Source: Verrucomicrobiota bacterium
GTDB taxonomy: Bacteria > Verrucomicrobiota > Verrucomicrobiia > Limisphaerales > Pedosphaeraceae
Assembly: GCA_021325145.1 (NCBI GenBank)
Contig: JAJPHR010000061.1
Coordinates: 62,001-126,000 of the forward strand
Length of the DNA stretch: 64,000 nucleotides
Reading direction: 5' to 3'
Shown here: one piece after another, positions 1 through 64,000 of the stretch
Layout of the letters: each line of letters starts with the position of its first letter
Numbering within the stretch: the stretch's first letter is position 1
The notes under the pieces: model-generated
What the model was told of the DNA's origin: nothing
What the model saw: the letters and a program-made list of their open reading frames with translations, nothing else
Databases searched by the model: none
Program-made: the position numbers and the translations under genes

Positions 1-2037
1 GCCCGTGTTCGTCACTTCAACCAAGGCTCGCGTCGAACCGCCGCGGTGAATTTTTTGTTTGGTCAACCGCAGCCGTTTGAATGCATAGCTCGTGTAACTT
101 AAACCGAACCCGAACGGATACAGCGGCGACACGTCATCAAATAAGTAGCCGCGCCGCGCGGACGGTTTGTGATTGTAAAATGCCGGCAAGTGTCCGGCGG
201 AACGCGGGATGGTGATCGGCAGCTTGCCACTCGGATTGTAATCACCGAACAAGACATCCGCGACCGCCCGTCCCGTTTCCTGGCCCAAATACCAGCATTC
301 AAAAATGACCGGGACATGCTGGCTCAGATAGTTGATCGAAAGCGGCCGCCCGTTGAACAGCAGGACGATCACGGGCTTGCCCGTCGCGAGCATCGCTTTG
401 ACCAACTCTTCCTGCCGCCCCAGCAAGTCGAGGCTCGGGCGGTCCCCCAGATGAGTTCGAGACCACGCCTCGCGCGAGGTTTGTTCGTTGCCGCCAATGG
501 CCAGTACGATCACATCCGCTTGTTGTGCGACCTGCACCGCTTCCTGGATTTGCCGGCGGTCCTCGTCCGGATCGCTAGGCGTTACCGGATCCTGGTTCCA
601 GGAGCCGCCCGTGGTAATCTTACAACCTTCGGCATACGGCACGGTCACCCGGTCACCCACTTTCGAACGAATCCCATCCAGCACCGACGTGTAGTATTTG
701 GGCCGCCCACTGTAACCACCGAGCAACTGGCGGTCTGCATTCGGTCCGATGACAGCGACTGACTTGATCCGGCGCGGATCGAGTGGCGCAATGCCGCCTT
801 CATTCTTCAACAAGGTGATGGTTTCACGCGCGCCTTGCAGCGCGAGCTCACGGTTTGCCGGACAACCGACAAATTGCTCCGCCTCGGCCGGATCCACGTA
901 AGGATCGTCAAAGAGGCCCAACTTGAATTTGTAATACAGCATCGGCGCGACCAGCTCGTCCAATTCCGATTCCGCCAGCGCGGCTTTGCGCACGAGTTCA
1001 ACGAGATGCAGGTAACAATCCGGTTCGGGTAATTCGATGTTCACGCCGGCCTTGACGGCGAGCAGCGCCGCCGCCTTTTTGTCCGCTGCCACGCGATGGC
1101 CGTGCGTATCGGGCCGGTCGCTTAGCTCCCAGATCGCGTAATAATCCGAAACCACAAAACCCTTGAAACCCCATTCCTTCCGCAGCACGTCACGCAGCAG
1201 CCATTCGCTGGCATGCGACGGCACGCCGTCAATTTCGTTGTACGACGCCATGACGCTCGCCACGCCGCCCTTTTGAACCGCCTCTTTGAACGGTTGCAAA
1301 AACACTTCCCGCAGCACGCGCATGGAAACTTCCGTCGGCGCGCAATTCATGCCGGCTTCCGGCTGGCCGTGCGCCGCAAAATGTTTGAGCGTGGCAAGAA
1401 CGCGTTTTTTGTCCTTGAACAAGCCGTCGCCCTGGAACCCTCGAACTGCCGCCAGACCGAGTTCCGTCACCAAGTAGGGGTCTTCGCCGTACGTCTCCTC
1501 CACGCGTCCCCAACGCGGGTCGCGCGCCACGTCCACCACGGGTGTCAGGGCCTGGTGTGTGCCACGCAGCCGCGCCTCCGCCGCAGTCATCGTATACAGA
1601 GCCTCGACCAACCCCGGGTTGAAGGTCGCCCCAAGCCCGATGGGTTGTGGAAAGCTCGTGCCATCAATCGCCGCCTGGCCATGAAGACATTCCTCGTGAA
1701 ACAGGACGGGAATTCCAAGCCGCGAATTTTCGAGAAAGAATTTTTGAATGCTGTTCGTCAACTCCGCCATGCCACGCGCATCCTTGCCTTTGCCGGCGTC
1801 GCTGGGGCGGCCGACCTGCCCCAAGCCGTGCCCTTTTTTGAAATGGGCCCGGGCTTTTTTCAAATCGAAATTTCCCTCGGCGTCCAGCAGCGTCTCGGCC
1901 TTCTTCTGCCAGACGCACATCATTTGCGCGGCTTTTTCTTCAAGCGTCATCCGGGCCAGCAGGTCTTTCACCCGGCGGGATGGGGAGTGGGAGGGACTTT
2001 TGTAAATCGGCCGGCTGCCGGTCTGGAGCTTTTTCAT
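1..2037 (-). CDS. Glycoside hydrolase family 3 (beta-xylosidase/beta-glucosidase), C-terminus cut by window edge
   Basis: The reading frame is open from an ATG at 2037 to the left edge, 679 codons with no stop, so the 3' end is missing. The translation has the GH3 order: an early LLARMTLEEKAAQMM segment, HEECLHGQ, a DPRWGRVEETYGEDPYL region, LKHFAAHGQPE, and the nucleophile segment GFVVSDYYAI with Asp at about residue 298. A GH3 C-terminal domain (IALGGNEQTSREAWSRTH-like) follows, and the last visible residues look like the start of a fibronectin-III-like domain. GH3 enzymes remove terminal beta-linked sugars from oligosaccharides. The neighbouring GH30, GH115 and CE15 genes make beta-xylosidase the likelier activity, but the sequence does not separate xylose from glucose specificity. 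No clear signal peptide is visible at this start. Confidence 0.93.
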   Translation of the reverse strand, partial: MKKLQTGSRPIYKSPSHSPSRRVKDLLARMTLEEKAAQMMCVWQKKAETLLDAEGNFDLKKARAHFKKGHGLGQVGRPSDAGKGKDARGMAELTNSIQKFFLENSRLGIPVLFHEECLHGQAAIDGTSFPQPIGLGATFNPGLVEALYTMTAAEARLRGTHQALTPVVDVARDPRWGRVEETYGEDPYLVTELGLAAVRGFQGDGLFKDKKRVLATLKHFAAHGQPEAGMNCAPTEVSMRVLREVFLQPFKEAVQKGGVASVMASYNEIDGVPSHASEWLLRDVLRKEWGFKGFVVSDYYAIWELSDRPDTHGHRVAADKKAAALLAVKAGVNIELPEPDCYLHLVELVRKAALAESELDELVAPMLYYKFKLGLFDDPYVDPAEAEQFVGCPANRELALQGARETITLLKNEGGIAPLDPRRIKSVAVIGPNADRQLLGGYSGRPKYYTSVLDGIRSKVGDRVTVPYAEGCKITTGGSWNQDPVTPSDPDEDRRQIQEAVQVAQQADVIVLAIGGNEQTSREAWSRTHLGDRPSLDLLGRQEELVKAMLATGKPVIVLLFNGRPLSINYLSQHVPVIFECWYLGQETGRAVADVLFGDYNPSGKLPITIPRSAGHLPAFYNHKPSARRGYLFDDVSPLYPFGFGLSYTSYAFKRLRLTKQKIHRGGSTRALVEVTNTG

Positions 2038-2251
2038 GTCGCTAATTATAAGGGCCTTTGCGACTCCGCATAAAGTCGAATCAGGTCGGCATTCCGTTGC
2101 TGCAACAACCAACGCCGTTGCAATATCTCAATCGTATTCGAGTCCCGGAATGGACGATCCTATGAATTTCATGGAGAATGCTCCAAACTCACTCTTTCCT
2201 TCTTGCGGTCACGCTGGTTGCGAGGCATGAAAGGTTCAACGTCAGTTCAGC

Positions 2252-3010
2252 ATGACAAATCCATTTACGCTTGAGGGGGAAACGGCCCTCATTACCGGCG
2301 GAGGCAGCGGGATCGGCTTGAGCATCGCCGCTTGCTTCGTCCAGGCGGGTGCTCGCGCGGTTCTCGTTGGACGACGTTCTGATCCTCTCGAACGAGCGGC
2401 AAAAAAGCTTGGTAAGTCCGCCACATTCGTCGCCCATGACATCACCGAGCTCGACGAGGCGGAGGCTTTGATCCAGGAAGCCTCCCGGCGCGCCGGCCCG
2501 ATTTCCATACTGGTCAACAATGCCGGCATCCACCTTAAGAAAGCCGCCGCCGATACCACTACCGCTGAATTCAACTCCGTGCTCCAGACGCACGTGGTCG
2601 CCGCGTTCAGTCTCACGCGCGCTGTGCTCCCCGGCATGACTGAACGGCGGCACGGCAGCATTTTGTTCACGGCATCCATGGCCTCGCTCTTCGGCATCCC
2701 GCTCGTGGTCGCCTACTCTGCCGCCAAAGCTGCCTACCTCGGCATGGTCCGCTCCCTGGCGACTGAGGTTTCGCCTCATGGCGTGCGCGTGAACGCCATT
2801 GCTCCCGGTTGGATTGAGTCCGACATGATGCGGAAGGCCCTCGATAGCGACACTGGCCGCACCAAGAAAATTCTGGGTCGCACCCCGATGAATCGCTTTG
2901 GCACCGGTGAAGACGTAGGCTTCGCGGCGACTTACCTCTGCTCACCGGCAGCGCGCTTCGTCACCGGTGTTGTGCTTCCGGTGGATGGGGGTGCCAGCAT
3001 AGGCTTTTGA
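2252..3010 (+). CDS. SDR-family oxidoreductase, candidate sugar-acid (fructuronate/gluconate-type) dehydrogenase
   Basis: A 252-residue classical short-chain dehydrogenase. The NAD(P)-binding motif TGGGSGIG is near residue 16, NNAG near residue 90, and the catalytic pair is in YSAAK near residue 152. The end, [14 protein letters not shown], is typical of the family. The closest overall look is to gluconate 5-dehydrogenase/KduD-type enzymes. Bacillus UxuB (D-mannonate oxidoreductase) is also an SDR, and this locus carries uxuA and glucuronate-releasing enzymes. Fructuronate reductase is therefore a reasonable guess, but it rests on context only. It lies between the divergent GH3 gene and the two ROK regulators. 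No strong Shine-Dalgarno sequence precedes the ATG. Confidence 0.9.
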
Positions 3011-3235
3011 AGCCAGCGAATTTTCAAAAACCATCCGTTAATAGAAAGAATATTAAAACCACTCCGGCTTCCGACCGCGCCCAGAACGGACGCCGGGCGA
3101 GGAGCTTCCGTGATCCCTTAAATCCCGCTCAAATCTCCAGTATGTTTATCGGTGCGTTTCACGGCCAATACTCCGACCTGGTGAAGCTTATTCGGCGGCA
3201 GTTGTGCCTTGTTGCAAATTACGTATAACACGGTA

Positions 3236-3254
3236 TTGTTTCGGCCGAGAACAA
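3236..3254. promoter_or_regulatory. Palindromic candidate operator before the first ROK regulator
   Basis: An 8-bp perfect palindrome TCGGCCGA (3241-3248) is flanked by TTGTT on the left and, after one extra G, AACAA on the right. It ends 12 bases before the chosen GTG. NagC/Mlc-type ROK regulators bind AT-flanked sites with TTCG/CGAA cores, so autoregulation is plausible. It is a candidate only. Confidence 0.35.
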
Positions 3255-3266
3255 AATCCAAAGTTC

Positions 3267-4478
3267 GTGCGGAAAATTGATCTGAGTCATTTTCAGGTAG
3301 CGACGAGTGGGACCGCGAGGGACATCAATCGGCGCATCCTGCTGAATTTGGTACGGCGGCATCAGCCTATTTCCCGCGCCGGCCTCGCCCGCCAGTCTGG
3401 TTTGCAGCGCAGCACTGTTTCCGCGATTGCCGAGCAACTCATCGCCGAACATTGGGTGGTCGAGGGGGCAACCGGCCATTTGCCGCGTGGGCGCAAACCC
3501 ACGTTTTTGCATCTCAATTCGGATCGCGCCGGCATTATCGGCGTGGATATTGGCCCTGTTTCAACCGTAATAGCGGTTGCCAGCCTGGACATGGAATTTG
3601 CGGCGCAGGAGAGCATGGCGACCGGAAGCGACGCCGCGGATTTCATTGCACGCCTGGGCCGCCGCATCAAAGATTTGATGCGTGCCCACCCAAAAGGTTC
3701 CTACGAAGGCATTGGCGTTTGCGTTCCTGGCCGCGTGGAGGTTTCATCCCAACGCCTGACGTTCGCGCCCAACCTGGGCTGGAAGGAACTGGATTTGAAA
3801 ACGCCCCTCGAACGCGCCACCGGATTGCCGGTGGAGTTGGAGAACGCCGCCAATGCCTGCGCCCTGGCCGAACTGTGGTCCGGGCGCCACCCGGAAGACG
3901 TCGGCAATCTGGTCGCGGTGACCGTCTCCGATGAGATCGGAGTGGGCATGATTTTGAACGGCCAATTGGTTCGGGGTTCCACCGGCGTGGCCGGCGAATT
4001 CGGGCATGTGGCGCTGATTAACGACGGCCCCCAATGCCGCTGCGGCAATCGCGGTTGCTGGGAAGTGCTCGCCTCCAATTCCGCGGCCGTTCGATGCTAC
4101 AGCCAGAACATTTCGGTGCGAAAGGGAGAGGTCGGCTCAAAGAGCGCCATGGCCACTGTAGCTTTCGGCGATTTGTTGCGGTTGGTGGAACAAGGGTCTC
4201 CCAAGGCTTGCGAAACCCTCGATCAAATGGCCCATTATCTTGGCCTGGGGATTGCCATGTTGATAACCGGGTTGGCTCCGGATGTTCTGGTTGTAGTCGG
4301 AGAAGTAAGCCGGGCCTGGAAGCGGGTGGGCCCGATTGTTCTCGACGTGGTCAACCGCCGCTCCCGCACCCGGGCCGGCACGCGGATTCTCCCCAGTGAT
4401 CCCGAATCGCCAGCCCGGCTGCGCGGCACGATCGCGTTAGTGTTGCAAAAGCACCTGGGTGCGCCGTTTGTGGCGTGA
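3267..4478 (+). CDS. ROK-family transcriptional regulator (NagC/XylR type), copy 1
   Basis: Residues about 15-75 form a winged helix-turn-helix (HQPISRAGLARQSG, then a recognition helix with QRSTVSAIAEQL). A ROK sugar-binding domain follows with a VDIGPVST phosphate-loop relic, the EFGHV segment and the zinc motif CRCGNRGCWE. The NDAN-type motif of ROK sugar kinases reads ENAANACAL, so the catalytic Asp is Ala and kinase activity is unlikely. The GTG at 3267 is preferred over the upstream ATG at 3204 because the protein then begins VRKIDLSHFQVATS, matching its paralogue at 4762 (MRKIDLNNFRVATS). It probably senses a sugar or oligosaccharide and represses the xylan genes around it. It is one of two tandem paralogues. 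Confidence 0.92.
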   Translation: MRKIDLSHFQVATSGTARDINRRILLNLVRRHQPISRAGLARQSGLQRSTVSAIAEQLIAEHWVVEGATGHLPRGRKPTFLHLNSDRAGIIGVDIGPVSTVIAVASLDMEFAAQESMATGSDAADFIARLGRRIKDLMRAHPKGSYEGIGVCVPGRVEVSSQRLTFAPNLGWKELDLKTPLERATGLPVELENAANACALAELWSGRHPEDVGNLVAVTVSDEIGVGMILNGQLVRGSTGVAGEFGHVALINDGPQCRCGNRGCWEVLASNSAAVRCYSQNISVRKGEVGSKSAMATVAFGDLLRLVEQGSPKACETLDQMAHYLGLGIAMLITGLAPDVLVVVGEVSRAWKRVGPIVLDVVNRRSRTRAGTRILPSDPESPARLRGTIALVLQKHLGAPFVA

Positions 4479-4715
4479 GGCGGTGCAAACACCAAACACC
4501 AGGAAATTCCGAACCTCAATGGTGTCAGATTGCCAAAGTCGCAAGACCGCATTTTTAGTTCCATTGAGCTGAGGTATTTCCACGCTGACTTCCAGGCTTA
4601 AAGATTGATATTTTTCTGGTGTTTCGATCCTGGTATTTGGTGCTTCTTTAAACCGCCACGTTTCTTGCCGATCGCCTTTGAAAAAAATTTCAAAAAACCA
4701 CTGGACAAGGTTTCT
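4479..4715. repeat. Intergenic stretch with inverted CACCAAA-CACCAGG phrases
   Basis: The spacer between the two ROK genes holds ACCAAACACCAGG at 4491-4503 and its near-perfect inverse CCTGGTATTTGGT at 4629-4641. A further CTGGTGTTTCG lies just before the second arm. A related string of TTGGTG and GGTGTTT units occurs at about 56125-56152. These phrases look like a dispersed low-complexity intergenic repeat rather than a gene; no supported ORF lies here. Confidence 0.5.
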
Positions 4716-4741
4716 TTTTCGGATATAGTTCGAACCGAAAA
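4716..4741. promoter_or_regulatory. Inverted repeat before the second ROK regulator
   Basis: TTTTCGG (4716-4722) and CCGAAAA (4735-4741) form a perfect 7-bp inverted repeat, with TTCGAA in the spacer, 20 bases before the TTG start. The TTCG/CGAA character fits NagC/Mlc-like operators, and the position resembles that of the palindrome before copy 1. Confidence 0.4.
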
Positions 4742-4761
4742 CTAATTACCCCTGTCGCACT

Positions 4762-5976
4762 TTGCGCAAAATTGATCTCAACAATTTTCGCGTCGCCACG
4801 AGCGAAACCGTTCGTGACATCAATTGCCGTATTGTGCTGAACCTGGTGCGGAAGCATCAACCGATCTCACGCGCTGATCTCACGCGCCATTCCGGATTGC
4901 AGCGCAGCACGGTTTCGGCCATTACCGAGCAACTGCTCGGCAACCGCTGGTTGAGGGAAGGCGCGCTCGGCCAGTTGCCGCGCGGCAGAAAACCCACGTT
5001 TCTGCACCTCAACGAAGACCGCGCCGGCATTGTCGGAATCAGCTTGCGCCCAACGATTACGCATTTGGCGCTTGCCAATCTCGAGGGGCGTTTTCTGGCG
5101 GAGGACTCGCTGCCAACACCGGCCACACCCGAGGAATTCGTAAAACAGGTCAGCCAGCGAATTCGCAGCTTCACCAAAGAACGGCCGCACATGGCTTATG
5201 AAGGAATCGGCGTGAGCCTGCCGGGACGCGCTGATCTGCCAGGGCAACGGTTTGTCTTTGCCCCGAACCTCGCCTGGAAGCTTGAAGATCTAAAGGCGCG
5301 ACTCGAACGCGCAACGAACCTGCCCGTGGACCTCGAAAACGCGGCCAATGCCTGCGCGCTTTCTGAGTTTTGGTTCGGCGGGCACACCGAGCAAGTGCGC
5401 AATCTGGTTGCGGTGACCGTTTCCGAAGGCATCGGTGTCGGCCTGATTCTCAATGGACAGTTGGTGCGCGGCGCGGCGGGATTGGCCGGCGAGTTTGGGC
5501 ATGTCGCCTTGACCGAGGAGGGGCCAATTTGCAGTTGTGGCAACCAGGGTTGCTGGGAAGTTTATGCTTCTAATTCAGCGGCCCTTCGCTATTACGCAGA
5601 GGCCAAAGCTTCCCCCCGCAACAAGTCCGCCCATCATAAAAAACAGGCAGAATTGGCCAATTTTGAGCATCTTTTGCAACTTGCCGGCCAGGGTGATGCC
5701 TCAGCTCTGGAAGCGCTGGATCGGATGGCCAATTTTTTGGGTCAGGGCCTGGCCATGCTCGTGAGCGGCTTTGCGCCCGAGGTCATCGTGGTAGTGGGAG
5801 AAGTAACGCGCATGTGGGATCGCGTGGGTCCGGTTGTTTCGGCAGTGGTGAAACAGCGGTCCTTTACTCACGCGACAACCAGGATCATGCCTTGCGGGCT
5901 AGCTCCGCAGCCGCGATTGCGCGGCATCATCGCCATGGTGCTGCAGAAACATTTTGGCGCCCCGACCATTGCCTGA
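4762..5976 (+). CDS. ROK-family transcriptional regulator (NagC/XylR type), copy 2
   Basis: A 404-residue paralogue of the preceding gene, co-linear throughout. The winged helix has HQPISRADLTRHSGLQRST near residues 33-52, and the zinc motif reads CSCGNQGCWE. The kinase-type phosphate loop is further degraded (GISLRPTITHLAL in place of GVDIGPVST), and the NDAN motif is again ENAANACAL, so this is a sensor-repressor and not a kinase. The start is TTG. It shares the arrangement and the palindrome-bearing upstream region of copy 1, so the pair arose by tandem duplication and may respond to two related xylan-derived ligands. That last point is an inference. Confidence 0.92.
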   Translation: MRKIDLNNFRVATSETVRDINCRIVLNLVRKHQPISRADLTRHSGLQRSTVSAITEQLLGNRWLREGALGQLPRGRKPTFLHLNEDRAGIVGISLRPTITHLALANLEGRFLAEDSLPTPATPEEFVKQVSQRIRSFTKERPHMAYEGIGVSLPGRADLPGQRFVFAPNLAWKLEDLKARLERATNLPVDLENAANACALSEFWFGGHTEQVRNLVAVTVSEGIGVGLILNGQLVRGAAGLAGEFGHVALTEEGPICSCGNQGCWEVYASNSAALRYYAEAKASPRNKSAHHKKQAELANFEHLLQLAGQGDASALEALDRMANFLGQGLAMLVSGFAPEVIVVVGEVTRMWDRVGPVVSAVVKQRSFTHATTRIMPCGLAPQPRLRGIIAMVLQKHFGAPTIA

Positions 5977-6026
5977 TTTTGACGTATGAAACCCCTTTTA
6001 AACCCTGATTTTGGCGATTTTGTTGT

Positions 6027-6581
6027 ATGGTCGAACTAATCACGCCTTTGATCCAAGCTGAGAACACCGGCTCGCGCCCGCCGGAGCCGGGATTGCCCCA
6101 GGTAATGACCGGGATGCACTGCCGCAGTGGCATGCAAAATGGCCGCACCTCCGGCACTCGAAAGGCCGCCTGGCGGCCCAGTGACCGGGATGCGCTCGAA
6201 AAAATTGAGCGGAGCATCGCCTACATGCGGCAGAACCTTTGCCAATCCTTGCAGGTGGCGCGGCTGGCGGCGCTGGTGAACGTCTCCTCGTCCCATTACT
6301 TCGCGCTGTTCAAGCGCCATACCGGCTCCGCGCCGATAGATTATTTCATTCGTCTGCGCATGGACCACGCCCGTCGGCTGCTGGACACGACTCCCCTGAG
6401 TGTGAAAGGAGTGGCGGCGGCGCTGGGCTACGATGACCCGTTCTATTTCTCCAGGCTGTTCAAGTCAGTCAACCACATTGCTCCCAGTGATTACCGCCTC
6501 ATGTCACCGTCGGCGAAAGAATCCTTGCGAACAAAAACAGCCAGCCATTCGACAGAAAGGGATTTGCATCATGCCGGATAA
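6027..6581 (+). CDS. AraC-family transcriptional regulator (DNA-binding domain only)
   Basis: A 184-residue protein whose residues about 55-155 make the double helix-turn-helix of AraC/XylS proteins: LARLAALV-type first helix with SSSHYFALFKRHTG, then GVAAALGYDDPFYFSRLFK and PSDYR. The first 50 residues have no recognisable ligand-binding domain and the exact start is uncertain, so this is either a compact AraC protein like SoxS/MarA or one that lost its sensor. It lies after the ROK pair and before the surface-protein genes in the same direction, which makes it a candidate activator of that run. Confidence 0.87.
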   Translation: MVELITPLIQAENTGSRPPEPGLPQVMTGMHCRSGMQNGRTSGTRKAAWRPSDRDALEKIERSIAYMRQNLCQSLQVARLAALVNVSSSHYFALFKRHTGSAPIDYFIRLRMDHARRLLDTTPLSVKGVAAALGYDDPFYFSRLFKSVNHIAPSDYRLMSPSAKESLRTKTASHSTERDLHHAG

Positions 6582-6854
6582 ATTTCTCGGATTTGCGGAC
6601 GGCCATGTGGTTCAACACAGTTTGAGCCAAATTCAGTTCCAGCACGCAGGCGATGGCAGCGGTATTTGTTGCTTCTACTAACCGCCTGGTCCTGCTCCCC
6701 ATCAACAACACTAAATCTCAACAACCACCACAAGAACAGAACAGCACCCAAACCTATGAACTCCTATCACCAACCAAGAGCGCTGGCTCTTTCCGGCAAT
6801 AAGGTCCTGGTCGGTTTGCCGCCGGCCCGGCCGCTCATTGAAAGTTTACAGCGT
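6582..6854. other. Leader region with a G-poor A/C-rich stretch
   Basis: No supported gene. Bases about 6701-6755 are rich in A and C and poor in G (CAACAACAC and CCACCACAAGAAC units), the look of an unstructured mRNA leader for the large protein that follows. An in-frame ATG at 6756 directly after this stretch is an alternative start for that protein. Confidence 0.4.
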
Positions 6855-9800
6855 ATGGAAATTAGATTCACAAGGCTCAAATTCCTCATTCTCGCCTTGT
6901 GCGGCGCCTTCACAACGGTGGCTGCCTTTGGCCAGGTTACATATACCTTCTCGAGTACCAATGGAGCAGACATCGGTCTCGCCGTCAGTTGGACTCCCAA
7001 TGGTTTGCCCAGCGGGGCCTCGCAGGATAACGCCCAATGGGACGGTCTCACCGCTGGGAATCTGGTCCTTAACTATAACACCGGCTGGGGCAATAGCGGT
7101 TTCGGCACATCCGGCATAAATATAATCTGCACGACGAATCAAGCCGGTTCGGTGACGATTACCTCGTCCGGAAACTCCCCGGCCGCCGGCATTTTCGGAA
7201 TTACCAACAACAGCCCCAGCGGAACACTGAGAATAGGGGATAACACTTCACATTCCTTGAATCTTGCCACGCGACCGGGAAATGCCGGGACCATTCACGG
7301 TTTTGTCAACAATTCAACCAGCGCGGCCATCATGGACTCAAGCGTGATATGGGTGGCCGGCGGCGGCGTTGCCTGCGTGATGGACTTTGGTGGAACGGGA
7401 GATTGGATTGTCAACCATAACCTTAGGGACAACAACAGCGGCGCCGGCCCAATCTCCGTCAACTGGGAGGGGCCAGGCACGATGACCTGGAGTCCGGGCG
7501 GCGTTTTCCTTTCCAGCGACCCCCTCGGTCCCATCACCATCAACGGCGGCACCGTCGTTCTAAAAGGAGCCGGCCTTTGTCAGAGTTTTTCTGGCCAGGC
7601 AGCAGGCAATAATACCATCACAAACAATGGGACTGCGCTGAAATACGATGCCGTTGGGATTTCGGATAACATTTCGCGCGCCATTCGCGGCACCGGCACA
7701 CTGCAGGTAAACAACGGAACACTCACGCTTTCGGGCGCCAACACTTATACCGGCACCACGCTCCTCAGCGGAGGCGAGCTGATCGTCGGCGTCGCCGAGA
7801 ACTTCGGAACTTCCGGCCCGCTGGGTGTCGGCGGCACGATTTCATTCACCGGTGGCACGCTGGGATTCAACGCGGTAAACACCTACGATTACTCTCCGCG
7901 CTTCGACACGAATGCCAACCAGGCGTATCGGTTTGACACTGCGGGGCTAAGCGTGTTGTTGACGAATGACCTTTCCAGCAGCGGCGGCACACTCACCAAG
8001 CTCGGCTCGGGCACGCTCACGCTTTCCGGCACGTGTTCTTACAGCGGATTGACTGCCGTCGGCGCCGGCAAATTGGTGTTCCAAGGCTCGAAGACCGGCT
8101 CCGGAAATATTACGGTGAGCAATAGCACGACGCTAAGCGTTGCTCAGGGCGGCGCGCAAATGACGCCGGCCACTCTCACGGTGGGAACGAGTTCCAGCGC
8201 CATTTTGGAATTCAACAACGTCAATAATACGGGGACGGCGGCAATTTTGGCGGGCACCATCTCAGCCGGCGGCACGATTACCGTCAATGTCACCAGTGGC
8301 TCGTTCACGATTGGCCAGAGCTATCCCCTGTTTTCGTGGACCGGCGGCCCGGCTCCGGCCGTCACGCTGGGAACCTTGACCGGCGCGGTTGGCAACCTCT
8401 CGACCAACGGGAATACGATTCAACTGAATGTCACTTCGCTGGCGTTTCTCTGGACCGGCGTGAACAACGGCAATTGGGATACGAGCACACCGAACAACTG
8501 GAAGGTCAACGGCGTTGCGCAATCATTCGCCAATGGCGGCACGGCTTTGTTTGATGACAGCGCCACCGGGCAGACCAACGTGACTCTCAATTCCCCTGTT
8601 TCTCCAGCAAGCGTCACGGTGAACAGCAGCACTAAGACATACAGCATTACCTCGAGCGGAGCCAACGTCATTGGAGGAGCCGGCAGCCTGACCAAAAACG
8701 GCAACAGCGTCCTCACCCTGTCCGGCGGCGTCAACACCTACAGCGGCCCGACGATCCTCAGCGGCGGCACCTTGAGCGTCAGCGCGCTGGCCAACGGCGG
8801 TTCAGCCAGTGACATCGGGGCGGCAAGCAGCAGCGCCGCAAATCTGGTGTTCAACGGCGGCGCGTTGCAATACACCAATGGCGGCACGGTAAGCAGTGAT
8901 CACTCGTTCACGCTCGGCACCGCCGGAGGCACGATTGACGCCTCGGGTTTCGGCGCGTTGGCCCTGAACAACAGCGGTTCAGTCGCCTTAAGCGGCAGCG
9001 GCGCGCGCGTGCTCACTTTGACCGGCAGCCTGACGGATACCAACACGCTCGCCGCGGTGCTCTCTGACAACGGCGGCCCGACTTCGCTGACAAAGAATGG
9101 GACGGGCACATGGGTTTTAACCGGAAACAATACGAATTCCGGCACGGTAACGATTGCCGCCGGGACGTTGCAAGTCGGCACGGGTGGCGCAAGTGGTTCT
9201 CTTGGTACCGGCAATGTCGTTGACAACGGCATTCTCGACTTCAACGTCTCCGGCACTCTGACCATCGGCACCATTAGCGGCAGCGGTTCGCTTATCAACG
9301 ATGGCAGCGGCACGCTGATTCTTCCTGGTAACAACATCTATGCCGGCGGCACTACGATTAACAACGGCACGGTACAAGTTGGAACCGGCGGCGCCACCGG
9401 TCAGTTGGACAGCATTGCCAATATAGCCAATAACGGCACAATCATCTTCAACAGCACGAGCGACTCAACCATAAGCGGTGTCATCAGCGGAACGGGACAA
9501 TTGATCAAACGAGGTTCCGGCCTGCTGAAGTTCATCGGTAATAACACTTACACCGGCACTACGACCGTTGACTCCGGGGCCCAGTTGCAGCTTACCCAGG
9601 GCAACACCGGCCAAAACGCCAGTCCCGCCATCATTAACAACGGCACGGTCATTACGATGCGCCAGGACAACAGTGTCTTCACCTACGCCGGCAATATCAG
9701 CGGAACGGGTTCATTAGTGGTGGAAGTTAGCAACGGAAACGCTGGCGATTCGACGCTTACTGGCTCGAACACTTATACCGGCGGCACGTACATCCTCGGC

Positions 9801-10907
9801 GGCGGACTCATCATCGGGAATAACGGCTTAACCCCCAATAGCGGCTCGATCATTGGGAACGTGTTCATGACCAACGACATCATCCATGCCACATTTGGCC
9901 CATTCGTCCCCGCCACGATTGCCTTCAACCGCGCTGAGGATGTGACTTTCCCTGGAAACATCGTCGGGGAAGGTTCATTGACGCAACAAGGTTCCGGCAG
10001 GCTGACCTTGACCGGCAACAACACTTACACCAACGGCACGACCATCAGCGGTGGCATCTTGCAAATCGGAGCAGGCGGCACGATTGGCTCGGCTGGCACC
10101 GGCCCCATCGTTGACAACAGCGAACTCGACTTCAACCGCTCGGACAGCGTGACTTTGACGAGCGTCATCAGCGGCGGAGGTTCAGTGGTGCAACTCGGCG
10201 CCGGCACAGTGACGCTTGCCGCCGATAACACTTATTCCGGCACCACCACGGTCAGCAACGGCACGCTGTTCATCAACGGCAACAACATCGCCGCTGCCAC
10301 AATGATCATCTCCGGGACTCTCGGCGGCACCGGCACGCTGTTCGGGCCGGTCACGCTGAACGCGGGAACCACGCTCGCGCCAGGAGCTTCGGCCGGTTCA
10401 GTCGGAACACTCACGATCAACAGTGACTTGAGCATCGGCGGCAACCTTGCCATCGACGTGAATAAATCTCTTCCGTTGACCAATGATCTGGTTGTCGTCG
10501 GCGGCGTGCTGACCAACGCCGGCACGGGAACGCTCACGGTGGCGAACCTCGGCCCGGCCCTCACGGCTGGAGACAAGTTCACCCTGTTCAGCGAGCCCGT
10601 GTTGAACGGCGCGGCGTTCACCGTCACCGGCGGGGGCGTGAATTGGACTAACAACCTGGCGGTGGACGGCAGCATCACCGCCGGTTCGGCCATCAGCCGG
10701 CCAACGCTGAACTTCACCAATGTTGGCGGCAACAGCCTGCGATTCTCCTGGACCGGCAGCTTCAAGCTCCAGGTGCAGACCAACAGCATCAACGTGGGCC
10801 TCGGCACCAACTGGGTGAATTATCCGGGCGGCGGCACCAGCCCGGTGATAGTGCCGGCTGATGCCACGAAAGGGGCGGTGTTCTTCAGACTCGCTCCCAC
10901 GCCTTAG
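6855..10907 (+). CDS. Secreted autotransporter-associated beta-strand repeat protein
   Basis: About 1350 residues from the ATG at 6855, which gives a good signal peptide (FLILALCGAFTTVAAFGQ). The in-frame ATG at 6756 would add 33 residues and cannot be excluded. Most of the protein is repeats of the passenger-associated type: GTLTLSGANTYTGTT, GSGTLTLSGTCSYSGLT, GSGRLTLTGNNTYTNGTT and GAGTVTLAADNTYSGTT, each with a G-L-T-L/N-T-Y-x-G-x-T core. Such repeats fold into a beta-helix on the outer surface. No beta-barrel translocator follows, so it is not a complete type V autotransporter. It ends in an Asn/Thr-rich domain closing with GAVFFRLAP, shared in style with two other secreted proteins nearby. 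A role in adhesion to plant polysaccharide is inferred from context. Confidence 0.88.
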   Translation: MEIRFTRLKFLILALCGAFTTVAAFGQVTYTFSSTNGADIGLAVSWTPNGLPSGASQDNAQWDGLTAGNLVLNYNTGWGNSGFGTSGINIICTTNQAGSVTITSSGNSPAAGIFGITNNSPSGTLRIGDNTSHSLNLATRPGNAGTIHGFVNNSTSAAIMDSSVIWVAGGGVACVMDFGGTGDWIVNHNLRDNNSGAGPISVNWEGPGTMTWSPGGVFLSSDPLGPITINGGTVVLKGAGLCQSFSGQAAGNNTITNNGTALKYDAVGISDNISRAIRGTGTLQVNNGTLTLSGANTYTGTTLLSGGELIVGVAENFGTSGPLGVGGTISFTGGTLGFNAVNTYDYSPRFDTNANQAYRFDTAGLSVLLTNDLSSSGGTLTKLGSGTLTLSGTCSYSGLTAVGAGKLVFQGSKTGSGNITVSNSTTLSVAQGGAQMTPATLTVGTSSSAILEFNNVNNTGTAAILAGTISAGGTITVNVTSGSFTIGQSYPLFSWTGGPAPAVTLGTLTGAVGNLSTNGNTIQLNVTSLAFLWTGVNNGNWDTSTPNNWKVNGVAQSFANGGTALFDDSATGQTNVTLNSPVSPASVTVNSSTKTYSITSSGANVIGGAGSLTKNGNSVLTLSGGVNTYSGPTILSGGTLSVSALANGGSASDIGAASSSAANLVFNGGALQYTNGGTVSSDHSFTLGTAGGTIDASGFGALALNNSGSVALSGSGARVLTLTGSLTDTNTLAAVLSDNGGPTSLTKNGTGTWVLTGNNTNSGTVTIAAGTLQVGTGGASGSLGTGNVVDNGILDFNVSGTLTIGTISGSGSLINDGSGTLILPGNNIYAGGTTINNGTVQVGTGGATGQLDSIANIANNGTIIFNSTSDSTISGVISGTGQLIKRGSGLLKFIGNNTYTGTTTVDSGAQLQLTQGNTGQNASPAIINNGTVITMRQDNSVFTYAGNISGTGSLVVEVSNGNAGDSTLTGSNTYTGGTYILGGGLIIGNNGLTPNSGSIIGNVFMTNDIIHATFGPFVPATIAFNRAEDVTFPGNIVGEGSLTQQGSGRLTLTGNNTYTNGTTISGGILQIGAGGTIGSAGTGPIVDNSELDFNRSDSVTLTSVISGGGSVVQLGAGTVTLAADNTYSGTTTVSNGTLFINGNNIAAATMIISGTLGGTGTLFGPVTLNAGTTLAPGASAGSVGTLTINSDLSIGGNLAIDVNKSLPLTNDLVVVGGVLTNAGTGTLTVANLGPALTAGDKFTLFSEPVLNGAAFTVTGGGVNWTNNLAVDGSITAGSAISRPTLNFTNVGGNSLRFSWTGSFKLQVQTNSINVGLGTNWVNYPGGGTSPVIVPADATKGAVFFRLAPTP

Positions 10908-10967
10908 CTATTCTGGCGCCGCATTAAAGGCGAATGAGCGAAAACAGAAATAAGCCGAAATAAAATC

Positions 10968-10998
10968 AGTGGGTGGTGGATGAACACCACCACCCACT
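10968..10998 (+). terminator. Stem-loop after the beta-strand repeat gene
   Basis: AGTGGGTGGTG (10968-10978) pairs perfectly with CACCACCCACT (10988-10998) around a 9-base loop, 61 bases after the stop codon. No T-tract follows, so it may stabilise the mRNA end or act as a non-canonical terminator. The rest of 10908-11171 shows no gene. Confidence 0.45.
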
Positions 10999-11171
10999 CG
11001 CGCTAGCCGCGTTCTATCGCGTCACCTCGTCACGGCGAAGCGCGATACTGCAAAATTGAATCACTTGGACGAACGCAAAGCGCCTGATTCACAGTCGGGA
11101 GAAGGCAGAGGGCCGGAGCGGGCGCCAGCGTGTCTGATCCGTGCAGTCGGAGTCGAATTCTAATCTGATTT

Positions 11172-12071
11172 ATGAAAACAACCCATTGCCGTCGTGTGTT
11201 TCTGAAAACCCGCGGCTGCCGCCGCTCGGCGGTGCTGCGCAGGTTGCCTGGCCGCGGATTTACCCTGATCGAATTGCTCGTGGTCATCGCCATCATCGCC
11301 ATTCTGGCTTCTTTGCTTCTGCCTGCGCTCGTGAAGGCGAAGCAGAAAACGCAGGGCATCAGTTGTCTGAACAACCTCCGGCAACTCCAGTTGGCCTGGC
11401 TGCTTTACGCTTTGGACGCCAACGATGCGATTGTTCACACTGGCGGCATCGGCGACACGGCAAACTCGCTGGGCGATCCCCAACTCAACCCGCCCAACGG
11501 CAACTGGGTCCACGGCAATATGGCAATCGTCGGGCTGCCTGCCACTGATCCCGCCTTGGTTCGGGCCGGCGCACTTTACCCGTACGCGAAGGACATCCAC
11601 ATCTACAAATGCCCCGCAGACAAGAAAATGAGCCTTGCCGTCGGCCAGGGGTCGGTTGCCACCACCCGCAGCATGTCAATGAATGCCTGGCTGAACCCGC
11701 TGGCCAGTTCGGTGGGAAGTTTTGGCGGCGGGGTTGCGCGCACGTACCAGAAAACGTCCGACATTGACAAGCCTTCTCCGGTGGACTTCTGGGTGACCAT
11801 TGACGAGAGCCCGGGCACCATCAACGACGGGTGGTTCGTGTGCGATCCCTTTGGTTACCCCTCGAGCTGGGTGGACATCCCGGCTTCGTATCACAATGGT
11901 TCCGGCGGCATGTCTTTCGCAGACGGCCACTCGGCGCTTAAGAAATGGATCGATCCGGTCGTGAGGCAATACGGCCAGAACAATGGGCCGGTCGGAAATT
12001 TCATCCCCGCGGGACAAAACCCGCCGAGCGACCTGAACTGGCTGCAACAACGAAGCACGGCCCACAAGTAA
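11172..12071 (+). CDS. Prepilin-type cleavage/methylation domain protein, H-X9-DG type
   Basis: A 299-residue pseudopilin-like protein. After a basic leader comes the prepilin peptidase site and hydrophobic helix [20 protein letters not shown] (about residues 30-50), with Glu at position +5 after the conserved Gly. A globular domain follows, ending in [14 protein letters not shown], which is the H-X9-DG signature of a family expanded in Planctomycetes and Verrucomicrobia. Members are processed by a type IV prepilin peptidase and embedded in the inner membrane or in a pseudopilus, and their role is largely unknown. It is the first of two consecutive genes of this kind, and a third lies at 22254. 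Confidence 0.9.
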
Positions 12072-12087
12072 CAGATTCACCAACCAT

Positions 12088-12888
12088 ATGGAAGAACAGG
12101 AGCGAGACCGGGTAAAAACACATGGGTTTACGTTAATCGAATTGCTGGTGGTCATTGCCATTATCGCCATCCTGGCGTCCTTGCTTCTGCCAGTCCTGGC
12201 CAAGGCGAAGGAAAAGGCCATGCGCACGGTCTGTATGAACAATGAAAAGCAGATCTGTATCGCCCTGCATATTTATTGCGATGAGAACAAGGACAAGCTG
12301 CCGGTTCTCACGGGCACTGCTGCCTGGTGCTGGGACATGCCAACAACCGCAACGGACGCGATGTTGAACAGTGGCTGCCAGAAAAAGACCTTTTATTGCC
12401 CCAGCACCGCGCCAAAATTCACAGACAACGAAAACTTCGTGAACGCAAACTCCCTCTGGAACTTCGGCCTCCCCGGCTTTAACATCACCGGATATACTTT
12501 CGCGTTCAGCGGACTGGCGTCCAAGGTGGATTTGCAATATCAAAACACCACCATTTTGCCGGAAACGCGCACGACTCCAACTCAAACTTCCATAGATGAC
12601 CTGGCCACTCGTGAACTCGTAGCCGACGTGGTGATCAGCGAGGCGAATAGTCTTCCAGCAGGTCCTGGAAACACTTTCGACAATGTCGTCGGCGGCTTTA
12701 CCCAGAACGGCCAGTCATATCCGCATCTGAGTGCACACTTGCGGAACCGTGTGCCGTACGGTGGTAACATCGGATACAAGGACGGCCACGTCCAATGGAA
12801 GAAATTCAATGCTTCAAGCGCCAACGCAAACAGCAACCAGACAAAAGTGCGCACGGCCTCCGGCGTTAATCCGTATTTCTGGTGGTGA
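12088..12888 (+). CDS. Prepilin-type cleavage/methylation domain protein, second copy
   Basis: A 266-residue pseudopilin-like protein starting [19 protein letters not shown], so the leader is short and charged. The hydrophobic helix is followed by a [11 protein letters not shown] segment, the DGH core of the H-X-DG family. It starts 16 bases after the preceding pseudopilin stop. Its 5' flank and first codons resemble those of the gene at 22254 (shared ACAGATTCACCA just before ATGGAA), so the two are recent duplicates. The following GloVer gene overlaps or abuts its stop, suggesting co-expression. Confidence 0.9.
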
Positions 12889-12893
12889 TCGCC

Positions 12894-14438
12894 ATGATTG
12901 GCAGTCTCGCGGCAACATCCAATCGAGCGCCGTGGCGACCGGTCATCAAAGTTGCGTTCCGGGACACCCTTCGTGTCCTTTTCTGTTTCCTGTCAGCATT
13001 TGAGCCGAACGCCGGCACGGCAGCGCCGAACGGAATCGTATATCATTCCTTCACGGCTCCCACCAATGGAACCAATCAAGATGGCGTCAACCCGGCTTCG
13101 GGGTTGGTGCTCTCCGGCGGCCTTTTGTGCGGCACGACCGTCAACGGTGGATTGCGCGGGGCAGGATCGGCTTACTATCTGGCTCCGGATGCGAGTGCCT
13201 TCAATGCCTTCCACTCATTTACCAACTCTCCCGATGCGGCAAATCCGCAGGGCAATCTCGTCAACTCGGGAAGCAATTTTTTTGGAACCACCGTGGCAGG
13301 GGGGAGCAGCGGTGTCGGCACAGTTTTTCTGGGCAAAACCAACGGCGCGAGTTCCATTATTCGCAGTTTTCCAGCGGTTTCAGCAAACAACGCCACGAAT
13401 GTAGGTGGCGCCAGTCCGAGCGGGGCATTGATGCTGTCGGGCGCCACGCTCTACGGGACAACGACTGCGGGCGGCACCGCAGCCAGCGGCACGATCTTTT
13501 CACTTTCCACCAACGGCTCCACGTTTTCCGTGCTGCACGACTTCACCGCGCTTGACTCCAATACCGGCACCAATGCCGACGGAGAACTTCCGCTCGGAGG
13601 GTTGGTCCTGGCCGGGAACACTCTTTACGGAACGGCTTCGGGCGGAGGCCCGGGTGGCGCCGGGGTCGTGTTTGCCATCAACACCAGCGGCGGCAGCTTT
13701 ACAGTCCTTCATGGCTTCACGGCTTTGGACGCGCTGACAGCCACCAATACCGACGGCGCGTTTCCTTTCAGCGGCCTGGCCGCTTCGAATGGCATGCTCT
13801 TTGGGACGACGATTGCCGGTGGCCACCATGGCAAAGGCGTGGTTTTTTCCATTGGCACAAATGGAACCTGGTTCGCGGTGCTGCATCACTTTTCCGCAAC
13901 CGATCCGCTGACCGGCACCAACCAGGAGGGCGCTTCGCCCTGCGCGCCTCTGACGTTGTCGGGTGGTTATCTTTACGGCACGGCCTCGGCCGGCGGCCTT
14001 GCCAGTGGAACCATTTTCTCGGTAAGCACCGACGGCGCGCAATTCCAACTGCTTCACACCTTTGCCACGTTGGACGCCTCCAGCGGGACGAATACCGACG
14101 GCGCTTTGCCAGTGGCGGGATTGTTGCCGTTGGGAAATTCATTGTTCGGCGTCGCCTACAGCGGCGGTCCCGGCGGCGCGGGAACGGTGTTTGGCGTCCC
14201 GATTCCCTTTCCACCTGCTATTATTACCAATATCGTTTACAACTCGAATGGAACTGTGACGCTGTATTTTTCCGGCGGTCCCAACTCGACGAACATTATT
14301 CAGGCCACCGGCGGCTTAACCCCGTTGCCCGCGTGGGTTAGTGTGTCCACCAACGTCGCCGATGCAAGCGGCGCATGGCGTCTTATTGAAACCAACACAG
14401 CCAATTCCATGCGCTTTTACCGTTCTTATGCACCTTGA
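12894..14438 (+). CDS. GloVer-repeat secreted protein
   Basis: About 514 residues made of seven or eight repeats of about 57 residues, with cores such as GLVLAGNTLYGTASGGGPGG, AGVVFAINTSGGSFTVLHGF and SGGYLYGTASAGGLASGTIF. This is the choice-of-anchor tandem-repeat family named GloVer, and the repeats suggest a beta-propeller or solenoid. The start is uncertain: GTG at 12882 or 12885 would overlap the pseudopilin stop, while ATG at 12894 leaves a 5-base gap. A hydrophobic stretch (RVLFCFLSAFEPNAGTAA) is a plausible if late signal peptide. The C-terminus ends in an Ig-like tail closing MRFYRSYAP. The function is unknown; surface location is inferred. Confidence 0.85.
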   Translation: MIGSLAATSNRAPWRPVIKVAFRDTLRVLFCFLSAFEPNAGTAAPNGIVYHSFTAPTNGTNQDGVNPASGLVLSGGLLCGTTVNGGLRGAGSAYYLAPDASAFNAFHSFTNSPDAANPQGNLVNSGSNFFGTTVAGGSSGVGTVFLGKTNGASSIIRSFPAVSANNATNVGGASPSGALMLSGATLYGTTTAGGTAASGTIFSLSTNGSTFSVLHDFTALDSNTGTNADGELPLGGLVLAGNTLYGTASGGGPGGAGVVFAINTSGGSFTVLHGFTALDALTATNTDGAFPFSGLAASNGMLFGTTIAGGHHGKGVVFSIGTNGTWFAVLHHFSATDPLTGTNQEGASPCAPLTLSGGYLYGTASAGGLASGTIFSVSTDGAQFQLLHTFATLDASSGTNTDGALPVAGLLPLGNSLFGVAYSGGPGGAGTVFGVPIPFPPAIITNIVYNSNGTVTLYFSGGPNSTNIIQATGGLTPLPAWVSVSTNVADASGAWRLIETNTANSMRFYRSYAP

Positions 14439-15666
14439 AATAGAAAATCAGATTAAAAAACTTCGCCCGCAGAGGTACGTTTTGTTTGCGCTGATTCTTT
14501 GTTGCGCCCAGGCGGAATTAATGGCCGGGCAAGGTCATTGGGTGGGCACTTGGGGTTGCGGTCCGCAATTGACCGAACCGGGAAATCTTCCGCCCGTGGC
14601 TCTGGCCAACAGCACACTTCGCCAGTTTGTCCATGTCACCATCGGCGGAAACCATTTGCGCGTGCGCTTTTCCAACGCTTACGGAACCAACTCGGTCACG
14701 CTGAATTCAGTCCACATTGCCCTGGCCGCCGGTGCCGGCAGCGGCGGAACCGGCAGCATCAATACGGCGACTGACAAGGCGCTCGCGTTTCACGGCGCGC
14801 CTTCCGTAACCATCCCGGCGGGCGAGGTAGTGCTTTCGGATCCAATCGACTATGGCTTGCCAGCGCTGACGAATCTTGCCATTACCATTTATTTTGGAAG
14901 CATCTCCGCTACGACGATCAATGGACATCCGGGTTCGCGCACGACTTCGTTCATACAAAACAGCAATGCCGTCACCGCCGCGAGTATGCCAACGGCCAGC
15001 ACCACGGCGCATTGGTATATCATCACCGGCGTGGACGTTCTGGCCGACGGCCCCAGCAGGGCGTTGGTCACGCTGGGAGACTCAATTACCGACGGCCGAG
15101 GTTCAACGACGGATGGAAATAACCGCTGGCCGGACAACCTGGCGCAGCGCTTGAACGCCAACGCCCCCACTACGAACGTCGGGGTCATCAACATGGGTAT
15201 CGGCGGCAACGGTGTGTTCGCTGGACTGGGGCCGTCCGCGGTGGCGCGGTTTGATCGCGATGTAATAAATCAAAGCGGTCCCCGCTGGCTGATCGTTTTT
15301 GAAGGCGTTAATGACATTGGCGGCGACGTCAACGGAACCATCGCCACCAATCTCATCGCCGCGTATACGCAATTCATCGCCAAGGCACATGCCCACAACC
15401 TTCTGGCCTATGGCGCGACGATTACGCCATTTGGCGGGAACGGTTACTTTACTCCCAGCCACGAAGCTTCGCGTCAGACCGTCAATGCGTGGATTCGCAC
15501 CAATAACCTGTACGACGGCGTAATTGACTTCGACACCGTGGTTCGGGACCCGGTTACCCTGACGAATCTTCTTTCGGCATATAATAGTGGCGATGGCCTG
15601 CATCTCAATCCAACCGGTTACCAGGCGATGGCCAATGCGATTGACCTTTCGTTGTTCACCCACTAG
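14428..15666 (+). CDS. Secreted SGNH/GDSL hydrolase, candidate acetyl(xylan) esterase
   Basis: 412 residues from the ATG at 14428, which overlaps the stop of the GloVer gene by 11 bases; an upstream ATG at 14341 lies inside that gene and is less likely. A signal peptide (VLFALILCCAQAELMAG) is followed by an N-terminal beta-sandwich-like part (GHWVGTWGCGPQL, LRQFVHVTIGG). The SGNH blocks follow: LGDSITDGRG with the nucleophile Ser, GIGGNG, GVNDIGGD, and DGLHLNPTGY with the Asp/His pair. The family hydrolyses esters. Its place beside xylan enzymes suggests removal of acetyl groups from xylan, but the sequence alone does not fix the substrate. Confidence 0.9.
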   Translation: MHLEIENQIKKLRPQRYVLFALILCCAQAELMAGQGHWVGTWGCGPQLTEPGNLPPVALANSTLRQFVHVTIGGNHLRVRFSNAYGTNSVTLNSVHIALAAGAGSGGTGSINTATDKALAFHGAPSVTIPAGEVVLSDPIDYGLPALTNLAITIYFGSISATTINGHPGSRTTSFIQNSNAVTAASMPTASTTAHWYIITGVDVLADGPSRALVTLGDSITDGRGSTTDGNNRWPDNLAQRLNANAPTTNVGVINMGIGGNGVFAGLGPSAVARFDRDVINQSGPRWLIVFEGVNDIGGDVNGTIATNLIAAYTQFIAKAHAHNLLAYGATITPFGGNGYFTPSHEASRQTVNAWIRTNNLYDGVIDFDTVVRDPVTLTNLLSAYNSGDGLHLNPTGYQAMANAIDLSLFTH

Positions 15667-15875
15667 GAAAAAGTTTGAAGAGCGACGATTCTCAAATCAG
15701 CCTGGGCGCTGTCAGGAGAGCGGACAAGCGCGCCTTTGATCCAAGAGGCATGAGGCGCCTGGTTCCGGCGATGAAGGCGGGGAAAATTAAACTAACCGCG
15801 AAGTCTGATGGATTGAACATCAGAACAGCTTTGATAAAAACCAGGAATTGAGATGGAACTTGCAAGGGATGTCTT

Positions 15876-18407
15876 ATGTTGAAGGCAGTTTCGATGAGCA
15901 TTCTGATGGCAGTGGCCATCGCGCTGCCGATCAAGGCGGCAACCACCACGATAGATACGACCAAAACGTATCAGACGATTGAGGGAATCGGCGGTGCGAC
16001 GGCGTTCTATGCCGGCTGGATAAGGGACCATCCTTACAAACAGGAGATTTACACAAACGCCTTCGCCGGATTGAACCTTTCGATGCTGCGGTTGGGAGAT
16101 TGGTATCGTTATCAGACACCGTTGGCCGGTTTCGATTCGGCGGCCAGCGACATTGTTTCAAATGCCAATCGTGTTTTGGGCCATGCCGTTCCCGTTTTCA
16201 TGAGTTCGTGGGCGCCGCCGGCATTCTTGAAGAGCAACGGACAAACCGGAAACGGCGGCACGCTCGTTGTCACCAATGGCGGTTTCGCCTACACCAATTT
16301 CGCGCAATACTGGTATGACTCCATCCGGGCGTATCAGTCCAACGGCGTTTCGTTGACGTGGCTCAGCATCCAAAATGAACCGGACTGGGCCGCCGGTTAT
16401 GATTCCTGCCGCTTTGATCCCACCGAAGACACGGTAGGCGGAACCAATTACGCCAGTTATTCCAAAGCGCTCGATGCGACGTTCCAGCGCCTGACGAACC
16501 TGCCGTCTCCACCGAAAATTCTCGCGCCGGAGGTCGTCGGCATCGGCTTCAATGACGTGCAGAACTACGCGGCGACCATGAATTCGAACAGTTTTTATGG
16601 CGTGACGCATCATTTATATCATGGCAGCACGGATGGCACCCCGGACGGGTACCTTGCCGCAATGCGGGGCCTGGCCAATGTTTTTCCGGCCAAGCCAAAA
16701 TTCATGACGGAGTTTGGATACACCAACATGATCGAAGCCGCGTGGCTGATCCATGATTGCCTTACCGTCGAGCAGGTCGTGGGCTTTAATTTTTGGAGCC
16801 TGGTCTGGCCGCCGGGTGGCGCGGGTCTGGTGCAAATCGAAAACCCATATGACCGGAGCAGTTGGACGAATGCCCCGCCCGGCACGAGCACCGAATCGCA
16901 TGGCTATTGGATCGCGCCAAGCTATTGGGCCATGAAACATTTTTCCTATTTCATCAACCCCGGTTACTTGCGGGTGAATGCCACCAACAGCGACGCCCAT
17001 GTTTTGACTTCGGCGTTTCTCTCGCCGGACGGCCTGCGATTGGTGGTCGTTTTAATCAACACAAATTCAACGTCACCGTCCTCGGTTACTTTGAATCCCG
17101 GCGCTTTCGTCGCCGGCAGATCCAGCGTCTATCAAACTGCGGGCGCCAATATGTTTCAGTTGCTCGGCTCATTGACCAATTCGCAAGCCTTGCCGCCGCT
17201 CTCGCTGACCACCATGGTGTTGGATCAGATTGTCACCGCGGGCGCGGCCGCCAATCCATCGCCCGGCAACGGCGCGTCAAGCATTGCGTTGAATTCCGCC
17301 GTAACTTGGAAGCCGGGAAGCAATGCGGTCTCGCATGCGGTTTATCTGGGGGTTGATTCCAACGCCGTCGCGCAGGCCACACCGGCGTCGCCGGAATTTC
17401 AAGGGACCCTGACCACCACCAATTTCAATCCGGCGCTCATTGGCGGGACAACATTTTTTTGGCGCGTGGATGAAATCGTTGGCACCAGCACCAACACCGG
17501 CGCGGCGTGGTCCTTTACGACGGTGCCGACGCCATTGCTGGTTCATCGCTACAGCTTCAGTGAAACGAGCGGCACCAACGTCGCGGATTCCGTGGGCGGT
17601 CCCGCCTGGAGCGGCACGCTGCCCAACGGCGGCGCCTTTGCCGGCGGCCAGTTGACGCTCTCATCCAATTCCCAGCAATACGTAAGACTTCCGCCGGGAA
17701 TTATAAACACCAACGTCACGTCTGCGATTACCATCGAAGCCTGGGCCACTTTTGCGCCCAATTTGCCCTGGCCGTCATGGTTCTTTGGCTTTGGCAACAC
17801 GGATGGCGGCGGGGCTGGATATAATTACATTTTTTGTTCGGAGGGCGGTGGCCGTTTTGCCATCAGCGGTGTTGATCCGGGATATCTCGGCGAAACCAAT
17901 GCCTACACCGGTTTGGACTGGTCCGGCAAAACCTTGCACCTCGCCTGCATGGTCGATCCGGCAAACAGTTATCTCGCGATTTATACCAACGGTGTGGTCG
18001 CAGGCACCAACCGGCTGGGAACTTACAGCCTGGGTTCGGTTAACAACAAATACAGCTTCATCAACCGTTCCCTATATGCGAGCGATCCTTACGTCAACCT
18101 TACCATCAATGAATTCCGCATTTACAGCCGCGCGCTCAGTTCCGCCGCGATTGCCGCAACTGACGCGCTCGGGCCGGACCAAGTGTTGAGCACCACCAAC
18201 CCGCCCATAGGCACCACCCTGACTCAGACAAACTTGACGTTATCGTGGCCGCTCACATCCGCGAATTTTACGTTGCAGTCATGCACGAATTTAGCATCCG
18301 GCAATTGGGCAACCGTTTCATCCCCTGCCCCGCAGATCGTCGGCACTAATTGTCAAATCGTGCTGCCGACCACCAACGCGGCACGATTTTTCAGGTTATC
18401 CGAGTAG
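15876..18407 (+). CDS. GH30-family secreted glycosidase with LamG domain, candidate glucuronoxylanase
   Basis: 843 residues with a signal peptide (SMSILMAVAIALPIKAA). Residues about 25-450 match GH30: EGIGGATAFYAGW, MSSWAPPAFLKSNGQ, the acid/base Glu (about residue 168) in WLSIQNEPDW, and the nucleophile Glu (about residue 279) in KFMTEFGYTN. The style of these blocks is that of subfamily 8 (glucuronoxylan endo-1,4-beta-xylanase), but I cannot assign the subfamily firmly. A fibronectin-like segment (about 455-550) and a LamG/concanavalin-like domain (about 553-765) follow. The C-terminal tail of about 70 residues ends AARFFRLSE. In this locus it would cut the xylan backbone next to glucuronic acid branches. 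Confidence 0.88.
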   Translation: MLKAVSMSILMAVAIALPIKAATTTIDTTKTYQTIEGIGGATAFYAGWIRDHPYKQEIYTNAFAGLNLSMLRLGDWYRYQTPLAGFDSAASDIVSNANRVLGHAVPVFMSSWAPPAFLKSNGQTGNGGTLVVTNGGFAYTNFAQYWYDSIRAYQSNGVSLTWLSIQNEPDWAAGYDSCRFDPTEDTVGGTNYASYSKALDATFQRLTNLPSPPKILAPEVVGIGFNDVQNYAATMNSNSFYGVTHHLYHGSTDGTPDGYLAAMRGLANVFPAKPKFMTEFGYTNMIEAAWLIHDCLTVEQVVGFNFWSLVWPPGGAGLVQIENPYDRSSWTNAPPGTSTESHGYWIAPSYWAMKHFSYFINPGYLRVNATNSDAHVLTSAFLSPDGLRLVVVLINTNSTSPSSVTLNPGAFVAGRSSVYQTAGANMFQLLGSLTNSQALPPLSLTTMVLDQIVTAGAAANPSPGNGASSIALNSAVTWKPGSNAVSHAVYLGVDSNAVAQATPASPEFQGTLTTTNFNPALIGGTTFFWRVDEIVGTSTNTGAAWSFTTVPTPLLVHRYSFSETSGTNVADSVGGPAWSGTLPNGGAFAGGQLTLSSNSQQYVRLPPGIINTNVTSAITIEAWATFAPNLPWPSWFFGFGNTDGGGAGYNYIFCSEGGGRFAISGVDPGYLGETNAYTGLDWSGKTLHLACMVDPANSYLAIYTNGVVAGTNRLGTYSLGSVNNKYSFINRSLYASDPYVNLTINEFRIYSRALSSAAIAATDALGPDQVLSTTNPPIGTTLTQTNLTLSWPLTSANFTLQSCTNLASGNWATVSSPAPQIVGTNCQIVLPTTNAARFFRLSE

Positions 18408-18432
18408 GCCGGAGGCGATGTTCATCCGCGGA

Positions 18433-21414
18433 TTAATGGTTTCGGTGGTAGCTCTCCGGGGGCCCCAGATAACTCGGTTTCACACCGCCGGTGTTCATCA
18501 CGAGTTTTTCCAGCACGAGGCCGGGATCGACCATCCAGATTTTCAGGGTGTGATAGCCAGGATGGTCAATCTGGTGGTTGGATTTGATTTCGCGGCAGTC
18601 ATTGCGCACCGACTCCTCCCAATCTTTGTTCCCATTGTCCACGAAAAAGCCCTTCGGCACGGCAGTCAGGATTTGCGGCGGCTGATCATCAAACGAAATC
18701 GCAAAGCGTAAACCACGGTCGGGCGCGAAGTTCAAGCTGGGCGCGATGATCGCGGCTACCTCGACCTTGCCGGTGCTGAACAGGTACATCTGATACTCCA
18801 GGCAAGGTGAGTGTTGGGGCGGTGCCACGCTTTCTCCGATAACCGGGAAGGACTCCATTCCAGACAAGGTTCGTCCGCAATCATCGATTGTTTCCCAACG
18901 AAATTGTTCTGTATCAGTCTTCCTTGTGTAATGCGCCGCCTCGATCGAAACATAACCATCGGCCTCGACAAAACCGTCCACCGAACCTTTGGTTGGCTGC
19001 TCTGGATTGAACAAGCTCAGCTTTACGACTATAGGTTCGGCCCCGGCGCGAGTGATTCGAACTGAACCGGTCATCGAACCTTCGGGCGCCCGTTTCCAAT
19101 CAATGCCGACCCAAATCCGCTGTTCCTTTTCAACCTTCCCGCGTTTCTGGCTCAGCCTGATCCAGGGGGCACTGGCAGCGCAGGAGAATTCGAATGGCGT
19201 GCGCCCAATATTAAAAACGTCAATATATCGTTCAGGTTGATTGAAAGAATCAAATCCCGGCAGGACCGGTTCATTGGTTGCGCCGGGCCAGGCGGATGCG
19301 GAGCCTTCGATGGCAACGCCCATCGCTGCCGCTTCAGGAATCTCGCGCTCAACCACTTTCGGCATGGCATTGCTCGGGGGTTGCTGCCAGTACGTATAAC
19401 CGATGTGAGTTTGGTCCATCATGTGATTCCATTTGCCCCCGGCAAGCGCATGATTGAAATAAGCGGAGAGCTCCGCATCCTCTTGAAACAACTTCCGCGT
19501 GCGGACCGCGAGATCGTTCGCGCTGGCGCGGCCCTGGCTGGCGTACAATCGGTTCCGGCCGGCGGTCACATAAAGTTCTGTGACAATTGCGCTGGCTTTG
19601 GTTGGGTGGAGCACCAATTCATAAGAAGCATCCCGGGCGTCGACTGGCAGATGGCCATAAATCTTCTCGGCGCTGGCGGTGACCGCCTGCCAATCCGCCA
19701 CGACGCGGTCGGCCTCTTCATAATTCACGAGGTTGAACGTTGCGGGATCCAGCAACTCCGGCTTGCGTCGGCCATTGTACTTCGTGTATTTGGAAACGAT
19801 GTCGGCGATTTCCGCCGCATACTTCGCGCCGAACTCCCTTTCAGCCCAGAGCCGGGCATAGGTCGCCAATCTTTCCTTCGGCCACTTCCCGGGATCCCAC
19901 GCCAGCGTCAGGAAAAACTCCATGGGGAATTCCATCGGCTTGAGGTCGCCGACGTTGACAATCCAAATGCGATCCGCACCGTAATGATAGGCGAGATTCA
20001 TTTGCTCCCAAACCTTTGAGATCGGGTTCGTGTTCAACCATTTGTAATTGCGCGGCCCTCCGACGTAATCGAAATGATAGTAGATTCCCGCGCCACCAGG
20101 GCGATTTCTTTCCTCGGGTGTGGGCAGGCGGCGAAGATTGCCCCAGTTATCATCGCACCAAAGCAAGGTCACATCATCCGGAACGCGCATGCCCTTCTCG
20201 TAGTATTCCTGCACTTCCTTGTAGAGCGCCCACAATTGCGGGACCGAAGCGGCATTCGTGTGCATCACGTTGGAAATGATTTCGCGTTGCGCTCCAACGA
20301 TTTTCTCCAGCAGGGCGATGTTGGCGCTTTCGGACATGGGCGTGTCAATCTTTCCGCGCATGGCGACGGTAATGATGTTTTCATACGCCTTGTTCCGTTC
20401 AATGCCTTCGGTCCAGAACTTGTTCAACGCGTCCGGGTTTTGGTCGTAATTCCATTGCGCGGCGCTGAAGCCTTTGCGATTCCACTCCTTGTCGGCGCGC
20501 ATCATAGGCTCGACGTGGGAGGTCCCCATGACGATGCCGTATTCGTCGGCCAGTTTCGGATTCAATGAATCATCTTCGTTAAAACAATTGTCCCACATCG
20601 CAGGCCAGAGATAGTTGGCTTTGAGACGAAGCAGCAGTTCGAAGACATTCGTATAAAATCCATGATTATAATTGCCGAACTTTTCCTTCACCCAACCGGT
20701 GAGCGCGGGCGCTTCGTCGTTGAGGAAAACGCCGCGATATTTGACGGCTGGCGGACCTTGGAGGTAACGGCCCGGTTTGACATAGAGGGCGTCGTTATGC
20801 CGGATGGGAACATCCGCCCACCAATACCACGGCGACACTCCCATATGCTCTGATAAATCGTAGATGCCGTAAATCGTTCCTCGTTTATCGCCGCCCGCGA
20901 TGACCAGAGCGCTTCGCACGCCGGGCAGTGGATCGGAAACGACTTGAATCAAAAACGATTCCCATTTCCCGGAAATCGGACTGACATCGACCTTGCCAGT
21001 CCGGGCCAGTTCGTCTATCAACCCACTTTTGCCGATGGTTCCGATGATAATGGCGTTCGCTCCAAGTTCGGCCTGATTGTGGGTAAGCGCCGGACTGGAA
21101 CCAGACACACGGGCGATATCGGTCTGCAAATCGTGAGCGGCTCGCACGACGCCCGGGAAATCATTGGAATCAACCCAGAGCGGCACGGAAACTCCTGCGT
21201 GAACGATTTTGAAATATCCATCCTTCGGCGCGTTTTCGACATATCGTTCCTGGCCAAGCGCCCACCCATCGCGGGCGAACGTCAAAGTGCCAAGACCGAT
21301 CAGTAGAATAAGGAGCCGTTGCCAGCCACTCCCTTTGCGGCGGAGGAAAGAAACCTGTGCCGCGGTTGCGACATTAGCCCAAGCTTGCGCGCGGACAGCC
21401 GCAGCCATGGTCAT
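18433..21414 (-). CDS. GH115 alpha-glucuronidase
   Basis: 993 residues, close to the usual GH115 length. Family-like segments include GDKRGTIYGIYDLSEHMGVS, SPWYWWADVPIRH, KYRGVFLNDEAPAL, NYLWPAMWDNCFNEDD, YGIVMGTSHVEPMMR and WCDDNWGNLRRLPTPEER. GH115 enzymes remove (4-O-methyl)glucuronic acid from internal and terminal xylose residues of xylan. The start overlaps the stop of the upstream malectin lipoprotein gene by four bases (ATGA), so the two are translationally coupled. A hydrophobic signal segment (LLILLIGLGTLTFA) sits after about 31 leader residues, which is long, so the true start could be internal. It converges on the GH30 gene with a 25-base gap. Confidence 0.93.
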   Translation of the reverse strand: MTMAAAVRAQAWANVATAAQVSFLRRKGSGWQRLLILLIGLGTLTFARDGWALGQERYVENAPKDGYFKIVHAGVSVPLWVDSNDFPGVVRAAHDLQTDIARVSGSSPALTHNQAELGANAIIIGTIGKSGLIDELARTGKVDVSPISGKWESFLIQVVSDPLPGVRSALVIAGGDKRGTIYGIYDLSEHMGVSPWYWWADVPIRHNDALYVKPGRYLQGPPAVKYRGVFLNDEAPALTGWVKEKFGNYNHGFYTNVFELLLRLKANYLWPAMWDNCFNEDDSLNPKLADEYGIVMGTSHVEPMMRADKEWNRKGFSAAQWNYDQNPDALNKFWTEGIERNKAYENIITVAMRGKIDTPMSESANIALLEKIVGAQREIISNVMHTNAASVPQLWALYKEVQEYYEKGMRVPDDVTLLWCDDNWGNLRRLPTPEERNRPGGAGIYYHFDYVGGPRNYKWLNTNPISKVWEQMNLAYHYGADRIWIVNVGDLKPMEFPMEFFLTLAWDPGKWPKERLATYARLWAEREFGAKYAAEIADIVSKYTKYNGRRKPELLDPATFNLVNYEEADRVVADWQAVTASAEKIYGHLPVDARDASYELVLHPTKASAIVTELYVTAGRNRLYASQGRASANDLAVRTRKLFQEDAELSAYFNHALAGGKWNHMMDQTHIGYTYWQQPPSNAMPKVVEREIPEAAAMGVAIEGSASAWPGATNEPVLPGFDSFNQPERYIDVFNIGRTPFEFSCAASAPWIRLSQKRGKVEKEQRIWVGIDWKRAPEGSMTGSVRITRAGAEPIVVKLSLFNPEQPTKGSVDGFVEADGYVSIEAAHYTRKTDTEQFRWETIDDCGRTLSGMESFPVIGESVAPPQHSPCLEYQMYLFSTGKVEVAAIIAPSLNFAPDRGLRFAISFDDQPPQILTAVPKGFFVDNGNKDWEESVRNDCREIKSNHQIDHPGYHTLKIWMVDPGLVLEKLVMNTGGVKPSYLGPPESYHRNH

Positions 21415-22046
21415 GGTTCCGGAATGATTTCGATTCCGTTGATCTGGGGGTTCTCAACGTTGGGAGTGAACGAAATCTGGAGCTTTCCGTTGGTGACTTC
21501 GGTGTGGACGGTTTCGACGTAAGCACGCTGCGGGCCGCCCGCCTTCACCCATACGTCGAAATCCTTGAATTCGCGGCCGCCCACGTTGAATGAAAAGACC
21601 CGTTGCCCCGGTCCACTGATGCCTTCAAACGTCTCGGCGAAGTGAAGTTTCACGGTGTACTTGCCATTCGGCAGTGGATGGGAGAATCCGGTCATGCTGT
21701 AGCGTTCACTGCGGTAAATCGTCGGGGTCTTCGTATTGGCAATTTCGAGGTCGGGGCGATCAACCGTGTCCCCGCCTTCAAAACCCTGGTCGGGCAGCCA
21801 TTGGTTGCCGTCGGCGTCCTTGAACGGCACCGCAGAGCCGGCTTTGATGCGAATTGGGGATGTCAGGGGAGCGGGGGCGGGGGTTACGGAAGCAGAGGCG
21901 GTTAAACTGGCGGTAGCGGCTGTTCCCGCCGCCTTTTGCCCGGCGGCATTGTCCCGCGAATGTCCATTGCCTGACTGGCATCCGCTTACCGCACACATCA
22001 ACAGGACGACGAGGCTGAATGTCAACGCTCTCACATACCCAGTCAT
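21411..22046 (-). CDS. Malectin-domain lipoprotein
   Basis: 211 residues. The start at 22046 is set by a good ribosome site (AAAGGAG, 8 bases upstream), which falls inside any longer reading. The signal peptide ends in the lipobox VSGC (LLMCAVSGC), so the mature protein should be lipid-anchored. After an Ala/Thr-rich linker, a malectin-like carbohydrate-binding domain covers about residues 70-205 (DQGFEGGD, YTVKLHFAETFEG, GQRVFSFNVGGRE, FTPNVENPQINGIEI). Malectins bind glucans or other saccharides. The 4-base overlap with the GH115 gene suggests it presents xylan or oligosaccharide to that enzyme at the cell envelope; this partnership is inferred. Confidence 0.88.
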   Translation of the reverse strand: MTGYVRALTFSLVVLLMCAVSGCQSGNGHSRDNAAGQKAAGTAATASLTASASVTPAPAPLTSPIRIKAGSAVPFKDADGNQWLPDQGFEGGDTVDRPDLEIANTKTPTIYRSERYSMTGFSHPLPNGKYTVKLHFAETFEGISGPGQRVFSFNVGGREFKDFDVWVKAGGPQRAYVETVHTEVTNGKLQISFTPNVENPQINGIEIIPEP

Positions 22047-22054
22047 TTGTTTCG

Positions 22055-22061
22055 CTCCTTT
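22055..22061 (-). promoter_or_regulatory. Strong Shine-Dalgarno site deciding the malectin gene start
   Basis: AAAGGAG on the minus strand lies 8 bases before the ATG at 22046. It stands out because most genes in this window lack an obvious Shine-Dalgarno site. Confidence 0.7.
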
Positions 22062-22253
22062 CATAATTTGCATAGTGGATTCGTTGGCTTAACACTGCTT
22101 CGGCACGGCTCCGAACGGCAAGAAAAATCCGATGGATTTTTCTATGCAATCTGAATTCGGATCACGGCCATAGGATTCTGCATACGATTCATAGTTTAGT
22201 CCATTCCTCCCAACCAGTCGCTGATTTAGTTTAGCAACAGATTCACCATTCAC

Positions 22254-23006
22254 ATGGAAATCCAGGAACGAAACCAGGCCAAAGCACAAGGGTTTACTTT
22301 GATCGAACTGCTGGTGGTCATCGCCATTATAGCGATTTTAGCGGGCTTGCTCATGCCGGCCTTGTCGTCAGCCAAATTTAAGGCCAAGGTCACCAACTGC
22401 ACCTCCAACTATCGTCAATGGGGCATCGCAGTGAGTCTTTACGCGAACGATGATTCGGGAGGAAGATTTCCGCGTTATGACAATACCATTATCAATAATG
22501 CGTGGGACGTTGACCCGCGGATGATCAGCGGATTGGGGCCGTACGGTCTCACCGTTCCCATGTGGTATTGCCCGGTGCGACCGAAACAATTTACTGACGA
22601 TGACGCCTGGTGCAGGACCCCGGCGGGAGGCGGCCATGCCTTGGCCTCGCTGGACGATTTAATCAAAGCGGTGACGAGGGTTTATTCGCCGCAACTTGCA
22701 ATTTGCTATCATGCCTGGTGGGTGCCGCGGAGTGGCGCCGCCGGACTTTATCCCGTGACCGTGCCAAGCACAAATCCATGGCCGGCACGCTTGACCGACC
22801 GGGAGGTGGGCCAGCAACCGGTCCTGACCGACCGTTGCGCCGGCTTAAACAACCCCGACCCGCAGCAGGCGGGCGACGGACATCCGTGGAACGGAAGAAT
22901 CAAGTCCATAAACCTTCTGTACGGAGACGGGCATGTGGAGATGCACAAGGCAGGGCAGATTCAGTTGCGCTACACGGGTATTTATGGTTATGATAACTTT
23001 TACTAA
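22254..23006 (+). CDS. Prepilin-type cleavage/methylation domain protein, third copy
   Basis: A 250-residue pseudopilin-like protein starting [19 protein letters not shown], followed by the hydrophobic helix and a globular domain ending [11 protein letters not shown] (DGH signature). It contains several cysteines (WYCPVRP, AWCRTP, DRCAGLN), which could form disulfides outside the cytoplasm. The 5' flank ACAGATTCACCA-ATGGAA and the leader match the gene at 12088 closely, so it is a dispersed duplicate within the same locus. It is divergent from the malectin-GH115 pair and directly upstream of the CE15 esterase gene. Confidence 0.9.
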
Positions 23007-23073
23007 AGCCAGATTTCCAAAGCCCGGCGCGCCGCTCGGACGCTCGAATCGGGTCGTGAATTAATGGGATGCG

Positions 23074-24564
23074 ATGAAGACGCGTCTGCGGCTGATTTAC
23101 ATTTTGGGCTTTTCAATGGGCGTCTCGATTGCCGCGGATTTATGCCGCGCCGAGCAATCGGCCGTGAAGCCAGCGGAACCCGCCACGGCGCCCATGAATT
23201 TAACGGCCAATCAAGATCATCAGTTGATGATGGATCTGTTGCATATCACCTCGCTCCGCAGGGGAGCAGACGGGAGCAATCCTCAGTCACCCAATTACCA
23301 AAATACCGACGAGGCCAGGGCCAATCCTTACCCAAACCTGCCGGACCCGCTGGTCTTGAAGAACGGTCAGAGGGTTACCAATGCAGCGATGTGGTGGGAT
23401 CAGAGGCGTCCTGAAATCGTCGAAGATTTCGACCGGGAAATTTATGGCCGCGTCCCCAAAGACGTGCCGAAGGTGCGCTGGGAGGTAACCAGCGCAACCA
23501 CGACAAATAATGGCGAGACGGCTGTCATAACCAAACAGATTGTGGGCCACGTTGACAATTCAGCGTGTCCAGCCATCAACGTCGAAATACAATTGACCCT
23601 CACCACCCCGGCCAATGCGACCGGGCCGGTGCCGGTAATGATGGAGTTTGGCTTCGGGGGTTTTGGAGGAGGCTTTGGCGGACGTGGGCGAGGAGGCTCT
23701 GTTGGCACGAATGCTCTCGCTGAAACCAATGGTTTGCCTCGCGGTGGCTTTGGAGGCGGCCCAACCTGGCAGCAACAGGTTCTCGCGAAGGGCTGGGGTT
23801 ATGCCGTTATCGTGCCCACCAGCATTCAAGCCGATAACGGCGCTGGCCTTACCAAGGGCATCATCGGACTTTGCAACAAGGGCCAGCCGCGCAAGGCTGA
23901 CGACTGGGGCGCGTTGCGTGCCTGGGCCTGGGGCGCGAGCCGCGCTTTGGATTATTTTGAAACGGACAAGTCCGTGGACGCAAAACAGATCGGCATTGAA
24001 GGGCTTTCACGTTATGGCAAGGCAGCGATTGTTGCCATGGCGTATGACGAACGGTTTGCGATCGGCTTTATCGGCTCTTCCGGTGAGGGCGGAGCCAAGC
24101 TTCATCGCCACAACTTCGGTGAGCAGGTGGAGAATCTCACCGGTGCAGGCGAGTATCATTGGATGGCGGGCAATTTTCTCAAATATGGCGGTCCACTAAC
24201 GCCAGGCGATTTGCCGGTGGACGCGCACGAATTGATCGCGCTCTGTGCCCCGCGCCCCACGTTCATCAGTTACGGAGCTTCGAAAGGCCCGGGAGCGGAA
24301 GGAACTTGGGTGGATCAAAAAGGGAGCTTCATGGCAGCAGTTGCGGCGGGTCCGGTGTTCCGGCTTTTGGGCAAGAAGGATTTAGGCACCACGGAATTCC
24401 CTCCAGTAGAAACTGCGCTGGTGGACGGGGAACTTGCTTTCCGACAGCATGGCGGCGGGCATACCACCGGGCCAAACTGGCCGACGTTCCTGAAGTGGGC
24501 TGATCGCTACATCATCAAGAGCCCGCCCCTTTCAACGAACCAACCCGCGGCCAACGCGCAATGA
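23074..24564 (+). CDS. CE15 glucuronoyl (methyl)esterase
   Basis: 496 residues with an N-terminal signal segment (LIYILGFSMGVSIAADL). The catalytic-Ser motif is GLSRYGKAA (family pattern G-x-S-R-x-G-K), and the catalytic His is in GGGHTTGPNWPTF near the C-terminus. The conserved PTSIQADNGAGLTKGIIGL and RAWAWGASRALDYFE regions are also present. A Gly/Phe-rich insertion (GFGGFGGGFGGRGRGG) lies near residues 190-210. CE15 enzymes break the ester between xylan-bound 4-O-methyl-glucuronic acid and lignin alcohols, releasing the uronic acid side that GH115 can then remove. It follows the pseudopilin gene and converges on uxuA with a 5-base gap. Confidence 0.92.
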   Translation: MKTRLRLIYILGFSMGVSIAADLCRAEQSAVKPAEPATAPMNLTANQDHQLMMDLLHITSLRRGADGSNPQSPNYQNTDEARANPYPNLPDPLVLKNGQRVTNAAMWWDQRRPEIVEDFDREIYGRVPKDVPKVRWEVTSATTTNNGETAVITKQIVGHVDNSACPAINVEIQLTLTTPANATGPVPVMMEFGFGGFGGGFGGRGRGGSVGTNALAETNGLPRGGFGGGPTWQQQVLAKGWGYAVIVPTSIQADNGAGLTKGIIGLCNKGQPRKADDWGALRAWAWGASRALDYFETDKSVDAKQIGIEGLSRYGKAAIVAMAYDERFAIGFIGSSGEGGAKLHRHNFGEQVENLTGAGEYHWMAGNFLKYGGPLTPGDLPVDAHELIALCAPRPTFISYGASKGPGAEGTWVDQKGSFMAAVAAGPVFRLLGKKDLGTTEFPPVETALVDGELAFRQHGGGHTTGPNWPTFLKWADRYIIKSPPLSTNQPAANAQ

Positions 24565-24569
24565 CACGT

Positions 24570-25640
24570 TTAGCCCGCGCCAATGATCTGCAAGGCGGCC
24601 CGCATGTAGCCCAACGCGTATGCCATGCCCGCATGCCACGGTGCCGCACAACTCATCTGCGGCGCGTGATCCGGGATGAGGACGCCTTCAAACTGATTCC
24701 GTTTCAGGATTCGCATGACTCGCAGAACGTCCACGTCTCCTTCGTCAATGAAGGTTTCCTTGTAGCACGGCACTTTGCCACGCACATTGCGCAAATGAAC
24801 GTAGGCCAGCTTCTTTTGCCGGCTGTAGTCATCCACGGCATCGTAAACGTTGCCATCAGTCATCTCCGCCAGTGTTCCGACGCAGAACTCAAGCGCATTG
24901 CGCGGACTCGGTTTTAGATCGATGAGCCGCTGGTACAATTGCGGCTGATAAACCAGCCGCGGCTGCGCGCGAACCATCGGCAATGGCGGATCATCCGGAT
25001 GGGCAGCCAGCGTCACACCCGCTTCTTCGGCCACCGGAATCAACGCATCGAGAAAAACCCCAAGCCGCTGCCAAAGTTCCTCGGAGGTCGCCGAAGGAAT
25101 CGTGCCGGGCGCGGCGTTGCGATCGTAAACCATGTTCCAAGCCATGCCGTTGGGCAACGGCTTGTCCAACGGGCCGTCCATGCCAACGGCTTCAGCTTCA
25201 CCGCGCGCGAACCGGCCTTTCACCCGCCCGGCCACTCCGGCAATGGAAAAGTTGTATCCGAAAATCGGGATGCCCGCGCGCCCCACGTTTCGGATGATGG
25301 TCTTGAGGTTTTCGAGCTGCTTCGCTTTTCTCGGCCCGTCCAGCAGCACGTCGTGCCAGTGCGCCGGATCGAAATTCTCGATGGCTTCCAATTCCAGTCC
25401 CGCCGCGTTGATTTCCCGCTTAATCGAAGTTAGTTCTTCAAGTGTCCACAGCGCATCCGGATCGCCGGCCAGTCCCCAACCGGTGTCGTCCCCCACGGGT
25501 TGGTCGCCGGGCTGATTGCTGCGCGAAGACCGAAAGTAATCCACCAGATGAATCACCAAGTGCGTGCATCCGCACTGTCTCGCAAAACGGTAATGTTCCC
25601 GATCAAGTTGATGGCGATAAAGGCCGAGGCCGAGTTTCAT
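24570..25640 (-). CDS. uxuA: Mannonate dehydratase
   Basis: 356 residues from the ATG at 25640; the frame extends further upstream, but MKLGLGLYRHQL is the family-like N-terminus. Signature segments are AAHPDDPP, LEFCVGTLAEM, GNVYDAVDDY, YVHLRNVRGKVP, YKETFIDEGDVDVLRVM, IPDHAPQM and WHAGMAYALGYMRA. UxuA is a cytoplasmic metal-dependent TIM-barrel enzyme that converts D-mannonate to 2-keto-3-deoxygluconate in glucuronate breakdown. It is the intracellular end of the pathway begun by CE15, GH30 and GH115. The candidate fructuronate reductase would be the SDR at 2252; no glucuronate isomerase lies in the window. Confidence 0.92.
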   Translation of the reverse strand: MKLGLGLYRHQLDREHYRFARQCGCTHLVIHLVDYFRSSRSNQPGDQPVGDDTGWGLAGDPDALWTLEELTSIKREINAAGLELEAIENFDPAHWHDVLLDGPRKAKQLENLKTIIRNVGRAGIPIFGYNFSIAGVAGRVKGRFARGEAEAVGMDGPLDKPLPNGMAWNMVYDRNAAPGTIPSATSEELWQRLGVFLDALIPVAEEAGVTLAAHPDDPPLPMVRAQPRLVYQPQLYQRLIDLKPSPRNALEFCVGTLAEMTDGNVYDAVDDYSRQKKLAYVHLRNVRGKVPCYKETFIDEGDVDVLRVMRILKRNQFEGVLIPDHAPQMSCAAPWHAGMAYALGYMRAALQIIGAG

Positions 25641-25778
25641 GAGGCCTTGACTATAGGAAACGAAGGCGTGAGTGGCAAACTCTCCCGTCAGTTTTTTGAA
25701 GACCACCCCTGGCTCATTTGCCGAAAAAGCCGTTCTGCATCGCACAAAATGTGGATTAGGTAACAATCCCAGCAAACC

Positions 25779-26351
25779 AATGCTTTTCGTTCCGGCATTC
25801 GCGATTACGCCATGCTCGACCAGTGCGGCGACATTCAATGGCCGTGGCCCGACCAGACGGCGGCAACTGCAAGCGACCCCTTCAACCAGCCGCCGTCGGA
25901 ACGACGTTTGTTCGAAAACGGCCAGTTTTTCCACCCGGATGGACGCGCGCTTTTCAACTTCGAGCCGCCGCGCGCGCTGCCGGAAACGCCGGATGATGAA
26001 TTTCCATTCCTATTGTTGACGGGCCGGGGTACTTCGGCGCAGTGGCACACCGGTTCACGCACGAACAAGAGTGGCGTCCTCCGTGCGCTCTCGCCAGCGC
26101 GATGCTACGTCGAGATCAATCCCAGGGACGCTTTGCGGCTCGGCATCACTCCGAATGGCACGGTGCGCGTTCGCTCGCGACGCGGTGAACTCACCGCCGC
26201 GGCGTTTATCACCTCCACGATCCAACCCGGGCAGGTTTTCATTCCCATGCACTATGCCTCGGTCAACCAACTCACCCTCGCTGCCTTCGACCCCTATTCG
26301 CGGCAACCGGCCTACAAAGCCTGCGCGGTCGAACTCGCACCGCTGACATGA
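25779..26351 (+). pseudogene. C-terminal remnant of a molybdopterin oxidoreductase (assimilatory nitrate reductase-like)
   Basis: About 190 residues with the molybdopterin-dinucleotide-binding domain of NasA-type enzymes: FLLLTGRGTSAQWHTGSRT, YVEINPRDALRLGI, VRVRSRRGELTAAAF, PGQVFIPMHYASVNQLT and FDPYSRQPAYKACAVEL. The family is 700 residues or more, so the iron-sulfur and catalytic domains are missing. The frame is closed by a TAA at 25761, just before the recognisable NAFRSGIRDYAML segment, and no upstream exon-like remainder is visible. The stop at the 3' end is normal. A deletion removed the 5' part. The residual ORF (ATG at 25812) might still be translated, but no function can be expected. 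Confidence 0.7.
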
Positions 26352-26552
26352 CTCTTGAAATAGGCGAATGTGGAACATTCAGAGGACGTCTGGGTTTACC
26401 GCTTTGGCGAGGGTGAAGTTCCCCGTCCCCGTTGTCCTGGCGGTTGTGACGGGAAATGCCGAAGCGACAAAGGGACTAAGAATCTCAATAGTTTTGACCT
26501 CATTACTTTTGGCGCCTTTGTTTTCCCGGCGTCTTCGTGTAAGTTCAAGATC

Positions 26553-27440
26553 ATGGTCAGCATTGGCAAACGCAACACACTGACAGTGCTCCGGGATTCA
26601 ACGGTGGGCATTTACTTGGACGCCGGCGAGCGCGGAGAAATCCTCATGCCCAATCGCTACGTGCCTCGCAGGTTCGCGCAGGGTGACCGACTCGACGTGT
26701 TTGTCTATCGCGATTCGGAGGACCGCCTGGTTGCCACCACCGAAACCCCGCGCGCCACGGTGGGAGAAGTGGCCACTTTGAAGGTTGTCAGCATCAACGC
26801 GCGGGTCGGCGCTTTTTTGGACTGGGGATTGGCCAAGGATTTGTTGCTGCCCTTTCGGGAACAGTTAGGCCCGGTGCGAGTTGGCCAGAATGTGATGGTG
26901 CGGATTTATCTGGACGAAAAAACCCAGCGCATCGCTGCCTCGATGAAGCTTAACCAGGACTCGGCCATCGAGCCGCCCAACTATAGGAAGGGCCAGTCGG
27001 TGGAATTCCTGATCTGTGAGAAGACCGGGTTGGGTTACAAGGCTCTCGTGGAGGGCGCGCACCCCGGCATGCTTTACCACGAGGGCATTTCCATCCCGGT
27101 GGCCATCGGCCAGAAACTCAAGGGCTTTGTGCGTTTGGTGCGTCCCGACGGCAAGATTGATCTGAGCCTCGAACCAGCCGGCCATCGTCGCGTGGCGCCG
27201 CTCGCCCTGCGAATCGTAGAAACACTTCGCCGTAGCGGGGGGCGGCTGGGTTTCGATGATGACAGTTCGCCTGAGGCGATTCGCCAGACCTTTGGCGCCA
27301 GCAAGAAAGCCTTCAAACAAGCCTTGGGCACACTCTACAAAGCCAGGCGCATCCGCTTTTCCAAACCGGGCATCGAACTTCTTGATAACACAACCTGGTC
27401 GCCACATAGTCAGCCCCCGGTTAACAGGCGGGGCAATTGA
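26553..27440 (+). CDS. cvfB: CvfB-like S1 RNA-binding protein
   Basis: 295 residues from the ATG at 26553, which begins VSIGKRNTLTVLRDS. Tandem S1-type OB folds run through residues about 1-210 (GIYLDAGERGEILMPNRYVP, VGAFLDWGLAKDLLLPFREQ, GLGYKALVEGAHPGMLYHEG). A winged-helix end closes the protein (SPEAIRQTFGASKKAFKQAL, with a KAFKQALGTLYKARRI helix). This matches CvfB/YitL, an RNA-binding protein that influences virulence or stress genes in Firmicutes and is widespread but poorly understood. The frame extends 61 codons upstream, but that part has no family similarity. It is followed at 67 bases by a GreA-like gene. Confidence 0.88.
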   Translation: MVSIGKRNTLTVLRDSTVGIYLDAGERGEILMPNRYVPRRFAQGDRLDVFVYRDSEDRLVATTETPRATVGEVATLKVVSINARVGAFLDWGLAKDLLLPFREQLGPVRVGQNVMVRIYLDEKTQRIAASMKLNQDSAIEPPNYRKGQSVEFLICEKTGLGYKALVEGAHPGMLYHEGISIPVAIGQKLKGFVRLVRPDGKIDLSLEPAGHRRVAPLALRIVETLRRSGGRLGFDDDSSPEAIRQTFGASKKAFKQALGTLYKARRIRFSKPGIELLDNTTWSPHSQPPVNRRGN

Positions 27441-27506
27441 CGCGCAAGACGTCTGGCTGCGAGAACATTCAACGGACGCCAGTCTTCAGTTCAACCGCGG
27501 AATTCG

Positions 27507-27986
27507 ATGAGCAAGACACAGCTTTTGAAGCAGATTGTCGCCTGCCTGAACGAACGCCTCGGCGTGTTGGACAAGGCCGCGCGAGCCTCTCATGCCGAGG
27601 CCACGCACGAGAGCAGCAAGGCTGAGAACAAGTATGACACGCGCGGACTGGAAGCAGCCTACCTCGCCGGCGGTCAGGCGCGGCAGGCCAAAGAGATCCT
27701 GGATTCAATCAAGCTTTACGAGTCGCTCGCGCTGAAGGACTTTGCTCGCGGCGAGCCAATCGAGCTCACCGCACTGGTGGAACTGGATTCCGGGGGAACC
27801 CGCTCCTGGTATTTTATCGGACCGAGGAACGGTGGCTTGGAGATCGAATTTCAGGGCCGTGAGGTCACGGTGATTACCCCTCAATCCCCGCTGGGAGAGA
27901 ATCTGATGGGCAAAACGGCCGGCGAACGTTGGACAACCAGGGTTGGTGGCACGACCATTAAGCACCATGTCATTGCGGTCAGCTAA
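27507..27986 (+). CDS. GreA/GreB-type transcription elongation factor-like protein
   Basis: 159 residues, the usual Gre length. Residues about 1-75 form the helical coiled-coil part with acidic side chains (ESSKAENKYDTRGLEAAYL). Residues about 80-159 form the FKBP-like C-terminal domain (ALVELDSGGTRSWYFIGP, then TPQSPLGENLMGKTAGERW). Gre factors enter the RNA polymerase secondary channel and stimulate cleavage of backtracked RNA. The tip acidic residues are not in the exact GreA pattern, so it may be a variant that binds RNA polymerase without full cleavage activity. A REP palindrome begins 4 bases after its stop. Confidence 0.8.
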   Translation: MSKTQLLKQIVACLNERLGVLDKAARASHAEATHESSKAENKYDTRGLEAAYLAGGQARQAKEILDSIKLYESLALKDFARGEPIELTALVELDSGGTRSWYFIGPRNGGLEIEFQGREVTVITPQSPLGENLMGKTAGERWTTRVGGTTIKHHVIAVS

Positions 27987-27989
27987 GAA

Positions 27990-28062
27990 CCTATCCCGGT
28001 AGGGCGGGCAGTCCTCTGCCCGCCGTCGGCACGCATGGAGTGACGCGCCCTACCGCGATAGG
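27990..28062. repeat. GTAG-type REP pair (BIME)
   Basis: Two converging hairpin units. The left unit is GTAG then stem GGCGGGCAG/CTGCCCGCC with loop TCCT. The right unit, read on the minus strand, is GTAG then a GGCGCG stem. The outer ends CCTATC and GATAGG are also inverted. It lies 4 bases after the Gre gene stop and may act as a bidirectional terminator. Related units occur near 45396, 46837 and 50213. The remainder of 27987-28283 has only a weak 64-codon ORF that starts within the repeat. Confidence 0.75.
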
Positions 28063-28283
28063 CTCTAAACCTGCGGACAACTGGTTCCATTTGTTCTGGT
28101 TCGGGGCACGGGAGGACAGGTCGACCAGGGCGCATTTACCGCTCGGGTTTGTTCTCCTGATGCCCGGATTGGCTATCGTTATCTGGTGTTTCATTGATTT
28201 CATTCGCCGTGGTCGCGGTACACACTTCGTATAATCCACCTCGTCAATTTGTCATCGCGGGCTTGTGCCATGCGCCGGAATCC

Positions 28284-30224
28284 TTATCCCCGCCCCTGCG
28301 ATTTATGTGCGCCTGCTCCATACCAAGGCACCGTAATCACCACGATTCGCGGGTTGCCGTGCAGCAGGAGCATGCCCCGGAGCAAGGTGGCGTAACTGAG
28401 GAAATAGTGATACCAACGTCGTTCCACAAGTTCCGGCACCACCACGGCCACGACTCGCCCCGGATTTTCCCTGGTTAGTTGGCGAGCGTAGGTGACGACT
28501 GGACGGAGCAATTCGCGGTATTTTGAGCAAATCACTTTCAGCGATGGCGGGGTCATGCCTGCTTCGCGCGCGGGAATCTCGACCAATCGGGTCCAGTGCT
28601 CAGATAGGTTCTGTTCCGGCACGTCCGGGGTCAGGATTTGCACGGCATGCACTTCAGGCGAGAGACGCATGGCAAACAGAAGCGCCTTCTCCGTAATGCG
28701 GGTCCAGCCGAACACAGGCACCACCATGAGCGGCATGTCCAGTCGGTGGCAATCCAGCGGTCGATGTGAATCAACCGCGCTCTCGCGCCGGTGCTGATAG
28801 CCTTGCAATCGGAGCAAAGCCAGCATAATGACCGGCACCAACAGCACGGTGACCCATGCTCCTTCCGTGAATTTGGACACCATCACAATCAGTACCGTGA
28901 TGCCGGTGGCGGCGGCTCCAAGGCCGTTAATCCACATCGAGCGTTTCGCGCGGGGTTCGTTCAACTGCCGCCGCCAGTGCCAGACCATGCCCGCCTGGGA
29001 AAGGGTAAAGGAAAGCAATGCGCCGATGGCAAAGAGCGGAATCAGCCGATCGGTAATCCCGCCAAACACAACCAGCAGAATCGTCGCCAGAATTGCCAGC
29101 GTCGCAATGCCATAATTATAAACCAACCGCCGCCCACGCCGGGCGAAGGCTTCCGGAAGATACTCATCCAGGGCCATTAGCCGGCAGACCCTGGGAAAAC
29201 CAGCAAAGCTGGTGTTGGCCGAAAGCGCCAGCACGGAAAAAACGGCCGCCATGCTCAAATAATAAAACCAGCCGCGGCCGATGACGGCGCCGACCAACTG
29301 GGACAGAACGCTTTGGTAATCGCGTGAGCCGGGTTCGGTAGCACCCACGCCATAGGCCCGGCACACGTAAGCGATCCCTGCCAATATCACGACCAGGATG
29401 CCGATGATGGACATCAACGTCAGCTTCGCGTTCTTCCGCACGGGTTCGCGAAAAATCGGGACGGCATTGGAGACGGCCTCCACGCCAGTCATGGCCGTGC
29501 ACCCATTGGCGAATGCGCGCACCAGCACCCAGAGCGTCATTGCTTCCTGTGGCGGAGGCAGTCGGGGCGGTGCGACGACTGCGGTTGGATGCCCTCCGTG
29601 AAGTATGGTTTTGGCAATCCCAATGGCCAGTGTCCCCAGCAGGCAGCCGACGAACAAATAGGTGGGCGCCATGAAGGCGAAGCCAACTTCGCGCAAGCCG
29701 CGCAAATTCAGAATGACCAGGAGCGCGAGCAGCGTGAGGCAGATCGTCAACGTATGCGGCAGCAAGGGCGGGAAAGCCGAGCCGACGGCGGCCACGCCCG
29801 ATGAAATCGCCACGGCAACGTTGAGTACGTAATCAACCGTCAGCGCCGCGCCGGCCAACAGGCCCCAGCGATTTCCGAGATTTTCCTTGGCCACCGTGTA
29901 GGAACCGCCGCCGTCGGGATACGCGTCGATCGTCTGACGATAGGAGATGGCAACGAGAATCAAAACGCCGACGATGACCAGCGTAATGGGTTCGATGTAG
30001 TTCAGCCCGAGCAGTCCGAGCGGTAATAACAAAGTGAGCGCTGCCTCCGGACCGTAGGCGGCCGAGGCCAGGGCATCCAGGCCCAGGACCGGTATGCCAG
30101 TGAGTGGTCCAAGCCGCTGTTGCCGCTCCTCATTGGAAGCGAGCCGGCGGCCGAATAAGAAATCGAGGAATCTTATCGAAGCTCTCCCGCTGCGTTCTTG
30201 CTGATTCTCTGCCACACAACTCAC
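28284..30224 (-). CDS. APC-superfamily permease, KimA-like (candidate potassium importer)
   Basis: 646 residues with about 12 hydrophobic segments in the first 470 (GPLTGIPVLGLDALASAAYG at the start, IDAYPDGGGSYTVAKENLG). A soluble C-terminal domain of about 170 residues resembles a universal-stress-protein fold (MPLMVVPVFGWTRITEKAL, RVVAVVVPELVERRWYHYFL, NPRIVVITVPWY). That architecture is the one of KimA/YdaO, first annotated as an amino-acid permease and then shown in Bacillus to import potassium. The potassium assignment is by architecture only. Its start overlaps the stop of the small membrane protein gene upstream by four bases (ATGA), so they are co-translated. Confidence 0.85.
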   Translation of the reverse strand: MSCVAENQQERSGRASIRFLDFLFGRRLASNEERQQRLGPLTGIPVLGLDALASAAYGPEAALTLLLPLGLLGLNYIEPITLVIVGVLILVAISYRQTIDAYPDGGGSYTVAKENLGNRWGLLAGAALTVDYVLNVAVAISSGVAAVGSAFPPLLPHTLTICLTLLALLVILNLRGLREVGFAFMAPTYLFVGCLLGTLAIGIAKTILHGGHPTAVVAPPRLPPPQEAMTLWVLVRAFANGCTAMTGVEAVSNAVPIFREPVRKNAKLTLMSIIGILVVILAGIAYVCRAYGVGATEPGSRDYQSVLSQLVGAVIGRGWFYYLSMAAVFSVLALSANTSFAGFPRVCRLMALDEYLPEAFARRGRRLVYNYGIATLAILATILLVVFGGITDRLIPLFAIGALLSFTLSQAGMVWHWRRQLNEPRAKRSMWINGLGAAATGITVLIVMVSKFTEGAWVTVLLVPVIMLALLRLQGYQHRRESAVDSHRPLDCHRLDMPLMVVPVFGWTRITEKALLFAMRLSPEVHAVQILTPDVPEQNLSEHWTRLVEIPAREAGMTPPSLKVICSKYRELLRPVVTYARQLTRENPGRVVAVVVPELVERRWYHYFLSYATLLRGMLLLHGNPRIVVITVPWYGAGAHKSQGRG

Positions 30225-30529
30225 TCCGATTCACCTGATTTACCCGGAGAATTTTTCCGGGGCAGGTCGCGTGCAACCTCCACGACTTCAGCAACTCCCT
30301 CCTTGATTTCACTCACCTGTGGATGCACTTCTTTCATCATATCATGCTCGACCCTGGAAAGGCCTTCAATGCGGACTCCCTGTTCTTTGAGTTGAATCAT
30401 GAGCGCATGCTGCCGCGACGAAATGCGATGCATCCACCAAAAGCAAATCCCCCAGCAGACCGTGTTAAGCCATGCCAGCCAATAAACGATAAGTTCGCCG
30501 CGCATGTGATTGTCCAGCCGCCAAAACAC
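30221..30529 (-). CDS. Small membrane protein with coiled-coil tail, coupled to the permease
   Basis: 102 residues from a GTG at 30529, or 94 from the ATG at 30505. One transmembrane helix (ELIVYWLAWLNTVCWGICFW) is followed by a basic turn (HRISSRQHAL) and a long charged helix (about residues 40-95) with heptad-like hydrophobics. I do not recognise a family. The 4-base overlap with the KimA-like gene suggests a partner or regulatory subunit of that transporter; this is inferred from coupling alone. Cytoplasmic placement of the coiled coil is expected from the positive residues after the helix. Confidence 0.7.
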   Translation of the reverse strand: MFWRLDNHMRGELIVYWLAWLNTVCWGICFWWMHRISSRQHALMIQLKEQGVRIEGLSRVEHDMMKEVHPQVSEIKEGVAEVVEVARDLPRKNSPGKSGESE

Positions 30530-30832
30530 TCCGACCTGGGCCAGCCCTCCTCAATGGGGTGAATCACGGGTGCCGCACCCCGTTTGCGGCGCGATGGCAT
30601 TTTCGCGGTGTCCCGCCCGGCCCTTAAGACCGACTCCAACGCGGTCGCGTTGTCAGCCCAGACCAAGTCCGACGCGCTGCGGTACGGCCGCAGCCCTGCC
30701 AGCCGCCCAGACCCGGCTCCGCCCGTTATGGCGTAGCCGCTTTGGGAATTTCACGTTCTGCTCACTTTCGGCCTGTAAATCGGCCGTATTGTTTGGGGGC
30801 TTCTCCGGAAACCTCGTTTTCCTTGGGAAAAG
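30530..30832. other. Intergenic stretch without a supported gene
   Basis: GC-rich sequence between tRNA-Asn and the small membrane gene. The short ORFs here are not supported by any protein-like features. The 5' flank of the small membrane gene, including its promoter, should lie here, but no convincing -10/-35 pair is visible. Confidence 0.4.
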
Positions 30833-30907
30833 TGGCTCCAAAGGTAGGACTCGAACCTACAACCGATCGGTTAACAGCCGATTGCTCTACCATTGAGCTA
30901 CTTTGGA
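30833..30907 (-). tRNA. tRNA-Asn (anticodon GTT), CCA encoded
   Basis: Read on the minus strand, the gene folds as a normal cloverleaf. The acceptor TCCAAAG pairs with CTTTGGA, the D arm is GCTC-AATGGTA-GAGC, and the anticodon arm is ATCGG-CTGTTAA-CCGAT with GTT at the tip. The T arm is GTAGG-TTCGAGT-CCTAC, the discriminator is G and a CCA follows. The mature body is 72 nt plus encoded CCA. Confidence 0.97.
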
Positions 30908-30986
30908 TCCCAAAGGACGCGCAATTTACAAGGCGCCAAGCTTTGCGTCAAATAATTTTACCCGCTTTCAAATGCCAATCAACGGC

Positions 30987-31838
30987 TCATCGCTGGCAGC
31001 GAGGGCAAAAGAATGTGCTCCGGGCGGCTTGAACAATGCGGCGAATGGGGGTCCGGCACGTCGTGCATGGTTGGCGGTGCCGATCATAGACGACCAGTCG
31101 TTCCTGGTAAAAATCGGAATTCTCAGCGGCAGCGCCGTAGTAGAAGATCCCGTCGCGGCTGCCGGTCCCGGAGAAATCAAGCGGCAAGGTGCTGCCGACG
31201 GTGATCGCGTGATCGAGGACTTCGCGAATGGCGCGCCAGAGACGCGCCACCTGATCACCTTTTAATCGACGGGCCGCGAGCCGTGGAGAAATGCCGGCGC
31301 GAAAGAGGGCTTCGCTGGCATAAATATTTCCGACGCCCGCCACGAGGGATTGGTCGAGCAATTTAACCTTGATCGGCTGGCTGGAACGCCGCAACTCGGA
31401 GGCAAGGTACGCCTCGGTGAAGTCCGGCCCCAGCGGTTCGGGACCAAGGCGGGCAAGGGCTTCCGCGTCCAATGTGAGCCGGCCAAAGTACCGCGTGTCC
31501 TCGTAGACCAGAAGGTGCCGCCCAAGGTCCAGAATAACGGCGGCGTGTTTGGGCAAGGCCGCTCCATGGTTGACCAGATACATGCGGCCCGTCATGCCCA
31601 GGTGCCCGACGAGAAGCACCGGCTGCCGACCGTTTCCAGGCTGGAGGTTGAACAACAGATATTTTCCGCGCCGGGTCAATCCTGTGAAGGTCGCGCCACG
31701 CAATGCGCGAATCAGCCGCCGTTCCGGTGTGGGCGCGATGACTCGGGCGCGGCGTACTTGCACCTTGCGGATGGTTCGGTTCTTTAACAAGGGCGCGAGA
31801 TGTCGCACGAGGATTTCGACTTCAGGAAGTTCGGGCAT
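30987..31838 (-). CDS. mutM: Formamidopyrimidine-DNA glycosylase
   Basis: 283 residues. It begins MPELPEVE, so Pro2 is the Schiff-base nucleophile after Met removal and Glu3 is present. The helix-two-turn-helix reads DQSLVAGVGNIYASEALF (about residues 160-180), and the C-terminal zinc finger is CTTC and CPRC with the loop Arg in VQAARSTFF. MutM removes oxidised purines such as 8-oxoguanine and cuts the abasic strand. It stands alone between tRNA-Asn and the phosphoribosyltransferase gene. The 140-base gap upstream holds only an AT-rich low-complexity stretch (about 31850-31885). Confidence 0.96.
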   Translation of the reverse strand: MPELPEVEILVRHLAPLLKNRTIRKVQVRRARVIAPTPERRLIRALRGATFTGLTRRGKYLLFNLQPGNGRQPVLLVGHLGMTGRMYLVNHGAALPKHAAVILDLGRHLLVYEDTRYFGRLTLDAEALARLGPEPLGPDFTEAYLASELRRSSQPIKVKLLDQSLVAGVGNIYASEALFRAGISPRLAARRLKGDQVARLWRAIREVLDHAITVGSTLPLDFSGTGSRDGIFYYGAAAENSDFYQERLVVYDRHRQPCTTCRTPIRRIVQAARSTFFCPRCQR

Positions 31839-31978
31839 GGAGAGTGGGAAAATTTTGGATTTCGATTTTTAATTTTTGATTGCGATTGGGAGCAGGACAG
31901 AATGTGGGAAGCAATTTCTGCACTCGGCTGGTTCGCACACCCAACACTGTGTATCGGTAAAACTTTGGCTCGGCGTCA

Positions 31979-32614
31979 TCACACGTGCGCGGGCAGCAGC
32001 GCCAGAACCTGCGCATCGGTGGTTTGGGGGAAGGTGTAATAATACTGGCCGACAGCCATGAAGTCCGGGTCAACGATGAGCGCAATGGCTTCATCGGCAA
32101 CCCGGGACAGCCGGTCCATCGCACTGGTCGAGGCTACCGGGGCTGCCACGGTCACGAACGAGGCATTCTGCTCCCGGACGGATACCGCGGCTGCTTCCGC
32201 CGTCAAGCCGGTTGCCAATCCGTCATCGACGATCACGACTTTTTTGCCGGCAAGGTCCGGCGGGCCGGCGGAGTGAAACCGGGCCTGATAACTTTGCAGG
32301 CGGGCAATTTCTTCGGCGATGACACGATCCAGTTCGGCGCGATCCACATGCGAATGCTTCATTGCTTCCTCATCCAGCAACACAACGCCCGGTTCGGCAA
32401 GCGCGCCGACGGCGAATTCCCGGTGACGCGGGTGTCCGATCTTGCGAACAACAAGAACATCCAAAGGCCGGCCGAGGTAACGCGCGACTTCAGCGGCCAC
32501 TACAACGCCGCCGCGCGGCAATCCCAGGACAATATCGGCCTGCACTCCGCGCTCAGCCAGATGTCGGCCCAGTTCCTGACCCGCTTCCTCTCGTGATGAG
32601 AAGGTCATAAACAA
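31979..32614 (-). CDS. Phosphoribosyltransferase-family protein
   Basis: 211 residues with the type I phosphoribosyltransferase fold. The PRPP-binding motif is VVIVDDGLATGLTAEAAA (about residues 125-142). An N-terminal LGLPRGGVVVAAEVA loop precedes a DVLVVRKIGHPRHREFAVGA segment characteristic of a group of stand-alone predicted PRTases of unknown substrate. A start at 32608 (MTFSS) is also possible. A GC-rich intergenic region with short palindromes (32615-32828) separates it from the upstream SDR gene. No operon partner hints at the substrate. Confidence 0.85.
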   Translation of the reverse strand: MFMTFSSREEAGQELGRHLAERGVQADIVLGLPRGGVVVAAEVARYLGRPLDVLVVRKIGHPRHREFAVGALAEPGVVLLDEEAMKHSHVDRAELDRVIAEEIARLQSYQARFHSAGPPDLAGKKVVIVDDGLATGLTAEAAAVSVREQNASFVTVAAPVASTSAMDRLSRVADEAIALIVDPDFMAVGQYYYTFPQTTDAQVLALLPAHV

Positions 32615-32828
32615 GCATTGTCCGCTTTTTTGGAAAAATCAACCGGCTTCCCGGTCCATGGTTGGAGTTCCAGCTTTAGCCGATTGAGCGTCCGTCGCAA
32701 CGGACACTCCTGGATATTTCCAGTGGCCATCGCAGCGCGAACGCCTTGCGGCCTGAAGGCGGACGCCATGTTATGTTCGCGTTTGTGTTGCAAGTCGGGC
32801 AATACTAATTGGGAATATTGTTTATCTT

Positions 32829-33656
32829 TCACGCGATGTTTGGGTCCACCTCCTCCGGTTTCCACAGCCAGCGGCCTTCCATGCCACCGGCGACCGTCAG
32901 CGTTTGGCCGGTGATGTGCCGCGCCAGGGCATCCGATGCCAGGAAAACGGCGGCGTTGGCGATGTCTTCGGGGCGCGCGATCTGCGGCAGAGCCATCGTA
33001 GCGGTCACTTTGCGCACCGTGGTGGCATCGCGCAATTTGTCGGCGTTGCGGGGAACAATCGTCCAACCGGGGCACACGCAATTGACGCGTCCGCCGCAAT
33101 AGCTGGCGGTGTGGGGTGCGATGCGGCTGATTTCGTTTTTCAATGTGCGAGTCAGGCCAAAGGCCATGGCCGCTTTTGCGGACGCGTAGTCCGCGTGCCC
33201 GGCTTCGCCAAAAATGCCCGCAGTGGAGGCAATCAGTACGGCATTGCCGCGCTTCTGGCGCGCGACGACGCGCAGGAATTCCCGCAAGCTCAGGAACGTG
33301 GAGGTTAACACGGCATCGAGCGTCCAGCGCCATTGTCGCAACGACATGCGATGCATTGGGACGTCACGGGTTTCCCAGGAGCCCGCATTGGCAATCAAGG
33401 AATCGAGACGTCCAAATCGTTTTATGGCGGCGGCAAAAAGCCGTTTGACCTCCCCTTCCCTTGTCAAGTCCGCCTTGAGCACAATGGATTCGACGCTTCC
33501 AAGTTCACGAGCCAGTGCCTTGGCCCCGACGAGGTTCGAGCGGCAATGCAAGACCAGCTTTGCTCCTTCGGCGGCGAACTGGCGCGCGAGAGCGGAGCCG
33601 ATACCACCGGAGGCGCCTGTAATTAAAACCACTTTGTTTGAGAGATGCGAGTTCAC
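32829..33656 (-). CDS. SDR-family oxidoreductase
   Basis: 275 residues from a GTG at 33656, beginning VNSHLSNKVVLITGASGG; the longer frame to 33833 only reads through a palindromic repeat. Motifs are TGASGGIG near residue 15, ANAG near 90, the YASAK catalytic pair near 160, and a C-terminal ITGQTLTVAGGMEG. A CGGRVNCVCPGW segment follows the usual N-x-x-x-PG pattern. The family reduces or oxidises hydroxyl or keto groups with NAD(P)H. The substrate is unknown, and the neighbours give no clue. Confidence 0.88.
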   Translation of the reverse strand: MNSHLSNKVVLITGASGGIGSALARQFAAEGAKLVLHCRSNLVGAKALARELGSVESIVLKADLTREGEVKRLFAAAIKRFGRLDSLIANAGSWETRDVPMHRMSLRQWRWTLDAVLTSTFLSLREFLRVVARQKRGNAVLIASTAGIFGEAGHADYASAKAAMAFGLTRTLKNEISRIAPHTASYCGGRVNCVCPGWTIVPRNADKLRDATTVRKVTATMALPQIARPEDIANAAVFLASDALARHITGQTLTVAGGMEGRWLWKPEEVDPNIA

Positions 33657-33723
33657 GGCGCGGAATTCAGACAGAGATGAAGCCAATTGCACAGAGCAAA
33701 ACGTGCACGCAACCGAGGCTGAA

Positions 33724-33836
33724 GGCATGGAGCCCCGGCTTAAGCCGGCGGGGGTGCCACCCCCTCGAATGCGTTGGAAAGTTTCCGGTGAGTGTGTTTG
33801 CGCACGCTTGGCCGCCTGAAGGCGGGACTCCATGCC
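33724..33836. repeat. 113-bp BIME with paired GGAG hairpins
   Basis: The two ends are inverted copies. The left is GGCATGGAG followed by hairpin CCGGCTTAAGCCGG. The right, read on the minus strand, is GGCATGGAG then T and hairpin CCGCCTTCAGGCGG. The copies differ by paired changes that keep the stem (G-C swapped to C-G), so the structure is conserved. The middle holds a CGGGGGTGCCACCCCC palindrome. It sits just upstream of the SDR start and is read through in a longer ORF. Confidence 0.75.
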
Positions 33837-33849
33837 TCATGCAGTTCTC

Positions 33850-34629
33850 CTAACGCCCAATTGCAATGGGCGCCGAATTCGTTCCGTAAACCAACCGCGC
33901 CCTCTCGGCATCTGCGGCGCTGATTTTGTTGTCGCCCCATTGGCCGATGACGCCGTCGTATTTCGTACCAATGGGATCGATAACCACGCAAGGGCTGCTC
34001 CCGTCGCCGTCCCGGCACTCGGATTCGCATTTGGAAGCCCAGCAGGTGCGGTAATGCATGATTGAGCGGTAATCATAGGCCGTGCTGCTGACGATCCAGT
34101 TCGTTTGGGGAATCCAATCGTAATCGGACTGCCGGCCAGGCTTTATATTTTCATAATGGATGGCGACAAATTGGTCCCGGTCCCACCGCGAGTGTTCGTG
34201 GAAGAAGCCAAGGACGTGGCCGAGTTCATGCGCGGGCATCCATTCGCCCTGCCGCCACCAAAATGCCGTGATGTTGATGTCCGCGCGAACGCCTTTCCGA
34301 TAACCGACCAGGCTGGTGTTGTTGCCCGCGTCGATTCGGCCGGTGAAATTGACGTACTCGGCCTCGGTGGTGCGCGGGATGAACTTCAGGCGCGCGCCTG
34401 TGTCGAGCCAGCGCTGCATGGCCTGTCTGACAGTTGACTGCTGCGTTTCCGAAAGTTTGGAAATGTCATAAGGAATGATTCCTCCCGGCCAGGGCAAGGG
34501 TTTTTCCGAATGCGCGTCCATGTGCGCCGGGTCGGAATCGGCGCGGGCGGTCAAAATTCCCAGCGTGAAGGCTGCTACGGCCAGCACCAACCATCGGCAA
34601 CCCGGAAATGAATGTCTTGAGACAAGCAT
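33850..34629 (-). CDS. Secreted astacin-family (M12A) zinc metallopeptidase
   Basis: 259 residues from the ATG at 34629, giving a clean signal peptide (RWLVLAVAAFTLGILTARA). The zinc site HELGHVLGFFHEHSRWDRDQ is the astacin consensus HExxHxxGFxHExxRxDRD, and the Met-turn is YRSIMHY with the zinc-liganding Tyr. The substrate-facing start is LPWPGGIIPYDISK. Four cysteines between the Met-turn and the C-terminus (RTCWASKCESEC, SPCVV) could form disulfides. No prodomain of normal length is visible. The frame extends to 34737, overlapping the cyclase stop, but the shorter start has the better signal sequence. It probably digests external protein. Confidence 0.9.
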   Translation of the reverse strand: MLVSRHSFPGCRWLVLAVAAFTLGILTARADSDPAHMDAHSEKPLPWPGGIIPYDISKLSETQQSTVRQAMQRWLDTGARLKFIPRTTEAEYVNFTGRIDAGNNTSLVGYRKGVRADINITAFWWRQGEWMPAHELGHVLGFFHEHSRWDRDQFVAIHYENIKPGRQSDYDWIPQTNWIVSSTAYDYRSIMHYRTCWASKCESECRDGDGSSPCVVIDPIGTKYDGVIGQWGDNKISAADAERARLVYGTNSAPIAIGR

Positions 34630-34714
34630 TAGGGCAGGAACATCACAACGCGATGCCCCTGCGTGAACAGCTGTGTTCCTCGCTGGATTTCTAAAGGTCA
34701 TTGTTGTCACTTTG

Positions 34715-36511
34715 TCACTCCGCAACCACCGGTTCACTCCACGAGCGGACTTCCGTCAATTCGTAAGCCGCGACATTTTCTTTGAAGCCTTTGAGGTTCA
34801 AGCCAGGCAACGGGCGGGCTTCGATGTGACCGGCCAGCTTGTCGTACGTGGTCTGGTCGATGATCACCTGCCCCGGACCGGCTTGACCGGAAAGACGGGA
34901 GGCGAGATTCACCCGCTCGCCCAGCACGGTGTAATGCAAGCGATCTACCGAACCCATGCAGCCAGCGACAACCTGGCCGGTTGCAATTCCGATGCCGATC
35001 TTCAGTTTGTGGCGGGCGGTTTCGTTGAGCGCTTCCCGCTGTCGGATGAGTTGCAAGGCACAGCGGGCGGCATTGAGGGCATCGTTCTCGGTGGCGACCG
35101 GCGCACCAAAGACCGCCATGAGCAGGTCACCGACGAATTTGTCCAGGAAGCCGTTGTGTTCCTTGACCACGCGGGTCAGGGCCGTCATGTGTTCGTTCAA
35201 CATTTCGATGACCTCTTCCGGCGGCATGCCCTCAGTCAGCGTGGTGAAGCCGCGAACGTCGCAAAACAAAACGGTGATGTCCCGCAACTCACCGCCGAGT
35301 GCCAACTGACCGTTGACCAGTTGTTCGGCAATCCGTTCGTCGGCGACCATGTTGAGAACCGTGCGGTATTTTTCCTTTTCAGCAAGTCCCTCCGCCATCT
35401 CGTTGAATGAGGCGGCGAGCTGCCCCACTTCATCCGGGCTGCGGACGGGAACCTTGAACAGAAAGTTCCCCGCGCGAACGGCCTCGGTTCCCGCCACCAA
35501 CTCGCGAAGCGGGATGGAAAGGCTGTGGGCAATAAACAGGATGAGCAGGAGCGCCACGAACAGGGCCAGCGAGGCAACCCCGAGAATCTGCCAGCGCAAC
35601 TCCTGTTCGGTTCTCACCGCGGCGGACAGCGAGTAAAGTGAAACCTGATAGGCGGCCGGAAAAGGCGAGCCGGGATTCAACAGTTTAAAGAACAATCGTT
35701 GCGGTGTTCCGGCCAGTTTAATGGTAAACGTCCCTTGCGGCTGGCGGTTGGTCGTAAGCTGTTCCCAGACCAGCCGCAAAAACTCCGCCCGAATTTCCTC
35801 GGGAATGGTTTCCGAGTGGAGATGGCCATCGAGCCAGATGCCGCTTTTGATCCCATTCATCCGGAACATGTTCGTCTCGCTGATGTCGAGATACGGCTGG
35901 CCCAAGGCAACGGCGCCCAAAGTCTTTTGGGTGTCCGGATCAGCGACTTTGGCAACGATGACCTCGTCGAGCACATCCTTTCGTCCGTTCCCGGCGTCAC
36001 GCGCCAGGAATCCCACCAAAGGCGCATCCACGTTATCGAGTGACTTCAGGACAGTGGCCAGTTCCCGTTCAATCCGCCGGCGCGCCGCCTGCAATGCGGG
36101 TCCCACTCGCTGTTCCGGCGAGCGCAGGATTGCGCCGTCCGCGTCGAGGATGCGGAAGAAGGTGGTTCCCCTGCCCAACATCTGCCGCCCGCGCGGCGTG
36201 GGGACGTTCAACTCGTTGGTGGCGACGCGATAGATTTCCGCCACATCACCGCCGCGCAAGGCCTGGCGGAGATCGGGCGAGCGGGCCAGTTGCTCGCAAC
36301 CGTCCTTGATGGAACCGAGCCGCGCTTCCTGCTGTTTGGCGAAGAAGTTGACCTCGGTCTCAAACTGGTCCTGGTAAAGCTTCTCATAAGTGGCCTGCAC
36401 CTTTTGCTCGGTGGCGGACAACATCGCCACGGTCACGCCCGCGACGACCAGCATCATCGTCAACAGCAGTTTGATTCGAAAGCTCAGGACGATCATTGTC
36501 GCCGCAAGCAT
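34715..36511 (-). CDS. Membrane adenylate cyclase with HAMP domain
   Basis: 598 residues. A transmembrane helix near residues 12-32 and another near 310-335 bracket a large periplasmic sensor part with no recognised name. A HAMP segment follows (IPLRELVAGTEAVRAGNFLF). The class III cyclase domain covers about residues 395-580: VLFCDVRGFTTLTEG (first metal Asp), FLDKFVGDLLMAVFGAP (Lys and second metal Asp), and VLGERVNLASRLSG. The motif set is complete, so it should make cAMP in response to an external signal. An alternative start is MIVLSF at residue 6. Confidence 0.92.
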   Translation of the reverse strand: MLAATMIVLSFRIKLLLTMMLVVAGVTVAMLSATEQKVQATYEKLYQDQFETEVNFFAKQQEARLGSIKDGCEQLARSPDLRQALRGGDVAEIYRVATNELNVPTPRGRQMLGRGTTFFRILDADGAILRSPEQRVGPALQAARRRIERELATVLKSLDNVDAPLVGFLARDAGNGRKDVLDEVIVAKVADPDTQKTLGAVALGQPYLDISETNMFRMNGIKSGIWLDGHLHSETIPEEIRAEFLRLVWEQLTTNRQPQGTFTIKLAGTPQRLFFKLLNPGSPFPAAYQVSLYSLSAAVRTEQELRWQILGVASLALFVALLLILFIAHSLSIPLRELVAGTEAVRAGNFLFKVPVRSPDEVGQLAASFNEMAEGLAEKEKYRTVLNMVADERIAEQLVNGQLALGGELRDITVLFCDVRGFTTLTEGMPPEEVIEMLNEHMTALTRVVKEHNGFLDKFVGDLLMAVFGAPVATENDALNAARCALQLIRQREALNETARHKLKIGIGIATGQVVAGCMGSVDRLHYTVLGERVNLASRLSGQAGPGQVIIDQTTYDKLAGHIEARPLPGLNLKGFKENVAAYELTEVRSWSEPVVAE

Positions 36512-36634
36512 AGCTGAAATTCGGCATTAGGACAAATTGTGAATGGCAGAACGCTGCAAGGAAATTGGGGCGTTCGATTGTCCGCACCATACGAAACTTT
36601 TCCCATTCGCCCTGTGTCCTCTCCCCAAGGCGTG

Positions 36635-37213
36635 TCAGTGCCAGGTTTTCCACACGCAGCGCATGGTCCGACGAACCAGTTCCGTGGAAAAACCATAGAC
36701 CAGATGCGATAGCAAGGCGTTTATATGCGCGGACAGGGGATACTTTGTCGGTCCATAGGCAAGGCCCAGTACGGGCACGGCGGCTTCGTCAGCGGTCAGC
36801 CATAAGGCAGTTCCGAACACTAATCCCGCACCCGTTGTCACGCGTGGCTTCACCTCAGCGAGCGCGCCATACAAGCCGCCCATGGTGGTGCCGAATCCAT
36901 AGTGAACCGCAGGTTCGGCGATTCTCTTTTCGTTCTCCGTCAAGTGATGATGAAACACGCCTTCTGAGATCGCCGAAGCCAGCATGAGGGTCGCCGGCTT
37001 ATCTACATCAGCCGCGGCCTGAACCGGTTGGCCGGTGCCGGAGTCGTCGGACTGACGCTTTGCCGGTTTGGAGGGACACTGGGATCGCCTGCTCAGAACC
37101 GTTTGGAATCGGTTCATCGTCCAGGATGCAATCAGGCCACCAATGGCACCGGCAACCAGTCCGTTCCGCAAGCCGTGGTTCCCGGCAATATTTTGCTGAA
37201 TTTCGTCGCGCAT
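36635..37213 (-). CDS. YagU-like (DUF1440) membrane protein
   Basis: 192 residues from the ATG at 37213, which has a GAGAG-like ribosome site; the longer frame has no similarity. Hydrophobic stretches are LVAGAIGGLIASWTM (about residues 15-35), YGFGTTMGGLYGALAE and GAGLVFGTALWLTADEAAVP. The VPVLGLAYGPTKYPLSAHI block is typical of the DUF1440/YagU inner-membrane family, linked to acid resistance in E. coli. A Lys/Ser-rich loop (about 40-65) interrupts the first two helices. It is divergent from the CDGSH gene. Confidence 0.8.
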   Translation of the reverse strand: MRDEIQQNIAGNHGLRNGLVAGAIGGLIASWTMNRFQTVLSRRSQCPSKPAKRQSDDSGTGQPVQAAADVDKPATLMLASAISEGVFHHHLTENEKRIAEPAVHYGFGTTMGGLYGALAEVKPRVTTGAGLVFGTALWLTADEAAVPVLGLAYGPTKYPLSAHINALLSHLVYGFSTELVRRTMRCVWKTWH

Positions 37214-37454
37214 GATTGACTCTCGCGGTTTGAGTTCTGATTTTCTGAAAGACTTCCGCAAGCAATCTGCTCCGGCCGCCGTCAGCCTACCATGGGGTGA
37301 TGCCCGCCATTTGGCTGGCAGAACCTCGGATTTCATTTTCTGTATTTTAATGGTGTTTGTTATTAACGCCCATTCGGCGTGAAAAGAGTGAAACTCCCGG
37401 CTTGATTGTCGGCCATCATGCGGTTCACACTGCATGTGTAAGGAAATCAATATT

Positions 37455-37694
37455 ATGGCAGAACCTGTTGTTTTTCAGAAATCGCCGATCGTGCAGAAGA
37501 TCGAACCGGGGACTTATTGGTGGTGCGCGTGCGGGCGCTCGGCCAGCCAGCCCTTTTGTGACGGATTACACAAAGGCACCGGACTCGGGCCGCAGGAGGT
37601 CGAGATCACTGAGGCTAAAACAATCGCCTGGTGCGCCTGCAAGCATTCGGGTGGCAAGCCGTTCTGCGACGGGTCGCATGGAAGGCTGCCGTGA
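37455..37694 (+). CDS. Twin CDGSH iron-sulfur protein
   Basis: 79 residues from the ATG at 37455, preceded by AAGGAA; an upstream ATG at 37434 would add 7 residues. It carries two CDGSH-type motifs, CACGRSASQPFCDGLH and CACKHSGGKPFCDGSH, each with the C-x-C plus C-x3-H ligands of a [2Fe-2S] cluster. Small twin-CDGSH proteins bind two labile clusters and are thought to take part in redox or iron handling in the cytoplasm. It stands alone between the DUF1440 gene and the Roadblock gene. Confidence 0.93.
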   Translation: MAEPVVFQKSPIVQKIEPGTYWWCACGRSASQPFCDGLHKGTGLGPQEVEITEAKTIAWCACKHSGGKPFCDGSHGRLP

Positions 37695-37783
37695 GTGGAG
37701 GCTTGGGTAATGGGCGTCGCCCCTACTCGAGTGCATTTTGACACCACACAGAACAGGAGCTGTGCGCTCCGGCGCTTTTGATT

Positions 37784-38299
37784 TCAGGCGGTGCGCTTTT
37801 GAAAGAAGTCGCTTGGATCAGCCACGTTCAGGACGGAGAGATCGAGACCGGCCTGGGGATCACGCAGGTGGGCGACCTTTAGCTGGGCGGCGATGCGGGC
37901 GCTGGCGCGGGTGGCGAAATATTTGACCGCCCCAACGCTCAGGATGGCGCGAAAAATCACCGTCAGCATGCAATATTCATCCACGTTCATCACGAACATG
38001 CTGAACTTTTCGCCTTGTTGATAGACGCTGTCGAAATTCTCCTCGTGAACGAGGTTGGCGATGGTCTGGTTGGCCATGTAGGCGCCGGAGGCCAGCGCGG
38101 CGATGGTGGTGAGATCAAACTGCTCCGTGTCACCACGGGATTGGATCAGGAACCCGCCCTTGTCGATCACGAGGGCGGTGGTGGCGTCGGTGTCCGTTAT
38201 CAGTTCGCCCAGTATGACTCTGAACTGCTGGACGTCTTCTTCAATGAGTTGTGGCAGCGTGGCCATGAGACTCGATATGTCACGCAGGTTGAGCGGCAC
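37784..38299 (-). CDS. Roadblock/LC7-domain protein (candidate MglB-like GTPase regulator)
   Basis: 171 residues. The Roadblock fold covers about residues 15-125: DVQQFRVILGELITDTDATT, ALVIDKGGFLIQSRGD, AALASGAYMANQTIANLV, FSMFVMNVDEYCML. A 45-residue tail follows. Roadblock proteins dimerise and act on Ras-like GTPases; MglB is the GTPase-activating partner of MglA in Myxococcus. Its start overlaps the end of the MglA-type gene by 20 bases, so the two are translationally coupled. The order (mglA first) is the reverse of Myxococcus. Confidence 0.88.
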   Translation of the reverse strand: MPLNLRDISSLMATLPQLIEEDVQQFRVILGELITDTDATTALVIDKGGFLIQSRGDTEQFDLTTIAALASGAYMANQTIANLVHEENFDSVYQQGEKFSMFVMNVDEYCMLTVIFRAILSVGAVKYFATRASARIAAQLKVAHLRDPQAGLDLSVLNVADPSDFFQKRTA

Positions 38300-38894
38300 C
38301 CTGGCTGATGAACTTGTTGAGCAACATGCGGGTGATCATGTTGAGCGATTCGAATACTCCTTCGCACTTGTGAGCGACAGAAGTGAAAGACGGGACCTGA
38401 ACTTCGCGATTGTTCAAAAGAAACTCCATGTAGTCGGTCGGAGCGACATTGGGCAGATCCTGTTTGTTGTATTGGAGAACATAGGGAATGTCCGCGAGGT
38501 TCAACTTGAGGGTCTTGAGGTTTTCTTCCAGGTTGTTGAAGCTCTCCACGTTCTCGGCCATTTTTTCGTATTGGGAATCGGCGACAAACACGATCCCATC
38601 CACGCCGCGGAGCACAAGCTGCCGCGTGGTGTTGTAGATGACCTGGCCGGGGACGGTGTAAAGCTGGAACTTGGTCTTGAAACCTTTGATCGACATCGCC
38701 TCGATGGGCAGGAAGTCGAAGAACAGCGTGCGGTCGGAACTGGTGGCGAGCGAGACGAGCTTGCCTTTGTTGCCGGCGGCGGTTTGAACGTGGTCGTGGA
38801 CCTGCACGAGGTTGGTGGTCTTGCCGCCCATGGCGGGACCGTAGTAAACGATCTTGACCTGCAGTTCCTTGGTTGCCTGGTTTATAATGGCCAT
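38280..38894 (-). CDS. mglA: MglA-type small GTPase
   Basis: 204 residues from the ATG at 38894; the longer frame to 39335 only reads through the upstream gene. The P-loop is YYGPAMGGKTTNL (G1), the switch-II segment YTVPGQVIYN has the MglA-type Thr-Val-Pro in place of the Ras Asp, and G4 is LQYNKQDLP. IVFVADSQYEKMAENVESF is also MglA-like. MglA GTPases set cell polarity and motility direction. Here the GTPase is flanked by two Roadblock-domain genes, and a receiver-protein operon starts in the opposite direction. The actual output is unknown. Confidence 0.92.
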   Translation of the reverse strand: MAIINQATKELQVKIVYYGPAMGGKTTNLVQVHDHVQTAAGNKGKLVSLATSSDRTLFFDFLPIEAMSIKGFKTKFQLYTVPGQVIYNTTRQLVLRGVDGIVFVADSQYEKMAENVESFNNLEENLKTLKLNLADIPYVLQYNKQDLPNVAPTDYMEFLLNNREVQVPSFTSVAHKCEGVFESLNMITRMLLNKFISQGAAQPA

Positions 38895-38902
38895 AATTCT
38901 GT

Positions 38903-41020
38903 CTATTTTGCTTTTCGATCCAATTCCGCGGCAATGGCCGCGAGTTGCGCCGTCGGCAACGCCTGCCCGGCGACACCAAATGCGGCGAAGTAAATCGCCC
39001 CGACGCGGAAGATTTTCCACGGGATGAGTCCCACCGTGAAGTTCAGGTTGTTCAGATCCCCCATTCGTAATTCGCGCGTGGACTGGCTGACGCGCCCAAA
39101 AATCTGCGGCAAAAACGCCGCCAGTGTGTCGGCGTTCATTTCCGACGGGATCTTGCTGGCCACCAGCAAGCCGTCCGGCAACGCGATGAGCGCGCCGCCG
39201 ACACCATTGAGCGCCGCGGCTTTGCTGACGATCTCGTTGGGAGTGGCGTAGCGCTGAAGAAAACTCGTTCCAGGCGAAGGTCCCTTCTTGACGACGGGAG
39301 CGGGCTCTTCGGTAGCCGCGCCATTCTCCTTCCACACGTAATAATTCGTGTCGGTGCTCTGCGGAACCGCCGGCGCCGGAGCGGGAATGGAAATCGGCAG
39401 AGGGGCCGGAACCGGAGCGGGAACCGGGACGCGAGCGTGAACCGGCGCCGCTGGCGGAGGCGCGGCCGTCTGAGGAACAGCCAGCGCCTCCGCTCCTGCG
39501 GTACCAGAAAAAAGGTTGGGAATGTTGGCGTCGATGGAAATCTTCCGTTGCGGGCGAACCGTCCGCATGCTGGCCATGAACGCGGGTGTGACTATCTTCA
39601 ACGGCAATTCCAAGGTCACGGCATCATGCGGTGACGCATGCAGCGGCGAAACCGGCGGCTTCGTCCAGGAACGAACTAGTTTCCAGGGAAACACCACCCG
39701 TCCCTGTTTGATCGCGGCTTCGATCATGCCTTGCGGCAAGGCCACCGTGGCGCCCAACAGACCGAGGGCGACAAGCTCTTGCTTGATTGGCTCCGGCCAG
39801 GCTTCCGCCAGCCCAGCCAGCGGCACGGGGAGGAAGATGGTTTCACGCGGGGCTGCCGGAGTCGGCGGCTTGGGGGCTTGTGCGGGCGGCGGCGCAAAGG
39901 ACGGATTAAACCGAATCGGTTCGGGTCCGGCATCCGGCGTCGGCAAAGCCACGGGCGCAGGCGTTGATAATTGAGGCGGCGTGAGAGTGCGCAGCGACGG
40001 CGCGGGAATCACTGCTGGTTCGCCGAAAGGAATGGCTTGAGGCGGTTCGGGCACGATCGGAGAAACCGGCTGTGCAGGCGACGCAGGCGTTGCGCGCTTG
40101 AAAACGATTTCATCCGCCGCGGGCTGCGCGGCTGGAAGCGGAGCTGGAGTCGGAGCGGGACTGCGCCGGAAAATGGGCGCTTCGGGCACAGCGGCGGGTT
40201 GCACCGGATTTACCGGGGCTGAAGGCGTGGTGCGTTTGAAAATCGGCTCTTCAGGAACAAAGGCAGGCTTTACCGGCGCAGCGGGCGGGCTGGCGCGGTT
40301 GAACGCCGGCGCATTCGGAAGCGGCACGCTCCTGGAGGGAGGCAGCGACGTGGGCGCAATCGGCGAATAGACTGGTGTGGGCGGCGGGGTTGGAGCCGTC
40401 GGAGCACTGGTTCGCTTGAAAATTGGTTCTTCGGGGGCGGGCGCCTGCCGCACTGGCGCCGCGGGCTTGAGCGTCGTGTCGGAAAAGGTAACGCGATTCT
40501 GCCCCCCGAACGGGCCGACCACTTCCGGCGGCACCTCTACGCGCTTCTGCATTGGACGTCGCGAAAGCCCGCCTGATCCCACCCGCATAAGAATCTCTTG
40601 CAACGGCAATTCGACGAGTATCCGGTCCCGATCATTCGCTGACGAGAACGTTCCGCTCGGTGAGGCTTGCCGCAGTTCACCAAAGGAAATCCGAACGGCT
40701 CCCTGCGCCAGTTGGGAAAGCACCTTCTGCATTGGGATGAAAACCTCAGCCTCACCCACTTCAGTATTTAGGACGCGATCCATGACCTCAGACGGCAGCC
40801 GTCCGATGATGGTCCGCAACGGCAACGCCAAGGTGGAGGAAGGATTGATCGGCGCGCCGTTGCCCGGCATCGGCTTCGTAACCGGTCCCGGTCCAAAATC
40901 CACGCGTGCTCGCGCAGTAGGTTGAGCAGGCGCGACCGGGGGTGGTTGGAGGGGCAAAGGTGCTTCGGCTACCTTTTCCTCGCTCCGTCTGCCAAAAAAT
41001 TTTTTAAACGTGCTCAGCAT
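38903..41020 (-). CDS. Large proline/alanine-rich protein with C-terminal Roadblock-like domain
   Basis: 705 residues from the ATG at 41020 (MLSTFKKFFGRRSEEK); an ATG at 41053 adds 11. Residues about 60-180 hold short structured segments (LPLRTIIGRLPSEVMD, AEVFIPMQKVLSQLAQG, VELPLQEILMRVG). A long Pro/Ala-rich linker follows with recurrent EEPIFKRT or EAPIFRRS phrases. Another structured segment (LPVPLAGLAEAWPEPIKQEL) follows near residue 400. The last 130 residues look like Roadblock/LC7 (NGVGGALIALPDGLLVASKI, PQIFGRVSQSTRELRMG). The stop lies 8 bases before the MglA ATG. The repeated FKRT phrases may be docking motifs. I know no named family of this full architecture. Confidence 0.78.
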   Translation of the reverse strand: MLSTFKKFFGRRSEEKVAEAPLPLQPPPVAPAQPTARARVDFGPGPVTKPMPGNGAPINPSSTLALPLRTIIGRLPSEVMDRVLNTEVGEAEVFIPMQKVLSQLAQGAVRISFGELRQASPSGTFSSANDRDRILVELPLQEILMRVGSGGLSRRPMQKRVEVPPEVVGPFGGQNRVTFSDTTLKPAAPVRQAPAPEEPIFKRTSAPTAPTPPPTPVYSPIAPTSLPPSRSVPLPNAPAFNRASPPAAPVKPAFVPEEPIFKRTTPSAPVNPVQPAAVPEAPIFRRSPAPTPAPLPAAQPAADEIVFKRATPASPAQPVSPIVPEPPQAIPFGEPAVIPAPSLRTLTPPQLSTPAPVALPTPDAGPEPIRFNPSFAPPPAQAPKPPTPAAPRETIFLPVPLAGLAEAWPEPIKQELVALGLLGATVALPQGMIEAAIKQGRVVFPWKLVRSWTKPPVSPLHASPHDAVTLELPLKIVTPAFMASMRTVRPQRKISIDANIPNLFSGTAGAEALAVPQTAAPPPAAPVHARVPVPAPVPAPLPISIPAPAPAVPQSTDTNYYVWKENGAATEEPAPVVKKGPSPGTSFLQRYATPNEIVSKAAALNGVGGALIALPDGLLVASKIPSEMNADTLAAFLPQIFGRVSQSTRELRMGDLNNLNFTVGLIPWKIFRVGAIYFAAFGVAGQALPTAQLAAIAAELDRKAK

Positions 41021-41517
41021 TTGGCTTGGATGGATTTTTGACAGTGCTGTCATGTTTCATCGACATATTTGGCCTTTCGGCAAATCGTAGTGGCGCGGCC
41101 CATTCTGCTGGTCAACCCGGCGGCATTCGCCCGGTTCCGGCCTCAGCCCGGCTCAACTCATAGACACACAGGCAGGAAGCATGCCACGGTACAACCACTT
41201 AGCCCATATTCGGCGTCCTTCGTCGTGAGGCATTCGCTGCCCAACCTCGTTTCTTTTCGCCAGCGATTCGAACGCTCCCTCGCGTGTCCCATCACTGGAC
41301 TGGGTGTGTACCATGTTGTCGGAGAATTTGTTGCTCGCGCCGTTCGCCGGCGTGCTCCGACAGAAATGCGCGCGCCCCTGAACCGTTTGTGCTCAAAAAT
41401 GCCTGTTTCCCTCCAAACGGGAATGCGACTTGCTTCCTTCCCCTAATTTGACTCGGTGAGCCGCTGAGAGCTCGCGAGTTGCAGCAGCAGCCAAAACGAC
41501 AATTGACATAAGCCATT
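41021..41517. promoter_or_regulatory. Divergent intergenic region of the GTPase cluster
   Basis: A 497-base gap between the two arms of the cluster, with no supported gene; short frames here lack protein-like character. It must hold the promoters for both arms. A TTGACA at 41503-41508 lies too close to the plus-strand ATG to be its -35 box. No clear operator palindrome is visible. Confidence 0.45.
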
Positions 41518-42609
41518 ATGCTAGTGCGCCACAAAATTCTGCTCGTTGACGACGATCAGGACTTGCTGGATCTATACCGGGAGATCCTCTCCCAATTGCC
41601 AACGCGGCCCGAGATTGCCACCTCGAGCAGTGGCGCGCGCGCCATGGCCATGCTCGAAGCTGAACCCTTCACGCTCCTGGTCTGCGATCTCAACATGCCC
41701 AAGATGGACGGGTTGCAGGTCCTCTCGATTGTCCGGCGCAAATACCCCGAGCTCCGCACCGTCGTGCTTACCTCGGTGATGGATGAGCAGTTTCGCTCGC
41801 GCGTTTATAGCCTGGGCGTCGATCTCTTCTGGCAAAAGCCCGGTTCGGGCGAGGAAATCAAGCAGTTCCTCGAGTGCATCGAATCCCTGCTCGGCCGGGA
41901 AGCTCAATCCGGATTTCGCGGCGTCCAGAGCAAAAGCCTCGTGGACCTCATCCAATTGGAATGCATCTCGCATAATTCCACCGTTCTCAAGATCACCAAC
42001 GGCCCGCTCACCGGCAGGATTTGGATTATCGATGGAGACATCATTGACGCCGCGACCGAGGAACTGACCGGCGAGGCCGCGTTCCATATCATTCTCTCTT
42101 GGAAAGCCGGCAACTTCGAATCTCTCCCGGCCGAACCCAACCACCCCCGCATCATCAACAACTCCTACCAGGGTTTGTTGCTCGAAACCGCCCAGGCTCA
42201 GGATGAAGCCCTCGGTCAAGCCGCGGCCATGGGCAGCACCCTCCAGGAGAATATCACCTTCGCCCCTGAGAATGGCGCGGCTTCACCGCTGTCGGCCCTG
42301 GCCCGTTTCGAGGGTGTCGAATTTGTCCTCGCCTTGAAGCCCGAAGTGAAAGCCGGCTTCGAAGCGCGCGGTTTGGAAAACCCGCAGCCCGTCGCTGATT
42401 GGTCCCGCCAAACGTTGGAGAACCTGCGCACGCTTGGCGACCGCCTGCAAGCGGGTCTTTTGCAGGAATGCGAATGCCTCGGCACGCAACGCCATGTTGC
42501 TCTGGCGCGGCATCAGGATTTGGACTTCTGCGTGGGATGGCAGCGGGACTTTTCCGCCACTGAAATCCGTGAATCGATGAAAAAGGTCCTTGCCTTATGG
42601 GTTTCCTGA
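41518..42609 (+). CDS. Response regulator with DUF4388 (PatA-type) domain
   Basis: 363 residues. The receiver domain covers about residues 5-125, with acidic pocket DDD at 11-13, the phospho-acceptor Asp57 in LLVCDLNMPKMDG, Thr85-Ser86 and Lys107 in FWQKPG. A DUF4388 domain follows (about 135-235: KSLVDLIQLECISHNSTVLK, GRIWIIDGDIIDAATEEL), as in PatA-like proteins. The end (about 280-360) resembles a Roadblock-like or dimerisation segment. There is no DNA-binding domain, so the output is probably protein-protein. The next gene overlaps it by 13 bases. Divergent from the MglA arm, it may report a histidine-kinase signal to the GTPase; this is inferred. Confidence 0.88.
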   Translation: MLVRHKILLVDDDQDLLDLYREILSQLPTRPEIATSSSGARAMAMLEAEPFTLLVCDLNMPKMDGLQVLSIVRRKYPELRTVVLTSVMDEQFRSRVYSLGVDLFWQKPGSGEEIKQFLECIESLLGREAQSGFRGVQSKSLVDLIQLECISHNSTVLKITNGPLTGRIWIIDGDIIDAATEELTGEAAFHIILSWKAGNFESLPAEPNHPRIINNSYQGLLLETAQAQDEALGQAAAMGSTLQENITFAPENGAASPLSALARFEGVEFVLALKPEVKAGFEARGLENPQPVADWSRQTLENLRTLGDRLQAGLLQECECLGTQRHVALARHQDLDFCVGWQRDFSATEIRESMKKVLALWVS

Positions 42610-42899
42610 GCCTCTTTGCCAAACCGGCCCCGAAGCTGGTGCGATTGCCTTCCGGCAGTTTCACCGTGGACCGGGAAGGCCGCGTGCTCGTGTCAACGCT
42701 GCCTCAGACGTTCCCAGCCGAGTTGGTGCGCGACATCGCCACCCATGTTTTGGGCGCCTTCCGCTCCGCCCAGGTGGCGAAGCTGCCGCTCTCCGAGTTG
42801 ATCATCCGTTACCCCAGTCTCAAACTTACCGCCCGCGAGTTGCGCGGCGGGGCCATTATTTTTCTAGCTCCGCAAACCTTGTCCACCAAGCTCAGATAA
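42597..42899 (+). CDS. Uncharacterised 100-residue protein in the GTPase cluster
   Basis: 100 residues, starting within the end of the receiver gene (13-base overlap). It begins MGFLSLFAKPAPKLVRL, and a segment FTVDREGRVLVSTLPQTFP resembles the start of a Roadblock-like or profilin-like strand pair. It ends with a hydrophobic GGAIIFLAPQTL. I recognise no family. Its tight overlap makes co-translation with the response regulator near certain, so it is likely part of the same signalling complex. Confidence 0.72.
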   Translation: MGFLSLFAKPAPKLVRLPSGSFTVDREGRVLVSTLPQTFPAELVRDIATHVLGAFRSAQVAKLPLSELIIRYPSLKLTARELRGGAIIFLAPQTLSTKLR

Positions 42900-42924
42900 T
42901 TACAAACCGTCCACCCCGATTATT

Positions 42925-43326
42925 ATGCAAGCGACTAAAATGAGCCAGTTGATCCAACAGTTGGAAAACTACACGGAATGCTGGAAGCAATTCATCCACT
43001 TCGTCAACGTGGCTCGCGGGAAAAAATTCAGCCCCGAGGATGAAGGCCAGTTCCTCGAAACGAAAACCGTGATCATTCAGCAATTCGAATTGATCCTCTC
43101 TTCCATCGAGGCCGGCACGCCCACGAAGGAGGAAGTCCTCGGCCTCGTCGGCAGCGCCCCGTCGTTGCGTTACCTCAGCGAGATGAATGATTCCGCCCTG
43201 CGCAACCTCGAAAGCCAGTGGCACAAACTTTACATCGGCTGGCACTCCGTGCTGGGCCAGCTCAAAGTCCGCCGCCAGGACAACGAATCCAAATCCTTTT
43301 TCGCCACGCTTATGGAGAAGAAATAG
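42925..43326 (+). CDS. Uncharacterised helical protein in the GTPase cluster
   Basis: 133 residues, 25 bases after the preceding stop; the first ATG gives MQATKMSQLIQQLENY. It is almost all helical in appearance, with amphipathic stretches LENYTECWKQFIHFVNVARG, TKTVIIQQFELILSSIEAG and DSALRNLESQWHKLYIGWHS and no hydrophobic membrane segment. I do not recognise a family. As the third gene of the receiver arm, it could be an adaptor for the Roadblock/GTPase proteins. Confidence 0.75.
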   Translation: MQATKMSQLIQQLENYTECWKQFIHFVNVARGKKFSPEDEGQFLETKTVIIQQFELILSSIEAGTPTKEEVLGLVGSAPSLRYLSEMNDSALRNLESQWHKLYIGWHSVLGQLKVRRQDNESKSFFATLMEKK

Positions 43327-43365
43327 CCCCATTCTTCTTAACCCTAATCGTAATCTTAATGCCCC

Positions 43366-43382
43366 AGCCGCTTTCGGCTTTT
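43366..43382 (+). terminator. Short stem-loop at the end of the receiver arm
   Basis: AGCCG (43366-43370) pairs with CGGCT (43375-43379) around CTTT and is followed by TTT, in the convergent gap between the receiver arm and the efflux outer-membrane gene. The stem is only five pairs, so it is a weak candidate. Confidence 0.35.
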
Positions 43383-43438
43383 CATCCAGCCTTCTTCCTT
43401 GCAACGCCCGCCCCTTCCGCGCTTCAGCCTCCCAGGTT

Positions 43439-44974
43439 TTACTTCAACTCCGCGCCGTTCCAGCCGCCACCAAGCGATTTGATCAGCGCCACCGTCGCCA
43501 CCAGCTGCTCCCCGCGCAATCGCACCGTGGTCCTTTCCAAATCCAGCGCCGTGTTTTGCGCGGTCGCCACTTCGAGGTACGTGACCAGTCCGGCGCGGTA
43601 GCGATTCATCGCGATCTCCAGCGTCTTCTGTGCCGCCCGCATGGCGGCGATGTCCGCTGCGTGCTCCCGGTCGAGCAGGTGCTCGGCCGCGAGATTGTCT
43701 TCCACCTCGCCGAAGGCCACGAGCACGCTCTGCCGATACTGCGCCAGCGCCTGTTCATAAATCGCTTCGACGCCGCGCAAGTTCGACCGCAATTGCCCGC
43801 CCTCAAAAATCGGCAGCGTGAGCGAAGGGCCAATCGCCCAAAACCGGCTTGGCCAGTTGAATAATGTGCCGGCATCCACGCTCTGGAATCCCGCAAGACC
43901 GTTGAAGGTTACCGTTGGAAAAAAAGCCGCCCTGGCCACGCCGATGCTCGCATTCGCCGCCGCCATTCTCCGCTCGGCGGCCGCGACATCCGGACGGCGT
44001 TCGAGCAATTGCGAAGGCAAACCCGCCGGAATGGACGGTGGATCTGTAACCAGCGGCTGCTCCGGCTCGCGAAAAAGCGACGCCGATTCGCCGGTCAGCA
44101 CCGCCAGGGCATGTTCGATGCGCGCGCGTTGCAGCGCAATGTCCGGCAACTGCGCCCGCGTCGTCTCCAGCACCGTCTCCGCCTGCGCCACATCCAAGTC
44201 GGTCGCTACCCCGCCGGTGCGGCGGTTGCGCGTCAAATCCAGCGACTTCTGAAATACCTCGGTGCTCGACTTCAGCAAGGCGCTTTCCGCATCCAGCGCG
44301 CGCAACGTAAAATAATCGCTCGCCACTTCCGCCTGGATGGCCAGGCGCGTGGTTTCTACATCGGCGGCATCGGCCTGCGCGCTGGCTTTGGCGGCTTCAA
44401 CGCTGCGCCGCACACGGCCCCAAAGGTCCAGTTCATACGAGGCGTCCAGCGGGACGACAAAATTGTTGTAAGTGGCCCCGATGCCGCCGGACACGCCGTT
44501 GACCGGGCGATTGGCCGAGTCCCGCTGCCGGGTCACGGATGGATCGAACGCGACGTGCGGAAAAAATCCCGCGCGCGCCACATTCACCAGTGCCCGCGCC
44601 TGTTCGAATGCGGCGATCGCCGCCCTTAAGTTCTGGTTCGCAACCGCCGCTGCGGCTTCCAACCGGTTCAACTCCTGGTCGCCAAATACTTCCCACCAAT
44701 TGCCCCGCGGAAGATGCGCCTGCGGCTCGGCCATTTTCCAGCCATTCGTCGCCCCGGCGTAAGCGGGAGGTATGCGCGTCGCTTCGGGCTTGTGATAATC
44801 CGGCCCGACCGCGCACCCCACAAACAGCAGCATGCCCGACAGAATGGCGAGCACAGGGACTTGGATTTGCCTTAATGGAAACCGGCGTGATGTCCATGCC
44901 GCCCCTGGACTGCGAAATATGCGGGCCAGGTGCACGGCGGTTCGGTTCGTTCCCGCCCCAGGTTCAGCTTTCAT
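43439..44974 (-). CDS. Outer-membrane efflux lipoprotein (NodT/OprM family)
   Basis: 511 residues. The lipobox LLFVGCAVGPDY gives a lipid-anchored mature protein and has the family-typical C-x-VGPDYxxP start. Two long OEP repeats follow, each with helical hairpins (NLRAAIAAFEQARALVNVAR, LVTYLEVATAQNTALDLERT) and LDASYELDLWGRVRRSVEAA. Together with the adaptor and the RND pump upstream it completes a tripartite exporter. About 50 residues precede the lipobox, so the true start may be internal. The 587-base gap to the adaptor gene is unusually long for one operon. Confidence 0.92.
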   Translation of the reverse strand: MKAEPGAGTNRTAVHLARIFRSPGAAWTSRRFPLRQIQVPVLAILSGMLLFVGCAVGPDYHKPEATRIPPAYAGATNGWKMAEPQAHLPRGNWWEVFGDQELNRLEAAAAVANQNLRAAIAAFEQARALVNVARAGFFPHVAFDPSVTRQRDSANRPVNGVSGGIGATYNNFVVPLDASYELDLWGRVRRSVEAAKASAQADAADVETTRLAIQAEVASDYFTLRALDAESALLKSSTEVFQKSLDLTRNRRTGGVATDLDVAQAETVLETTRAQLPDIALQRARIEHALAVLTGESASLFREPEQPLVTDPPSIPAGLPSQLLERRPDVAAAERRMAAANASIGVARAAFFPTVTFNGLAGFQSVDAGTLFNWPSRFWAIGPSLTLPIFEGGQLRSNLRGVEAIYEQALAQYRQSVLVAFGEVEDNLAAEHLLDREHAADIAAMRAAQKTLEIAMNRYRAGLVTYLEVATAQNTALDLERTTVRLRGEQLVATVALIKSLGGGWNGAELK

Positions 44975-45561
44975 GGTCAGTAGGTCAGTCGCCGCACAGT
45001 TTCAGCTCCGCGCGGGAAATTTTATTTTTTTGAGGTCGAATTAACCCGGACTAGGCCGGACTAACCCGGATTTGGTTTAATTTCGGTTTAATTTTTTAGC
45101 TCAATTTGGTTTAATTTGGCTGAATCAGGCTTGTTTTCCCCGAAAAACCCGCCGGGTTTGCCCAATTTACCCGGCTCATCCGCGCCATTGTCCGCTCGTT
45201 TCAACGCCGGGTTGAGTAAAAAATCCCCCGAACCGCCGGGGAACGGCTGAGGTGGTCTGGCCAATAGCGCTCGCATTTTAATTGGATTTTTTTCAGATAC
45301 TATTACCCAAGCTAAAGAATTGGTCAACAGATATATTCAGCCAAGTTCCGCTCGGATGCATCTTAACACTGTTAACATGCCTTTGGCAGGGATGGCGTGC
45401 AGAGGACTGCCCGCCCTACCACCGTGTTGCCGGTAAGGCGCGCACTCCTGTGCGCGCCGCCGCGGGCCCCAGGCGCATTCATTAATGACGCGGGTATAAT
45501 AGAACCGTTCATGGTCCGTGAGAGGTCCAACGGAACAGGGAACTACCCTCCACCCCCATCC
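44975..45561. other. Long intergenic gap with AT-rich direct repeats
   Basis: No supported gene. Bases about 45050-45125 hold GGTTTAATTT three times and a CCGGACTA direct repeat next to TAACCCGG. Bases about 45396-45464 hold a GTAG-type REP unit. The rest shows nothing I can name; the -10/-35 elements for the outer-membrane gene are not obvious. Confidence 0.45.
45396..45464. repeat. REP unit (GTAG type), partly degenerate
   Basis: GCAGAGGACTGCCCGCC then CTACC matches, in reverse, the GTAG-hairpin unit at 27990. After a short spacer comes a second palindrome, GGCGCGCA-CTCC-TGTGCGCGCC. Its left stem arm is partly lost, so it is a decayed copy. Confidence 0.65.
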
Positions 45562-46794
45562 TCAATTCCCCTCCCCCTTCCCCGCCGCTGCCATCTGTCC
45601 CACGCTCACCATGGTTCCGGAAATCAGTGAATCCGACGGATTGAGGACCACGCGGTCCGCCGCAGAAATACCCGCCAAAATCTCCACCGTCTTGCCAAAA
45701 TCGCGCCCCAAGGTCACCTTTTTCAACTCCACCTTTCCGTCCTCGGCCACCACGCCCACCTGCAACCCCTCGGCGCGAAAGATCAGCGTGTTGGACGGCA
45801 GCACCAGCGCCGGGGCTTGCTTCATTTCCCCAAAACTTACCTGGGCATAACTTCCCGCCAGCAATTCGTCCTTGGAGTTGTCCACCTCCAATTCCGTCAG
45901 CAGTGTCCGTGAAGCGACATCAATCGCCCCCGCCGTCCGGACCACCTTCGCCGTAAACTTGCGCCCTGGCATTTCCGGCACGGTCATTTCCGCGTCCACA
46001 CCCACCCCAATTCCTGCTGTCGCCGATTGCGGCACGCGCACGAAGACCCGCAAGGTCCGCGTCTGCGCCATCCGAAACAATTCCTTGCCGGATGTGATCA
46101 AATCGCCCACATCGATGTCGCGCGCGGTAATGATGCCCGCGAAGGGCGCGGTCACATGTGTAAACGACTGGAGGTCCTCCAGCCGATGCATGTTTGCCTT
46201 GGCGGCATCGACGTTGGCCTCCTTGAGCGCGAGGTCGGCCTGCTTTTCGGCGTTCTCCTGGTCGCTTACGCTCGAGGTTTTCAGCAATTCCGCCCAACGC
46301 ACCGCCGTGGTCCTGGCCAGCGCCAACGCCGCCTCGGCTTGCGCCAGCCCGGCCCGCGCCCCAGTCAGCTCCTGGTCCAATTCCGGAGCATCCACATCCG
46401 CCAGCGGCTGCCCCGCTTCGACCCGGGCGCCGATATCGACGTGCCACTTTTTGAGGTATCCGTTCGCCCGGGAATAAATGGGTGCTTCCACCATCGCCCT
46501 GACTTCCGCCGGCAACGTCAGCGAAGCCGTGGCTTTGCCGGGAACGGCGGAAACAACATTCACCGTTGGTGTCCCCAACTCGATCGTCTCCCGTGCCAGC
46601 ACCTCCCGATGGCGGAAACGGGGCACCAGGCCGACAATGAGGCCGCCAATGAACAGGATGGCAATGGCCAGGAGCCAGCGGCCCAGCTTTGGCTTCGCTG
46701 GATGCGCGGTCTCCACCACCGCTCCCTCGCGCGGCGTAGCGGAAGCACTCCCATTGCCGTTGCCCGAACTGATTTTGTCTGAAAGCGGATTCAT
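45562..46794 (-). CDS. RND efflux periplasmic adaptor (membrane fusion protein)
   Basis: 410 residues from the ATG at 46794; the longer frame only reads through a REP repeat. One N-terminal transmembrane anchor (LLAIAILFIGGLIVGLV) is followed by the lipoyl/barrel-sandwich motif (IYSRANGYLKKWHVDIGARV, FAGIITARDIDVGDLI) and a coiled-coil hairpin between them (about residues 130-210). The beta-barrel and membrane-proximal domains follow (EMTVPEMPGRKFTAKVV, LPSNTLIFRAEGLQVGVV). It links the inner-membrane pump at 46940 to the OprM-like channel. Pump, adaptor and channel are transcribed in that order. Confidence 0.93.
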   Translation of the reverse strand: MNPLSDKISSGNGNGSASATPREGAVVETAHPAKPKLGRWLLAIAILFIGGLIVGLVPRFRHREVLARETIELGTPTVNVVSAVPGKATASLTLPAEVRAMVEAPIYSRANGYLKKWHVDIGARVEAGQPLADVDAPELDQELTGARAGLAQAEAALALARTTAVRWAELLKTSSVSDQENAEKQADLALKEANVDAAKANMHRLEDLQSFTHVTAPFAGIITARDIDVGDLITSGKELFRMAQTRTLRVFVRVPQSATAGIGVGVDAEMTVPEMPGRKFTAKVVRTAGAIDVASRTLLTELEVDNSKDELLAGSYAQVSFGEMKQAPALVLPSNTLIFRAEGLQVGVVAEDGKVELKKVTLGRDFGKTVEILAGISAADRVVLNPSDSLISGTMVSVGQMAAAGKGEGN

Positions 46795-46836
46795 GAAAAA
46801 CGGATCGAATAAGGCGACACAAATTGCTTTCGTAAC

Positions 46837-46902
46837 GGCGCGCAGAGGACTGCCCGCCCTGCCACCTTGCCGGTCGGGCGCGCACAGGAGTGCGCGCCGC
46901 CT
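46837..46902. repeat. REP unit (GTAG type), partly degenerate
   Basis: GCAGAGGACTGCCCGCC followed by a GGCGCGCA-CAGGAG-TGCGCGCC palindrome, between the pump stop and the adaptor start. It is the same two-part unit as at 45396 and may interrupt or attenuate the pump-adaptor transcript. Confidence 0.65.
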
Positions 46903-46939
46903 ATGTGCCCATATGCATTCATTTGTAACGCTGTGTCCA

Positions 46940-49900
46940 TCATGCCGAAACTGAGCCCAATGCCAACTCCGGTTCCTTCGGCTCAACCTTCACCGCCGCC
47001 TTCGTGCGTCGATGCATAAAGCTGAACACGACCGGAACGAAAAATAAAGTTGCCAGCGTTGCCAATACCAGGCCCCCTATGACCGCGCGGCCCAGCGGAG
47101 CATTCTGTTCCCCGCCTTCACCCAGGCCAAGGCTCAGCGGAAGCATGCCGATAATCATCGCCAGCGCGGTCATCACCACTGGCCGCAGCCTCCCCGCTCC
47201 AGCGGTCAGGGCCGCTTTCACGGGATCCATCCCCTGCTGCAAATTGTTCCGCGCGAAGGTCACCACCAGCACCGCGTTCGCCGTCGCCACTCCCATGCTC
47301 ATGATCGCCCCCATCAAGGCCGGAACGCTCAAGGTCGTGAACGTAAGAAACAGCGCCCAAATCACCCCCGCGAGCGCGCCCGGCAACGCCGTGATGATGA
47401 TGAATGGATCAAGCCAGCTTTGAAAGTTGACCACCAGCAAGAGGTAAACCAGCACGATGGCCCCAACCAGGCCAATCCCCAGGCCAATGAAGCTGGAACG
47501 CATCGTCTCGGCCTGCCCGCGAAGGATCAGTTGACTGCCAAGCGGCAGATTCTTTCGCGCCGCTTGCATCGGCCCTTGCAAATCCCGCAGCACTCCGCCC
47601 AAATCCCGGCCACTGACTCCGCCGAACACGTCAATCACCGGCGCCACGTTGAAGTGTGAAACGATCGGGACGCCGTTGGTGCGTTCCATCGTCGCCACGT
47701 TGGCGAACACTTGCGCGCCGCCGCCGGCCGACAGGCCCGCGCTGACCGGCAGCGAATTGATCGCGGACACGGAATCCAGCACGCGTTCCGGCGCGCGCGC
47801 GTTGATCAAATATTGCACTCCGATGGCGGGATTCAGCCAATATGCTGGCTGCACCTGCCCACTCCCGCTCAAGCTCAACAGCACCGCGTTGGCCACGTCT
47901 TTCTCCGAAAGTCCCACCGCGGCCGCCCGCGTCCGATCCACCGCGAACCTCAGCTTCGGCAAGTCCGCCGGCTGTTGCACCCGCACGTCCACCGCGCCCG
48001 GAATTTTGCGCATGTCCGACGCAAGCTGAGCGGCCACTTGCCGGTTCCTGGCCTGGTCGCGCCCGGTGATTTGGATGTTCAAGGGCGCTGGAATTCCGAA
48101 GTTCAACGTCTGGCTCACAATGTCCGCCGGCAAAAAATAAAACATGTTCCCCGGAAACTCGCGCCCAAGGCATTCGCGCAGCCTGTGGATGTAATCGGCG
48201 GTCGGATGGTGCCCTTCGTTCAGCGAAACCAGGATGTCTGCGTCCCCTGCCCCGATTAATCCATTGTCGCTGTAGCTTAACGCGATACCGGAGTTCGGAA
48301 TCCCAATGTTGTCCAGGATGCCCCCCAATTCCTGCCGGGGGATTTGGCGGCGGATCGCGCCTTCAATCTCATCCACCAATTTGGCGGTCTCCTCCACGCG
48401 CGTCCCGGTGCGGGCGCGCACGTGCAGCCGGAAATGCCCGGCATCCACGCTCGGAAAAAAGTCCTGGCCCAACAGCGGCACCAGCAGCCACGTCCCCATG
48501 CAAAGCGCAAGGAACATCAAGAGAAAGCCGGTCCGATGCTCCAAAACCGCCCCCAGCAAATTCTGGTAACCCGCCCGGAACCTTGCGAACCCCCGCTCGA
48601 AAGTCTGCTGAATCGCAATCAATGGCCGCACCCAGAGCGCGGTGTCCGCCCGCGCCTCGCCATGATGATAATAATCGTAGTTGCGGTAAAACCACATCAC
48701 CAGCGTCGGAATGAGCGTCCGCGACAACAGGTAACTGGCCAGCATGGCGAAGACCACCGCTTCCGCCAATGGCACGAACAGATACCGCCCCACGCCCGTC
48801 AGAAAGAACATCGGCACGAACACGATGCAAATGCACAGCGTTGAGACAAAAGCCGGCAGCGCGATTTCCTGCGCTCCGTCCAGGATCGCTTGTTCCAGCG
48901 GCTTGCCCAACGCCATCTGCCGGTGGACGTTCTCGATTTCCACCGTGGCGTCATCCACCAAAATCCCCACTGCCAGCGCCAGCCCGCCCAGTGTCATCAA
49001 GTTGATCGTTTCGCCCAGGGCGCTCAACACAATCAGCGAGCTGATCACGGACAAAGGAATCGAGATCGCGATGATGAACGTGCTCCGCCAGGATCCGATG
49101 AACAATAGAATCATCAACGCCGTCAACGACGCGGCAACCACGCCTTCCTTGACCACGCCGCTGATCGCCGCGCGCACGAACAATGATTGATCCGCAAATT
49201 CGCGCACATCCAGTTCCGGCGGCAGGCCCTTGAGCACCAGCGGCAAGGCCCGTTTAATCCGGTCCACCACTTCCAGCGTGGACGCTGACCCGCTCTTGAG
49301 CACGATCAGGAGCGCGCCGCGCATGCCGTCCTTTCGCACCACGTTCTGCTGCGGCGCATATCCGTCGCGCACCTGCGCCACGTCCCGCACATAAATGGTG
49401 GCCCCGTTCACGGTTTTGATCGGCAAATCGTTCAACTCCTCGAGCATTTTCGGGCTGCTATTCAACTCGATGTCGAATTCCGTCGAACCGATCTTTGCCG
49501 TGCCGCTGGGCAGGATCAGGTTCTGCGAAGCGATCGCGTCCACCACGGCTTGCGCGGTAAGATTCTTCGATTTCAACGCCGGCAAATCGAGATCCACCGA
49601 AATCAGCCGCGTCTTGCCGCCGTAAGGCCAGGGCAACGCCGCGCCCCGCACCGTCGAAAGCCCCAGCCGAATTTGGTTCAGGGTCATGTCGTACAGCTCC
49701 TGCTCCGAGAGTTTCTGGCTGGTAACGCTGTATTGCAGGATCGGAACCGTGGACGCGTTATACCGAATGATCAAAGGGGGCGTTTGGCCCGGAGGCATCT
49801 GCCGCAAGATCGTTTGCGCCACCGCCGTGATTTGCGCGACGCCCGCGTCCACCGAAGAGCCCGGTTGGAGAAACACCTTGATGATGCCCACGCCGTTGTA

Positions 49901-50155
49901 GGCATTGGACTCGATGTGCTCGATGTCGTTGACGGTCGCGCTCAGCGAACGTTCGTGATTATAGACGAGGCGCTGCTCGATTTCCTGCGCATCCAGCCCG
50001 GCGTATTGCCAGATGATGCTGATGACGGGGATGTTGATCGACGGGAAGATGTCCGTGGGAGTGCGCAACACCACAAGTGGCGTCAGCAACACCAGCACTA
50101 TCGCCGCCACGACGAACGTATAAGGTCGCCGCAAGGCCAGTCGAACAATCCACAT
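46940..50155 (-). CDS. RND-family multidrug efflux transporter (AcrB/HAE-like)
   Basis: 1071 residues, the usual length. It begins with a transmembrane segment (MWIVRLALRRPYTFVVAAIV), then FPSINIPVISIIWQY of the first porter region, and has the proton-relay pair in LAVGILVDDATVEIENV (about residue 405). The second half repeats the plan (IMSMGVATANAVLVVTFARN). Two large periplasmic loops and twelve hydrophobic segments can be traced. It exports drugs or other small molecules with the proton gradient. The divergent LysR gene, 303 bases away, is the probable regulator. Confidence 0.95.
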   Translation of the reverse strand: MWIVRLALRRPYTFVVAAIVLVLLTPLVVLRTPTDIFPSINIPVISIIWQYAGLDAQEIEQRLVYNHERSLSATVNDIEHIESNAYNGVGIIKVFLQPGSSVDAGVAQITAVAQTILRQMPPGQTPPLIIRYNASTVPILQYSVTSQKLSEQELYDMTLNQIRLGLSTVRGAALPWPYGGKTRLISVDLDLPALKSKNLTAQAVVDAIASQNLILPSGTAKIGSTEFDIELNSSPKMLEELNDLPIKTVNGATIYVRDVAQVRDGYAPQQNVVRKDGMRGALLIVLKSGSASTLEVVDRIKRALPLVLKGLPPELDVREFADQSLFVRAAISGVVKEGVVAASLTALMILLFIGSWRSTFIIAISIPLSVISSLIVLSALGETINLMTLGGLALAVGILVDDATVEIENVHRQMALGKPLEQAILDGAQEIALPAFVSTLCICIVFVPMFFLTGVGRYLFVPLAEAVVFAMLASYLLSRTLIPTLVMWFYRNYDYYHHGEARADTALWVRPLIAIQQTFERGFARFRAGYQNLLGAVLEHRTGFLLMFLALCMGTWLLVPLLGQDFFPSVDAGHFRLHVRARTGTRVEETAKLVDEIEGAIRRQIPRQELGGILDNIGIPNSGIALSYSDNGLIGAGDADILVSLNEGHHPTADYIHRLRECLGREFPGNMFYFLPADIVSQTLNFGIPAPLNIQITGRDQARNRQVAAQLASDMRKIPGAVDVRVQQPADLPKLRFAVDRTRAAAVGLSEKDVANAVLLSLSGSGQVQPAYWLNPAIGVQYLINARAPERVLDSVSAINSLPVSAGLSAGGGAQVFANVATMERTNGVPIVSHFNVAPVIDVFGGVSGRDLGGVLRDLQGPMQAARKNLPLGSQLILRGQAETMRSSFIGLGIGLVGAIVLVYLLLVVNFQSWLDPFIIITALPGALAGVIWALFLTFTTLSVPALMGAIMSMGVATANAVLVVTFARNNLQQGMDPVKAALTAGAGRLRPVVMTALAMIIGMLPLSLGLGEGGEQNAPLGRAVIGGLVLATLATLFFVPVVFSFMHRRTKAAVKVEPKEPELALGSVSA

Positions 50156-50212
50156 AACATCTAACGGACGATCACCAGGAAGCGCCAGCGCTCCGGCGTA
50201 TTACATCGGTGG

Positions 50213-50286
50213 CTGGGCGGGCAGTCCCCTGCCCGCCGCTCGTCCAGTCACCGAACACGGCGCGCACGGAATGACGCGCCCTACCG
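50213..50286. repeat. GTAG-like REP pair
   Basis: The left part is GGCGGGCAG-TCCC-CTGCCCGCC. The right part, on the minus strand, is GTAG then GGCGCGTCA-TTCCG-TGCGCGCC. The same two-hairpin layout as the copy at 27990, so it is a BIME-like unit. Confidence 0.7.
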
Positions 50287-50434
50287 CTCGCGCCAAGGAC
50301 ATACGAGCAAATATCCAACCGCCTGACGCCGGGACACTCCAGCCCGGACCGCCAATTCGGCGGGACTCCCAACCGTGCCGTGCATCCCTTTTCCCTCTTT
50401 TCGGTGATATTCGCCAATACATGTTTACTCACAG

Positions 50435-50457
50435 ATTGATACGCTGTAAATATCAAT
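50435..50457. promoter_or_regulatory. Candidate LysR operator
   Basis: A perfect inverted repeat ATTGATA (50435-50441) and TATCAAT (50451-50457) with a 9-base spacer fits the T-N11-A pattern of LysR-type sites. It ends one base before the lysR ATG, which suggests autoregulation as well as control of the divergent pump. Confidence 0.6.
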
Positions 50458-50458
50458 C

Positions 50459-51334
50459 ATGGAACTGCGACATTTGCGCTATTTCATCGCCGTGGCGGAG
50501 GAATTGAACTTCCGGCGCGCTGCCGAGCGCCTGCATCTTGCCCAGCCCCCGCTCAGCGTTCAAATCAAAACCCTCGAGGACGAACTCGGCCTGCAACTGC
50601 TCGAACGTTCCACCCGCTCCGTCAAGCTCACCCCGGCCGGCCGCGTTTTTCTGGACGAAGCGCGCGAAGTCCTCATGGCTGTCGAACGCGCCGAGCAACG
50701 CGTCCGCAATGTCCAGCACGGCCTCGTCGGCACCTTGCGCATCGGCGTCCTCGCGCCAACCGCCACCAGCCGGCTCGCCCGCACATTGCGCAGCTATCGC
50801 CAAAAATTCCCCGGTGTCCAATTCTCCCTGTACGAACTCACTTCCGTCGAGCAACTCCAGCGCCTGCGCCTGGATTCCCTGGATGTCGGTTTGCTCCGTC
50901 CTCCAATCAGCTTCTCCGAATTGGACTCCTGCTACTTCGAGGAATCGACCATGGTGCTCGCCGCGCCCGCCGGCCATCGCCTCGCCCGATTGCGGCGTCT
51001 CGCCTGGAAGGACTTCCACAACGAACCCCTCGTCATGATCCATCCCACCTTGCAGCACGGGTATTACGATCCTTTCTTGAACCTCTGCGCCCAGGCCGGC
51101 TCAACACCGCTCGTCGGCCAATACGCCAACGACGTTCATTCCAAAATGTGGCTCATCTCCGCCGGTTTCGGCGTCTCGCCGACCACCAAAACCATCGCCG
51201 AAGTCAAACGCCCCGGCCTCGTCTTCCGCGAACTCCCGCCCGGCCTCCCGCTCGTGCAGACGCTCGTCGTTTGGAAACGCGCCAACCATTCGCCAATCGT
51301 GGAGAACTTCCTCGGGTGTCTGGCAGCAGGCTGA
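50459..51334 (+). CDS. LysR-family transcriptional regulator
   Basis: 291 residues. The N-terminal winged helix-turn-helix reads LRYFIAVAEELNFRRAAERL, LAQPPLSVQIKTLEDELG and LFERSTR-type LLERSTRSVKLTPAG. The substrate-binding domain starts LRIGVLAPTATSRLA and follows the usual two-lobe layout. Divergent from the RND pump, with an inverted repeat immediately upstream, it probably controls the exporter in response to an aromatic or other small effector. The effector cannot be read from the sequence. Confidence 0.95.
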   Translation: MELRHLRYFIAVAEELNFRRAAERLHLAQPPLSVQIKTLEDELGLQLLERSTRSVKLTPAGRVFLDEAREVLMAVERAEQRVRNVQHGLVGTLRIGVLAPTATSRLARTLRSYRQKFPGVQFSLYELTSVEQLQRLRLDSLDVGLLRPPISFSELDSCYFEESTMVLAAPAGHRLARLRRLAWKDFHNEPLVMIHPTLQHGYYDPFLNLCAQAGSTPLVGQYANDVHSKMWLISAGFGVSPTTKTIAEVKRPGLVFRELPPGLPLVQTLVVWKRANHSPIVENFLGCLAAG

Positions 51335-51375
51335 ATGACAACTTGCGAGGACCAAATGGCGTTGGCCCCTCCCTT

Positions 51376-51484
51376 GGAGTGCGCCCGTCCCGGGCGCAGC
51401 AGCGCCCCAAACGACCGGCCGCATTCGCATTTTCCAAGCCCCTCGAACATGCGTATCTCGCTGCGCCCGGGACGGGCGCACTCC
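51376..51484. repeat. Left REP pair of the RAYT element
   Basis: Two head-on GGAG-type REP units, perfect inverses of each other over 25 bases, separated by 59 bases. The inner copy ends one base before the RAYT stop codon. Confidence 0.9.
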
Positions 51485-51485
51485 G

Positions 51486-52181
51486 TCACCTCGTCGGCAC
51501 GCACAACCGTTCATAAGCGTCCCGAAATCGGACGCTGCTCCACGGCCATTCCTTCGACGAGCCCGCCAGCTTCGCCTTCGTAGGATTCCTCTCGACGTAG
51601 CGCCGCGTTCGCGCCTCATGTTCTCCTCCGCGCATATAGGTATCCCAATATCCATCCTGCCAGAATTGTCCTTTGCGCCCCAAAATCTCATTTGCCTTCT
51701 TGGCGGTGTAGCCCTTCCACGCAGCCAGCAATTGCCACATTGGCACGTCCTGTACCAGGAAGAGCACATGCACATGATTCGGCATTATCACCCAGGCTCG
51801 CAACTCGTATTGCACTTCGTGCCGAAACAGCAGCGAATTCTCTACTATCGCCGCAATATCAGCACGCTGCAGATGACACTCGCCTCGCCCTTTGTCCAAG
51901 TACGCCTCCAATTCGATGCGCCGCTTTCGGTCATCTTCGATTTTCAACAACCCCTCCCATTCGGAACGCAACTCCGCAGGAAAGGCGTCCGCCAACCGGA
52001 ACGTGACAAACTGGATGAGACCCGGCTCATCTCGATGTGGCAGATAACCATTCTCATGCCACCCGAGAAACCCGCGGTCAATCTCCTCCTTCGCCAGTGG
52101 ACGCGACCACGCTCGCTTACCCTCTACAAGGTTGCGCACGCCCGGATTGTAGGGCGGGCTGGGCAATCGCTTGCGCTTCAT
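51486..52181 (-). CDS. REP-associated tyrosine transposase (RAYT, Y1_Tnp family)
   Basis: 231 residues from the ATG at 52181 (MKRKRLPSPP); the frame is open to 52529 but that extension only reads through the right REP pair. Landmarks are FVTFRLADAFP near residue 58, the HUH-type metal motif MPNHVHVLF with His136 and His138, and the catalytic-Tyr helix FWQDGYWDTYMRGGEHEARTRRYVERNP in two parts (Tyr at 178 or 182). RAYTs are single-copy domesticated Y1 transposases that bind and cut REP hairpins. Both the catalytic His pair and the Tyr are present, so the protein may be active. Confidence 0.93.
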   Translation of the reverse strand: MKRKRLPSPPYNPGVRNLVEGKRAWSRPLAKEEIDRGFLGWHENGYLPHRDEPGLIQFVTFRLADAFPAELRSEWEGLLKIEDDRKRRIELEAYLDKGRGECHLQRADIAAIVENSLLFRHEVQYELRAWVIMPNHVHVLFLVQDVPMWQLLAAWKGYTAKKANEILGRKGQFWQDGYWDTYMRGGEHEARTRRYVERNPTKAKLAGSSKEWPWSSVRFRDAYERLCVPTR

Positions 52182-52695
52182 CGTGAAAAAGGAAAGTGTA
52201 AACCGGCTGTGCTGACAAGCCCGGAGTGCCCGTCCCCAAGCGCAGCAAGCCACGAACCCCGCGCCGCTTGATTTGATTGGAGCCGTTAGGCCTTGGACCC
52301 TGCTGCGCCCGAGGACGGGCGCACTCCGCAAGAAAAAGCCTCGTCCGGCCACCCACTCATATTCCGGTCTTCTTTTTAAGATAGCGAATCCACCAGATTG
52401 AAATACGCTGCCATCCTCATGCAATGGATTGCTCCAACGGAAAAAGACCGTGACAGTGTCGCGCTGAAAAAACTTCCGGATCGCCATCGACCATTTCCGC
52501 GCCAACTCCGGCCTGATTATATGAGCCAATCGCCCGGAAAAACCATTCAGATCTTTCTTCCGGACGGAAATCCCCGCCGGGCTCAGAACCTGCTGCTGAA
52601 TGTGCTTGCTCTCGGCCGGATTGTCCGCGCCTCCACACCGCCGGGATTACGTTTCGAAAAGGGAAATCAAGACGGAGGTCCCACCCCCACTTTTT
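52182..52695. other. Region with right REP pair and a possible GIY-YIG-like gene fragment
   Basis: No complete gene. Bases 52223-52327 are the right REP pair. Around 52521-52577 the plus strand reads MSQSPGKTIQIFLPDGNPR, which resembles the N-terminus of small DUF4357/GIY-YIG proteins. It then loses the family pattern, so this would be a gene stub. Elsewhere nothing is recognisable. Confidence 0.35.
52223..52327. repeat. Right REP pair of the RAYT element
   Basis: GGAG units in inverted arrangement at 52223-52246 and 52302-52327. The second retains the stem GCGCCCG/CGGGCGC with loop TCCT. The first has lost stem pairing, so this side is older or under less constraint. Confidence 0.8.
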
Positions 52696-55600
52696 CTAAA
52701 ACGCACACAGCCCCTCGACATATTTTGCCGATCCATCCCGCAACCAGCCGTCCAGTTGCGCCTGGTCCTTGAGTTGTTGCCCGCGCAATCGCGGCACGGC
52801 CACATACCGGCAGTCCACTTCGGGCAAGGCGCTCATGTCGCCCCACAATTTTTCGAATTGCGCCACCGGAAAAATATCCTCCTGCCCGTGGCCCCAGCGT
52901 TTCTTCACGTCCTTGAGCGTAATGTAGGACGGCATGCGCGCTGCCAGATTCCGGACGGCTCCCGCCACTTTCTCCGCCTCGCTCAAATCTTCCACACTTA
53001 GGCCAAACACCGTCAGCAACTTCCGGATGTCGATCCAGGTCGTTAGTGAATTGTAGTAAGACAGAACAAACTCATCTTCCTCGCGTGGAACAGCGAGGCC
53101 TTCGAGCAACCGCACACGCCCGTTGACCCGCGCCAGGCCGCCGCCGCGATCCTCGATCCGCCGCGTGATCACTTCGAACGAAAGACACGCGCCCTCGCGT
53201 ATGTGAAGCCCAAGCAATGCCGCATCCACGTCCGCGCCCACCGTGTCGATGTTGTGCAGCATCAAATATTTCAGATTGGGCCGCTCTTGCAGCAGCCGCG
53301 CGAGTGTGCCGTTGCGCAACAAATTCGAAACCTCGTACCAATGGCCCACCGGATGCAGGCATTGCGCGGGCACATTGTCGGTGTAATCGTTCCCCTCGCC
53401 CGCCTGCCTGGCCCAACCGATCAACGCCGCGTGCAGACTCTGCCGGACCTTCTGCGCCTGCTCATCCAAAAGTTGCTGCGGCATTTCCTCCCACAAAAAC
53501 CGCAAGTCACGTTCCGTCGGAACTAGCCGCAGCCCAATCGCCTTGCCCGACGACAACGCCAGCAAACCCTCGTACCCGTAATGCTTCTGCCATGCCAGGA
53601 ATGATTCAATCGGCCCATGCGTGAGATAACTTGTGGTGACTACATGCGGCAGCGCGCTGCCCGATTCCCGGCCCACGCGCCGGCTCTTCGCCAGGTGCAC
53701 TTCCAAAAACGTCCGGTGCCGCCCGCCCAACCGGCAGAACGGATGCAGTGCCTTCACCACGCCCGCACCCTGCGTCCAACGACTTCCCACCCCCGCCGCG
53801 AGCGTCACGACTCCGACCTCTCCATTTGCCAGTGCCGCGCGACCAGCCTCGACACACTCGCGCGGCAATCCGGTGGTGGCGTCGATGACATCACCCGGCG
53901 CGACGTCCTGGATTTTGGTGCTGGCCGGCAAACGGTTTTGCGCCAGCCCGATGCGGCCATCCTTGAGATCCGCGCGGATTTGCTCATGCTGTGCGCGATC
54001 AAAGCCGTTCTGCTCCAGCAATTCCGCCAGGCTCGCATCCTTCGCGTCTTCGCGCTTCAACCGCGGCACCAGTCGTTCAAAAACTTCCCGAACCACCGGG
54101 TTGAGTTCCTGGCCGCCCTGGCTCGCCGCCGCGAACCGTTCCAATTCCGCGCGGCGCAACGGCGGCAGGTTGCGCGAGTCCTGCCGCAATAATTGCGGCA
54201 CCACCAGCGCATAATAACCGCGTGGCAAATGCAATCCTTCGCCCGTGAGCAGGTCCGCCCACGTTCCTTTTTCGTTGATGGCGAAATCATACACCACCGG
54301 CTCCATCGCGAATGGCAGCGCATTTTCCAGCTCGCGTTTGGTCCGGCTCATGATCTCTTGCAAACGCGCCTGCGCCCGCGCTTTCGCCTCGGGCGCGAAA
54401 ATGAATCCCATGCCGCCGCCGGACATTCCGCCCAGCATCCAGAATCCCCAAAAATCCTTGCCGAATTCGCCGCTCGTTCGCTCGATTAACGTTTCGGTGT
54501 AGAACGTGCTCGCCCACGGAATGATGGTCTGGATTGGTCCATGGAAATTCCGCGAAGTGGCCGCGCCGATTTTGCGAACATCATTTTCGCGCAACGCCGC
54601 CAGCACTTCATCCAAAATGCCCAGCGCCTGCCGCCGGCCATGCCACTCGGCTTCGGACCGCAGTAAATATTTTTCCGTCACCATCTCGAGAACCGGGCCG
54701 ACATTTTGCGCCATGCCGCCGTGGACCAGCACGAGACTTTCCTGCAGTTTGCGCCGCGCTTCGGGCGAAGCTTCCGCCGCGTCGAGCACGCGATGCGTCG
54801 GCATCAAACGGCCGCGGCTCAGACCGAATTCCGGATCACCCTCCTGCGCCGTCGCGCCTTGAATCAGCTTCATTCCTGGCCACACGCCGCCCGAATCCTG
54901 CCAGCCGCCGCCCGAACCCCCGAGCCATTCGCCGAGAATCGCCCGCGCCAGAACCAATCGCCGTTCGTTTTCCTGCAACGATCCTTCCAGCGATTGCGCC
55001 TGGCCGGTCGCCCGCATGCACACCGCAATCAATGACGCCAGCAGGTTCGTCGAAACCGCCAGGCGCGAACCTTTCGGAATGTCGTTGACGCTGCTGGCCA
55101 ATTCCAGCCCGCGCCCGGCCCCAACCACACGCGCCAGCAAATCCGCCAGGTTCTGGCCCGACCCTTCGATTCCCGGCGGCACGATGCCCGAGGCGATCAC
55201 CGCCGCTTTCAACAGCCCGAGATAATCTTTCGCGAAATCGAACACCTCGCCGAGGCTCGTGATGTCCGCGCTCGCGTTCAAATCGATGCTGGTCAATCGC
55301 AACACCGGTTCATCGATCACTCGCAAATACGTTTCAATCGGCGGTTTCGGCGAGGCATGGCGTCCTTTCACTCCCAGATCGATCGAAACGTTCAGCACCT
55401 TGGCGCCCTCTGGAAAATCCATGCCGAGAAAGAAAATGTCGCTCCAGGCACTGTGCGTGAGGTCCATGCGCACCGGCGTCGATTCGCGCAGAACAGGATA
55501 GCAGCCATCGGCGGCGCTGCGGTGCAGCAATTCCGGCCTGATGCGCAAGGGTTGATCCGCCGGATGGCCCATGCGGAACATCCACTGGTTGCCGCGCACA

Positions 55601-56016
55601 GAGCGCACACTTCGACGCACCTGGTCCGCCAGCGTTTGGATTCCCAGTCGATAATACGTATTGGCGAGCGCGCTCGAAATGGCGTCGTTCGCCCCTTCCG
55701 CCGCCTGCGTTCCGAGAAATACCTCCAGCGCCTCCTCGAACCGACGCTCCAACAAATGCGCGTAACCCCTGAACGGCACCAACCCCCGCTGTTTCATGCC
55801 CGCTTTCAAAGGCAGGTGAAATCGATGAATCGCATAAAGAAAAAACAGCGCCCGTACGCGTTCGTAGAGGTTTTCGCTGCGGTGTCGAAAAGCCTCCAAT
55901 TCCTCACACTCGCGCAGCAACTCCGGCAGGGACGCGCCGCGGCAGAACGCATCCAACGACTGGTTGCGCGTCGTTGCGTCCGCGGCTGCGATGATCTGAA
56001 TAAGGCTGCGTGTCAT
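52696..56016 (-). CDS. Fused GHMP sugar kinase and UDPGP-type nucleotidyltransferase
   Basis: 1106 residues. The N-terminal half resembles L-fucokinase-type GHMP kinases: [18 protein letters not shown] near residue 183, a degraded P-loop [17 protein letters not shown] (consensus GSGLGTSS), [16 protein letters not shown] near residue 370 and [14 protein letters not shown] near residue 532. The C-terminal third (from about 735) is a UDPGP-type pyrophosphorylase with [19 protein letters not shown]. Together it would phosphorylate a sugar at C1 and couple it to a nucleotide. Bacteroides FKP has the same two activities in the opposite domain order and makes GDP-fucose. The sugar and nucleotide here are unknown. 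The degraded P-loop leaves kinase activity uncertain. Confidence 0.78.
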
Positions 56017-56027
56017 GTCAACGATTT

Positions 56028-56097
56028 ATCGTGCTCGTCCTCGTCCTTGGTCCCTTCCGCTAGAAAGCAGGGGATCGAGGACGAGGACGAGCACGAT
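56028..56097. repeat. 19-bp perfect inverted repeat between sugar-nucleotide genes
   Basis: ATCGTGCTCGTCCTCGTCC at 56028-56046 and its exact inverse at 56079-56097, spacer 32 bases. Each arm contains a tandem CTCGTC. It lies between the nucleotidyltransferase stop (56159) and the kinase-fusion start (56016) and could attenuate read-through. It is followed by TTGGTG-rich low-complexity sequence to 56152. Confidence 0.8.
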
Positions 56098-56158
56098 GAG
56101 AATTTGTCATTGGAGCTTTTCTGGAGCTTGGTGGTTGGTGTTTGGTGTTTCCTCGACG

Positions 56159-56998
56159 TCATTCTTCCCGCGTCGCCATCATCTCGACCAGGCTCGACAA
56201 CACTTCATCCCGATCCTGCCCCCCAAACGCGAGGGCCAACTGCGCTGTCAACAGCCCGTACTTCACGCCGATGTCATAGCGCCTGCCTTTCAATTCCAAT
56301 GCCAGATACCGCTCACGCGTCGCGAGTTGGTTCAACGCCGTCGAAAGCTGCCCGCCCGGCCCGGCTCCGGCAAGCGCTCCCCCGAGCAACTCCATGAACA
56401 TTGGCGTCAGGACATGCATTCCGAAGAAGCACAGATACCGGCCCGCGCGCAGTCCGGGTACGATCAACTTTTGTTCCGCCTCGGTTGGCGTCGGTTTCTC
56501 CAGCACGCTCTCGACCTGGTATAAACGCTGGCGTCCCGGCACCAATCGTCCGCCCACGGCCCCGTAATACGGCAACTTGCTTTCGTGCGTCGCTTGCACC
56601 GCCGATACCGAACAAGCTTCGCCTCGCGCAGCCTCCACGAGTTGCTGCGCGCAATTCTTGGCCTCGCGCGTCACGTAGAGATGATCGCCAACCAGCAACA
56701 GGAACGGCTGGCCCCCGGCAAAGTCGCGCGCACAGTGCACCGCGTGGCCGTAGCCCTGCGGCTTGGGTTGTTCCACGAACTGCACCCGGCCGGCATGAAC
56801 TCCCGCCGCCGCTCGATACGCCGCTTCGTCTCCCGGCGAAACCACGACACAAATCTCCTCCAATCCCGCCTTCAACACTTCCTCAACAATGATCGTCAAC
56901 GCGGTCTTTGGCGAGCCGTCGCGGTCCACCAACGTTTGCAACGGCAGCGTCCGCTGGTTCTTGCCCGCTGCGGTAATAATTGCTTTTTTGATGTGCAT
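56159..56998 (-). CDS. GalU-like nucleotidyltransferase (candidate UTP-sugar-1-phosphate uridylyltransferase)
   Basis: 279 residues from the ATG at 56998; the frame extends 19 codons further. The nucleotide-binding start reads [20 protein letters not shown], where the usual G-x-G-T/S-R is K-N-Q-R, so the loop differs from standard Gal[33 protein letters not shown] and [10 protein letters not shown] are the expected substrate and metal segments (Asp in VGDHLY). A C-terminal region [18 protein letters not shown] is typical of GalU. It should activate a sugar 1-phosphate with a nucleotide triphosphate; UTP-glucose is the likeliest but not proven. Confidence 0.83.
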
Positions 56999-57374
56999 CA
57001 AAAATCCATTCGTTTTTCTGGCGCGGAGCTTCACACATTCTTCCCGGAACGACAAGCAATGAAGAGTTGTCGCGGGCGGGGACGCATTTTAGTTCTTAAT
57101 ATGTTCCCGAGTCCGTCTCATTAACCCCTCGTTTTTAACGAGGGGGAACGTACGTCCCTGGACATTTCAACTGTTTCCAACAGTTTTCACTTTTCGGCAA
57201 AATGGGGCGAGTGAACGCAGGCGGGCATACACGCCGGAAACCGTTGGAAACGGTTAAGAAACTGTTTTGTGATCGTACCCCCCTCGCTAAAACAAGGGGT
57301 TGATGAGAAGGCAGTCGGATGGATCTTCTTTTTTTCTCTGCTGCCCACTCGACAGTTTAAAACCACGATTAAGA
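56999..57374. other. 376-base gap holding a palindromic element
   Basis: No gene. The central 191 bases (57117-57307) are the inverted element described separately. The rest shows nothing. Confidence 0.5.
57117..57307. repeat. 191-bp MITE-like palindromic element with conserved hairpins
   Basis: The two ends are inverted copies beginning CTCAT and continuing AACCCCT, a GTTTT loop, then CGAGGGGG; one end forms a perfect stem CCCCTCGTT/AACGAGGGG (57125-57145). Inside, AACTGTT-TCC-AACAGTT (57169-57185) matches, inverted, AACCGTT-GGA-AACGGTT (57239-57255). The inner pair differs only by a compensatory swap (T-A to C-G), so the hairpin is conserved. Internal GGCG/CGCC pairing is also visible at 57221-57235. 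Confidence 0.8.
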
Positions 57375-60143
57375 TTAAGAGAGGGAAAGAAAGATACGAC
57401 GGTAATCTTCGACCATGCGCGTGAGGCTGAAACGGTCCCGAACGTGGTCTCGGGCGGCAAGGCCCATTTGTTCGCGCCTGGGCAGGTCGGCAGCGAGTTC
57501 CGTTATCGCAGCGGCGAGAGCGTTCGAGTCGCGCGCCGGAACCAGGCGCCCGGTGCGGCCATCCAGCACTTGTTCGGATGCGCCGCCAACGTCGGTGGCG
57601 ATCACGGGCAAGCCCGCGGCCATGGCTTCGAGGGAGGCGTTCGGACAACCAGCGGGCTCGGAGATCATTACAAAGACATCCAATTCGCGATGAAACGCGG
57701 AGAGGTCGGACATCTCGCCCAGCCATTCGACGGGCAAACCTTCCGCCAAGCCGCGAAGGCGGGCGGCGTAATCTTCGGAGCCGGATTCCACTCCGCCGGC
57801 GATTTTGAACACGCAGGACGGCAGACGGTCGTGAGCGATTCGAAAAGCCTCGAACAAATCTTCCAGGCGCTTGCGCGGACTGATGCGGGTGGCAGTGCCG
57901 AAAACCAATCGGTCGCGGCGGGTTATACGAACCTCCGCCAACTCGCGAAGCGGCACTCCGTTTGGAACAACGTGGACGGGCGCACCCAATGTTTGCCCGG
58001 CTTGGGAGGCCTCGGCGCGATACTTGACGATTACTCCGGCCAATAGCGCGCCGTAATCGCGCGGCGTTCGATAAGGCAAACCGGGGCGGGCTTTCGCGAA
58101 GCAGGCTTGCAATGATTCAAAAAACATTTCGCCGGGGCTGACATCAAAGATCGGCACATTTAAAAGCGCGTCCGCCAATAACAATTTGAAGCCCGGGCGC
58201 AAATTCCAGAAAACCACCGCCTGGGGCGGGTCAGTGTCGATTACCATCAGCAATTGCTGGACGGCCAGACGTGTGCGTTCGGGACTTTCAGGTGGAATCG
58301 CCACGACCGAAATCCCGGTGTCCACCAACGCGCGTCGTCCGGGAGTTGGGTTGGAAGGATGCTCTTCGATGACGGCGGCACGGACTGGAATCCCTTGAGT
58401 CGCCAGCCCGATCAGAAGCCGCCGCGCGCTGGATTGAGCGCCACCCGTGGAAAAATTATTGGTGATCAGCCAGAGCCCGCGGCCAGGTTGACGTGGTCTG
58501 GCCGCCACAATCGCGCGAGAATAAAGCCAGCGGTAACGGGCGGCCATATGCTCACGTGACCATTCACCGCGCAAGACACCCAACTCGTGTCGGCTGCTGC
58601 GAGTTGTTGATTTTATGGTGAGAATGGTTTGGGCGAAAAGTTCGGGCGAGGCGTCGCGAGGAAGGACATGGACGCGTGGGTTGTCCTGCGCGATTTCGCG
58701 TTCGCCGCCCGCGTCCGTGGCGACCACGAAGCAACCCATTGCCACGGCTTCGAGTTGCGCCAGGCTGAGTCCTTCGTGAGCGCTTGCCGAAACAAGCACA
58801 TCCGCTGCCGCGAGCACTCCGGCGACGTCCGCTGTGGCACCGGTCCAACGCACGTGCTGATTTAGTCCGAGCCGGGAGATTTCGCCGCGGATTTGGTCAG
58901 CGCACTGTTCAGCCTCGGGATGACCGGCCGCCGCCTCACCGCAGAACACGAGACGGGCCTGGCAATCCGGCGGCAATTTCGCGCGGATGGCCGCCAAAAC
59001 TTCGGGCAACAAGTGCAATCGCTTTTGCGGACGCGGATTGGCAACCGCGATCAACACCAGATCACTTTCGCCGAAGCCCCAGGTTTGACGCCACTTTCGG
59101 CCCGCGGCTTCCCGGTCGGGAGTCAGTCGAAATTCACACAGATCGATTCCATTCCGCGCGGTTCGAATTGCTGTCGAAATGCCAGCCGCACGCAAATCCC
59201 TGGCCACCGCCTGCGAGCAGGCTGCCAGCAGCGTGGCGTCTCCAGCCCGCAAATCGGCCAGACCGACAGGCCAGCCCGGCCGCGTATTGTGAACCGTCAA
59301 GCATAGCGGAAGCCCGTGCGCCGAAATGTATCGCGCATCCTCGGCGGCCAATAAGTGCCCATGCACCAGGTCGGCTCCGAAGGCCATGGCCAGCCGCACG
59401 AGCCCAGCCCGCCGGGCTTCCGAATTCCGCGCGCCTTGCGACAGGTCAACGGTACCCGGTGGCGACGGAAAAGATTCGCGCAGGGGCCGGCCCAACGTTG
59501 CCAATCGGACGCGCACATCATGGGCGGGCAACGCGGCCATCAAGTCCAATGTCACCCGTTCCGCGCCGCCGCGCTGGAGCGAGGTGACTACTTGCAGAAC
59601 GCGCAAGCCGGGATCGTCATGGACATCCAGCGGCGCGAAATGGACCAGCCTAAGGTTCTTCAATGCGAAGCGGAGGATTTCATCCAGCGAAAGATTCTCC
59701 GTGCCGGAGAGAGTGCCAGCAGCCGTTGCGTCCAGATAGAGTGACGCCGGGTCGGGCAGATGCGCGTCGCTGCCAGCCGAAGTCGAACCATCAAGGCCGG
59801 AAAAATCTCCGCCCGTGCGAGCGAACAACTCCCGCCATCGCGCGTCCAGTTCCGTGCTCCCGCGCCCACTGTCCGTGACCAATCGCACCGCGCCGACCGC
59901 GCAAAGTCCTTTGCCCGTTGCGCTCGCCCGGGGAAATCCAAATCCTTCGGGCCGAACCAGCCATGTGCCCGCGCGCGCAAACAAGATTGGTCCGCCTTCG
60001 CGCAGAATGCCGCCCAGTTTCGCCGGCGTGCATTCGACGATTTCCTCCGCCTCAACCCCGGCCGCCGCGAGCGAGCGCAAAGTACGACCCACGCGGTAAT
60101 GATCGCCGGGTTGCGCGCAGAAGACGAACGCTCGTGCTTGCAT
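57375..60143 (-). CDS. Protein with two GT4-type glycosyltransferase domains
   Basis: 922 residues. About 170 N-terminal residues have no clear match. The first GT4 domain (about 174-545) starts LRVLQVVTSLQRGGAERVTL and has LVLIAVANPRPQKRLHLLPE, VRWTGATADVAGVLAAADVL and SAHEGLSLAQLEAVAMGC (E-x7-E). The second (about 555-915) starts GLWLITNNFSTGGAQSSARR and has FGTATRISPRKRLEDLFEAF, VEWLGEMSDLSAFHRELDVF and ISEPAGCPNASLEAMAAGLP. Both have the E-x7-E pattern, so both may be active. Such bidomain proteins could add two successive sugars in surface polysaccharide. It lies next to the sugar-nucleotide genes at 52696 and 56159. Confidence 0.86.
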   Translation of the reverse strand: MQARAFVFCAQPGDHYRVGRTLRSLAAAGVEAEEIVECTPAKLGGILREGGPILFARAGTWLVRPEGFGFPRASATGKGLCAVGAVRLVTDSGRGSTELDARWRELFARTGGDFSGLDGSTSAGSDAHLPDPASLYLDATAAGTLSGTENLSLDEILRFALKNLRLVHFAPLDVHDDPGLRVLQVVTSLQRGGAERVTLDLMAALPAHDVRVRLATLGRPLRESFPSPPGTVDLSQGARNSEARRAGLVRLAMAFGADLVHGHLLAAEDARYISAHGLPLCLTVHNTRPGWPVGLADLRAGDATLLAACSQAVARDLRAAGISTAIRTARNGIDLCEFRLTPDREAAGRKWRQTWGFGESDLVLIAVANPRPQKRLHLLPEVLAAIRAKLPPDCQARLVFCGEAAAGHPEAEQCADQIRGEISRLGLNQHVRWTGATADVAGVLAAADVLVSASAHEGLSLAQLEAVAMGCFVVATDAGGEREIAQDNPRVHVLPRDASPELFAQTILTIKSTTRSSRHELGVLRGEWSREHMAARYRWLYSRAIVAARPRQPGRGLWLITNNFSTGGAQSSARRLLIGLATQGIPVRAAVIEEHPSNPTPGRRALVDTGISVVAIPPESPERTRLAVQQLLMVIDTDPPQAVVFWNLRPGFKLLLADALLNVPIFDVSPGEMFFESLQACFAKARPGLPYRTPRDYGALLAGVIVKYRAEASQAGQTLGAPVHVVPNGVPLRELAEVRITRRDRLVFGTATRISPRKRLEDLFEAFRIAHDRLPSCVFKIAGGVESGSEDYAARLRGLAEGLPVEWLGEMSDLSAFHRELDVFVMISEPAGCPNASLEAMAAGLPVIATDVGGASEQVLDGRTGRLVPARDSNALAAAITELAADLPRREQMGLAARDHVRDRFSLTRMVEDYRRIFLSLS

Positions 60144-60225
60144 GAGACTATGGGCGGCATTTATGCCGCGCCCCTGTGGCCTTACAGAAATCCGGGCGAC
60201 CCATGGCGATCTTCACGATAGTGGC

Positions 60226-60696
60226 TCAGTAGGCAGTTGGAAATGACGATGAAGAAGGCGAACTGGCCGGTGGATCCCAGGTCGCGGCCGGAATGTCAAT
60301 CACCGGTCCCATGACAACCGGTGGAATTATGTCGTCATCCACCGACTGCACGATCCGAACGATCACCACTTGTTCCGGAGCCAGGCCGGTATAAACAAAT
60401 TGCCGGCCGTCCGCGCCGGGTTGGTTCGGCACCTGGCCGGAATGCTGCACGCCGTTGGCCCAGTAATGGAAGTGAATGGTCGCGGTGGGATCAATCACGC
60501 CGCATTGCATCCAGAACCCGTCATTGGCCAATTGCGTCGAAACGTTCAAGGATGCCCGCGCTTGATTGCCAATTATGACCACTCTTCCACTCCGCATGGC
60601 GCGAATGAACATCATGACGATCATTATAAAAACCCCGATCGCGATGAGCGGACAAAGCAGGGTGAAAAATATGGCCGGAAGAGCAAACAAGTTCAT
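60226..60696 (-). CDS. Uncharacterised single-pass membrane protein
   Basis: 156 residues from the ATG at 60696. An N-terminal hydrophobic stretch (IFFTLLCPLIAIGVFIMIVM) is followed by FIRAMRSGRV and a soluble domain of about 110 residues with beta-strand-like segments (IHFHYWANGVQHSG, RQFVYTGLAPEQVVIVRIV). The end is Ser/Pro-rich. I do not recognise a family. It is on the same strand as the FGE-fold gene, with a 25-base gap. Confidence 0.65.
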   Translation of the reverse strand: MNLFALPAIFFTLLCPLIAIGVFIMIVMMFIRAMRSGRVVIIGNQARASLNVSTQLANDGFWMQCGVIDPTATIHFHYWANGVQHSGQVPNQPGADGRQFVYTGLAPEQVVIVRIVQSVDDDIIPPVVMGPVIDIPAATWDPPASSPSSSSFPTAY

Positions 60697-60721
60697 GGTG
60701 TCTTCATGGTTCGGTTTATCA

Positions 60722-61642
60722 CTACGGTTTTGGATCCGGATTTTCGAGGAGTATCTTTGGGCTGCCGGCCGGAGAATCTGGCGCAAAGGTAAGGACGCGA
60801 AAGCCATTGTCGGCATTCCGGCTGCCGGGTGTGTTGCGATAGCGCGCCGCCGATCTCGTGTAACGGGCTTCACGCAACCACGAACCGCCGCGCAACACGC
60901 GGCGCGGTTTGTCCGAAAGGTCCGGGTTCGTCTGTTCGGGGTCCGTCAAGGGTCCGGGCGAATAGGGCGCATACCAATCGCGGCACCACTCGTAAACATT
61001 GCCGCTGATATAAAGTCCCCACGAATTCGGTCGGAGCGAGCCAACAGAGTGCGTGGTGTTTGCCGCCACTGGTTTGAACCAGGCAACCTCGCGAGCGCGC
61101 TCCTCATCGTTGCCGTTATGCCATGCCGTGACCGTACCGGCGCGACAGGCGTACTCCCATTGGGCCTCGGTTGGCAACGTGAATGGCTTGCCCGTCCTGC
61201 TGGAAAGCCAGCCGCAAAAAGCGATGGCATCCGAGTAGGAAACCATCGTCACGGGCTGGTCCGCAGATTGATCGAAACCCGGGTCGCGCCAGGAAAAGCG
61301 CTTGTCCTGCTTGAGCGCCGAGCCATCCCAACCAAAACCGCCGCTCATCCCGGTTTCAGCTTCGGTGCGATAATGGGAATCCGAGACGAAAGCGTCGAAT
61401 TGAGCGCAAGTCACCGGGAATTTCCCGAGATAAAAATCGCGGGTCAAGGTGACCTCGCGCAGGGTTTCGTCGGAGCCGCGTTTTGGTTCATCCGCGGGCG
61501 AGCCTTGATGGAACGAGCCTTTCGAAATCAATACCAGTTCGAGCTTGGCCCCATTGCCAAGATCGAAACTGAGGTTGGTTTCCAAAGCTCGCGCAATGGG
61601 AGCCGCTGCGAGCGTGATGCACAGCAACGAGATCAATTTCAT
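60722..61642 (-). CDS. FGE-fold (SUMF1-like) secreted protein lacking the catalytic cysteines
   Basis: 306 residues from the ATG at 61642, with a signal peptide ([16 protein letters not shown]). Family segments are [67 protein letters not shown] and [10 protein letters not shown]. In true formylglycine-generating enzyme the segment after RGGS(W/Y) carries two active-site cysteines (C-x4-C). Here that segment reads [14 protein letters not shown] with none, so oxidase activity is unlikely. Such paralogues are often ligand-binding or structural. It is exported, unlike a cytoplasmic sulfatase modifier. Confidence 0.87.
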
Positions 61643-62045
61643 GGCTGTCTGTCCTGGTCGTCGATCAAACACATTTCCGCAGTTTACCGCGCGGCCCAAC
61701 TCTCCGGGAAAGCATCCGGCAAGGCGAGTTGAAACCGGCACGATTACTGTTCGAGGAAAGGATTACAACAGCGAAGCATAAAAGGCTGTTATAAAATTGC
61801 GGCGGGATTCCACGGGGAGAAATCCGAAACCAGAAATCAGAAATCCGAACGAATCCCGAAATCTGAAGTCAGCGGATCATTCAGGTTCGGATTTTGGATT
61901 TTTCCGGCGGGGTGGTCGCTCTCGAGGGGTCTCGTCTTCCGCAGCGGTATAAAGCGGCGCTGCGCGCACGCACTCCAAGACCTGGCGGAGTTCGCCGGGC
62001 CATTGGCATTCGGTGGCGGGAATGTTCGCGCTTTCTGCCGCGTGT
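61643..62045. other. 403-base gap with low-complexity GAAATCCGA phrases
   Basis: Bases about 61817-61902 hold GAAATCCGAA, AGAAATCAGAAATCC and CCGAAATCTGAA phrases plus the inverse TTCGGATTTTGGATTT, a text-like intergenic repeat. A minus-strand frame 61877-62045 has no start of its own and no family similarity. No supported gene. Confidence 0.45.
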
Positions 62046-62888
62046 TTAGCGGTGACCGCCGTGACCACCGAAGCCACCGCTATGCCCAAAGCTCCCACTG
62101 TGCCCAAAGCCCCCGCTATGGCTGAAGCCCCCGCTATGACCGAAGCTGTGGAACCCACTGACTCCGCGACTAAACCCTCCACCGTCGTGGAAGCCAAAGG
62201 AATGGCCCACGCCGAAACCGCCGCGAAATCCGCCGAACCCAACGCCCGCGCTGAAGCGCACGCCCGGGGACCAGCACCAGCCGCGCCCGGGATAATGCCA
62301 CCAGCGTCCCCCGCCGAACACGCCGAAGCCCCATGGATAAAGCGACCAGTCAACCCAGGAATAAGGCTGCCAATAATAGCCGTAACTCGGGTCGTTGTAC
62401 CAGGTGCCATAGGGAGAGAGTCCGGAATAGTAGCTCGGGTCGTAAGGAATTGTGGTGACCTGAACACTGCTCGGCTGAGCCTCCGGAGCGGCATAAGTCA
62501 AAGGTTGCTGCGCAGGTTCAACCGCGGGTACGGTCGGAGGCATTGACGGTGGATAGGCGCTCGACCGATCGATAATGGTCTTATCGTGGGTGAGCATGGC
62601 CGACGTGACTGCACTGGAAACGCCCGCTCCCTGCAGTTGGATGATGCCGTCCGGCGTCAGATTGTAGGTGGAACCGGAACTTTCGACGTAAGCTTTAATG
62701 ACGTCGTCCGGCACGCCGGCGACCGCCATCTTCAGGACTTCGTGAGCGGGTGGAGACAATTTAGAAGCCGTATCGGCGGCCACCACCGGCGGCGCTGTTT
62801 GGGTTGCGACGACAGGCGCGTCGGAGGTCGCCGCGCGAACGGCCAGGGGCATAACCAGGGCCAGGATGGTCAGTGTGAAGCGTTTCAT
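62046..62888 (-). CDS. Secreted protein with glycine/histidine/serine-rich C-terminus
   Basis: 280 residues with a signal peptide (TLTILALVMPLAVRAA). Residues about 35-105 look like a small helical domain (EVLKMAVAGVPDDVIKAYVE). Tyr/Trp-rich segments follow (YYWQPYSWVDWSLYPWGFGV, RWWHYPGRGWCWSPG). The last 60 residues are repeats of GHSGGF/SHSGGF type ending GGHGGHR. Verrucomicrobia have related secreted proteins with such Trp/Tyr-rich segments; their function is unknown. His-rich repeats could bind metal or polysaccharide. Confidence 0.78.
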   Translation of the reverse strand: MKRFTLTILALVMPLAVRAATSDAPVVATQTAPPVVAADTASKLSPPAHEVLKMAVAGVPDDVIKAYVESSGSTYNLTPDGIIQLQGAGVSSAVTSAMLTHDKTIIDRSSAYPPSMPPTVPAVEPAQQPLTYAAPEAQPSSVQVTTIPYDPSYYSGLSPYGTWYNDPSYGYYWQPYSWVDWSLYPWGFGVFGGGRWWHYPGRGWCWSPGVRFSAGVGFGGFRGGFGVGHSFGFHDGGGFSRGVSGFHSFGHSGGFSHSGGFGHSGSFGHSGGFGGHGGHR

Positions 62889-63117
62889 AAACCAGTCGGA
62901 GTCAAAGTCGTTATATCAGCTAACACCGGGTTTTCAACAAGGTTCCGTCAGGTCAATCCTGAACGGCACCCCGCCAAAACCCTGCTTACAAAGGTTGGAC
63001 GACGCAGCCCCGCGGTTTATTCCGTTTAAGTTTGCCAAGAGCTCGCGCCAATTGCAGGCCGACCTCGGACAGTTCGTGTTTCCAAGCTGGCGCTTGCACC
63101 CGGACCACCGTTGCCAA

Positions 63118-63246
63118 TCAAGGCGGCGGCGGCAAACCCGGAAGGCCCGGTGGCGGAGGCGGCACGGGCGGGCCTGGCACGCCGCGGCAGCCAACTAAAG
63201 CCAGCAGAGCCAGCAACATGATTAGTTTCAGTTTCAGTGCATTCAT
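63118..63246 (-). CDS. 42-residue proline-rich lipoprotein
   Basis: A short gene below usual ORF limits. ATG at 63246; the product begins MNALKLKLIMLLALLALVGC, so a hydrophobic signal leads straight into a lipobox LVGC. The mature part is only 23 residues, mostly proline and glycine (PGPPVPPPPPGLPGL), ending PPPP. Neighbouring genes also encode secreted proteins. No strong ribosome site is seen, but the lipobox and signal structure are hard to obtain by chance. Confidence 0.55.
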   Translation of the reverse strand: MNALKLKLIMLLALLALVGCRGVPGPPVPPPPPGLPGLPPPP

Positions 63247-63356
63247 AAATCCATTTTCAACGAAACCTCTGGAAGGCGGCGGGACGCCACCGCTACTTTC
63301 ATAAACTCATTACCGGAAGACCCCACCCGGCTCGCGAACGAACCCGTGATCGCCGA

Positions 63357-64000
63357 TTATTGTCCGCCCCCCTGATCATTGCGGCGGCGGTCCCTGGGCT
63401 GTTCTTTCGGCGGAGGAGCCGGGTGAGGCGCTGGCGCGTTTGGCGCAGGCGCTACTTCATGTTGGGGAGGCAACTGCTCCCTTGGCGGCGGAGGCGCAGG
63501 TCGAGTCTCCGGAGTTGGGCGCGGCTGTTCCTGAGGCCGTTCCGTTCTTGGAGCCGGGGTTTCGGGAATGACCGGGCGCGGTGGTGGTTGTGCTGGACGC
63601 TCTTCAGTTTTTGGAGCTGGGGTTTCCGGAACGACGGTGCGTGATGGTTGCTGTGGCCGTTCCTCAGTTTTTGGAGTTGGCGTCGGGGGAGCGACCGTGC
63701 GAGGCCGTTCCTCGGTTCTTGGAGTTGGCCCAGCCGGTGGGATCGTCGGCGGTGTCACTTCGTGATTGGGAGGCTGCTTGTCCCGCTCGGGAACCGATGG
63801 TGGGGCTGGCTTTTCCGGCGCGGGCACTCGCGTGGGTTCCCTTTCCGTGTCAGATCTTGGCTGATCCCTAAATGAACGAGGATTCGGTTGCGCCGGGGTG
63901 ACCGCAGCCGGATGTGGCTGGTTCGCAGGCTGCCTTTCCAACTTTGGCGCAGGCGTGTGCGTCACCGCTTCACGAATGGCCACCGGACGGAATTGATGGC
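63357..64000 (-). CDS. C-terminal part of a proline-rich protein, cut by right edge
   Basis: The frame is open from the right edge (in frame with a GTG at 63983) to a TAA at 63357, so the N-terminal part is missing. The visible 214 residues start HQFRPVAIREAVTHTPAPK. They then become a Pro/Glu/Thr-rich tail with repeated KTEERP, PETPAP and RTVAPPTP units, ending RRRNDQGGGQ. The RPVAIREAV start recalls the linker of DUF6600/FecR-like Verrucomicrobial proteins, but this cannot be confirmed without the missing part. Probably a cell-envelope or periplasmic spanning tail. Confidence 0.7.
   Translation of the reverse strand, partial: HQFRPVAIREAVTHTPAPKLERQPANQPHPAAVTPAQPNPRSFRDQPRSDTEREPTRVPAPEKPAPPSVPERDKQPPNHEVTPPTIPPAGPTPRTEERPRTVAPPTPTPKTEERPQQPSRTVVPETPAPKTEERPAQPPPRPVIPETPAPRTERPQEQPRPTPETRPAPPPPREQLPPQHEVAPAPNAPAPHPAPPPKEQPRDRRRNDQGGGQ

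Follow-up and report, generated by a model that had tools for sequence, protein, structure and literature searches.

A six-gene locus in a genome of the Verrucomicrobiota probably encodes an MglA polarity switch, in which a protein combining a receiver and a PATAN (DUF4388) domain would feed a signal through MglA and its Roadblock partners to type IV pili. Most of what is known about MglA polarity switches comes from Myxococcus, in which mglA is located apart from the genes for its receiver-domain partners, and to our knowledge the Verrucomicrobiota have hardly been studied for motility. Here, a likely parts list resides in one locus and the input domain has been changed several times on one PATAN platform. 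Because the parts are found together and the inputs are swapped, both the identity of the GTPase's partner and the route of the phosphate to a Ras-like switch become directly testable. The Verrucomicrobiota gain a concrete candidate for the control of pilus polarity, and a repeated domain without a database name, domain A, is defined.

The window analysed, a stretch of 64,000 nucleotides, corresponds to positions 62,001 to 126,000 of contig JAJPHR010000061.1 (GCA_021325145.1), and the cluster occupies window positions 37784-43326. All six open reading frames claimed in a preliminary description of this DNA were found in place, in two divergent arms. The minus strand encodes the long protein, MglA and the MglB-type Roadblock protein in this order, while the receiver-DUF4388 protein is followed by the 100-aa and the 133-aa protein on the plus strand. 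The features are as follows:

37784..38266, minus strand: MglB-type Roadblock protein, 160 aa from an ATG start (from a GTG start the gene reaches to 38299 and encodes 171 aa); predicted GAP or co-regulator of MglA, from the match to Robl_LC7 and MglB structures
38280..38894, minus strand: MglA, Ras-like GTPase of the Group 1 type, 204 aa, with the DRT arginine, TVPGQ, NKQD and a match to 5ymx
38903..41020, minus strand: long scaffold-like protein, 705 aa, in an open reading frame that extends to 41053; blocks from AlphaFold2 and hhalign
38918..39253, minus strand: C-terminal Roadblock domain of the long protein, from VIA and Foldseek
39563..39844, minus strand: second copy of domain A (A2), an AlphaFold2 block homologous to A1 according to hhalign
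40574..40840, minus strand: first copy of domain A (A1), without a Pfam or PDB match by sequence
41021..41517, no strand: divergent intergenic region between the arms, from sequence and coordinates
41518..42609, plus strand: receiver-DUF4388 (PATAN) protein, 363 aa, with a probable C-terminal Roadblock-like domain, from Pfam scan and profile search
42597..42899, plus strand: 100-aa protein, probably a Roadblock standing alone, whose N-terminal tail has a conserved MGxLxxF; from profile search
42925..43326, plus strand: 133-aa protein, predicted helical bundle with a basic/aromatic C-terminal tail, from AlphaFold2

The intergenic region presumably carries the promoters of both arms, and its length varies among relatives. 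The 497 bp originally given for it are correct for the 705-aa start of the long protein, which is the start favoured by an alignment of relatives. The 20-bp overlap described for mglA and mglB exists if the GTG start of mglB is used and is lost with the ATG at 38266, which leaves a 13-bp gap. It is the ATG that is common to relatives, where the gap between mglA and mglB has a median of 2 nt and is negative in none of 43 loci. In the other arm, 29 of 34 loci show a 13-nt overlap between the stop of the receiver-DUF4388 gene and the start of the 100-aa gene. Downstream of the cluster (window 34715-36511), a membrane protein of the HAMP type that ends in an adenylate/guanylate cyclase domain was recognised by eye.

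Proteins encoded in the two arms

MglA matched MglA from M. xanthus (5ymx) over its full length with an E value of 6e-61. Group 1 MglA proteins are marked by an arginine beside the G2 threonine and by TVPGQ in G3 (Wuichet and Sogaard-Andersen 2014, PMC4316618). Both DRT and TVPGQ occur in the window protein, as they do in 100 and 97 of 100 relatives, respectively, and by these motifs it belongs to Group 1. Its P-loop, GPAMGGKT, fits the pattern GxxxxGK[ST] and its NKQD fits [NT]KxD. Verrucomicrobia were listed with Group 5 MglA in the same survey, and Group 1 is absent from that listing (PMC4316618). The P-loop reads GPAxxGKT, with Ala in place of Gly21 of the M. xanthus protein (Gly12 of Ras), in 93 of 100 relatives. 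As the exchange G21V slows the Thermus MglA enzyme about 7-fold (PMC3000849), GTP hydrolysis may be tuned differently in these proteins.

The MglB-type protein scores 38.6 bits with Robl_LC7 in a Pfam scan (cut-off 23) and finds the M. xanthus and Thermus MglB structures in the PDB with E values from 4e-14 to 4e-10; mglB sits downstream of mglA in nearly all relatives. The protein would act as GAP or co-regulator of MglA. Assignment to the NCBIfam equivalog for Thermus MglB, NF052242, was rejected at 63.2 bits against a curated cut-off of 200. Judged by this score, the protein is a relative of the equivalog that stands outside of it.

The 705-aa protein consists of a basic/aromatic N-terminal tail, A1, a variable linker, A2, another linker and a C-terminal Roadblock domain. 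AlphaFold2 places the folded blocks at residues 72-160, 404-497 and 601-712 (numbered from the ATG at 41053), with pLDDT values mostly >90. The Roadblock-like end, already noted in the preliminary description, is borne out by its predicted fold: VIA-align returned Z 17.9 for an Asgard Roadblock (9jue, 116 residues, 1.9 A) and Z 16.8 for M. xanthus MglB (6hjm), and Foldseek an E value of 3.6e-8. When the whole protein was used in the fold search, this domain filled the results. The two A copies are homologous to each other (hhalign 99%). Searched by sequence, domain A had no match in the PDB and gave scattered weak matches in Pfam from which no family was assignable, so that we could not name it. 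In the phylum sample, all genomes with domain A are MglA-positive (11/11), as compared with 16 of 195 for MglA overall. The repeated EEPIFKRT phrases pointed out earlier are real, with two exact and two degenerate copies, and fall in a disordered linker. We rejected them as a functional signature for want of conservation: recurrence among 45 other long proteins is limited to one with four copies (L038) and three with single copies, which makes the phrase lineage-specific and not defining.

The receiver-DUF4388 protein exceeds the Pfam cut-offs for Response_reg (E 1.7e-20, 73.7 bits) and for DUF4388 (E 2.3e-13, 50.7 bits), the receiver (aa 7-117) residing N-terminal to PATAN (aa 140-230). The phospho-acceptor D57, the acidic pair D11/D12 and K107 are invariant in 34 orthologues. 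Single-sequence Pfam scans of the C-terminus yielded nothing useful. For the C-terminal 128 residues, the lone PDB profile match is a Roadblock (E 0.98), and hhalign relates the C-terminus to the Roadblock of the long protein with 44% over 82 columns; these weak profile matches point to a probable Roadblock-like domain. PATAN is named after the N-terminus of PatA. The term "PatA type", which had been used for the protein, is nevertheless inexact, because PATAN precedes the receiver in PatA and the order found here is receiver-PATAN-(probable Roadblock).

Both small proteins had been left without a name. This still holds for the 133-aa protein, which has no informative match, but the 100-aa protein is probably another Roadblock protein: its single PDB profile match at E<10 is the Roadblock 7yh1 (E 0.0077). 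Pfam Robl_LC7 is not reached above cut-off by any member of the 100-aa family, and one of 34 members touches the model at E 0.17. Since the cut-off is missed and the profile match is the sole one, we speak of a Roadblock-like protein and not of a family member. AlphaFold2 predicts the 133-aa protein as all-helical (pLDDT 92), and profile searches against the PDB gave no significant match. Assignment to a known fold was rejected, as the matches are to generic helical bundles (best Foldseek E 0.096) and the VIA Z of 13.1 is at the level flagged by the tool as common for such bundles. A single open frame encodes both small proteins in L178 and L221, two genomes of one genus.

Short basic/aromatic tails of a similar kind are seen on three proteins of the locus, MFxxLKKLFGKK at the N-terminus of the long protein, MGLLNLFAK at that of the 100-aa protein and SLFGKK at the C-terminus of the 133-aa protein. 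It is possible that they serve as a shared membrane or partner anchor.

Conservation of the arms and exchange of the input domain

The preliminary description had read the six genes as a single signalling module, had tied this reading to conservation of both arms together in relatives and had proposed a gene-neighbourhood survey of mglA-like genes. In this survey, the divergent six-gene layout was found in most of the 44 genomes of the order examined around mglA. A survey started independently from the 133-aa protein covered 52 loci with at least 5.5 kb of upstream DNA, the two samples sharing some organisms. The receiver-DUF4388 gene and the 100-aa gene are present in 52/52 of these loci and all six genes in 48. 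The layout recurs across most families of the order and is therefore not due to chance. Among 78 relatives, MglA and the 133-aa protein occur together in 43, MglA alone in three, the 133-aa protein alone in seven and neither of them in 25 (Fisher p = 4e-11, or 3e-7 when each family is represented by a single genome). Control for relatedness is partial in this test, and several of the genomes with a single arm are incomplete or cut off at contig ends. In genomes G018, G033, G052 and G190 the arms are unlinked and both are retained. Genome G060 and loci L131 and L160 have the receiver arm but no detectable MglA arm. The arms are thus conserved together, by linkage as well as by presence and absence, and the single module is well supported.

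Loci resembling those of Limisphaerales also turned up in public MAGs labelled Acidobacteriaceae, Akkermansia muciniphila and Omnitrophota (L142, L148 and L160); labels or binning of these MAGs are probably wrong.

The 133-aa protein is not restricted to MglA-containing organisms, since it is present in genomes of family f65 in which MglA was not found. In f65 and f67 it stands away from DUF4388. At L210-L217, members of the 133-aa family lie near hisS/aspS-like genes, the f65 ones in genomes where MglA was not found, and at L218-L220 the 133-aa gene is found behind a DUF4388 gene, at a distance from MglA.

The set of long protein, MglA and MglB persists in other orders and classes, in the same or in divergent orientation, and is adjoined there by a DUF4388 gene with varied signal domains. 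The PATAN protein carries FHA in four of four cases scanned (L191-L194), and this layout is shared by L195 and L196, in which FHA-like sequence was recognised by eye. It is combined with MshEN-receiver in L200 and with PAS in L207, while the PATAN proteins of L202 and L209 gave no Pfam domain besides DUF4388. In several of the loci L191-L196, the DUF4388-FHA gene is followed by nrnA (DHH)-, truB- and ribF-like genes, as judged by eye, and not by pilus genes.

The genome containing the window (G000) features a second, paralogous MglA locus on contig C107 (141000-160900; L005:8933-14212). It encodes a long protein, MglB and an MglA that shares 83% identity with the MglA of the window; these are preceded in the same operon by a 129-aa gene and the gene for a LamG-type-DUF4388 protein, the LamG-type match being below cut-off. 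Both loci together hold all four Pfam-detectable Roadblock domains of the genome. A third DUF4388 gene (contig C73:3425-3718) is unlinked to either MglA locus.

It is conceivable, if somewhat short of probable, that a plug-in GTPase switch exists throughout the phylum, with a core of MglA, MglB and the scaffold of A domains and Roadblock, with lineage-specific PATAN inputs, and with domain A as a new MglA-binding domain. If so, Asp-phosphate, probably phospho-Thr, cyclic-di-GMP or extracellular signals would feed the same Ras-like polarity switch.

Signal flow and output

Outside the module, the neighbours that recur most are PilT/PilB-type ATPases (15 loci) and argG (12 loci); neighbour clusters with more loci were discarded as they apparently represent the module's own genes or overlapping-frame artefacts. 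In 11 loci, a gene for a PilT/PilU-family ATPase is located directly after mglB on the same strand, with little space between the two wherever their starts are clear, such as 4 bp in L128. Two of these 11 proteins were scanned and gave 340 and 337 bits against a curated cut-off of 319; Walker A is intact in 5/5 inspected and a VGEIR Walker B is visible. As a single clade of 23 loci (support 0.998) contains all 11 of them, the arrangement probably goes back to one event. In L147, genes for PilB and then PilT are situated about 3.4 and 5.2 kb past the end of the 133-aa gene, and a PilB gene is found in a like position in L070 from the same clade. PilT-family genes occur in 78/78 relatives with or without MglA, and with PilT universal in the order a correlation of the presence or absence of MglA and PilT is impossible. 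In Synechocystis, the PATAN regulator PixE reportedly binds PilB1 (PMC7690835). The formation of pili in Myxococcus is stimulated by MglA-GTP (PMC7519303), and co-occurrence with the pilus regulator SgmX has been described for two PATAN proteins (PMC11580455). On account of these links and of the PilT/PilB neighbours, the most likely output of the module is the placement or activity of type IV pili.

Building on the observed gene order, domains, conservation and co-occurrence, and on PATAN signal domains that differ across lineages, we infer a physical complex with GEF and GAP roles, a direction of signal flow and a pilus output. MglA would cycle between GTP and GDP with MglB as its GAP or co-regulator, and the long protein would serve as a tailed scaffold through which Roadblock and A domains reach MglA, its basic/aromatic N-terminus possibly acting as an anchor. 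The receiver-PATAN protein, made together with the Roadblock-like 100-aa and the helical-bundle 133-aa protein, would form the signal-input arm. Phosphorylation of the receiver might then alter the contact of this arm with MglA or the Roadblock partners, and with it where or when MglA-GTP acts, such that PilB/PilT motors would change the placement or activity of type IV pili. An action of receiver phosphorylation on the GTPase, suggested already in the preliminary description, is plausible in view of the invariant D57, D11/12 and K107 and of the other signal domains in relatives.

Alternatively, two inputs might run in parallel, with MglA, MglB and the long protein setting polarity and the receiver-PATAN protein acting directly on the pilus motor ATPase while the GTPase cycle is unchanged; a common output would then explain the common locus of the arms. 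The reported binding of PixE to PilB1 (PMC7690835) fits this picture, as do PilB/PilT genes near some loci, the few genomes with the receiver arm but not the MglA arm and the MshEN-receiver-DUF4388 protein in L200. We nevertheless consider it rather unlikely, given that the probable Roadblock end of the PATAN protein and a second probable Roadblock partner point to contact with the GTPase and that the PATAN gene, irrespective of the signal domain it encodes, adjoins MglA in several classes.

A single MglA switch could also serve something other than a motility pilus, be it polarity for growth or division, a secretion/pseudopilus system or gene regulation. PilT occurs in all 78 relatives regardless of MglA, the FHA lineage lacks adjacent pilus genes, and the GTPase systems of conservons regulate specialised metabolism and development (PMC8510531, PMC4316618). 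Such an output is nonetheless improbable: in 11 loci a PilT/PilU-family gene is the fourth gene of the mglA operon, and PATAN and MglA are already tied to pili in the literature. The presence of a single arm in a few genomes might finally indicate that the arms are unrelated signalling operons with nothing in common but a divergent promoter region. This is very hard to reconcile with co-occurrence far beyond chance, even where the arms are unlinked, and with the DUF4388 gene beside the MglA set in other classes, in another orientation and with other domains. We therefore continue to favour one switch that acts through MglA on type IV pili.

Comparison with known systems

One of the closest known systems is the polarity module of Myxococcus xanthus (MglA, MglB, MglC, RomR/RomX, RomY), with which the window locus has in common an MglA of Group 1 that contains the intrinsic arginine and TVPGQ, a candidate MglB-type GAP, a receiver protein as input and more than one Roadblock protein (PMC10329633, PMC4316618). 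It differs in that the genes are clustered, the receiver protein carries PATAN, and the locus additionally encodes a long A-A-Roadblock protein and a 133-aa helical bundle. Counterparts of RomX, RomY or MglC were not recognised by sequence at the window locus. Among the NCBIfam matches listed for the receiver protein (25 of 93), the names RomR and RomX are absent, the content of RomR/RomX models in the library being unconfirmed.

The cyanobacterial regulators PixE, PixG and LsiR share the combination of receiver and PATAN and the link to type IV pili (PMC7690835). In contrast to these, the protein described here is encoded within an MglA/Roadblock locus, has its receiver at the N-terminus and possesses an extra C-terminal Roadblock-like region. 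Actinobacterial conservons (CvnA-D) resemble the locus as a compact arrangement of Ras-like GTPase, Roadblock and signal input, but here MglA is of Group 1 and not of Group 2, a PATAN protein is found instead of CvnC, and a histidine kinase gene is missing. Membership in the conservons was rejected: no kinase is encoded by the six genes, none was seen among recurring neighbours, and MglA carries TVPGQ, not GTPGQ.

PATAN genes have been noted occasionally near mglA of Groups 1 and 5 (Wuichet and Sogaard-Andersen 2014, citing Makarova 2006; PMC4316618). The association is of the same type as ours; it was occasional there, whereas here it is fixed over an order and part of a recurring set of four parts in the phylum. 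In the open-licence literature searched, we did not find the order-wide regularity, domain A or the swapping of inputs. The locus is not an ordinary response regulator beside an ordinary GTPase, nor is it a new kind of system; it represents a variant MglA polarity switch, clustered and modular.
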